From Bacteroidota bacterium (GTDB lineage Bacteria; Bacteroidota; Bacteroidia; Bacteroidales; B39-G9): a stretch of 34,391 bases of DNA. The notes beneath the pieces were generated by a model, which was given only the letters and a program-made list of their open reading frames with translations, ran no database searches and was not told the DNA's origin. Each line of letters opens with the position of its first letter. Positions within the stretch are counted from its first letter, which is position 1. The DNA lies in contig JADFUR010000095.1 in NCBI GenBank assembly GCA_015222055.1, forward strand, positions 1 through 34,391. Direction: 5' to 3'. Shown piece by piece: positions 1 through 34,391 of this stretch. The position numbers and the translations under genes were made by a program.

Positions 1-1237
1 CTGTAAAACAAGCATCTAAAAAAACAGTAACTTTTTTATTCGGGAATTCTAATAATTTTTTATAGATATCATTAATTTTTATACCGCTAGTTACGCAACT
101 ACCACTAATATCAACCGGCATAATATAAGCTTCTTTGGTTGTTTCGTCAGGCAAACCGTGTCCGGCATAATAAAAAATTAATTCTGCCTTTCCTTCGCTT
201 AACTCTGACAATTTGTTAAGTTTTGAGATTCCTTGTTGCATTTGTCCGTAAGTAGCATTTGTTAATAGAATAACATTTCTTTCGGGTACAGCAAGCGTTT
301 TAACAACATAATCTTTAAAAACTTTGGCATCATTTGCTGCAAAATCAACATTAACTTCGTTGCTTAAATCAACTTGAAAAGAGCTATAATCTTCATTACC
401 AACAATTAGTGCAAAAGTATTAGATTTAACAGAATTATTAATCGGAATATTTATATCGACATCAGATACATCTGTAAAACTTGCTTTCTTTTCAGTTTTA
501 ATTATTTTATTTTCTGTAATAATTGCCTCGTTATTATCATTATTAATAATTCGCTGAAACTGCTGAACCTTATTGTTACTTTTCGAACGAATTTTTAAAT
601 TATTATTATCAACATTAATAACAACATTATTCCATACTAAAACATTCCCTGCTAAATCATTTAGTCTATCTTGTGCATAATAAGAATTGTTATCAATCTG
701 ATTAATATTTCGTATTTTAATTTGATTCTGTTGAAACTTTCCTTTCTCTAAAACATAGCCAATTCTTTTAATAACAGCTATATCGCCTTCAAAAGAATAA
801 ATTGAACCATCGTTAAATCTCTTCCATTCACCAACTATTTTATGAGGAACAACATTTTTTATTTGCACAACATCTTGCTTATTTATTCTATTCAAAGAAG
901 TGAGAATCTCCCCCGTCTTTTCATAAATAATATCAACTACATTATTATGACTAACAATACGAACTTTTTGCCATCTTAGCAATTCACCTTCATAATTATT
1001 TATTCTTCTGTATGCAGAAATCACTTCATTATCTTTTCTAATGTCTTTAATTTTGACATCACCCTTTTTAAAATTTCCTTTTTTCAAAACAGAGCCGACT
1101 TTAACTAAAGTAGCTTGATGATTTTTAACTTCATAAATACTACTATCGTCACGTTTCCAAAAACCCACATAATTCTCTTGTGTAAAAAGGTGACTATAAA
1201 TAAATATGGTACAAACTAATAATAAAAGCTTTTTCAT
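1..1237 (-). CDS. Secreted caspase-like (peptidase C14) protein, 3' end cut by window edge
   Basis: Read by hand from an ATG at 1237; 412 codons are present and the frame runs off the left edge. Residues 1-20 form a signal peptide (MKKLLLLVCTIFIYSHLFTQ). Two related copies of a roughly 110-residue domain follow: VGFWKRDDSSIYEV near residue 24 and VGEWKRFNDGSIYSF near residue 135, each followed by a VLxKGxF segment. From about residue 275 a caspase fold begins (FALIVGNEDY), with the catalytic histidine in FYYAGHG (His360) and the catalytic cysteine in FLDACF (Cys410), only two codons before the edge. The family cleaves after Arg/Lys (metacaspase-like) or Asp; which one cannot be told here. It is exported, so it probably acts in the periplasm or at the cell surface. 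No neighbour hints at a substrate. Caspase fold: confident; role unknown. Confidence 0.88.
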   Translation of the reverse strand, partial: MKKLLLLVCTIFIYSHLFTQENYVGFWKRDDSSIYEVKNHQATLVKVGSVLKKGNFKKGDVKIKDIRKDNEVISAYRRINNYEGELLRWQKVRIVSHNNVVDIIYEKTGEILTSLNRINKQDVVQIKNVVPHKIVGEWKRFNDGSIYSFEGDIAVIKRIGYVLEKGKFQQNQIKIRNINQIDNNSYYAQDRLNDLAGNVLVWNNVVINVDNNNLKIRSKSNNKVQQFQRIINNDNNEAIITENKIIKTEKKASFTDVSDVDINIPINNSVKSNTFALIVGNEDYSSFQVDLSNEVNVDFAANDAKVFKDYVVKTLAVPERNVILLTNATYGQMQQGISKLNKLSELSEGKAELIFYYAGHGLPDETTKEAYIMPVDISGSCVTSGIKINDIYKKLLEFPNKKVTVFLDACFT

Positions 1238-1285
1238 CTTTGTTAAAAATAATTTTTTATAAAAAAATAATATCATAAAATTACC

Positions 1286-1315
1286 AAAAAAAAAGGGTTT
1301 AGCAAAGCTAAACCC
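1286..1315 (-). terminator. Rho-independent terminator of the oxidoreductase operon
   Basis: On the minus strand a perfect 9-bp stem (GGGTTTAGC / GCTAAACCC) with a TTT loop is followed by nine T. It lies 22 bases after the stop of the last oxidoreductase gene and before the caspase gene, so it separates the two transcripts. Confidence 0.9.
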
Positions 1316-1337
1316 TAATATACAATTTGGAAATATA

Positions 1338-1883
1338 CTATTTAACTTCCTCAACAACTTCCATACCTTTTTTAATTGCTTGTAAATTAAGAGGTATTAA
1401 TTTATGATGACGTTCTGGTAAAGATTTTTCTAAACCTTTTTGAACATTTTCCATTTTAACAATTGGTTTAATCTTAAGAAAACCACCTAAAACAATCATG
1501 TTAAATGTTTTAGCATTTCCCATTTTAGTAGCTTCTTCAGTACCTTCAACTTTATAAATTTTTATATCTTTACGAGTTGGAGGGTTAGCGATTCCATTAG
1601 GGTCATACAACAATACACCACCTGGTTTAACACAACTCTCAAATTTATCTAATGATTGTTGATTAAGAATAATTGCTGTATCGTATTGGTTAAGAATTGG
1701 CGAACTAATTCTATTATCGCTAACAATAACAGTAACATTAGCAGTACCACCTCTCATTTCAGGACCGTAAGAAGGAAACCAAGAAACTTCCTGATTTTGC
1801 ATAACACCTGAATAAGCTAAAATTTTACCCATTGAAAGGACACCTTGACCTCCAAATCCGGCTATAATAATTTCTTCTGTCAT
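1338..1883 (-). CDS. 2-oxoacid:ferredoxin oxidoreductase, gamma subunit
   Basis: 181 residues, the usual length for a free-standing gamma subunit of a four-subunit 2-oxoacid:acceptor oxidoreductase. The N-terminal motif GFGGQGVLSMGKILAYSG, then SWFPSYGPEMRGGTANVTV, is the family signature. The gamma domain works with the alpha, beta and delta subunits to cleave a 2-oxoacid oxidatively to acyl-CoA and CO2 while reducing ferredoxin; the enzyme is cytoplasmic and oxygen-sensitive. It is the last gene of the operon, 17 bases after the beta subunit, with a strong terminator behind it. Substrate (branched-chain 2-oxoacid versus 2-oxoglutarate) is not decided by this subunit. Confidence 0.93.
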   Translation of the reverse strand: MTEEIIIAGFGGQGVLSMGKILAYSGVMQNQEVSWFPSYGPEMRGGTANVTVIVSDNRISSPILNQYDTAIILNQQSLDKFESCVKPGGVLLYDPNGIANPPTRKDIKIYKVEGTEEATKMGNAKTFNMIVLGGFLKIKPIVKMENVQKGLEKSLPERHHKLIPLNLQAIKKGMEVVEEVK

Positions 1884-1900
1884 AATTTTAAAGTTTTAAA

Positions 1901-2701
1901 TTATTCAATAAATTTTTTATAATCATCAGGATTATCTTTTTCAGAATCCTTTAAATCACCTTGTTTATAGAACTTAAACATATGATCAACCATCCAATTA
2001 TTAGCTTCAACAGGAGGAATTTTCCAACCAGAATTACAAGTAGAAGTAACTTCAACAAAAGAAGTTCCAATTTTCTTATCTTGATTTTCAAAAGCTTTTC
2101 TTATAGCTTTTTTACATTTACGAACTGTGGCTGGTGTATGCACAGATTGACGGGTTACATAACAAGTTCCCGGCAATTGAGCAACAAGTTCAGTCATTTT
2201 TAACGGGTAACCATTTAGCTCAACATCTCTACCGTAAGGTGTAGTAGCAGTTTTCATACCAACTAAAGTTGTAGGAGCCATTTGCCCACCTGTCATGCCA
2301 TAAATTCCATTATTAATAAAAATAACAGTAATATTTTCGCCTCTATTGCATGCATGTATAATTTCAGCAGCACCAATAGATGCTAAATCGCCATCACCTT
2401 GATAAGTAAAAACATATTTATCGGGCATTAAGCGTTTAGTAGCTGTAGCAAGAGCAGGAGCTCTACCGTGAGCAGCTTCTTGCCAATCAATATCGAGGTA
2501 ATTGTAAGCAAATACAGAACATCCAACAGGAGAAACTCCAATTGTTTTGTCTTGAATGCCCATTTCTTCAATAACTTCAGCTATTAATTTATGAACTACA
2601 CCATGGCTACAACCAGGGCAATAGTGCATTACATTATCTGTAAGAACTTTAGATTTTTTATAAACTATGTTCTCGTCTTTAATAATATCTATATCTGCCA
2701 T
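1901..2701 (-). CDS. 2-oxoacid:ferredoxin oxidoreductase, beta (thiamine-pyrophosphate) subunit
   Basis: 266 residues. It carries the thiamine-pyrophosphate site: GDGD at residues 102-105 and the partner NN at 130-131 (FINNGIYGMTGGQ). Near the N-terminus CPGCSHG (28-34) and Cys61 are the cysteines that usually hold a 4Fe-4S cluster in this subunit. This is the catalytic subunit that decarboxylates the 2-oxoacid. The ATG lies one base after the alpha stop codon and has an unusually good Shine-Dalgarno sequence inside the end of the alpha gene, so the two are probably translated in balance. Close homologues in Bacteroidota are annotated as either 2-oxoglutarate or 2-oxoisovalerate oxidoreductase; I cannot separate these by eye. 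Confidence 0.94.
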   Translation of the reverse strand: MADIDIIKDENIVYKKSKVLTDNVMHYCPGCSHGVVHKLIAEVIEEMGIQDKTIGVSPVGCSVFAYNYLDIDWQEAAHGRAPALATATKRLMPDKYVFTYQGDGDLASIGAAEIIHACNRGENITVIFINNGIYGMTGGQMAPTTLVGMKTATTPYGRDVELNGYPLKMTELVAQLPGTCYVTRQSVHTPATVRKCKKAIRKAFENQDKKIGTSFVEVTSTCNSGWKIPPVEANNWMVDHMFKFYKQGDLKDSEKDNPDDYKKFIE

Positions 2702-2702
2702 T

Positions 2703-3791
2703 TTATTTTCCTCCTATAATTTTTTGTTCTAAAGCCTCTACAATTTCGTCAGGAGTAGGAATAATTCCACCAAGACGACCAAAATGCTCAACGGGAATTT
2801 TACCATTAACAGCAAGTCTTACATCATCTACCATTTGACCGGCACTCATCTCAACAGATAACATACCTTTAACTCTTTCGGCTAATTTAGCAATAGCTTT
2901 TGTAGGATATGGGAAAAGAGTAATTGGACGTAACAAACCAACTTTAATTCCTTTAGCTCGTGCAATTTCAATTGATTTTTGACAAATACGAGAAGATGAA
3001 CCATAAGCAACGAATATATACTCAGCATCTTCACACTGAATTTCTTCATATCTTACTTCTTCTTCTTCCATTTTTCTATATTTAGCCTGGATACGATGGT
3101 TGATTTTCTCCATGCTTTCAGAATCTAATTCTAAAGAAGTAATAATGTGTTGTTCTCTGTCCGCAGTTTTTCCTGTTGTAGCCCAAGAGCCTGAAATTTT
3201 CTGAATTTCTTCATCAGTCCAACGAGGTTTAAAGTCAGATAATTCAACTTTTTCCATCATTTGTCCAATTGCACCGTCAGAAAGAATCATTGCAGGATTA
3301 CGATATTTGAAAGCCAGTTCAAAACCAAGATCAACAAAATCGTTCATTTCCTGAACAGAAGCAGGTGCAAGAACAATTAAATTATAATCACCGTGACCAC
3401 CACCTTTACATGTTTGATAATAATCAGATTGAGCTGGTTGAATAGTACCTAAACCAGGACCTCCTCTAACAACATTAACAAGTAAGCAAGGGAGTTCGGC
3501 ACCAGCAATATATGTAATACCTTCTTGCATTAAACTAACACCAGGACTTGAAGAAGAAGTCATAACTTTTTTTCCACAAGATGCTCCTGCATATACCATA
3601 TTTATAGAAGCTACTTCACTTTCTGCTTGTAAAACAACCATTCCTGTAGTTTCCCATGGTTTTTTAAGCATTAAAGTTTCCATTACTTCAGACTGAGGTG
3701 TTATTGGATATCCAAAATAGCCATCACAACCACAACGCATTGCTGCATGTGCAATTACCTCATTGCCTTTCATTAATTTTAATTCACCCAT
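2703..3791 (-). CDS. vorB: 2-oxoacid:ferredoxin oxidoreductase, alpha subunit (VorB/KorA type)
   Basis: 362 residues, typical of the free alpha subunit. GYPITPQSEVMETL (near residue 27) is the pyrimidine-binding motif of domain I, followed by SEVASINMVYAGASCGKKVMTSSSSPG; domain II has the nucleotide-type segment EYIFVAYGSSSR and the end EHFGRLGGIIPTPDEIVEAL. Together with beta, gamma and the small ferredoxin it makes a CoA-dependent 2-oxoacid oxidoreductase. In the Bacteroidales this gene order (ferredoxin, alpha, beta, gamma) is the one usually called 3-methyl-2-oxobutanoate dehydrogenase VorB, which would turn transaminated valine, leucine or isoleucine into branched acyl-CoA; a 2-oxoglutarate role is the alternative. 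The upstream aminotransferase fits either. Confidence 0.92.
   Translation of the reverse strand: MGELKLMKGNEVIAHAAMRCGCDGYFGYPITPQSEVMETLMLKKPWETTGMVVLQAESEVASINMVYAGASCGKKVMTSSSSPGVSLMQEGITYIAGAELPCLLVNVVRGGPGLGTIQPAQSDYYQTCKGGGHGDYNLIVLAPASVQEMNDFVDLGFELAFKYRNPAMILSDGAIGQMMEKVELSDFKPRWTDEEIQKISGSWATTGKTADREQHIITSLELDSESMEKINHRIQAKYRKMEEEEVRYEEIQCEDAEYIFVAYGSSSRICQKSIEIARAKGIKVGLLRPITLFPYPTKAIAKLAERVKGMLSVEMSAGQMVDDVRLAVNGKIPVEHFGRLGGIIPTPDEIVEALEQKIIGGK
2709..2715 (-). promoter_or_regulatory. Strong Shine-Dalgarno site for the beta subunit
   Basis: The minus strand reads AGGAGGA seven bases before the ATG at 2701, embedded in the last codons of the alpha subunit gene. Such a strong site is uncommon in Bacteroidota, which mostly use A/T-rich leaders, and it fixes the beta start. 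Confidence 0.75.
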
Positions 3792-3822
3792 ATTTTTGAA
3801 TTTTTTTAATTAATTGAAAAAA

Positions 3823-4047
3823 TTAAATTTTTGTTTGGTAAACAGTAATTATACTGTCAGGGCATACTTGTGCACAATTAGCACATCCAATACAAAGATC
3901 GGGTTTTGCCATATATGCAAAATTATAGCCTTTACCATTAACCTCTTTGGCAAGTTCAATGACATCTTGCGGGCATGCTACAACGCATAGGCCGCAACCT
4001 TTACATTTTTCCTTGTCAACTACAATTGTTCCTTTAACTTTTGCCAT
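3823..4047 (-). CDS. 2-oxoacid:ferredoxin oxidoreductase, delta subunit (2x 4Fe-4S ferredoxin)
   Basis: 74 residues with two complete 4Fe-4S motifs, CKGCGLCVVACP and CIGCANCAQVCP. Its size and place just before the alpha gene (31-base gap) identify it as the delta subunit that carries electrons from the thiamine site to external ferredoxin, not a free ferredoxin. It is the second gene of the operon after the aminotransferase. Confidence 0.93.
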   Translation of the reverse strand: MAKVKGTIVVDKEKCKGCGLCVVACPQDVIELAKEVNGKGYNFAYMAKPDLCIGCANCAQVCPDSIITVYQTKI

Positions 4048-4121
4048 ACTTTATTTATTTATTTATTTTTTATTACTGTTAAAATATATCAATATTATTT
4101 ATATAGAAATTCAAATCACAT

Positions 4122-5447
4122 TTACAACTCTGAAGAAGACGAATGATCTTCCTTGAATCTTTTCAGTCTATTTTCTAAGTCGCCAAACTGAGTTCTTTGT
4201 GTTTGTGAAACACAGGCTCTTAATCCTTGTTTGTCGCTGCCACAATTATCAAGAGTAATAGCACTTATTCCATAATATAATAATTCTTCTAATAACTCAC
4301 CACTCGTCATTCCGGGATAAGAAATAGTGAAATAAAAACCATCGCCAACAGGCTTATCAATATCTGTATCGTAAACAATGAAAAAACCGTTGTCGATAAA
4401 CATTTTTTTCATAATTTTTGCACGTTCACCATATTCTTTTACATCTTTAACGAAATTAAATTTACCTTCGTTAGCAGCTTTAAACATAGCAGCTAAAGCA
4501 TACTGAGCAGAGTGAGAAGCTCCAGATGTTAATGCGTATAATACGCGTAATACAATAACATATCCAAATTCATCTGCACCATAATGTTCTTCTAATTCAG
4601 GATATTTACGATGATAAATTTTATCGGACATACATAACATTGCCATACGCTGACCTGCATAGCTAAACACTTTTGAACTGGAAATTAAAAGCACATAGTT
4701 GTCGGTATATTTAGCAACAGTAGGTTGATATGGTGGTTTACCGGGAACAGACATATCTGTTCGGAAATCCATAGCAAAATAAGCTAAATCTTCAACAATA
4801 AGTACATCATATTTATTAGCCAACTCACCTATAATTTTTAGTTCTTGTTCTGTTAAACAAACCCATGTTGGGTTATTTGGATTAGAATAAATTATTGAAT
4901 GAATATTACCTTTTTTCAAAAAAGATTCAAGTTTATCTCTTAATTTATCTCCACGGAAATTGTAGATATCAAATGAAGTATGTTTTTGACCTAAAACTTT
5001 GAATTGTTGTTTTTGAACAGGGAAACCAGGGTCAATAAACAATGCTGTATCTTTTTGTTTATTGCATTTATTAGCAACCATAAAAACAGCATAACCACCT
5101 TGCATTGAACCAACGGTCGGAACACAACTTTCAGGTTTAATGTCAATATTAATAAAGTTTTTTATAAATTTTGAAGCTTCTTGTTTTAGCTCTTTTACTC
5201 CGTCGAGCATTGGATAATCGGCAGCTACACCTTTTCGAAGTGCTTCAATCTCAGCCTCAACTCCAATTTGTGATGGTTGCAAACCAGGAACACCCATTTC
5301 CATACGAACAAATTTATCACCAGTTTCTTCCTGAATTTGATTAACTAAAGCTACTATTTCTCGTATAGTTGCCTTACCAATATCATTTAATCCACTTTCT
5401 TTAATTTTAAGTTTTACAACTTCTGAATTTATCGGTGTATTTCTCAT
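4122..5447 (-). CDS. PLP-dependent class I/II aminotransferase
   Basis: The open frame can be extended to a TTG at 5465, but an ATG at 5447 gives a 441-residue protein (MRNTPINSEVVKLK) of normal size and is preferred. Fold type I aminotransferase motifs are clear; numbering here counts from the longer TTG start (subtract 6 for the ATG form): IIYSNPNNPTW (Asn195/Asn197 region), IVEDLAYFAM (Asp226 contacts the PLP pyridine nitrogen, Tyr229 its hydroxyl), and LISSSKVFSYAGQRMA with the Schiff-base Lys265. It would transfer the amino group of an amino acid to make the 2-oxoacid used by the oxidoreductase encoded downstream. The gene leads the operon. Amino-acid specificity cannot be read from sequence alone. 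Confidence 0.9.
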   Translation of the reverse strand: MRNTPINSEVVKLKIKESGLNDIGKATIREIVALVNQIQEETGDKFVRMEMGVPGLQPSQIGVEAEIEALRKGVAADYPMLDGVKELKQEASKFIKNFINIDIKPESCVPTVGSMQGGYAVFMVANKCNKQKDTALFIDPGFPVQKQQFKVLGQKHTSFDIYNFRGDKLRDKLESFLKKGNIHSIIYSNPNNPTWVCLTEQELKIIGELANKYDVLIVEDLAYFAMDFRTDMSVPGKPPYQPTVAKYTDNYVLLISSSKVFSYAGQRMAMLCMSDKIYHRKYPELEEHYGADEFGYVIVLRVLYALTSGASHSAQYALAAMFKAANEGKFNFVKDVKEYGERAKIMKKMFIDNGFFIVYDTDIDKPVGDGFYFTISYPGMTSGELLEELLYYGISAITLDNCGSDKQGLRACVSQTQRTQFGDLENRLKRFKEDHSSSSEL

Positions 5448-5746
5448 TATTATATTTTTGATCAAAGATTAATTTAAAATTATAAACAAATCAATAATTC
5501 TAATATTAGCCAATAAAGATTATTTTTTTACAAATCGCTTAAGGTTAATACATTATGCAATAATTAAATAAAAAACAAATACAAAAAAATTGCATTTCAA
5601 TTGTTACAATATTACGTAAAATAAAAGACCTAAAAAAAAAAATATATATTTTTTAAAACAGCATTTTAATATTTTTTATGTAACCTGATTTGAAATGTTA
5701 GCGTCATATTGAATGAAACAAAATTACTCATTTAAAATTTATTATT
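5448..5746. other. Divergent intergenic region
   Basis: This gap separates the leftward aminotransferase operon from the rightward sigma-factor operon, so it must hold promoters for both. It is very A/T-rich with long A runs near 5625-5660. I could not find a convincing TTG/TAnnTTTG pair in either direction; the nearest is a TAATCTTTG on the minus strand at about 5463-5471, with one base too many. Confidence 0.5.
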
Positions 5747-6103
5747 ATGTTAGCAGGAATTTTAATACCAATTACATTTTTCGCCTCAGTTTTGGGAATT
5801 TTTTACTTTTTCTATACAACAAGGAACAAAGAACGAATGTCGTTAATTGAAAATGATAAAGACGCATCAATCTTCTTTAAAAGTAAAAAAAGCACTGATG
5901 TAAAAAGAGTTAAAACTAATTACACTCTAAAAATTGGATTATTACTTATTGGTCTGGGTGTAGGTGTTGTTTTGGGAAATATTGTAGCTCAATATTCTCT
6001 ATTAGTAGTGCAAACAGCTTATATCTCAATGATTCTTATTTTTGGTGGTCTTGGTTTAATTTCGTATTATTTAATTGAGAAAAAAAATAAAGATAAGAAA
6101 TAA
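5747..6103 (+). CDS. Small membrane protein, DUF6249-like
   Basis: 118 residues. An N-terminal membrane segment (LAGILIPITFFASVLGIFYFFY) is followed by a charged cytoplasmic stretch (TTRNKERMSLIENDKDASIFF), then two more hydrophobic segments (residues about 62-80 and 88-110) and a lysine-rich tail. The pattern of one helix, an RNxERMxLIE-like motif, then two helices is that of the DUF6249 family, whose function is unknown and which in Bacteroidota is often found beside ECF sigma factors. Its stop codon TAA is directly followed by the ATG of the sigma gene, so the two are co-translated. It may help sense or transmit an envelope signal; that is inference from position. Confidence 0.75.
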   Translation: MLAGILIPITFFASVLGIFYFFYTTRNKERMSLIENDKDASIFFKSKKSTDVKRVKTNYTLKIGLLLIGLGVGVVLGNIVAQYSLLVVQTAYISMILIFGGLGLISYYLIEKKNKDKK

Positions 6104-6691
6104 ATGATAAACCATTACTTATCGAAAGTAATAGAAGGCGATGTCTCAGCATATTCTTATATTGTAAATCAATATAAGAATATGGCTTTTTCAATTGCAT
6201 TAAGAGTTGTAAACAACCGTGAAGATGCCGAAGAAGTTACGCAAGATGCTTTTTTAAAAGCCTATAATTCATTAAAAAAATTTAATCATAAATCAAAATT
6301 TTCCACTTGGTTATATACAATAGTTTATAACACAGCTATTTCGAAGATTAGAAAAAACAAAAAAAAATCAGCTATAATTCAGCTGAATGATGAAGATATT
6401 GAAAATATTAATATTGAAGACATTGATAATATTCTGGTAAAATTTGATGAGGAAGATAAAAAAAAAGTTGTTAATTTAGCAATTAATAAACTTTCAGAAA
6501 CTGAAAAATTAATAATTACTTTATATTATTTATCTGAGAAATCAATTAATAAGATTATTGAAATAACCAATTTTTCGAACTCCAATATTAAGGTGATATT
6601 ATATAGATCAAGAAAAAAAATGTATGATGAATTAAAATTTAAGAGTGACAAATTAGGAATGAATGAGACAAAAAAAACTATAATAAAATGA
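6104..6691 (+). CDS. RNA polymerase sigma factor, sigma-70 family (ECF type)
   Basis: 195 residues. Region 2 is at about residues 20-75 (YKNMAFSIALRVVNNREDAEEVTQDAFLKAY then KFSTWLYTIVYNTAISKIRK), a linker follows, and region 4 with the helix-turn-helix is at about 125-180 (LSETEKLIITLYYLSEKSINKII, then NIKVILYRSRKKMY). This is an alternative sigma factor that directs RNA polymerase to a small regulon, usually for envelope stress or transport. It lies between two small membrane proteins, touching the first with no gap and overlapping the next by four bases (ATGA). No zinc-binding anti-sigma factor is present; the downstream protein is the natural candidate for that task. Confidence 0.93.
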   Translation: MINHYLSKVIEGDVSAYSYIVNQYKNMAFSIALRVVNNREDAEEVTQDAFLKAYNSLKKFNHKSKFSTWLYTIVYNTAISKIRKNKKKSAIIQLNDEDIENINIEDIDNILVKFDEEDKKKVVNLAINKLSETEKLIITLYYLSEKSINKIIEITNFSNSNIKVILYRSRKKMYDELKFKSDKLGMNETKKTIIK

Positions 6692-7101
6692 AAAAAAAAT
6701 CAATAAATATTACAACGGACTTACTAAAAAAACAGCTGATTGTAGAACCCTCTGTTGATTTTACTGAAAATCTTATGAAAAAAATAATTGTTCAAAAGAA
6801 AAGCATATCTATTATTTATAAGCCTATTATCTCAAAAAAAACATTCTTAATAATCATATTATCTGTTATATCTTTATTAATTGTATTATTAAGTTTACCT
6901 TCATCATATTTCAGTTCTCGTTATAACAGTTTATTAATTGAATTTTCAAATATTTTTACAAAAACATTTGAAAATATTGATTTCTCATTTATTTATAAAA
7001 TACCACTATTAATTCCATTAATAATTATATCAGGATGGATTTTATTATTTTCAGATATGCTTATTAATAAATTTATAAATAGAAGTATTACATCTAAATA
7101 A
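6688..7101 (+). CDS. Small two-helix membrane protein, possible anti-sigma factor
   Basis: 137 residues. An N-terminal cytoplasmic part of about 50 residues (KSINITTDLLKKQLIVEPSVDFTENLMKKI) is followed by membrane helices at about 50-70 (TFLIIILSVISLLIVLLSLP) and 103-125 (IPLLIPLIIISGWILLFSDM). The short N-terminal motif VEPSVDFTENLMKKI resembles the segment before the membrane helix in many Bacteroidota proteins encoded after ECF sigma factors. It overlaps the sigma gene by four bases, so translation is coupled. It has no HxxxCxxC zinc motif. A role as a membrane anchor that holds the sigma factor is plausible but unproven. Confidence 0.7.
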   Translation: MKKKSINITTDLLKKQLIVEPSVDFTENLMKKIIVQKKSISIIYKPIISKKTFLIIILSVISLLIVLLSLPSSYFSSRYNSLLIEFSNIFTKTFENIDFSFIYKIPLLIPLIIISGWILLFSDMLINKFINRSITSK

Positions 7102-7223
7102 AAACATTTCCAAAAAAAATTATTTTTCTGATAGTTCTATTTATTAGGAATACAAATCCGAATTAGACAATATAGGAAGAAGCTTGCTACAGATTTACGT
7201 TCTCTAAAATCAATATTAGTAGT

Positions 7224-8306
7224 CTACATTAGCGATGAGAGTTTTTGTTTTCTAACTATAATTAAAATCACAATAGGAATACCCAAAAGTGCTGTAACAG
7301 AATTTATTGGCAGGGTTGTGTTGTATCCGGGTAAACGAGAAATAATATCGCTTATAAGCATAATAATTGCACCCATTAGAATTGAACCAGGTATTAAAAA
7401 ATTATGATTAGTTGTTTTGAATAAAATTCGAGTTAAATGAGGCACTGCAATTCCAATAAATCCTATTGGACCACAAAAAGCAGTAATTGTGCCTGCGAGA
7501 ATACTTGTGCTGATAAAAACCAAAATTCTTGATGTTTTGATATTTACGCCCATACTTTTGGCATAACTTTCGCCAAGAAGCATCGCATTTAAAATTTTGG
7601 TAGATGCTAATGATATTAATAATCCCACGACTATACATGGCAATAAAATATTGAGCTGTGAATGAGAGACACTTCCGAGACTTCCCATTGTCCAAACAAT
7701 AAAAGCTTTAAGCATTGATTCGTTACTAAAATATTGTAATATACTAACTACTGCTGTAGCAGCACTTCCAAACAAAATTCCTAGTATTAAAATTGTCATA
7801 ATATCGCTAATACGAAACGAAAGAGTTAATATAAAAAAAAGTATTAATCCTGAGCCAATGCATGCTGAAACAACAACCGCCCAATTACCCATAAAATTAA
7901 GCTGATTTGCAGTAAAAAATGATGAAAATCCTAAAACAAGTATTGCAACTCCAAGACTTGCACCCGAGCTAATACCCAATACATAAGGACCGGCTAAAGG
8001 GTTTCTAAAAATTGTTTGCATCTGCAATCCACTTACAGATAATGCAGCACCTGCAATTACTGCTGTAATAGCTTTGGGTAAACGAAAATCAATTACTATT
8101 GTAAGCCATTCTTGCCTGCTTGATTCCACTGTTGTTAAAATACTAAAAACATCTTTTATCGGTATTTTTACTGATCCTAAAACTAAATCTAAAAAGAATA
8201 ATACAATTAATAATAATATTAAAATTACGAAAAATTTTATATGCTTGCTTTTATTGTCTTTTATGATACTGATATCTGGCATAAATTGCGTTTTACTATT
8301 TATCAT
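7224..8306 (-). CDS. FecCD/BtuC-family ABC transporter permease
   Basis: 360 residues with about ten membrane helices. The family signature FRNPLAGPYVLGISSGASLGVA is present, as is GPIGFIGIAVPHLTRILF, which is the cytoplasmic loop that meets the ATPase, and the end SDIISRLPGYNTTLPINSVTALLGIPIVILII. Members form the inner-membrane channel for ferric siderophores, haem or cobalamin. The N-terminal 25 residues are a charged cytoplasmic leader. It follows the binding-protein gene on the same strand but after a 255-base gap with repeats. The gene for the matching ATPase (FecE/BtuD) is not beside it: the next gene to the left is convergent. Substrate unknown. Confidence 0.92.
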   Translation of the reverse strand: MINSKTQFMPDISIIKDNKSKHIKFFVILILLLIVLFFLDLVLGSVKIPIKDVFSILTTVESSRQEWLTIVIDFRLPKAITAVIAGAALSVSGLQMQTIFRNPLAGPYVLGISSGASLGVAILVLGFSSFFTANQLNFMGNWAVVVSACIGSGLILFFILTLSFRISDIMTILILGILFGSAATAVVSILQYFSNESMLKAFIVWTMGSLGSVSHSQLNILLPCIVVGLLISLASTKILNAMLLGESYAKSMGVNIKTSRILVFISTSILAGTITAFCGPIGFIGIAVPHLTRILFKTTNHNFLIPGSILMGAIIMLISDIISRLPGYNTTLPINSVTALLGIPIVILIIVRKQKLSSLM

Positions 8307-8353
8307 TTTGCTTTATGTTAATAACTGTCATTAGTTTCTCGTCATTTATTGTT

Positions 8354-8402
8354 TTGTCATAATGACAATCAATGACTATAAATGACTATTTAATAACTAT
8401 TT
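8354..8402. repeat. Palindrome plus short tandem repeat upstream of the permease
   Basis: TTGTCAT-A-ATGACAA (8354-8368) is a perfect 15-base palindrome, running into four degenerate 10-11-base units beginning AATGAC/AATAAC (8361-8402). It lies about 50 bases before the permease ATG at 8306. It could be an operator or simply a decayed repeat. Confidence 0.6.
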
Positions 8403-8440
8403 AATGTCTGTCCATAAAGTCATCAAAATTTTATTCAAGC

Positions 8441-8497
8441 TGTCATTTCTCCCCTTACAAATGGGATTCCTCGCTCGTACCTCGCTTCGGAATGACA
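8441..8497. repeat. 57-base dispersed intergenic repeat with TGTCATT/AATGACA ends
   Basis: The element opens with TGTCATT and closes with AATGACA, and its interior (CTCGCTCGTACCTCGCTTCGG) is much richer in G and C than the surroundings. Similar TGTCATTCCG-type sequences recur between genes in many Bacteroidota genomes. It lies in the gap between the binding protein and the permease and may form a hairpin in that transcript. Confidence 0.65.
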
Positions 8498-8561
8498 ACT
8501 AAACTATATATTAAAAAAATCAAAAATATTTTTTTAATATTAATTTGTTATCAACTTTTGT

Positions 8562-9710
8562 TTAATTAATCTTCTTATAATAATACAAATTATAATCGGG
8601 AAAAATTTGCGGATGAAAAATACGAATTAAATCTTTTAAAATAATTTGTGGATTAACAATTCCTGATTCCCAATAATCATCTCCACCATATTGATTAGTA
8701 ATTGCATTGTTGTTAAAAATCATTTTGTTTTTATACGCCGAGAAATTATTTAAACGACTGTCTACACTAACAATATCTGAAATTTTATTTGCAGCACCTG
8801 TATTTATCCAAAAAACAGCTTTTTGAGCTTTAGCAAATACGCTCTCAATATCTAATGCAAGGCTTTCGCGAGAAGTATCGTCACTAAACATATAATTTGC
8901 TCCGGCATCGAAAAGGAATTTAGCAGCAAAAGATTTTCCGCCTGGAACATACCAGGTATCTTTCCATGGTAAACCGGTTATTACAGTTGGTCTGTTAGTA
9001 ATTGTATCAGTAATGTGTTTAAGCGTATTGTATTCGCTAATAATTTTATCAAACTTCTTATTTGCTAAGTCTCTTTTATTATAAAAAGCAGCAATAAACT
9101 TGACCCATTCTGCTTTAGCAAGAGGTTCGTGTTCTAAGTACTCTGCATTAATAATTACAGGTATTCCAAATTCTTTCAATTTATTGATATAACTAACAGA
9201 CTTATTATCAACCCCATAAGCGATAATTAAATCGGGTTTAAGACTGATAATTAATTCATAATTAAGATTTTGGTCATTGCCAACCTCAACAATTTTATTT
9301 TGTTGATACAGCTTATTGACTTTCTTATTATTAATAAATTTAATGTTTGAAACCCCTGTTATACTTTTTGTTTCGTCAATAAAATCGATAAACGCAATAT
9401 GAGTTGTTGACAAGCAAATAACTTTTTTTACAGGTGTTTTAATAATCTGGTATTTAGAATACTTTTTGGGAACTTTTTTGGGCTTATCTGATAATATATA
9501 TTCATATTGAATATTTCTGGCACCTTGCCATGGATTAAATACTTTCAGAATTTTATAATTATTATGATAAATAATATTAAAGCCCTTAGCATACTTCAAG
9601 TTTGCACCTACAGTATCTGAAATTGATATTTTACTATTGTCATAATTCTCAGAAGGATTACTACATGAAAAAAAGGCAAATACTATTAAAAAAAATATAA
9701 ATTTATGCAT
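8562..9710 (-). CDS. ABC transporter substrate-binding lipoprotein (BtuF/FepB type)
   Basis: 382 residues. A lipoprotein signal ends in the lipobox AFFSC (Cys16). After a variable region of about 95 residues the class III metal-chelate/cobalamin binding fold starts (VKKVICLSTTHIAFIDFIDETKSITGVSN), includes LKPDLIIAYGVDNKSVSYINKLKEFGIPVIIN, and the C-terminal lobe has RPTVITGLPWKDTWYVPGGKSFAAKFLFDAGANYMF. It would capture iron chelate, haem or cobalamin in the periplasm and deliver it to the FecCD-type permease encoded downstream. Its ATG lies two bases after the stop of the giant TPR gene, so both are in one operon. The extra N-terminal region is common in Bacteroidota members of the family. 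Ligand cannot be inferred. Confidence 0.88.
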   Translation of the reverse strand: MHKFIFFLIVFAFFSCSNPSENYDNSKISISDTVGANLKYAKGFNIIYHNNYKILKVFNPWQGARNIQYEYILSDKPKKVPKKYSKYQIIKTPVKKVICLSTTHIAFIDFIDETKSITGVSNIKFINNKKVNKLYQQNKIVEVGNDQNLNYELIISLKPDLIIAYGVDNKSVSYINKLKEFGIPVIINAEYLEHEPLAKAEWVKFIAAFYNKRDLANKKFDKIISEYNTLKHITDTITNRPTVITGLPWKDTWYVPGGKSFAAKFLFDAGANYMFSDDTSRESLALDIESVFAKAQKAVFWINTGAANKISDIVSVDSRLNNFSAYKNKMIFNNNAITNQYGGDDYWESGIVNPQIILKDLIRIFHPQIFPDYNLYYYKKIN

Positions 9711-9712
9711 AT

Positions 9713-12700
9713 CTATTCTTTGGTTTCTGATAAAAAAATATATCTGGAAATATTTCGTCCATTTCGGAAATAATAAATGCCATAAGAATATTTAACTTCA
9801 AGATATTCTTTTGCTATACCTCCACGATTAACAATTAAACGTTTAATTTTCTTATGTGATTTATTAAAATTTTCAACAGTTATGCCTTCCGGGTATTTTC
9901 TTGCCAAATCAGACAAAAATTTTTCCCCCCTTTCCTTACCTGTAAAATCGAAATCTTTTTTTCTGCCTGCCTTTGATTCCTCAATTTTTTGTTTTCTTTC
10001 TTTTTCTGCCGCAACGATTCTTTGTTCCTTTTGAATTTGAATAATTTTATCAATTTTAATAATTCTGTCTTGAGGGTGTTTTTGCTGTGGTTTAATATTC
10101 AAGGCTGTTTTGTATTTAGCTTTTGCAGAAACATAATCTGATGAATTAAAAAAATTATCGGCTTCTTTTATTTCTTTTTGATATTCTTTATCTGTCAATA
10201 ATTGTTTTTGTCGTTCATACTCATTCTGCTCAATAATTTTGGCAATCTCAATCAATTGATTTTTAGGGTATTCTTTTTCAGGGAATAAATTTAATGCTTT
10301 ATTATATGCTAATTTTGCATCGTCAAAACTTTGCTTTTGTAAATAACCGTCGGCTTTACTAACTGTTGCATTATAATACTCAATTTTTTCCTTCCTCAAA
10401 TTATCTAAAATACTATTAATTTTCTTAATCTTTATTTTGGGGTATTGTTCATCCGGTAATAAACTAAGAGCTTTATCGTATAAATGCTTAGCGTCATCAT
10501 AATTTTTGGAATTTAAAAATTTATCTGCATTAGAAATTATTTCAGAATACTGCTTTTTTATAGCTTGACGAGATTTATTTTCTCTATCAATAGAAGCAAG
10601 AAGTTCAACTAATGCAGTAATTTTTTGTTTTGGATAATTTTCTTTGGGTAAAATTGTTAGTGCTTTTTCGTATTTCTGTTTTGCTTCTTTATATTTTTTG
10701 GAATAGTAAAAATTATCTGCTTCTTCTATTATCTTATCGTATTGAATTTTCTTATTCGTTATCTCTGTAATAATAATATTAATTTCGCCAACTTTTTGCT
10801 TTGGATATAGTTCCTTTGATTTTATCCCTAATGCTTTTTTAAATAAATTTAGTGATGATTGATAATTTTTATTGTTAAATTCTTGGTCGGCACTTGCTAT
10901 TGTAGCTTGATACGAATGTTCAACTGCATTTTGCTGTGCAAGTATTTTTTCAATCTCAAATAATTTATTTTGAGGATATTTCTCATTTTCCTTCAAAAAC
11001 GAAGCTTTTTGATAATCACTTTTTGCTTCTAAATATTTTTTTGATTTATATAATGCATCTGCATTTGCAATAAATTGCTTATAATCTACTTCTAATTTTG
11101 CGATGTCTTGTAATTGCTTCTCTTGTGCTAAAAACAATTGTTCTATTGTAGCAATCTTATCTTTGGGATATTGTTCATTTGGTTTTACAGCAATTGCCTT
11201 CACATAATATTTTTTCGCTTCTGAATATTTTTGTATCGAGAACTCATTATCAGCCTCTGAAATTAAACCATTATACTTTTTGTTTATCTTATCTAATTCT
11301 GCTGATTTTTTTATTATTTCACTTATTCTGCTTTTAGGATATTTCTCACCCGGTTTTATTGTTAATGCTTTTTCGAATTCGGCTCTTGATTCTAAATATT
11401 TTTTTGATATAAATAACACATCACCGTTGTCTACAGCATTTTTATATACTTGTTCTTTTGCTTTTTTTTGCTCTGTTTCACTTATTAGAGATGCTAATTT
11501 CTTCTCAATTTCAAGAATTTTTGTTTTCGGATAATCTTCTTCAGGCTTATATGTTAACGATTGTTGATAAATTGTTTTCGCCTCTTGAAATTTACTCGAG
11601 CTAAATAATTTATCTGCTTTTGCTATTGAGTGATTATATAATTTATTGTTTGCGTTTAAATCTGCTAATAGTTTATTTGCGTTTTTGATTTTATTTTTTG
11701 GATATTGCTCGTCTGGTTTTATTTCCAATGCTTTTTGATACAAACCTAATGACGATTTATAATTTTTATTGTTAAATGCTTGATCTGCACTTGCTATTGC
11801 TGATTGATATGAGTTCTCAATTGCATTTTGCTGAGAAAGTAATTTATCTATCTCAAGCAGCCTGTTTTTTGGGTATTTCTCTTCAGACTTAAATGTTAAT
11901 GCTTTATTATAAAATGATTGGGAATTCACATATTGTTTATTCTCAAATGCGTTATCAGCTTTTAAAATTGCTTCATTGTATGATTTTTCTTTTTCCTTTA
12001 AAGAAAATATTATATTATTAATCTCAGCAATTTTATTTTTAGGATATGCTTTCTCAGTCTTTAATAATGACGCTTGCTGATAATTTTCCTTTGATTTTTC
12101 ATAATTATTTAGATTAAAATAATTGTCGGCAAATTGAATTATTTTATTATACTGTTCATCAATAGATTTTGCTTTATCTAAAATATTATTAATCTCAATA
12201 ATTTTGTCTTGTGGGTATTTCTCATTCTGCTTATAAGATAATGCTTTTTGATAATTTGTTTTAGCATCAATATACTTCATATTACTAAAATATGAATCTG
12301 CTTGTTTTATTGCTTCATTATAGTCTTTAAGCTTTTGAGCATTAAGAGCTTCAATATTTTGTTTATTATTTGTTAATTTTTCAATTTCTTTTAATTGAAA
12401 AATCGGATATTGTTCATTTGGTTTTATATCAATAGCTTTGTTGTAATTATTCTTTGCTTCGGAATACTGTTTCAGGTCAAAATTGTTATCGGCAACGGCA
12501 ATAAATTCTTTATAAGCTTTTTCAATAATACGTTTTTTCTCTTCATTAGCTTTATTCTCACTAAATATTTTATCAATCTCTTCAATTTTAATTTTTGGAT
12601 ATTTCGAATCTGGGAGAAATGTAAGAGCTTTTTTATAATATGTTTTCGCTTGTTTAAAATTTTCAATGTTAAAATTTTCATCAGCCAGAGTAATAACTTT

Positions 12701-13381
12701 TTCGTATGATTTTTTTTGAGATTCTTGTTTTGAAACAATTCTTTTTACTTGCCGTATCATCTCATCAGGGTACTCTTCGTAGGGATTATAATTTGTAGAT
12801 AAGTCGTACATTTGCAAAGCATCTTTGTATTTTTTGATGTCAAATAATGAATCTGCTTTTGCAATAGTTTGTTCATAAGCCCTTTGCTTTAAATCATCAT
12901 ACTGACTTAAAAGAATATCTATATCTTTTAGCATTTGGTCAGTATATTCCTCATCGAAGTCGAACTCTCCATAAGAATCGTTATATTTAATTTTTGCAAT
13001 GGGATTTTCTAATATTGAAATATCAAGCCCTTCGACCATACTAAACAAATCAATAGAAAATTTATAAGTCCATATTCCTATTTCATCTTTAGGTAAAACT
13101 GTGACAAAACTAACTTTTTTAGAAACGAAACCTTTCTTGACAAATTTAATGATGTAATTTTTATTAAGGTCTAACTTGAATCGGAATTTCCCATTTTCGT
13201 TTGTAGTAATTGTATTAATTTTTACCGAATTACGGAAAATTTCAACTTTTGCATTTTGAATAACACGTCTATCAGACTTAGCGGTTCCATTAACTTCGAG
13301 GTAACCTTTCTCCTCTTGGGCAAAAAGATTTAATGCCAGAAAAAAAAATATACTTACTATGACTGAAAATTTCTTAATCAA
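9713..13381 (-). CDS. Giant exported TPR-like repeat protein with N-terminal carboxypeptidase-like domain
   Basis: 1222 residues. Residues 1-21 are a signal peptide (MIKKFSVIVSIFFFLALNLFA). A carboxypeptidase regulatory-like beta domain follows (about 27-95), then a linker, then 16 helical repeats from residue 169 to about 1116, a lysine/arginine-rich helix, and a separate C-terminal domain (about 1145-1222) containing VENFNKSHKKIKRLIVNRGG and YGIYYFRNGRNISRYIF. Each repeat follows Yxx-I-ADxxF-xxxxYxxAKxxYxKAL-xxxPxxxYPxxKIxEI. The start is TTG; no in-frame ATG is nearby. It is the first gene of an operon with a metal-type binding lipoprotein two bases behind. Proteins of this plan are envelope scaffolds in Bacteroidota, but I do not recognise a named one and its partner is unknown. 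Confidence 0.85.
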   Translation of the reverse strand: MIKKFSVIVSIFFFLALNLFAQEEKGYLEVNGTAKSDRRVIQNAKVEIFRNSVKINTITTNENGKFRFKLDLNKNYIIKFVKKGFVSKKVSFVTVLPKDEIGIWTYKFSIDLFSMVEGLDISILENPIAKIKYNDSYGEFDFDEEYTDQMLKDIDILLSQYDDLKQRAYEQTIAKADSLFDIKKYKDALQMYDLSTNYNPYEEYPDEMIRQVKRIVSKQESQKKSYEKVITLADENFNIENFKQAKTYYKKALTFLPDSKYPKIKIEEIDKIFSENKANEEKKRIIEKAYKEFIAVADNNFDLKQYSEAKNNYNKAIDIKPNEQYPIFQLKEIEKLTNNKQNIEALNAQKLKDYNEAIKQADSYFSNMKYIDAKTNYQKALSYKQNEKYPQDKIIEINNILDKAKSIDEQYNKIIQFADNYFNLNNYEKSKENYQQASLLKTEKAYPKNKIAEINNIIFSLKEKEKSYNEAILKADNAFENKQYVNSQSFYNKALTFKSEEKYPKNRLLEIDKLLSQQNAIENSYQSAIASADQAFNNKNYKSSLGLYQKALEIKPDEQYPKNKIKNANKLLADLNANNKLYNHSIAKADKLFSSSKFQEAKTIYQQSLTYKPEEDYPKTKILEIEKKLASLISETEQKKAKEQVYKNAVDNGDVLFISKKYLESRAEFEKALTIKPGEKYPKSRISEIIKKSAELDKINKKYNGLISEADNEFSIQKYSEAKKYYVKAIAVKPNEQYPKDKIATIEQLFLAQEKQLQDIAKLEVDYKQFIANADALYKSKKYLEAKSDYQKASFLKENEKYPQNKLFEIEKILAQQNAVEHSYQATIASADQEFNNKNYQSSLNLFKKALGIKSKELYPKQKVGEINIIITEITNKKIQYDKIIEEADNFYYSKKYKEAKQKYEKALTILPKENYPKQKITALVELLASIDRENKSRQAIKKQYSEIISNADKFLNSKNYDDAKHLYDKALSLLPDEQYPKIKIKKINSILDNLRKEKIEYYNATVSKADGYLQKQSFDDAKLAYNKALNLFPEKEYPKNQLIEIAKIIEQNEYERQKQLLTDKEYQKEIKEADNFFNSSDYVSAKAKYKTALNIKPQQKHPQDRIIKIDKIIQIQKEQRIVAAEKERKQKIEESKAGRKKDFDFTGKERGEKFLSDLARKYPEGITVENFNKSHKKIKRLIVNRGGIAKEYLEVKYSYGIYYFRNGRNISRYIFLSETKE
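10034..12877 (-). repeat. 16 coding repeats of 57 or 64 codons in the giant TPR gene
   Basis: By hand count the first 15 repeats have lengths 57, 64, 64, 57, 57, 57, 57, 64, 57, 64, 57, 57, 64, 58, 64 residues; the sixteenth runs into the C-terminal region. The first about 50 positions align without gaps (ADxxF at 8-12, AK at 20-21, YP at 36-37); the 7-residue difference always sits in the helix after the YP motif. Confidence 0.85.
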
Positions 13382-13406
13382 AACATATTTTTTTAGATAT
13401 CGACCT

Positions 13407-13422
13407 AAAATTGATCAATTTT
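13407..13422. promoter_or_regulatory. 16-base perfect palindrome upstream of the giant TPR gene
   Basis: AAAATTGATCAATTTT is a perfect palindrome about 26 bases before the TTG start at 13381. Its position suits an operator, but A/T-rich palindromes are frequent in this DNA and nothing else supports it. Confidence 0.35.
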
Positions 13423-13487
13423 TATTTCAAACACTAAATTTATAAAATTTAAGACATAATTAAAAACCTTATTTTAAAAATAGAAAA

Positions 13488-14423
13488 TTAATTTTGCGTA
13501 TCCTCTTGTGTTTGTGCAAATTTTTCAATAACAACTATTGTCAAAAACCCAACAATTAGTAATATTACAGCAGCAATAATGTGAGGGTCATTATTTGTAA
13601 TATCAAAATAATTATTAGGAAGAATGTTCTGTTGAATAAGAGGTTTTGCAATTCCATGTTTATCAATATAAGTTGAAATAACATTTTTCCAAGGCCACAA
13701 AATACTTAAGGATCCAAGAATAAAACCTGTTAACAAGGAGATTGTTTGATTTCGAAATTTTTTATAAATCCAAGAAAGAAGATAAGAAAAAGCCAGCAAT
13801 CCAAAACCTGCCCCAAATACAACAGGCAATAAAACAAGCATATCAAAATTTGTAACAGAATCAATCATAACAAGGCGATAGTTTCCCAGTAAAATTAAGA
13901 TGAACGAACCTGAAAGTCCCGGTAAAATCATGCTACAGGCAGCTATTATACCACAAATAAATAAATAAATTGCCGAATCGTTTTCTTTTGCAGGATTTAG
14001 AAATGAAATTGCCATTGCAATTGCTGTACCTAAAATAAAAAAACCAATAGTTGAGAAAGACCATTTGTTAATAGTTTTACCAACATAATATACAGAGGCA
14101 AGTATTAAACCAAAAAAATAAGCCCAGACATGAATTGGATAATTACTGAATAGAAAAGACAAAATTTTTGCTAAAGAAAAAATACTAACAATGGCACCAA
14201 AAAATACAGATATTATAAAAAACAAATCAGTGTATTTTGCAAATTCCTTAAATTTTCCGGTAAACAGCAAGCGAAATGCTGAAATATTAAATGATTTAAT
14301 TGAATCAATAATTCTTTGAAATATGCCAGTTATCAAAGCAATTGTACCTCCAGAAACCCCTGGGATTACATTTGCAGCACCCATTGCCAAACCTTTGGTA
14401 AAATTTACAAAATAATTTTTCAT
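13488..14423 (-). CDS. popT: DUF368 membrane protein (undecaprenyl-phosphate transporter family, PopT)
   Basis: 311 residues with about eight to nine membrane segments. The N-terminal signature KGLAMGAANVIPGVSGGTIALITGIF is the first of the two DUF368 inverted repeat motifs; the second is ACSMILPGLSGSFILILLGNY. In both, a Pro-Gly-x-Ser-Gly core lies in a re-entrant loop. Members of DUF368 have been shown in other bacteria to recycle the lipid carrier undecaprenyl phosphate across the inner membrane (PopT), which feeds peptidoglycan and surface polysaccharide synthesis. The gene stands alone between the threonine-synthase-like gene (terminator between them) and the giant TPR gene. Family assignment is firm; the transport role comes from work on homologues. 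Confidence 0.9.
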   Translation of the reverse strand: MKNYFVNFTKGLAMGAANVIPGVSGGTIALITGIFQRIIDSIKSFNISAFRLLFTGKFKEFAKYTDLFFIISVFFGAIVSIFSLAKILSFLFSNYPIHVWAYFFGLILASVYYVGKTINKWSFSTIGFFILGTAIAMAISFLNPAKENDSAIYLFICGIIAACSMILPGLSGSFILILLGNYRLVMIDSVTNFDMLVLLPVVFGAGFGLLAFSYLLSWIYKKFRNQTISLLTGFILGSLSILWPWKNVISTYIDKHGIAKPLIQQNILPNNYFDITNNDPHIIAAVILLIVGFLTIVVIEKFAQTQEDTQN

Positions 14424-14475
14424 GTGTTTATTTAATTAAAAATTACGAATTATGAATATTTGAATATTTGAACTC

Positions 14476-14506
14476 AGCTCTTTCGGATTGCAAATCCGAA
14501 AGAGCT
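14476..14506. repeat. Perfect 14-bp inverted repeat (REP-like palindrome)
   Basis: AGCTCTTTCGGATT (14476-14489), loop GCA, then its exact complement (14493-14506). There is no T tract on either side, so it is probably a repetitive palindrome or an mRNA hairpin in the leader of the DUF368 gene, not a terminator. Confidence 0.75.
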
Positions 14507-14558
14507 ATTGGAGAAGCTACTTTATATAAAAGTCCTTACTTAAAACTTAAATATAATC

Positions 14559-14589
14559 AAAAAAATGCCGTCAATATTAATTAACGGCA
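14559..14589 (-). terminator. Rho-independent terminator after the threonine-synthase-like gene
   Basis: On the minus strand TGCCGTTAAT / ATTGACGGCA form a 10-bp stem with one U-G pair and a TAAT loop, followed directly by seven T. It lies 47 bases after the stop codon at 14637 and separates this transcript from DUF368. Confidence 0.9.
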
Positions 14590-14636
14590 CTAAATATATA
14601 TCTATTTCTTTTTAAACACTTCTTTTTTATTCAAAA

Positions 14637-15965
14637 TTATTTAAAAGGCTTCCATAATTGATCTCTGTATGATGAACGGTCATAATTTTCACAATCGTCA
14701 ACAGATGAAATATTTTTAGTTGTGTAAATCATCTCTTTCATAAAGTCAGGAGCTCTTCTAACACCTTCACCAATGTTCATCATTATTCTATCACCATTTT
14801 TGAGATCACCGTTTTTCAAAGAATCGAAAAAGCCACCAACAGCAACAGCAGCTGCAGGTCCAATTCTAATGGTAGTTTCAAAAGCTACTAAACGAGAAAT
14901 ATCAACTAATTTATCTTCATCACATTCAATAATCTCACCTCCGCTATCTTTCACAATTTTAGCAATAATTGGATACGTAGCGGGATTACCGGTTGCAAGA
15001 GTAGGAACTTTTGATTTTGGATTATCATAAATTGGATAATCTTTTTCCCAACCTTCAGGAAAATTCTTTGCCTTTGCTTTTTGCCATGCTTCGGTCATTG
15101 GAGCACAACCACTTGGTTGAACTAAAATATAACGAGGGGATTGTTTAATAATGCATAAATCTTTAACATCATCAAAAGCCTTATTAATGGCAATAGGACC
15201 TGTTCCACCGCTAAGTGCTTGAATATAAACATTTGGCACCTCACCTAACTTTCTAAGCCATTCAAAAAGCATAACTTTTTTCGATTCAACTCTCATTGGG
15301 TCTGTGTTTCCTGATGAAAGAAGCACATTATATTTTTTTGAATATTCTGCAGCAATTTTTTTTGCTTTTGCATAATCTCCATCAACACGATATACTCTTT
15401 GCCCATAACTGCTAACTTCTGCTTCGTTAGCTTTTAAAGCATCGTTTGGGATAAAAACAGATAAAGAAATTCCTGCTTCGGCAAGATAACGTGCAAAAGC
15501 ATTTGCTACATTACCTGTGCTTGCAACTGCGTATTCTTTAATATTATTTTCTTTTAAAACACTTGCAACTAAAGTTGCTGCTGCATCTTTAAATGTTCCT
15601 GTGCCGTAGTTATCATCGTTACGATAAGCATATACAGTACAATCAATATTATATTGTTCTTTTGCAAATTTTTCAAGAAAAGTCCAATTGTCAATATCAA
15701 TTACACCTTCGTTATATGAAATAATATTTTTTTTATCGTTAAGTGGTAAAAAATCAAAATAATGCCAAAGACTTTTTACTTCAGTTGAATTATTTAAAAT
15801 TAAATCTTTATATTTGTTAATGTCTTGAGAATAAACTGTATCGACCCAATTTTTTCCACATTTTGGGCATTTTTGTCCATAGCTAAACCATTCTTTAAAA
15901 TCACTTATTTCATGTTTACAGTTTCGGCACACAAAATGGAATTTACTATTTGATGAATCACTCAT
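14637..15965 (-). CDS. Threonine synthase-like PLP enzyme (threonine or cysteate synthase)
   Basis: 442 residues. An N-terminal zinc ribbon (Cys13, Cys16, Cys33, Cys36) precedes a fold type II PLP domain. The Schiff-base lysine is Lys126 in YGTGTFKDAAATL; STGNVANAFARYLAEAG contacts the substrate, LSGGTGP binds the PLP phosphate, and the C-terminal part has RIGPAAAVAVGG. Threonine synthase makes threonine from O-phosphohomoserine in the cytoplasm. The active-site segment reads TGTFKD and STGN where most threonine synthases have TxSFKD and SSGN, so a close paralogue such as cysteate synthase (phosphoserine plus sulfite) is possible. It follows a TPR gene by 47 bases in the same transcript and ends at a clear terminator. 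Confidence 0.85.
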   Translation of the reverse strand: MSDSSNSKFHFVCRNCKHEISDFKEWFSYGQKCPKCGKNWVDTVYSQDINKYKDLILNNSTEVKSLWHYFDFLPLNDKKNIISYNEGVIDIDNWTFLEKFAKEQYNIDCTVYAYRNDDNYGTGTFKDAAATLVASVLKENNIKEYAVASTGNVANAFARYLAEAGISLSVFIPNDALKANEAEVSSYGQRVYRVDGDYAKAKKIAAEYSKKYNVLLSSGNTDPMRVESKKVMLFEWLRKLGEVPNVYIQALSGGTGPIAINKAFDDVKDLCIIKQSPRYILVQPSGCAPMTEAWQKAKAKNFPEGWEKDYPIYDNPKSKVPTLATGNPATYPIIAKIVKDSGGEIIECDEDKLVDISRLVAFETTIRIGPAAAVAVGGFFDSLKNGDLKNGDRIMMNIGEGVRRAPDFMKEMIYTTKNISSVDDCENYDRSSYRDQLWKPFK

Positions 15966-16012
15966 AATTTAAAAATTTATTTTATATTATATTTTTATGT
16001 GTTGATTTACAA

Positions 16013-17425
16013 TTATTTGTATTTATCTATTAGGGATTTAATTTTTTCGTTGGTTTTTGCTTGAGGATTAAAACTAAAAAAAACATTTGCTTGATTAAAA
16101 TCAATAACAAGTCCTTTTTCGAAAAAATTAAAAGCTTGATCATCGTTATTTATTTTCAATAATAAAGCTGCAATACTAAAGCTTATTTCTGCTTGATTAA
16201 TAATTATTTTATCGGCTTTTTTTAAAACCTCAATAGCTTCGTTTACTTTATTTTGATTGAATAAAAATTTTGAATAACTAATCCATATTTCTTTATCTTC
16301 AGGAAGAATCTCCAGAGCCTGATTGTATGCTTTTTCAGCATTCTCACAGTTATTGAGCTTAGTATTTATTTTTGCATAAATAAATAAATAGTCACCATTT
16401 TTTTTATCGACGTTTATTGCCTTAGTAATTGAGTTTAATGCTTTTTTATAATTTTCTGTTTCATAAAAAACTAAAGTCTTCCCATACAAAGCATTATCAT
16501 AATCAGCTTCAAAACTTAGTGCTTTATCATAATATTCAAGTGCTTTGTCGAGTTTGTTAATATTTCGATAACATTCGGCGAGATAACAAAAAGCCTGAGG
16601 ATTATTGTCAATTTCATTAATAAAAGCAAAATAATAAGGTATCGCTTCAGGATATCTTTTAATATTTGCCAAAGTATTTGCTTTGTTAAAATTTGCGAAA
16701 AGCGATTTTTCGTCAATTGCTAATGCAAAGTCGTAGGCTTCAAGGGCTTTATCTACATCTTCAATTTTATTATAAATTACACCAATGTTAAACCAAATTT
16801 CATCATCAAAAGGGTCAACATCTAGCAATTTTTGATAAAAGCTAATGCTTTTATCATATTTTTCAATCATATCGTAACAAGAAGCAATCTCATAAATCAC
16901 TTCAGTATCTTCACTGTCAAGTGCATAGCATTTATTAAAAAATTCTAAAGCTAATTGATAATTTTCTTCTTGTTCAAAATATTCGGCTATTTCAAAGTTC
17001 AAATCATTAACTGCACTGCCTTCTGATTGCATTGATATTGCATGATTAAAATTTTGCAATGCTTGTTTAATTTGATTTTTTGAATTAAAAATTTTTCCTT
17101 TTAATATAAATATTTCATGATTAGAAGGTTCAATCTGTTGTAATTTATTTAACAAATTTAATGCTTGCGAATATTCTTTTGTTTGATAAAATACAAAGGC
17201 TTGTTTTAATTTTAATTCGTTTGAGCCAGGATGCAAATAAGTTGCATAGTTTACAACATTAACAGCTTTGCTGCTATCGTCGCGAGAAATATAAAAGTCA
17301 ACTATGTTTTCAAATTCAGAAACATCAAAATATTGTCTCTTTTTTGAGCTTATCATTCTCTCATATCTGCTCACTAAAGAGTTAACTTCATCGCTGTTAA
17401 TATATTGAAATTCGTTATAATCCAT
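16013..17425 (-). CDS. Cytoplasmic tetratricopeptide repeat protein
   Basis: 470 residues and no signal peptide or membrane segment. From about residue 50 to the C-terminus it is built of about twelve 34-residue TPR units, for example DEIWFNIGVIYNKIEDVDKALEAY and ALEYYDKALSFEADYDNALYGK, with the standard W/L-G/A-Y-A-P pattern. TPR arrays bind other proteins; no enzyme domain is present. It is the first gene of a two-gene unit with the threonine-synthase-like enzyme, which is probably a coincidence of layout. A TAATTTTG at 17446-17453 on the minus strand resembles the Bacteroidota -7 box, but no TTG lies at the proper distance. Partner unknown. Confidence 0.88.
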   Translation of the reverse strand: MDYNEFQYINSDEVNSLVSRYERMISSKKRQYFDVSEFENIVDFYISRDDSSKAVNVVNYATYLHPGSNELKLKQAFVFYQTKEYSQALNLLNKLQQIEPSNHEIFILKGKIFNSKNQIKQALQNFNHAISMQSEGSAVNDLNFEIAEYFEQEENYQLALEFFNKCYALDSEDTEVIYEIASCYDMIEKYDKSISFYQKLLDVDPFDDEIWFNIGVIYNKIEDVDKALEAYDFALAIDEKSLFANFNKANTLANIKRYPEAIPYYFAFINEIDNNPQAFCYLAECYRNINKLDKALEYYDKALSFEADYDNALYGKTLVFYETENYKKALNSITKAINVDKKNGDYLFIYAKINTKLNNCENAEKAYNQALEILPEDKEIWISYSKFLFNQNKVNEAIEVLKKADKIIINQAEISFSIAALLLKINNDDQAFNFFEKGLVIDFNQANVFFSFNPQAKTNEKIKSLIDKYK

Positions 17426-17555
17426 ATTTATAATTTGATTATTTGCAAAATTAATAAATATTAAATCTTAACTAACATATAAAATACTTTTTTATAATTT
17501 TTTTTCAACATTTATTTTAATACAAAAAAAAATCTATGATATTTCCTTTGTAACT

Positions 17556-17593
17556 AAAAAAAAAATAAAACTCCATGATGCATCATAGAGTTT
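17556..17593 (-). terminator. Rho-independent terminator after the DUF4301 gene
   Basis: On the minus strand AAACTCTATGA / TCATGGAGTTT form an 11-bp stem (one U-G pair) around a TGCA loop, followed by TA and a long T run. It sits 44 bases after the DUF4301 stop. Confidence 0.88.
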
Positions 17594-17637
17594 AGTATTA
17601 CATTTAATTAGAATAACAAAAAAAAATTAAAAATTGT

Positions 17638-19209
17638 CTATTTTGCTAATAAATCTTCTTCGCGTTGATGTTCTTTACGCAATAAGTCGTTAATAATTTT
17701 CACAGGATTAAAGGTAGTGATAGGTACTTCGGCAAAAATAGTATTCCAATCAGACATTGCACCATTCCACAAACCAGGAAACTCTTGAGCTTTAATGTCA
17801 ATTCCATTTTTGGTCTTTTGCGAAATAAAACCTGTTGTTTTATCAACAAATTTAGACAAGTCAAATTTTTTGCCTTTATAATCTCTAACAACACAAACAA
17901 TATCAACCGGATTAAAATGTGTAGATTTATTAATTATGTCAAGCTGTTTTTCATCTTTTTTATTAAATTGTGTGCTTTCTACAATTTGAAGAGATTTTGT
18001 TTTATCTGGATTTTCGACCCAGTATGGACCACCGCCTGGCTCACCTTCATTTTTAACCATTCCACAAACTCTTATGGGTCGGTTTAATTTAGTAATAAAA
18101 TATTCAATTTTTTCTTCATTTTTAAATTTGGCGAAACCCGCATTAGGAATAACACACAATTTTTTCTGAATAAAAGTATCTATTTCATTTATTAGCTTGC
18201 TATCAACTTGTGCTTTATTTTCTAATTTCTCAAGGTAATTAAAAATTTTATTTTGATAGCTCAATAAAAGGCCTGCCAATACTTTTTTATAGAAATAAGT
18301 ATCGCCTTTTAAACTATCTAAAACAACATTATCAATGTTTTTAATAAAAATAATATCAGCATCTATATTGTTTAAATTTTCAATTAATGCACCATGACCT
18401 CCAGGACGGAAAAGCAAAGATTGGTCATCATTTCTAATTGGATTATTATTCAAATCAACAGCAATAATATCTGTAGATGGTTTTTGTTCAGACAGAGTAA
18501 TATTATATTTTACATTAAATGCTTTTTCATAAGCTTTCTTTATCTTCTTTAAATACTTACTAAATAATGGCTTATGTTCAGGAGAAATTGTAAAACAAAT
18601 ATTTACTATCGAATTAGAAGCACAGTAATTTGCCCCTTCAACAAGATGCTCTTCTAATGCCGTTCTGTTTCCGTCATCATAACGATGAAATAATATTAAA
18701 CCTTTTGGTTTATAACCGTAATTAAGTCCTTTTTTTGTTAGTATATATTCAATTATTTTATAATAATATTTCTCATTTATCTGACCCTCAGAAGAAAACT
18801 TCTTAGAGATTAAAAATTTCTTGAGCTTATCGTAAAAAACAAAATTTGTTATATGCTCAAAGAAATAATAAATAGATTCAAAACTTCTGTCCGAAATAAT
18901 TTTTAAATATTCTTCTTGTGTACCATTATAGTTATTATAGTAATTAAAAAGTTTTCTGAATAATCGGGTGGCAGCTCCCGAAGCAGGTACAAATTTAACA
19001 ATATTTTTTGAATTTACATTTTCGTCAAAAATTTTAATGTATTCATTTTTAACGTCATCATTTAAAAATAATACCCCGTTATTATTGATTGCGGGTTTTA
19101 TTATATTTAAAAAAGGAAAACCATTAACGAAATTATTTAATTGTCCATTAATGGTTTGAATAGATATTCCCTTATTTTTAATCTGTTGATTATCTTTTTT
19201 AGTAAACAT
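17638..19209 (-). CDS. DUF4301 family protein
   Basis: 523 residues, the usual length for DUF4301, a family found mainly in Bacteroidota. Marks include KFVPASGAATRLFRKL (near residue 75), GLILFHRYDDGNRTALEEHL, LLFRPGGHGALIENLNNIDADIIFIKNIDNV and RVCGMVKNEGEPGGGPYWV. The pattern of an N-terminal G/A-rich loop with an arginine, a mid-protein PGGHGALIENL and an IKNIDN segment resembles sugar nucleotidyltransferases such as UDP-sugar pyrophosphorylases, so a nucleotide-transfer role is likely but undocumented. It is a single-gene transcript with its own promoter and terminator. Cytoplasmic; substrate unknown. Confidence 0.88.
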   Translation of the reverse strand: MFTKKDNQQIKNKGISIQTINGQLNNFVNGFPFLNIIKPAINNNGVLFLNDDVKNEYIKIFDENVNSKNIVKFVPASGAATRLFRKLFNYYNNYNGTQEEYLKIISDRSFESIYYFFEHITNFVFYDKLKKFLISKKFSSEGQINEKYYYKIIEYILTKKGLNYGYKPKGLILFHRYDDGNRTALEEHLVEGANYCASNSIVNICFTISPEHKPLFSKYLKKIKKAYEKAFNVKYNITLSEQKPSTDIIAVDLNNNPIRNDDQSLLFRPGGHGALIENLNNIDADIIFIKNIDNVVLDSLKGDTYFYKKVLAGLLLSYQNKIFNYLEKLENKAQVDSKLINEIDTFIQKKLCVIPNAGFAKFKNEEKIEYFITKLNRPIRVCGMVKNEGEPGGGPYWVENPDKTKSLQIVESTQFNKKDEKQLDIINKSTHFNPVDIVCVVRDYKGKKFDLSKFVDKTTGFISQKTKNGIDIKAQEFPGLWNGAMSDWNTIFAEVPITTFNPVKIINDLLRKEHQREEDLLAK

Positions 19210-19243
19210 TTTAAATTTTTTTAAATTTTTAAAATTTAGATAT

Positions 19244-19273
19244 CAAAGTTATACATATATTATATAATACCAA
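19244..19273 (-). promoter_or_regulatory. Bacteroidota-type promoter of the DUF4301 gene
   Basis: On the minus strand TTG (19273-19271) is followed after exactly 19 bases by TAACTTTG (19251-19244), which matches the primary-sigma consensus of this phylum (-33 TTG, -7 TAnnTTTG). Transcription would start about 28 bases before the ATG at 19209. Confidence 0.7.
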
Positions 19274-19390
19274 ACTTTGGCTCAAAGCACGAATAATCAA
19301 TTAATTAACATGTGTTAAATATTTACTCAAAAATGTAAACTCTTGAATATGAGACTGATTAATCATTATGAAAAATAAAAAAAAATTTTT

Positions 19391-20296
19391 TTACAGAAAA
19401 AATATTACGACACCAATAACAGAAATTAGCGAACCAATTATTTCAACAATTTTAACTTTCTCTTTAAAAAGAATTATTGAGGGAGGAATAATCAATATAG
19501 GAACAATTGCCATTATAGTCGCAGCAATACCTGTAGATGTATATTTAACAGATAATAATGAAAAAGACACTCCTAAAAAAGGGCCAAAAAATGAGCCCAA
19601 AAGGATAAAAACCATTGCTTTATTATTTTTCAATGCAGGCCTCACTCTATTCCATCTTTTTAAAAAAGTAAACATTATAGCAATACCAACAAAGCCAACA
19701 AGTACTCTTATTTGTGACGCAGAAAAAGCATCGTAATCTTTCATTCCATATTTACTAAGAACAAGACCAGAAGCTTGTCCCACGGCTCCAATAAAAGCAA
19801 GTAGTAATCCAATTAATGAATATGAAAACTTTATTTTCTTTTTGCTTTTTTTATCTCCATTCTTCTGTAAAATAACCATTGCAATACCTAAAATTGTCAA
19901 TGTCATGCCAAAAGAATTTAGCAAAGAAAAACTTTCACCCATTATTAACCAACCAAGAAGTGCAGTAATTGGTGGAGCAAGCGACATCATTAACATTGAG
20001 ATACGGGCTCCCACTTTAACGTATGCTTGCAATAAACAAGTATCACCAATAACAAATCCAAAAAGTGCTGATAAAGACAGCCATATCCATTGGTGAATGC
20101 CGGCATCTGTTGGAAAAAAAAGACCTTTAGTAAAATAGCAATAAATTCCTAAAAATATGAAAGCTGTAAAAAGTCTAAATAAATTTACAGTAAAAGAACC
20201 AATTTTTTTACCCGCAAACTCAAATGAGATTGCTGTGATTGTCCAAAAAATTGCAGTAATTAATGCTGCAAATTCACCATAATGAGATTGTATCAT
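19391..20296 (-). CDS. EamA/DMT-family transporter (first of a pair)
   Basis: The frame opens at a TTG at 20338 inside the preceding gene, but the ATG at 20296 (MIQSHYGEFAALITAIFWTI) starts exactly at the first membrane helix and gives 301 residues, normal for the family. Ten hydrophobic segments form two EamA halves: the first contains FTVNLFRLFTAFIFLG and LLGWLIMGESFSLLNSFGMTLTILGI, the second PILIIPPSIILFKEKVKIVEIIGSLISVIGVVIFF. Such proteins export metabolites or amino acids across the inner membrane. It follows another DMT gene by 28 bases; the two may act together or have different substrates. Substrate unknown. Confidence 0.88.
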   Translation of the reverse strand: MIQSHYGEFAALITAIFWTITAISFEFAGKKIGSFTVNLFRLFTAFIFLGIYCYFTKGLFFPTDAGIHQWIWLSLSALFGFVIGDTCLLQAYVKVGARISMLMMSLAPPITALLGWLIMGESFSLLNSFGMTLTILGIAMVILQKNGDKKSKKKIKFSYSLIGLLLAFIGAVGQASGLVLSKYGMKDYDAFSASQIRVLVGFVGIAIMFTFLKRWNRVRPALKNNKAMVFILLGSFFGPFLGVSFSLLSVKYTSTGIAATIMAIVPILIIPPSIILFKEKVKIVEIIGSLISVIGVVIFFL

Positions 20297-20324
20297 TTCA
20301 AAAAAATATATAAAAATGGATAGT

Positions 20325-21206
20325 TTATTTTTTATCAAACATATTTTGCAATAAAATACCTAAAACGATAAATATTAATCCAATATATGTTGTGTAATAA
20401 ATTGTTTCGCCAATAATAAAATGGATAAAAATAAGAGATACAAAGGGACACAAATAAACGAGGTTACAAATCTTAGCATTTGATTTGCTGATTTGTAAAG
20501 CTTTCATCCAAAGAAAAAAAGTAATTCCCATCTCAAACAATCCAACATAAACGGCTGCTGAAAGTGCCGGGAAATCAGGAATAATTATTTTAGAAAAAGA
20601 AAAATTGGCAATAAAAATAAAAACAAAGCCAAAGGCAAAACTCATAAATAACTTTATTGCCTCATCATTTTTATCTTTAACATTAATAATCCAATAAAAA
20701 GCCCAAATTATTGAACTTCCTATAGCTAAGAATACACCAAAAGCATTTTCAATATGCAAACTGCTTAGATTGCCTTGTAAGGAAATTATTACAACTCCAA
20801 AAAAACTGATAAATATTGCTGCAACACTTTTAAAAGAAATTTTTTGTTTCAAAAATATTATTGATAACAAAACAAGCATTATGGGCCAGGTAAAATTTAA
20901 TGGTTGAGCAATTTGTGCGGGCAATATTGAATAAGCTTTAAAAAGAACGAGATAGTAAAAAAACGGATTGAAAAAACCTGTTACCAGATATCTCAAATAA
21001 TCTTTAACCGTTAATTTTTTAAACAAATGAAGTTTCCCCTGAAATATTATGATAGCAAACAATGAAATTGCTGCAATAAAAGTAGAATAAAATAATAACT
21101 GAAAAACGTTTATTGAACTAAGGGCTATTTTAAAAGCAGTTGCCACTGTAGACCAAAAAACTACTGCCGGAATTGCATATATAAAGGCTGTTTTTTGATT
21201 ATTCAT
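20325..21206 (-). CDS. EamA/DMT-family transporter (second of a pair)
   Basis: 293 residues, ten membrane segments in two EamA repeats. The first half has AIPAVVFWSTVATAFKIAL and QPLNFTWPIMLVLLSIIFLKQKISFKSVAAIFISFFGVVII; the second has AVYVGLFEMGITFFLWMKALQISKSNAKICNLVYLCPFVSLIF and FIIGETIYYTTYIGLIFIVLGILLQN. An inner-membrane drug/metabolite exporter of unknown substrate. It precedes the other EamA gene on the same strand with a short gap and lies 24 bases after the DUF4286 stop, so the genes probably share a transcript. The two EamA proteins are clearly different in sequence, so they are not a recent duplication. Confidence 0.88.
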   Translation of the reverse strand: MNNQKTAFIYAIPAVVFWSTVATAFKIALSSINVFQLLFYSTFIAAISLFAIIIFQGKLHLFKKLTVKDYLRYLVTGFFNPFFYYLVLFKAYSILPAQIAQPLNFTWPIMLVLLSIIFLKQKISFKSVAAIFISFFGVVIISLQGNLSSLHIENAFGVFLAIGSSIIWAFYWIINVKDKNDEAIKLFMSFAFGFVFIFIANFSFSKIIIPDFPALSAAVYVGLFEMGITFFLWMKALQISKSNAKICNLVYLCPFVSLIFIHFIIGETIYYTTYIGLIFIVLGILLQNMFDKK

Positions 21207-21230
21207 AAATGCTGTTTATGAAGTTAAAAA

Positions 21231-21536
21231 TTAATCAACTTTTTGCAGAATAGTAGAAAAAGTAACGTAATTATTGGTGAATCTATCGTGCATCAATTTA
21301 TCAAAATCCTTAAAATGCTTTTCATTAAATTCATTATAAGTTTCCATATTTTTCATTGAATGTTGTAATGAAAAAGTAATTCCTCCCATTTCTTCTTCTA
21401 CAAGAACTTCAAATAAATTAATGTCAATAAATAAATTTGTGGCAATAATTTTAGGAATGTATTCTTGTTTTATCCACTTTGCAAATTCATCAACAATATT
21501 TTCATTAATATTTATTGTTGTGTTATAAATAATCAT
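21231..21536 (-). CDS. DUF4286 family protein
   Basis: The open frame extends to a TTG at 21629 within the preceding gene, but the ATG at 21536 (MIIYNTTININENIVDEFAKW) starts at the conserved beginning of the family and gives 101 residues, its normal length. The fold is expected to be a small ferredoxin-like alpha/beta dimer: IIYNTTININENI is strand one, VDEFAKWIKQEYIPKII the first helix, and GGITFSLQHSM a middle strand. Function is unknown. It follows the TPR gene by 16 bases, the arrangement commonly seen in Bacteroidota. Confidence 0.85.
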   Translation of the reverse strand: MIIYNTTININENIVDEFAKWIKQEYIPKIIATNLFIDINLFEVLVEEEMGGITFSLQHSMKNMETYNEFNEKHFKDFDKLMHDRFTNNYVTFSTILQKVD

Positions 21537-21552
21537 ATTATTTTTTTTAAAT

Positions 21553-23379
21553 TTATTCAACAATATCACCTCTAAGCAAACGAAATCTTTTTCGAGCTTG
21601 AATAACATAGATGCTTCCTTGATAATCAATTAATATCTTTTTATATAGTTGTTGGGCCTTTTCTTTATTGATTAAATGCTTATCATAAATTTGAGCTAAA
21701 TTGAAAAGTGCATAATCTGCCCAAACATCAAAAGAATAATTATCAACAATTTTTTTAAAATTCTCCACAGCTTTAATGTATTGTTTATTGTTTAAATAAA
21801 TTGTTGCTTTTTTATAAATAGCATCATCAATAATTGAGTTGGTTGGGAATTGGCTTAAAATTGAATCGATAGTTAATATTGCAAGAGAATCTTTATTTCG
21901 AAAAACCAGCAAATCGGCTCGCGCATACATTTCTAAAGATATATTTATTGAACCAGTATCTGAATTATCAGCAATTAATAACGAAAGCTGACAAGCATCG
22001 TTAGCAATTAGTTTTGATGTGCTTGCTTTTAAAACATCTAATTGAGCCTGAGCCCATTTAAAATCACCAATGTAATAAGCTAATTTTGATTTTCGGAATT
22101 TTGCTTCATAACCAATTGGATTGTTTTTATTAGAGCGTTCAACTTGTGCATAAGTTAATGTTGCATTCCACATATCTCCAGAGTACAAATAAACATCGGC
22201 TAATTCTAACTTACACTTTGCCAACAATCGGGAATCTGCTCTTCTGATTTTTAGCGAATTATTTAGTGTTACAATTGCCTTTTCAAATTCATCTAAATAA
22301 AATGCCTGTAGGTGAGCTAACTTTATTGACAATTCTATTGATTCTTCATTATCTCCAAGAATGAAAATTGTATTAATAAAATTATTTTCCAGACTTAACA
22401 AATCATTAGATTGGAAATTATTATTACTTGTTATTTTTTTATACAGAACTTCTACTTGTTCCTTTTTTGCAATTAAATAATATCCAAAATTTACTCCCTT
22501 ATCAACAACATACTGATATGCATTCACAGCAACTTGGTAATTATCGTTTGAGTTTGATAAACGTGCCAAAGCAACTAAACGTTCGCCGTTTTCATTCCTT
22601 CTTAAATCTAATGCCTTTGCCTGAACCATTGCATTTTCAAAATCTTTTTCTTGAATATAAAGCCAAATTAGCAATTCGTTAAAAACTGTTTTGTTTGCTT
22701 GTTTTTGAATTCTTCTTATTAATGCTGATTTTAATAAGTCTCTTAAATCATTATCAACATCATCATAAACGGCTGATTGCAAACGATTTTGGACTGTTTG
22801 TAAATACATCTCGCTTATGCTTAACATATCAAGATATTGCTCAATCATTTTAGCATAATTTCTCTGATAATAATAAAGATTTGCAAGTTCAAAATTGAAT
22901 AAATCCTTGTCGTTCAAGAGTTTTCTACCTCTAAGATAAGATTTTTCGGCATATTCATACTCGCGTTTTACAATAAATTTATTTGCAATTATTGATATCT
23001 GATTTTCGTTTGAGGGTAATTTTTTTATTACATAATCATACCTGTCTTTTGCTTTTGATATTTTATTTTGAAGCTTATACAAAGAGCCTAATTCAATGTA
23101 ATAAGGTAATTTATTGTGCTTCTTTTTTAACTGCTTTTTTATAACTTTTTCAGCCAACTCATAATCTTGCAATGCTATTAAGCAATTAACATAATACCTG
23201 TAATAAACTGAGGATTTATTTTGTTCAAATAACTTTTTATATAATACTGTTGCTTTCTCAAATTCATTGCTTCTATAATATTTATAAGCAAGTTGAGTAT
23301 CTGACGATTGATTTTGGGAATATGTTGTTATTCCAAATATTGAAAGAAATAATATGAAAAAAAATCTCTTTACACCCAT
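21553..23379 (-). CDS. Exported tetratricopeptide repeat protein
   Basis: 608 residues. An N-terminal signal peptide (MGVKRFFFILFLSIFGITTYSQ) directs it to the periplasm. Degenerate TPR units run through the protein, for example TQLAYKYYRSNEFEKATVLYKKLF near residue 29, and the C-terminal end has KKATIYLNNKQYIKAVENFKKIVDNYSFDVWADYALFNLAQIY followed by a tripartite TPR-6-like unit. Long TPR proteins of this shape are common envelope or complex-assembly factors in the phylum and are often found before DUF4286. No catalytic domain. A single transcription unit with DUF4286 is likely. Specific partner unknown. Confidence 0.85.
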   Translation of the reverse strand: MGVKRFFFILFLSIFGITTYSQNQSSDTQLAYKYYRSNEFEKATVLYKKLFEQNKSSVYYRYYVNCLIALQDYELAEKVIKKQLKKKHNKLPYYIELGSLYKLQNKISKAKDRYDYVIKKLPSNENQISIIANKFIVKREYEYAEKSYLRGRKLLNDKDLFNFELANLYYYQRNYAKMIEQYLDMLSISEMYLQTVQNRLQSAVYDDVDNDLRDLLKSALIRRIQKQANKTVFNELLIWLYIQEKDFENAMVQAKALDLRRNENGERLVALARLSNSNDNYQVAVNAYQYVVDKGVNFGYYLIAKKEQVEVLYKKITSNNNFQSNDLLSLENNFINTIFILGDNEESIELSIKLAHLQAFYLDEFEKAIVTLNNSLKIRRADSRLLAKCKLELADVYLYSGDMWNATLTYAQVERSNKNNPIGYEAKFRKSKLAYYIGDFKWAQAQLDVLKASTSKLIANDACQLSLLIADNSDTGSINISLEMYARADLLVFRNKDSLAILTIDSILSQFPTNSIIDDAIYKKATIYLNNKQYIKAVENFKKIVDNYSFDVWADYALFNLAQIYDKHLINKEKAQQLYKKILIDYQGSIYVIQARKRFRLLRGDIVE

Positions 23380-23414
23380 TGATTTTGTAAAGTTTAAGTT
23401 TAAAAGGAAACAAC

Positions 23415-23488
23415 ACCTGACAGGTTTTTCTAATTATTTAAAAAAATATGAAACACTCTGTAACATTTATAAAACAAGGCTGTCAGGT
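23415..23488. repeat. Inverted repeat ACCTGACAG ... CTGTCAGGT
   Basis: ACCTGACAG (23415-23423, itself part of the palindrome ACCTG-A-CAGGT) and its exact complement (23480-23488) lie 56 bases apart in the gap upstream of the TPR gene. The same 9-mer occurs again at 27965-27973. This motif is a common intergenic repeat in Bacteroidota. Confidence 0.65.
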
Positions 23489-23541
23489 CTTTATCTATAT
23501 ATTTAAAAGCTTTTATTAATTGTTAATTCCTAATTTATATG

Positions 23542-23645
23542 AGTCAACGTATTATAAGGAATACACGAATATTTTTTTGACACTAATTTCATTAATTAGC
23601 ACAAATTCTATTTATGAAAAATTCGAATTTAGTTGCTTTTTAATT
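23542..23645. repeat. Dispersed intergenic repeat, copy 1
   Basis: Aligns over about 105 bases with 24811-24922: both contain TTATAAGGAATACACGAATA, TTTTGACACTAATTTCA and AATTTAGTTGCTTTTTAATT in the same order and orientation. It starts directly after the stop codon of the lipoprotein gene at 23647 (minus strand). Both copies are flanked by low-complexity AATTGTTAATTCC-type sequence. Confidence 0.8.
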
Positions 23646-23646
23646 C

Positions 23647-24195
23647 TTAATTCTCCTCCAAACTTTTCTTAAAATCTTCTACTGATTTATGCACCTTATT
23701 ATATAAATTTAATTGTCTATTTAATAATTTTATTTTGGGCAATAAATTTAATCGAATATCATTCAAAGCTGCTTCTTCGTCAAAAATATATCTGTTAATT
23801 GTGTCATTATCGGTCAGTAATTCTTTTTTGATATCGTATTTCAAACTAACTAATTGATTGCTTGAGTATTCAATATCAGCATCCATCTTTTTATAATTTT
23901 TTAACAGACGTTTTAAATTTTTATCTACTAAACCATAAGCTCCAAAATCTTTAAGAAAAGACTTATCTTCCGGCATATCAAAATTTGTGTTTTTAAAAAA
24001 ATCAGTATTCAATTTAGTAATAGAATAGACCAACTTCAGACTATCAATTTTAACTTTTTTCAACTCTAAATTTATGCTGTCTACTTGAGTTAATAAGCCA
24101 TCAATTTTATCAACCTTAACTTTTGTTTCTTTATTCATACATGAATAAAGAAATGAAATACTAACTAATGCTGTGATAAATAAAACTTTTTTCAT
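23647..24195 (-). CDS. Coiled-coil lipoprotein of unknown function
   Basis: 182 residues with a lipoprotein signal ending in the lipobox LYSC (Cys19), so it is anchored to the outer or inner membrane facing the periplasm. The rest is charged and heptad-like (VDKIDGLLTQVDSINLELKKVKIDSLKLVYSITKL and LNRQLNLYNKVHKSVEDFKKSLEE), which suggests long helices or a coiled coil. I do not recognise a family. It lies between the DUF4293 gene and the TPR gene on the same strand, with repeats on both sides of the pair it forms with DUF4293. Its role is probably structural. Confidence 0.8.
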   Translation of the reverse strand: MKKVLFITALVSISFLYSCMNKETKVKVDKIDGLLTQVDSINLELKKVKIDSLKLVYSITKLNTDFFKNTNFDMPEDKSFLKDFGAYGLVDKNLKRLLKNYKKMDADIEYSSNQLVSLKYDIKKELLTDNDTINRYIFDEEAALNDIRLNLLPKIKLLNRQLNLYNKVHKSVEDFKKSLEEN

Positions 24196-24208
24196 TTTTT
24201 TAATTTTT

Positions 24209-24245
24209 CAACTTTATACTTTCTACTTTTAACTTTCTACTTTTT
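24209..24245. repeat. Short degenerate simple repeat between DUF4293 and the lipoprotein gene
   Basis: The minus strand shows AAAGTAGAAAGTTAAAAGTAGAAAG followed by a TATAAAGTTG variant, a 9-14-base degenerate repeat filling almost all of the gap between two genes. A similar stretch (AAAGTTGAAAGTTGAAA) lies at about 27836-27852. Confidence 0.5.
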
Positions 24246-24246
24246 C

Positions 24247-24705
24247 TTATCTAATTCTATCAACAGACCGAACCAAGTCCTCATCTTTTCTAATTGCCTT
24301 GTTTGCCAATAGAATAAGAATAATTGAAATTACAGGCAATATTAAAGGGAACAAACATTTAAAATTTTCAGCTTTAAAATAATAAATAATTCGATGAAGT
24401 GAAAGCACTTCTATTGCAACTAATGCAGCAAGAAAAATTATGTTAATTTTCCCCAATTTTATCTGAAACTTACGTTTTTTAAATCTAAAAATTGAAAAAA
24501 GACCTATAATTAATATTAATATAAGCAGTATTACAATAGGTAATATTTTCACTAACAAATCATTAGATTGCAAATTCACAATTCCTAAATAATTGAAACA
24601 ATAAGCATTGCCAGTAAGAGAAAAATTAGCAAACGGTAAAAAAAACATTGCTGTAATAAGCAACAAAACAATAAATAAATAAAGACTTTGAATTCTTTGT
24701 ATCAT
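24247..24705 (-). CDS. DUF4293 family membrane protein
   Basis: 152 residues with four membrane helices, at about 5-27 (IQSLYLFIVLLLITAMFFLPFA), 50-70 (LVKILPIVILLILILIIGLF), 80-103 and 115-135. The start MIQRIQSLYLFIV is the conserved beginning of DUF4293, a family restricted to Bacteroidota with unknown function. It sits in the inner membrane. The next gene downstream is the coiled-coil lipoprotein, 51 bases away, so the two may share a transcript. Confidence 0.88.
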   Translation of the reverse strand: MIQRIQSLYLFIVLLLITAMFFLPFANFSLTGNAYCFNYLGIVNLQSNDLLVKILPIVILLILILIIGLFSIFRFKKRKFQIKLGKINIIFLAALVAIEVLSLHRIIYYFKAENFKCLFPLILPVISIILILLANKAIRKDEDLVRSVDRIR

Positions 24706-24770
24706 GACAAAAACATTTTAAAATTTAGTTTGTAAAATTAACGAAAAAAAGTGTCTTTTAGCAAGGATAA

Positions 24771-24806
24771 TTAATTGTTAATTGATAATTATTAATTAAC
24801 AATTAA
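24771..24806. repeat. 13-bp inverted repeat upstream of DUF4293
   Basis: TTAATTGTTAATT (24771-24783) and its exact complement (24794-24806) flank a 10-base loop. The arms are pure low-complexity A/T, and there is no T tract, so this is a repeat hairpin and not a standard terminator. Confidence 0.55.
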
Positions 24807-24810
24807 TATT

Positions 24811-24922
24811 AGTCCACTTATTATAAGGAATACACGAATATTCTTTTGACACTAATTTCACTAATTCTTACTAATTCTTTTGATAAAAAATTTAAATTTA
24901 GTTGCTTTTTTAATTGTGAATT
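24811..24922. repeat. Dispersed intergenic repeat, copy 2
   Basis: Same element and orientation as 23542-23645 with scattered substitutions and small indels. It ends nine bases before the stop codon end of the peptide-binding gene (24931, minus strand), so both copies follow the 3' end of a gene. Confidence 0.8.
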
Positions 24923-24930
24923 CCTAATTG

Positions 24931-26577
24931 TCAATTCTTAATTTTCCTAACATTCTTCAATATCAGCAAATTCATTGGGTTGCTTCCCATATTAATAATG
25001 TTTTTTTGAGTAAAACGAACAACCTCATCATAATATAATGGCACAACAGCAGCCTCATCAACAATCATTCTGTCCATTTTTTGATAATACTTAATTCGAA
25101 TATTCTCGTCTTGTTCGTTCATAGAAAGTTCGTAGAGTTTGTCATATTTTTCACTTTTGAAATGAGTATAATTTGGACCTTTAGGACTAAAATTTTTACT
25201 GTAAAAAAGTGCCAAATAATTTTCTGCATCGGGATAATCGGCTATCCATGAACCACGAAAAAAATTCAACTTCGAATTAGCAACCATATCTCTAAAACTG
25301 GCTCCTGTGCTAATATCAATATTAACATTTATGCCAATTAACGAAAGTTGATGTTGAATATATTCGCAAATATCAAGATAATCGCTTGTCGTCATTAAGG
25401 TAATTTGTGGCAATCCTTTTCCATTAGGGAAACCCGACGAGATTAACAATTTTCTTGCTTTATCGGGATTATAATCATATCCTTTTACTTTTGATTCTGA
25501 AAATGAAGGCAATCCTTTTGGCACAAAACCTGACGTAGCAGGTGTTCCAATATTATTACGAAGATAAGTCATCATTTTTCGTCTGTCGAATCCATAGTTT
25601 ATTGCCTGTCGTATTGACTTATTTTTTAATGGGCTTTTTTTAACAATCTCAAGACTATCGTCTAATAAAATTCCAAGATATTCGGTATTCAAATATGCTT
25701 GAGTAAACATGTTAAATTTATTGCTGTATTTTGGATTTAACTTACCACCGCGAGTAATAAGTTCGTCTTTATAACTTGCGTGAATGCCTGACAAAAAATC
25801 AATATTACCTTGTATAAACTCTAAAAATTCAGATTGCTTATCGTTAATAAAAGTTATTGCCACAGCATCGAGATAAGGTAGTTTTTTAGCATTACTATCT
25901 GATTCAAAATAATTTTTATTTTTTACAAAAACCAACTTCTCTCCTTCTTTCCAGATTTTAAATTTAAACGGTCCTGTTCCAACAGGATGACTGCGAAAAT
26001 CACGACCATAATATTCGACAATCTCTGTTGGCACAACAGAGCAATATTGCATTGTGAGCAAACCTAAAAAAGCAGGAAAAGGATTTTTTAATGATATTTG
26101 AAGGACACTATCATTTACAGCTTTTAAGCCAGTAAAATTATTATTTTTATTTTTATCAAGTTTATCAAAAATCCATGCACCAGGCGATGCAGTTTTTTTG
26201 TCTTGAATGCGGTTTAGACTATAAACAAAATCGGAGGCAACAACTCTCCTTCCCTTAGCGGATTTAAAAATTTTGTGGTCGTGAAAAAAAACATCATCAC
26301 GAAGATAGAAAGTGTATAATCGACCTTTGTTTGATATTTCCCAATTTTTAGCAATACATGGCTTAACTTTCAGACTATCGTTCATTTGAACAAGTCCGTT
26401 AAACAATTGATTAATTGGCCAAATAACGGTCTGATTTTTTGCATAGGCAGGATCTAAGGTTGAAATTCCTTTTGATTCATTATATCTAAAAACTGTTAAA
26501 TCTTTAGTATTATAATCTTTGGTATTACACGAAACTGTAATTATTAGAGTGAAAATTATGATAAATATTTTATTCAT
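24931..26577 (-). CDS. Oligopeptide/dipeptide ABC transporter substrate-binding lipoprotein (OppA/DppA family)
   Basis: An upstream ATG at 26622 exists, but the ATG at 26577 (MNKIFIIIFTLIITVSC) places the lipobox TVSC at residue 17, so 548 residues is preferred. The family 5 solute-binding fold is clear: GISTLDPAYAKNQTVIWPINQLFNGLVQ, CIAKNWEISNKGRLYTFYLRDDVFFHD, VVASDFVYSLNRI, GTGPFKFKIWKEGEKLVFVKNKNYF and the C-terminal IVDEAAVVPLYYDEVVRF. It binds short peptides or similar ligands in the periplasm. No permease or ATPase gene is next to it; its partners must lie elsewhere. It is followed by the repeat copy 2 and preceded by mltG 71 bases away. Confidence 0.9.
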   Translation of the reverse strand: MNKIFIIIFTLIITVSCNTKDYNTKDLTVFRYNESKGISTLDPAYAKNQTVIWPINQLFNGLVQMNDSLKVKPCIAKNWEISNKGRLYTFYLRDDVFFHDHKIFKSAKGRRVVASDFVYSLNRIQDKKTASPGAWIFDKLDKNKNNNFTGLKAVNDSVLQISLKNPFPAFLGLLTMQYCSVVPTEIVEYYGRDFRSHPVGTGPFKFKIWKEGEKLVFVKNKNYFESDSNAKKLPYLDAVAITFINDKQSEFLEFIQGNIDFLSGIHASYKDELITRGGKLNPKYSNKFNMFTQAYLNTEYLGILLDDSLEIVKKSPLKNKSIRQAINYGFDRRKMMTYLRNNIGTPATSGFVPKGLPSFSESKVKGYDYNPDKARKLLISSGFPNGKGLPQITLMTTSDYLDICEYIQHQLSLIGINVNIDISTGASFRDMVANSKLNFFRGSWIADYPDAENYLALFYSKNFSPKGPNYTHFKSEKYDKLYELSMNEQDENIRIKYYQKMDRMIVDEAAVVPLYYDEVVRFTQKNIINMGSNPMNLLILKNVRKIKN

Positions 26578-26648
26578 TTTTTCGATATTTAATAAAAGGC
26601 CCAAATAATATTTATTAATCATGAATAATTGTTATTTACATAAACTCA

Positions 26649-27728
26649 TTATTTCATAATCCTGCTTTTATTAAGAGCTCTTTGGTATCTTCTTGCGTTA
26701 TTATTATGTTGCCTTAACGATTTAGCAAAAGCATGATATCCTGAGAAATCAGATTTAGCACAAAAATATAAATACGAATGCGTTTCATAATTTAGAACAG
26801 CATCTAATGAAGATATTGATGGTATGCATATTACACCCGGAGGCAAACCTCGGTATTTATAGGTATTATAGGGAGAATCAAAAGATAATTGTTTTTTTAA
26901 AACTCTTTTTATTGAGAAATCACCAATTGCAAAAATTACTGTTGGATCGGCTTGCAGTCGCATTCTTTTTCGTAAACGGTTAATATAAACACCCGCTAAT
27001 CTCCTTTTCTCACTGTTTTTGTTAGTTTCCTCCTCAACAATAGATGCCAAAATACTTACGTCAACTTTTGACAAGCCTATTTTTTCTGCCTTTTTTATTC
27101 TTTTGTCGCTCCAAAACTTCAAATATTCATTATACATTCTGTCGAAAAACTTTTCTGCAGAAGTGTTCCAATAAAATTGATAAGTATTTGGCACAAACAT
27201 ACTCATTACAGTATGTTGCGAAAAATTATATTTAGAAAGGAATTTTTTATTGTTAAGCAATTTTAAAATTTTTGTTGAGTCGGCTTCAATTTGTAATGAA
27301 ATTTTTTGGGCTAATTCTTGTTTTGTCCTGATATTGTTAAAAATTAAATTTAGTGGAGTTTGTTCACCCGAACGCAACAAATTAATTAACTCATTATTAC
27401 TCATTTTATTTTTTATAAAATACCTTCCTGGCTTAACATGAGCGACATAATTTTTTTCTTCGGCAAGCCACTCAAAAGTATTTACATTTACAATAATGTT
27501 ATTTTTAAACAATATTTTTTTTAAATCAATAAAATTGGAGCCGGTTGGAATGTATAAATAATTTGAATGTTTTGTTGTTAATACTACATTTGGCTGAAGC
27601 ACTCTTTTATACATTCGATAAACGTAAGACACTCCAAATATTATTGAAAGAGCTAATGCAGAGATAATTATCTTAAAAAATATTGTTGATTTAAAGCCTT
27701 TATTGTTATTTTTCTTATTCTTATTCAT
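26649..27728 (-). CDS. mltG: Endolytic murein transglycosylase MltG
   Basis: 359 residues. A lysine/asparagine-rich cytoplasmic start (1-17) precedes one membrane helix (about 18-37), then the periplasmic YceG/MltG domain. A LysM-like part at 55-120 (YIPTGSNFIDLKKIL ... VKPGRYFIKNKMSNNELINLL) is followed by the catalytic part with MFVPNTYQFYW and ILASIVEEETNKNSEKRRLAGVYINRL, whose first glutamate (about residue 232) is the catalytic one, then MRLQADPTVIFAIGD and SPYNTYKYRGLPPGVICIPS. It cuts nascent glycan strands in the inner-membrane-proximal peptidoglycan and so sets strand length. All key motifs are intact. It is encoded just upstream of the peptide-binding protein, likely by chance. Confidence 0.95.
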   Translation of the reverse strand: MNKNKKNNNKGFKSTIFFKIIISALALSIIFGVSYVYRMYKRVLQPNVVLTTKHSNYLYIPTGSNFIDLKKILFKNNIIVNVNTFEWLAEEKNYVAHVKPGRYFIKNKMSNNELINLLRSGEQTPLNLIFNNIRTKQELAQKISLQIEADSTKILKLLNNKKFLSKYNFSQHTVMSMFVPNTYQFYWNTSAEKFFDRMYNEYLKFWSDKRIKKAEKIGLSKVDVSILASIVEEETNKNSEKRRLAGVYINRLRKRMRLQADPTVIFAIGDFSIKRVLKKQLSFDSPYNTYKYRGLPPGVICIPSISSLDAVLNYETHSYLYFCAKSDFSGYHAFAKSLRQHNNNARRYQRALNKSRIMK

Positions 27729-27789
27729 AAATTTATACTTTGATAAAAAAGTGCCCGAATTTATAAAAATAAAATTAGTTAATATTATA

Positions 27790-27797
27790 CAAAGATA
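27790..27797 (-). promoter_or_regulatory. Possible -7 element of the mltG promoter
   Basis: The minus strand reads TATCTTTG, an exact match to TAnnTTTG, giving a leader of about 55 bases to the mltG ATG. No TTG is at the proper -33 distance, so the call is weak. Confidence 0.35.
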
Positions 27798-27931
27798 AGA
27801 AAGTTTATAAAATTAGTAAAGTTCATAGAGTTCATAAAGTTGAAAGTTGAAATTTTGGTTGAGAGTAAAAACATATAAACACACTACTTTCAAAGCATAT
27901 AACTTTCTATAGAAAACTGAAAAAAAAGCAT

Positions 27932-27939
27932 TAAATTTG
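27932..27939 (+). promoter_or_regulatory. Possible -7 element for the STAS-like gene
   Basis: TAAATTTG matches TAnnTTTG about 66 bases before the ATG at 28005. The -33 TTG is missing at the expected spacing. Confidence 0.35.
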
Positions 27940-28004
27940 ATTAATAATTATAATTACGTTGGTTACCTGACAGAATGAATCCGTAGCAAACAAAAAATAA
28001 AACT

Positions 28005-28382
28005 ATGAAATATTCAATTAGAATTGACCATGAATTAAAAATAATTAGATACCAGCATTCTGGATTAATTAATGCAGAAGATATTGAAGATGCCTGGAGT
28101 GAGTTCTTAAAAATTCAAGAATTTACTCAATTAAAATACAAGCTTCTCTCTGATTATAGAGGTGGTAAATTTCAAATTCCAGTTACCCATTTATCAGCGA
28201 TTATTGATTTTATGAGTAAAATTAAAAATATTGTAAAAGGGAAAAAGCAGGCATTAATTGTTGACAACCCATATTCTGTTGCAGCTTCTATGCTTTTTGA
28301 GAATAGAGTATATAAAGAAATTGGCTTTGATGTAAAAGTATTTTCAACCAAGACTGAAGCTTTGAGATGGCTCATTAATTAG
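28005..28382 (+). CDS. Small SpoIIAA/STAS-like protein
   Basis: 125 residues, no signal or membrane segment. The order of strands and helices (MKYSIRIDHELKIIRYQHSG, then INAEDIEDAWSEFLKIQEF, KLLSDYRG, then THLSAIIDFMSKI, KKQALIVDNPYSVAASMLFENRVY, and VKVFSTKTEALRWL) is that of the small SpoIIAA-like/STAS-fold proteins common in Bacteroidota. The end motif VKVFxTxTEALxWL is typical of these. Function of this branch is unknown; it is too divergent to claim anti-anti-sigma activity. It lies 18 bases before the dihydrofolate-reductase-fold gene, so the two are probably co-transcribed. Confidence 0.7.
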   Translation: MKYSIRIDHELKIIRYQHSGLINAEDIEDAWSEFLKIQEFTQLKYKLLSDYRGGKFQIPVTHLSAIIDFMSKIKNIVKGKKQALIVDNPYSVAASMLFENRVYKEIGFDVKVFSTKTEALRWLIN

Positions 28383-28400
28383 TAATAGTTAAAAAAAATT

Positions 28401-28940
28401 ATGAAAAATAAAAATTACGTGTTTATTGCAAGAAGTATAGATGGTTATATTGCAGATAAAAATGGTGATATTGATTGGCTATATACTGTAGCTAATACGG
28501 AAAATTCTGATTGCGGATACGAAAAATTTATTAATAAAATAGATGCAATTATTATGGGTCGTTCATCATTTGAAAAAGTTCTCAGTTTTGGCATTGACTG
28601 GCCATACAATATCCCTGTATTAGTATTGAGTAATACATTGAAAAAAATTCCAAAGGGATATATTGGTAAAGTAGAAATCATTTCGGGAACTCCCAAAGAA
28701 ATATTAAAAACTGCACATACAAAAGGATACAAACACTTATATATTGATGGTGGAAAAACTGTTCAGGGTTTCTTAAACCAAGACTTGATTGACGAAATAT
28801 GTATAACTACAATTCCAATATTATTAGGTGAAGGAATACCATTGTTTAAAGAACTTCCTGAAAAAATAAGATTTGAGCATATTAAAACGGAAGTATATTT
28901 AAATGAGCTTGTTCAGAGTAATTATAGACGAAAAAGATAA
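28401..28940 (+). CDS. Dihydrofolate reductase family protein (RibD C-terminal type)
   Basis: 179 residues, standard length. The fold is marked by YVFIARSIDGYIADKNGDIDWL at the N-terminus, DAIIMGRSSFEKVL (nucleotide-binding part), PVLVLSNTL, HLYIDGGKTVQGFLNQDLIDEICITTIPILLGEGIPLF. It would bind NADPH and reduce an unknown pterin- or pyrimidine-like substrate; this subgroup is related to RibD-C and not to the folate-pathway DHFR itself. It is the second gene of a two-gene unit and is followed by a repeat-rich gap of 380 bases. Confidence 0.88.
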   Translation: MKNKNYVFIARSIDGYIADKNGDIDWLYTVANTENSDCGYEKFINKIDAIIMGRSSFEKVLSFGIDWPYNIPVLVLSNTLKKIPKGYIGKVEIISGTPKEILKTAHTKGYKHLYIDGGKTVQGFLNQDLIDEICITTIPILLGEGIPLFKELPEKIRFEHIKTEVYLNELVQSNYRRKR

Positions 28941-28965
28941 GGAATAATATAGATTCCTTTTCTTT

Positions 28966-29066
28966 GAAAAGCGACTAAGCGGTTTGCTTACAAAAAATAC
29001 GAAAATTACAAGTCTGTACCTTAGCTTATTACAAAAACTCTAAGCAGCTAAAACTTGATAATTTTA
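28966..29066 (+). repeat. Palindrome-ended repeat, copy A (full length, degenerate)
   Basis: GAAAAGCGACTAAGCGG, then a middle part with GGTTTGCTTACAAAAA, TCTGTACCTTAG and TTATTACAAAA, then CTCTAAGCAGCTAAAACTTGATAATTTT. It aligns base by base with the reverse complement of 33001-33114. The gap from here to 29320 has no gene: it holds this copy, about 160 bases of plain A/T-rich DNA, copy B, and the leader of the lipocalin gene. Confidence 0.82.
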
Positions 29067-29230
29067 AAAAATTAAATACCACTCCCTAACTAGTTGAGCT
29101 TAAAAATATTAAAAAAAAATTATCACCAATTCTTTTTTTTTTATTACCTTGAACAAGAATTTCATTCTAAGCATATAATTCATAATAAAAAACAACTACT
29201 TAATGATTTAAACTTTCGTTTAATTAATTT

Positions 29231-29280
29231 GAAAAGCCGCTAAGCGGCTAAAACTTGATAATTTTAGTTTTCGGAGTAGG
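29231..29280 (+). repeat. Palindrome-ended repeat, copy B (short form)
   Basis: GAAAAGCCGCTAAGCGGC joined directly to CTAAAACTTGATAATTTTAG and then TTTTCGGAGTAGG. It has both ends of the full element but lacks the about 60-base middle. The palindrome GCCGCT-A-AGCGGC (29236-29248) is perfect here. Confidence 0.82.
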
Positions 29281-29320
29281 CTCAACTTTACGTTTATTTA
29301 ATTTTTTAAAAAATTAAAAT

Positions 29321-29854
29321 ATGAAAAGACTAATTATTTGCATAATAACAATGATTATGATACTAAACTCATGCAAAAGTCAGGATGTTAAGATTGATAA
29401 AACGGTTGTAAAAAATTTTAATATTGAAAAATACCTGGGCACATGGTACGAAATTTCTCGTTTTGATCATAGTTTTGAACGCGACTTAGTTGGTGTAACA
29501 GCTACATATTCTTTTCGTGAAGATGGGAAAATAAAAGTTGTAAATAAAGGATTTAAAAAAACTCTTGGCGGTGAGAAATCAGAAGTAGAAGGAAAGGCAA
29601 AAATTCCAAACCCTGAAGTGCCCTCCAAATTAAAAGTTTCTTTTTTCTGGTTTTTCTATGGCGATTATTTTGTTTTAGAGCTGGACGAGAATTATCAATG
29701 GGTTGTTGTTGGCAGCAAGTCCGATAAATATCTCTGGATACTTTCTCGCTCTCCTCAAATGGATGAAATTTTATATAATAATTTGTTAAAAAAAATAAAA
29801 AAACGTGGCTATAATTTAAATGATCTTATACGAATTGAACAAAAAAAAATATAA
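29321..29854 (+). CDS. blc: Lipocalin lipoprotein (Blc family)
   Basis: 177 residues. Lipoprotein signal with lipobox LNSC (Cys18), then the lipocalin first motif YLGTWYEISRFDHSFERDL (GTWYE at 40-44). VTATYSFREDGKIKVVNKGF, KLKVSFFWFFYGDYFVLELDENYQWVVVGS and YLWILSRSP are the following barrel strands and conserved C-terminal motif. Bacterial Blc is an outer-membrane lipoprotein that binds lipids such as lysophospholipids or fatty acids. Here it starts a three-gene unit: the next lipoprotein gene starts 19 bases later and overlaps its downstream partner. The linkage to a TonB receptor is not a usual Blc context. Confidence 0.92.
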   Translation: MKRLIICIITMIMILNSCKSQDVKIDKTVVKNFNIEKYLGTWYEISRFDHSFERDLVGVTATYSFREDGKIKVVNKGFKKTLGGEKSEVEGKAKIPNPEVPSKLKVSFFWFFYGDYFVLELDENYQWVVVGSKSDKYLWILSRSPQMDEILYNNLLKKIKKRGYNLNDLIRIEQKKI

Positions 29855-29873
29855 ACTTAAAAAAAACTTAACA

Positions 29874-30590
29874 ATGAAAATAAATATTAAATTTTTTATA
29901 GCAATTATTTTAATCTGTCTTTTATTCTCTTGCATAACAAAAAAAAACATTCTTGTTTTTGAAAATATTGATAATGGAAAAGACATTTCAATAGAATTTA
30001 CCAAAGGGAAAGCATTTAATCATCCCACCTTCGTAATATGGCTTGAAGATATGGACGGTAGTTATCTCAAAACCCTATTTTTAACAAAAGCTTATGCAAA
30101 TTGTTTGTTTGAGCACAAAATGCTTGGAGATACTCTTTGGCTGAACGAAAAAGGGGAATCGTGCCAGCCGGCAGCTCTCAGTTACTGGACACACAAAAAA
30201 GGAATGATAAACAACAAAACATTAGTTCCTTCAAAAAAAAATAAGTTTGTAGATGCTTACACAGGAGCAACGCCAAAAGGCAGCTTTGTGTTTAATGCAA
30301 AAAAATCTGAAAAAAAACAATATCGACTTTTGGTTGAAATAAATCAAACTTGGGATTGGAATAAATTCTGGACGAATAACAAATACCCTGAAAACTCTGC
30401 ATATAAACACTCTGCCCAACCATCAATAATTTATGGGGTTGCAATAAACAATATGGATTCCACTTTTTATTTAAACCCTATTGGCCATGGCGACCCAAAG
30501 GGCGAAAGCGGAAAATTATTTACTAATATCAGCACCTTAACAAGTGCGAAGCAAATTTTTTCTTCAATTAAAGTAAAAATGAAAAAATGA
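29874..30590 (+). CDS. DUF2271-like lipoprotein
   Basis: The frame opens inside the lipocalin gene at 29820, but the ATG at 29874 (MKINIKFFIAIILICLLFSC) puts a proper lipobox, LFSC, at residue 20, so 238 residues is the natural product. The segments HPTFVIWLEDMDGSYLKTLFLT, VDAYTGATPKGSFVF and KQYRLLVEINQTWDWNKFW recall DUF2271 periplasmic proteins (VAVWxEDxDGxxVxTL, DAxTGATxxxGxY, YRLxVEV), which often accompany PepSY or TonB iron-uptake genes. The match is by eye and only moderate. It overlaps the TonB receptor gene by four bases, so translation is coupled. Confidence 0.68.
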   Translation: MKINIKFFIAIILICLLFSCITKKNILVFENIDNGKDISIEFTKGKAFNHPTFVIWLEDMDGSYLKTLFLTKAYANCLFEHKMLGDTLWLNEKGESCQPAALSYWTHKKGMINNKTLVPSKKNKFVDAYTGATPKGSFVFNAKKSEKKQYRLLVEINQTWDWNKFWTNNKYPENSAYKHSAQPSIIYGVAINNMDSTFYLNPIGHGDPKGESGKLFTNISTLTSAKQIFSSIKVKMKK

Positions 30591-32959
30591 AATATTATAT
30601 CTTAATAATAATTTTGCTGTTTACAATAAATAGTTTTGCACAAAACGGAACTATAAAAGGTAAAATCTCAGATGCCGAAAACAATGACGCACTCCCTTTT
30701 GCCAACATTGTTATTTTCGGAACAAACATTGGCACAACAAGTGATTTTGATGGAAACTTCACTTTTACAGGTTTAAAGCCGGGCTACAAAAAAATTCAAG
30801 TTTCATTTATTGGATACAAAAAGACAACAAGTGAAAATATTTTAGTGAGTAATAATAACTCACCATACATCGAAATTCAATTAGAACAAGATGACAATGT
30901 ATTATCTGAAATAATTATTAAAACAGACCCTTTCAAAAAGAAAGATGAAGCAATTATCTCAATGCAATCAATTGGGGTGAAAGAGATAGAAAGCAACCCG
31001 GGAAGTAACAGAGATATATCTCGTGTGATACAATCGTTCCCCGGAGTAGGTTCAACACCGGCTTTTCGTAACGATGTTATTATTCGCGGTGGCGGACCAA
31101 GCGAAAATCGTTTCTTTTTAGATGATGTTGAAATACCTGTTCTAAACCATTTCTCAACCCAAGGAGCGTCAGGCGGTCCGGTAGGAATTATTAATGCCGA
31201 CTTTATCAGGTCGGTAGATTTTTATTCATCTTCGTTTCCCGCTGCTAAATACAATGCTTTGAGCGGAATTTTAGATTTTAAACAGAAAGACGGTAGTAAA
31301 GATAGAACTAATTATCAAGCTGCCTTAGGTGCCAGCGAAACAGCTCTAACTGTTGACGGCCCTGTTGGTGAAAAAACAAGTTATATATTTTCGGTAAGAA
31401 GGTCATACCTGCAATTTTTGTTTTCTGCAATTGGTCTGCCTTTTCTTCCTACTTTTAACGATTATCAACTAAAAGTTAAAACTAATATTGATAAAAAAAA
31501 CACTTTTACATTAATCAGCATTGGCTCTCTCGATAATTTAACTCTTAACTCAGGGATTGATAATCCTACAGCTTCGCAAGAATATATTTTAAGTCAAATA
31601 CCAATAAATAACCAATGGAGTTATACCATTGGTGGGGTTTATAAGCATTTCTTCGATAAAGGATATCACACTCTTGTGCTGAGCAGAAATATGCTAAACA
31701 ATGAGTTCTACAAATATCCTGACAATAATGAGAATCTTGCAAAAAGTTTTGATTACAATTCGTCTGAAGCCGAAAATAAACTTAGATACGAATATCACAT
31801 AAAAAAAAGCAGTGTAAAATATATATATAGCGTTAATTTAGAATATGCAGATTACACTAACCAGACATCTCAACAGATTTATGTTAACAATTTGCTCATA
31901 AATAGTAAATATGAAACTGATTTAAATGTTTTTAAGTATGGATTTTCAGGACAAGCATCAAAACGATTTCTCGAGAACAGATTATTAATATCTCTTGGAG
32001 TAAGATTGGACGGAAACGATTATAATAAAAACACACAAAATTTATTTAACCAGGCATCGCCACGAATATCTGCATCATACACACTTACACCACAGACAGC
32101 ATTAAACACAGGCGTTGGCAGATATTTTCAACAAGCAACTTACACAACATTAGGTTATAGAAATAATTCAGGAGCCTTAGTTAACGAAGATGCCGTAAAA
32201 TTCATTGGTTTAAATCAGTTTAACTTAGGCGTTGAACATAAATTTACCGAGAAAATATTACTCTCAGTTGAAGGTTTTTACAAAGATTATTTTCAATATC
32301 CTATCGATTTAATAACCGGTGCCAGTTTAGCTAACTCAGGTGCTGATTATAGCTCTGTTGCAGGTGCTTCGCCCGTAAAATTCTCAGGCAAAGGACGAGC
32401 TGTTGGTTTCGAAATTTTAAACCGTTGGAACTTTGAGGATTTTTCTTTGCTTGCTTCTTACACTTTTGTTAGAAGTTTATTTACTGATACTAATAATACA
32501 TATATTCCATCGTCGTGGGATAGTAAAAATTTGCTGACAATTACCGGCTCTAAAGAATTAAAAAACAATTGGAGAATAGGTTTAAAATGGCGATTTGTTG
32601 GCGGATTACCATACACTCCCTACGACCTAACAACTTCGTCGTATGTTGATGTTTGGAATGCTAAAGGACAAGCTTATTTTAATTTCGCACAACTTAACTC
32701 AAACAGGTTTAAGGCGTTTCATCAATTAGACCTGAGAGTTGACAAAAATTTCTTTTTTAATAAGTGGTCTTTAATGTTGTATATAGACATTCAAAATGCT
32801 TATAATTTTCAAAATAAAAGTCAGGATTACATAATTCGTGAAAAAAATCCCGATGGTACTTATCAAACAACAAACAATGGAACACAATATGTATTAAAAA
32901 GAGTAGCAAGCGAATCGGGAACAGTATTGCCATCGGTGGGTGTTATGATTAAATTTTAG
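30587..32959 (+). CDS. TonB-dependent outer-membrane receptor
   Basis: 790 residues. Signal peptide 1-18 (ends NSFAQ), carboxypeptidase-like regulatory domain at about 22-105 (GTIKGKISDAENNDALPFANIVIFGTN, TTSDFDGNFTFTGLKPG), plug domain at about 115-230 (SRVIQSFPGVGSTPAFRNDVIIRGGGPSENRFFLDDVEIP), then the 22-strand barrel, with the terminal phenylalanine in GVMIKF. It imports a ligand across the outer membrane with TonB energy. No SusD partner follows, so it is of the iron/cofactor/peptide type and not a glycan SusC. It is coupled by overlap to the DUF2271-like lipoprotein. Ligand unknown. Confidence 0.95.
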   Translation: MKYYILIIILLFTINSFAQNGTIKGKISDAENNDALPFANIVIFGTNIGTTSDFDGNFTFTGLKPGYKKIQVSFIGYKKTTSENILVSNNNSPYIEIQLEQDDNVLSEIIIKTDPFKKKDEAIISMQSIGVKEIESNPGSNRDISRVIQSFPGVGSTPAFRNDVIIRGGGPSENRFFLDDVEIPVLNHFSTQGASGGPVGIINADFIRSVDFYSSSFPAAKYNALSGILDFKQKDGSKDRTNYQAALGASETALTVDGPVGEKTSYIFSVRRSYLQFLFSAIGLPFLPTFNDYQLKVKTNIDKKNTFTLISIGSLDNLTLNSGIDNPTASQEYILSQIPINNQWSYTIGGVYKHFFDKGYHTLVLSRNMLNNEFYKYPDNNENLAKSFDYNSSEAENKLRYEYHIKKSSVKYIYSVNLEYADYTNQTSQQIYVNNLLINSKYETDLNVFKYGFSGQASKRFLENRLLISLGVRLDGNDYNKNTQNLFNQASPRISASYTLTPQTALNTGVGRYFQQATYTTLGYRNNSGALVNEDAVKFIGLNQFNLGVEHKFTEKILLSVEGFYKDYFQYPIDLITGASLANSGADYSSVAGASPVKFSGKGRAVGFEILNRWNFEDFSLLASYTFVRSLFTDTNNTYIPSSWDSKNLLTITGSKELKNNWRIGLKWRFVGGLPYTPYDLTTSSYVDVWNAKGQAYFNFAQLNSNRFKAFHQLDLRVDKNFFFNKWSLMLYIDIQNAYNFQNKSQDYIIREKNPDGTYQTTNNGTQYVLKRVASESGTVLPSVGVMIKF

Positions 32960-33000
32960 AGAGAATGACAGGCTTTTAAATTTTTTTTCATTTATAAATC

Positions 33001-33114
33001 TACTACGAAAATTAAAATTATTAAGTTTTAGCCACTTAGCGGTTTTGTAATAATCTAAGGTACAGATTTATAACTTTCGTGCTTTTTGTAAGCAAACCAC
33101 TTAGCGGCTTTTCG
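33001..33114 (-). repeat. Palindrome-ended repeat, copy C (full length, inverted)
   Basis: The minus strand reads CGAAAAGCCGCTAAGTGG, GTTTGCTTACAAAAAGCACG, CTGTACCTTAGATTATTACA, CCGCTAAGTGGCTAAAACTT and ends TTTTCGTAGTA. It aligns with copy A over its whole length and with copy B at both ends, in opposite orientation, just after the TonB receptor gene. Confidence 0.85.
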
Positions 33115-33191
33115 GAAAAAATAATTTTTATAAGCGTTTTTATAAATCTAAAAAGTATCTTTCGGAATAAAAAATTTCTAAATAAAAAAAG

Positions 33192-33950
33192 ATGGATAAT
33201 GAAAAAATATTCGAACTAAATTATGAAATTAAAAGTGTAGATATAAACACAAATAGAAAATTGGGCTTATATAGATTGCTGGGAATTTTGCAAGATGTAA
33301 CTTATGAACACGCTTTTAAATTAGATTTTGGATATGAAAATTTGAAAAGCATTGGTTTTTTTTGGGTTTTAATCCGACAAAAACTAAAGATGGAAAAATG
33401 GCCAAAATGGCACGATAAAATTACAATAAAAACATGGACACTTCCTGCTAAAGGATTTTTTGTGATTAGAGAATATGAAATTTTTAGTGATAATATCAAA
33501 ATTGGCGAATGCTCTACTACATGGGTTATTTTAGATAGCAAAAGTAGAAAGCCTAAAGAAATGACCATGATAGAAAATTCTTTCTTAGCAAGAACAGATT
33601 ATCATCTTAATTTTAAAGCGAGTAAAATTTTGGTACCAAAAAAGATGGAACTCCAAAAATCTATTGAAGTTAATAATAGCGATTTAGATATGAATAATCA
33701 TGTAAACAATGTAAAGTATTCTCAGTGGATGCTTGATGCAATTCCTTTTGAGAAACATAAAGAATATTCGATTAACGAATATGAAATAAACTTTTTAAAC
33801 GAAACTTTTCTGGGCGACAAAATTTTGTGTTATAGCGATATTAACATAATACCTAAAGAGAAGCCAAACGAAACTTATTTTTATGGACAAAACGAAATCA
33901 GCTCTAAAAATGCTTTTACAATAAAAATTAAAACCACAAAAGCAGAATAA
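33192..33950 (+). CDS. Acyl-ACP thioesterase (FatA/FatB-like)
   Basis: 252 residues, two hotdog domains. The first half has NRKLGLYRLLGILQDVTYEHA and KITIKTWTLPAKGFFVIREYEI; the second carries the catalytic motif DLDMNNHVNNVKYSQWMLD (residues 164-182), with the Asn and His of the plant-type enzyme in place. It hydrolyses long-chain acyl-ACP to free fatty acid and ACP in the cytoplasm, ending fatty acid elongation for membrane or signalling use. It is a single gene after the repeat copy C, whose end lies 77 bases before the ATG, so part of its leader is repeat-adjacent. A TATCTTTCG about 35 bases upstream resembles a -7 box but has no TTG partner. Confidence 0.9.
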   Translation: MDNEKIFELNYEIKSVDINTNRKLGLYRLLGILQDVTYEHAFKLDFGYENLKSIGFFWVLIRQKLKMEKWPKWHDKITIKTWTLPAKGFFVIREYEIFSDNIKIGECSTTWVILDSKSRKPKEMTMIENSFLARTDYHLNFKASKILVPKKMELQKSIEVNNSDLDMNNHVNNVKYSQWMLDAIPFEKHKEYSINEYEINFLNETFLGDKILCYSDINIIPKEKPNETYFYGQNEISSKNAFTIKIKTTKAE

Positions 33951-34344
33951 AATTACTGTAAGTAAAATTACAGATTATTAATAAAAAATAAATTCAACTT
34001 CTAAGCTTGAGATAATCTCTGACTGCGTCTTTTTATTTTCTGAAAATAACAAAACCAAAATACCCTAAACAAACAAAAACCAATAATTTATTTTTTATCT
34101 CATACAAAACTTTGTAAATTTACCACAACAATAAAAAACTGTATCTAAAACAATGCCTTTTTTGCTACACATTTGTTATAACAAAAAACCCAATTTTTCT
34201 TACAGCTTTAGAGTTCTTGTCGCTTTTTTAAGGACTGAACTTATATTACTATAATTGATATAAGATGCAATAGTGTGTCTTATTGAGGTGTTGGTGGTAA
34301 TTATAGCAGGATGATACAAAGCATTATATTAAAATAAACAGATT
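33951..34344. other. Gene-free leader region before the last open frame
   Basis: No gene or tRNA is visible in these 394 bases. A weak hairpin CTGTAA/TTACAG (33956-33973) lies right after the thioesterase but without a T tract. TTTGTTATAACAAA (34172-34185) is a perfect palindrome. Arms CTATAATT (34249-34256) and AATTATAG (34299-34306) enclose 42 bases that include the G/T-rich TGTGTCTTATTGAGGTGTTG; they could pair in the leader of the next gene. Confidence 0.5.
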
Positions 34345-34391
34345 ATGAAACATTACATAACATCATTATTTTTCCTTATTATTCTTAGTAA
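34345..34391 (+). CDS. Start of an exported protein, cut by the window edge
   Basis: An ATG at 34345 opens the frame MKHYITSLFFLIILS before the sequence ends. Lysine/histidine then a hydrophobic run is a signal-peptide start. The long leader upstream supports a real gene. Nothing more can be said of its function. Confidence 0.6.
   Translation, partial: MKHYITSLFFLIILS

What the first reader, a model, noticed from the sequence alone, without database searches (positions are those of the whole stretch)
28966..33114. Lipocalin / DUF2271-like / TonB receptor cassette bracketed by copies of one repeat in opposite orientations
Copies A (28966-29066) and B (29231-29280) lie before the three-gene unit and copy C (33001-33114) lies right after it, inverted. 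A and C align along about 100 bases. Inverted repeats around an outer-membrane receptor operon could permit inversion, mark an inserted cassette, or be ordinary repeats that settled at operon ends. The cassette codons look like their neighbours, so recent transfer is not obvious.
Basis: partly seen in the sequence, partly recalled or inferred. Interest (0 to 1): 0.6.

Follow-up and report, generated by a model that had tools for sequence, protein, structure and literature searches.

The report
Old mini-transposons beside a receptor operon
The three repeats around this outer-membrane receptor operon are worn copies of a short transposon without its own transposase that is scattered between genes in this bacterium's genome, and their position on both sides of the operon looks like chance rather than a sign that the operon flips or moves.

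Summary
The repeats are real: A and C are inverted copies (93 of 110 bases identical), B a shortened one. They belong to a MITE family of about 130 bp with GARWCNACTCCGAAAA ends and 6-bp target duplications: 14 of 33 elements exact, 0.62 expected. The own genome has at least 51 copies, none more than half inside an ORF. Exact ends occur in 56 of 295 genomes of the order. Elsewhere they enclose IS1182-like transposase genes, twice within exact 6-bp duplications; one 141-bp element keeps a transposase fragment. The bracket is unremarkable: four neighbouring pairs lie 1-5 kb apart, 2.7 expected. The outer ends are decayed, no duplication frames the cassette, A and C are each closer to a third copy than to each other, and their longest exact run is 16 bases. 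Inversion and composite transposition are unsupported, but no relative carrying the locus was found, so they were not tested directly. The DUF2271-like/TonB pair recurs in three other families without these ends. Verdict: ordinary placement of a MITE family I did not find described. A second, oriented repeat at 34067-34292 deserves its own look.

The parts
28955..29067 (+). Copy A of the MITE; 5' terminal repeat decayed (7 of 16 mismatches), 3' terminal repeat not recognisable
   Evidence: model R1 hit 28949-29069, 82.1 bits
29217..29283 (+). Copy B, shortened: reads as a deletion between the two internal CCGCTAAGCGG boxes; 3' end with 1 mismatch. AACTTT lies directly after it (29284-29289) and at 29211-29216, but the left end does not resemble the terminal repeat, so the left border is tentative
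   Evidence: model R1 hit 29167-29289, 37.4 bits
32996..33124 (-). Copy C, inverted relative to A and B; 3' end 2 mismatches, 5' (outer) end 5 mismatches
   Evidence: model R1 hit 32992-33121, 101.5 bits
29321..29854 (+). Bracketed gene 1: lipocalin (Blc-like)
   Evidence: PF08212 153.2 bits; NF007786 163 bits, below its cut-off of 267
29874..30590 (+). Bracketed gene 2: lipoprotein-like, weakly DUF2271-like protein (longest ORF starts at 29820; start at 29874 is my reading)
30587..32959 (+). Bracketed gene 3: TonB-dependent receptor with a carboxypeptidase-regulatory-like N-terminal domain
   Evidence: PF13715, PF00593, PF07715
27706..27860 (.). Probable unoccupied counterpart of a MITE insertion: in same-genus genome G001 a 136-bp copy with AACTTT on both sides (L091:1365-1500) lies directly beside DNA matching window 27706-27832. 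Only that one flank aligns

Best explanation
A, B and C are old, partly decayed copies of one MITE: a non-autonomous DNA transposon of about 130 bp with 16-bp terminal inverted repeats, two internal near-palindromic CCGCTAAGCGG boxes and a 6-bp A/T-rich target duplication. Shown: the family, its ends, the 6-bp duplications, its absence from genes in the own genome, and IS1182-like transposase genes between the same ends in other genomes of the order. Inferred: that such a transposase moved the copies in trans, that the copies in the window are too worn to move, and that two of them came to lie on either side of the operon by separate insertions. On this reading the operon is a bystander, not a transposing or inverting unit.
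For: 51 copies in the own genome (first look capped, so a lower bound), 0 of 51 more than half inside an ORF of 90 aa or more, largest overlap 22%, where ORFs cover 80% of the loci. End pattern with up to one mismatch: 40, 169 and 78 sites in G000, G001, G002; reversed-pattern control 1, 2 and 0. Of 33 end-bounded elements (30 from the genus, 3 from the named genome AUK083) 14 have an exact 6-bp duplication (0.62 expected) and 21 one with at most one mismatch (4.28 expected); exact matches of 4, 5 and 7 bp number 0, 0 and 1. Of 18 order-level elements 12 exact (0.76 expected). Autonomous elements: L153, 1923 bp, AAGATT on both sides; L172, 1829 bp, AATGAT on both sides; L166, 1859 bp, 5 of 6; proteins hit NF033551 (94.6 bits, below cut-off) and PF05598. 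L140: 141-bp element with a 30-aa transposase remnant at 60% identity. Genomes with the transposase have exact ends more often: 6 of 10 against 50 of 285, Fisher P 0.004. Adjacent copies 1-5 kb apart: 4, expected 2.66, P 0.28. A and C are each closer to the copy on contig C48 (88% and 91%) than to each other (82%).
Against: No such transposase was found in the own genus: no match at E 1e-20 in G000 and G001; PF05598 over its cut-off once in G000, in a frame with three stops, and not in G001 or G002. So the partner rests on other genomes. Transposase matches were found in 10 of 295 genomes, exact ends in 56. 12 of 33 elements show no 6-bp duplication within one mismatch (two of these have exact 7- and 10-base matches instead), and 6 of 18 order-level elements no exact one. 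None of the three window copies has both ends intact. Copies under 1 kb apart are in excess (4, expected 0.69, P 0.005), so placement is not fully random; the random model ignores contig breaks and the restriction to non-coding DNA. In same-direction gene pairs 22 of 32 copies point with the genes (P 0.05).
Confidence: 0.9

Rival explanations
1. The cassette is or was a composite unit moved by the outer ends of A and C (MITE-bracketed transposition), which brought the lipocalin, DUF2271-like and TonB genes here.
For: Lipocalin and DUF2271-like genes have no match in 2 of 2 same-genus and 3 of 3 same-family genomes. GC3 of the three genes (0.242, 0.289, 0.263) is the highest of the 28 window genes measured, though the next is 0.239. 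A review passage reports MITEs that mobilise genes (PMC10969869, passages).
Against: Both outer ends are decayed (7 and 5 of 16 mismatches) and the 6 bases beyond them differ (ATAGAT, TTTTTA); this does not exclude an old event. A and C are not each other's nearest copy. A DUF2271-like gene lies beside a similar receptor in G015, G009 and G018, which have no exact family ends. Several of the compared genomes are incomplete (88%, 66%, 77%).
Confidence: 0.04
2. The inverted copies are a recombination switch that flips the operon.
For: Opposite orientation of A/B and C.
Against: The family is spread over the genome and explained by transposition. I did not search for a site-specific recombinase, and no reads or strain-level relatives were available.
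Confidence: 0.02
3. The repeats are RNA, terminator or REP-type elements rather than transposons.
For: One near-intact 130-bp copy folds strongly as single-stranded DNA (z -4.45); C folds with z -2.38 as RNA of its minus strand. 22 of 32 copies point with their neighbours (P 0.05).
Against: Duplicated 6-bp targets and ends shared with transposase-bearing elements. A folds with z -1.18 and C's plus strand with z -1.39; the consensus fold of 27 copies has 7 pairs, one of them with changes on both sides; no Rfam match in the window. Only 2 of 43 copies with both neighbours called lie between convergent genes, where 11% of the intergenic length lies, no sign of terminators. A later regulatory use of single copies is not excluded.
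Confidence: 0.04

Closest known systems
Prokaryotic MITEs in general (review PMC10969869, passages seen)
   Same: 50-500 bp, terminal inverted repeats, target duplications, no coding capacity, moved in trans by a related transposase
   Different: This family and its ends did not appear in the passages or searches made
BrickBuilt and other MITEs of Porphyromonas gingivalis (PMC4596501, passages seen)
   Same: MITE of a relative in the Bacteroidetes, intergenic, terminal repeats resembling those of insertion sequences
   Different: An end printed in the passage (CCGAAAGGTCTC) differs; BrickBuilt carries a 23-nt tandem repeat, this family does not
IS1182 family insertion sequences
   Same: The partner transposase matches NF033551 over residues 22-528 of 579; single gene; about 1.8-1.9 kb; ISPse1 is listed at 1653 bp with 16/16 ends (PMC3281130, table passage)
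   Different: 94.6 bits against a cut-off of 270; 6-bp duplication, whereas ISPse1 is listed with 4

Membership tests
MITE | Short (50-500 bp), no transposase gene, many copies | tested here: met
   129-131 bp typical length; 51, 79 and 16 copies found in three genomes
MITE | Terminal inverted repeats | tested here: met
   16-bp ends in the family; in the window copies only partly preserved
MITE | Target-site duplication of fixed length | tested here: met
   6 bp: 14 of 33 exact, 0.62 expected; 12 of 18, 0.76 expected
MITE | Ends shared with an autonomous element | tested here: met
   L153, L172, L166; element L140 with a transposase remnant. Met in other genera only; none found in the own genus
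MITE | Mobilisation in trans | not testable with these tools
   needs a transposition assay
IS1182 family (partner element) | Curated model score reached | tested here: not met
   NF033551 94.6 bits, cut-off 270; hence 'IS1182-like' only
Composite transposon | Intact outer ends and a target duplication around the unit | tested here: not met
Invertible DNA switch | Both orientations seen in reads or strains | not testable with these tools
   no reads and no relative with the locus

The most novel reading that the evidence does not exclude
An undescribed group of IS1182-related insertion sequences with GARWCNACTCCGAAAA ends and a 6-bp duplication has seeded MITE families through a whole bacterial order (exact ends in 56 of 295 sampled genomes), with the same 130-bp MITE in two families of it, and pairs of such MITEs can carry whole operons; the lipocalin/DUF2271-like/TonB operon, missing from the nearest relatives, arrived that way before the ends decayed.
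Probability: 0.05. Interest if true: 0.5.

Novelty: new member of a known kind. Interest (0 to 1): 0.25.

Why it matters
It removes a tempting but unsupported reading (an invertible or mobile receptor cassette) and gives a MITE family with its ends, its 6-bp duplication and a plausible partner transposase for a poorly studied Bacteroidales lineage. That helps annotation and offers a marker of insertion differences between genomes. Copies 92-94% identical to the genus consensus in a genome of another family suggest that the element crosses family borders.

Tried and rejected
Rfam over the window at gathering thresholds: nothing. RNA consensus fold of 27 copies: 7 pairs, little covariation. PF01609 transposases in the genus: four found, none framed by a pair of the family's ends, so rejected as partner. 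One copy against the phage collection, and an exact end pattern against viral contigs: no match. Cassette synteny in the genus: the 6.7-kb query matched G001 and G002 mainly through repeats (list cut), and the thioesterase had no close match there. The PF05598 hit of the own genome did not match the partner transposases. Rejected readings: composite transposon, inversion switch, terminator/REP element.

Rows and choices behind the counts: the search tools score only part of their first-look candidates (40 per genome, 150), so copy numbers are lower bounds. One search left 3 of 30 copies out of its profile; alignment A1 used 27 near-full copies picked from three genomes. One search took every distinct pair of ends 60-400 bp apart with at most 5 mismatches in total in the loci then held; a few pairs share an end or look spurious. 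One search's 18 elements come from loci that I picked from the listed part, not from all 56 genomes. One search shows two possible left ends for L167. One search used 24 copies of the second repeat, without the window's own; one had no downstream gene, and two share one.

Full report
OBSERVATION. The repeats are present as described. A (28958-29067) and C (33012-33121) are inverted copies over 110 bases at 85%; B pairs with A over 34 and with C over 47 bases at 88-89%. 93 of 110 bases of A and C are identical, with a longest exact run of 16. Copy A finds C in the own genome with E 2.9e-28, so chance is excluded. The bracketed genes are a lipocalin, a lipoprotein-like protein with a sub-threshold DUF2271 match, and a TonB-dependent receptor; the neighbours are a RibD_C-domain gene and an acyl-ACP thioesterase gene.

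THE FAMILY. A search with C gave 27 places in the own genome, 40 in G001 and 9 in G002, and none in the other 18 of 21 genomes. A sequence profile of 27 copies (A1) gave 51 in the own genome, 79 in G001 and 16 in the 66%-complete G002; the first look is capped, so these are lower bounds. The copies share inverted ends, GARWCNACTCCGAAAA and its reverse complement, about 130 bases apart. With up to one mismatch the end occurs 40, 169 and 78 times in G000, G001 and G002; the reversed control 1, 2 and 0 times.

DISTRIBUTION. A 23-base pattern from the interior hit 8 stretches of named genomes, from Bacteroidales bacterium AUK083, Bacteroidales bacterium SW_4_37 and Bacteroidota bacterium CSMAG_443. 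Contig lengths and end positions show the last two to be G002 and G001, and AUK083 to be G055, which the tool puts in another family of the order. Three AUK083 elements are 92-94% identical to the consensus of my 27 copies (121 to 123 of 131 positions). So the element itself is not confined to the genus; I infer transfer between families, but a patchily kept older element is possible. The exact end alone occurs in 56 of 295 genomes of the order; by my reading of the table the reversed control gave one hit in each of 12 genomes.

TARGET DUPLICATION. For every pair of ends 60-400 bases apart in the loci then held I compared the bases beyond: 14 of 33 have an exact 6-base match (0.62 expected from mismatched pairs of flanks) and 21 of 33 one with at most one mismatch (4.28 expected). 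Exact matches of 4, 5 and 7 bases number 0, 0 and 1; with one mismatch allowed, 5 bases give 6 against 3.5 expected. 30 of the 33 are from the genus and 3 from AUK083. Elements from other genomes of the order gave 12 of 18 exact (0.76 expected). This is the mark of a DNA transposon with a 6-bp staggered cut.

THE PARTNER. In L153 (G233) the ends enclose a 579-residue gene, with AAGATT on both outer sides. The protein matches the IS1182 model NF033551 with 94.6 bits (cut-off 270) and PF05598. Matches to it were found in 10 of 295 genomes. L172 (1829 bp) has AATGAT on both sides and L166 (1859 bp) five of six bases; L168 has both ends but stops at the contig end, and L170 has both ends (2 mismatches each) and no duplication; for the other transposase loci I could not fix both ends. 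Genomes with the transposase hold exact ends more often, 6 of 10 against 50 of 285 (Fisher P 0.004). L140, a 141-bp element of G233, has both ends and 30 residues of the transposase at 60% identity; it reads as an internal deletion, although its flanks show no duplication. In the own genus no such transposase was found, so the copies there look orphaned; incomplete assemblies limit this.

WHERE COPIES LIE. Of the 51 copies none is more than half inside an ORF (largest overlap 22%), with ORFs covering 80% of the loci. 32 lie between genes in the same direction, 9 between divergent and 2 between convergent genes, 8 at an edge; the intergenic DNA of the same loci is 64% tandem, 26% divergent and 11% convergent by length. 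In G001 a 136-bp copy with AACTTT on both sides lies directly beside DNA matching window 27706-27832, upstream of the yceG-like gene, whose start matches by eye; the window has no copy there. Only one flank aligns, so this is a probable empty site.

IS THE BRACKET SPECIAL? Neighbouring copies 1-5 kb apart: 4 (contigs C11, C15, C27 and the window), 2.66 expected, P 0.28. The other three bracket unrelated single genes, an amidohydrolase, a glycosyltransferase and an aminotransferase. Pairs under 1 kb are in excess (4, expected 0.69, P 0.005), so some clustering exists. The model is uniform placement without contig breaks. A and C are each closer to the copy on contig C48 (88% and 91%) than to each other (82%), and A is the most diverged of the 27 aligned copies. 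The outer ends carry 7 and 5 mismatches of 16 and the six bases beyond them differ. B has one good end and reads as a deletion between the two internal boxes.

THE OPERON. Lipocalin and DUF2271-like genes had no match in 2 of 2 same-genus and 3 of 3 same-family genomes. Of the 21 genomes, 5 besides the own match the DUF2271-like protein; in 3 of these (G015, G009, G018) a receptor like this one is adjacent, in G018 in the reverse order, and a lipocalin lies within the fetched 1.5-kb flanks of none. Those three genomes hold no exact family ends. GC3 of the three operon genes is the highest of 28, by a small margin for the lipocalin. So patchy inheritance is likely and transfer possible, but nothing ties it to the repeats.

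PRIOR WORK. A full-text search for one form of the end found no paper; searches combining MITE, Bacteroidales and IS1182 terms listed none on such a family by title or start of abstract (in one search 15 of 97 were listed). I saw passages only of PMC10969869, PMC4596501 and PMC3281130. The library lacks most subscription journals and ISfinder was not available, so the family may be catalogued elsewhere.

VERDICT. What stands behind it is a well-supported MITE family with a plausible partner transposase; the operon is most likely a bystander.

Noticed in passing
window 34067-34292 (near the contig end); G000 loci L196-L208 and L007: A second dispersed, non-coding repeat of about 190-220 bp, unrelated to the MITE, with about two dozen matches in the own genome and some in G001 and G002. 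In 23 of 23 copies with a called downstream gene that gene reads in the same direction as the repeat, 7-399 bases on in 22 and 636 in one (two copies share a gene). The upstream gene also reads that way in 19 of 21, so the copies sit in co-oriented gene rows. It may be a shared or mobile promoter/leader or a cassette spacer; its fold is not unusual (z -1.22).
   Followed up: partly
L091:1365-1500 against window 27706-27860: A MITE copy with AACTTT on both sides in same-genus genome G001 beside DNA matching the window upstream of the yceG-like gene; the window has none there.
   Followed up: partly
L051, L054, L057 (AUK083, apparently G055): MITE copies 92-94% identical to the genus consensus in a genome that the tool places in another family.
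   Followed up: partly
G000 contigs C16 17354-17831 and C13 5722-6094: Tight clusters of three and two MITE copies within 0.5 kb, more than uniform placement gives.
   Followed up: no
L088:1501-1874 (G001): A 374-bp stretch with the same ends but a different interior, perhaps a second MITE type.
   Followed up: no
L107:727-2592 (G000) and L109:736-2610 (G001): Long transposase genes (621 and 624 aa) with a DDE_Tnp_1 match and without the family's ends.
   Followed up: partly
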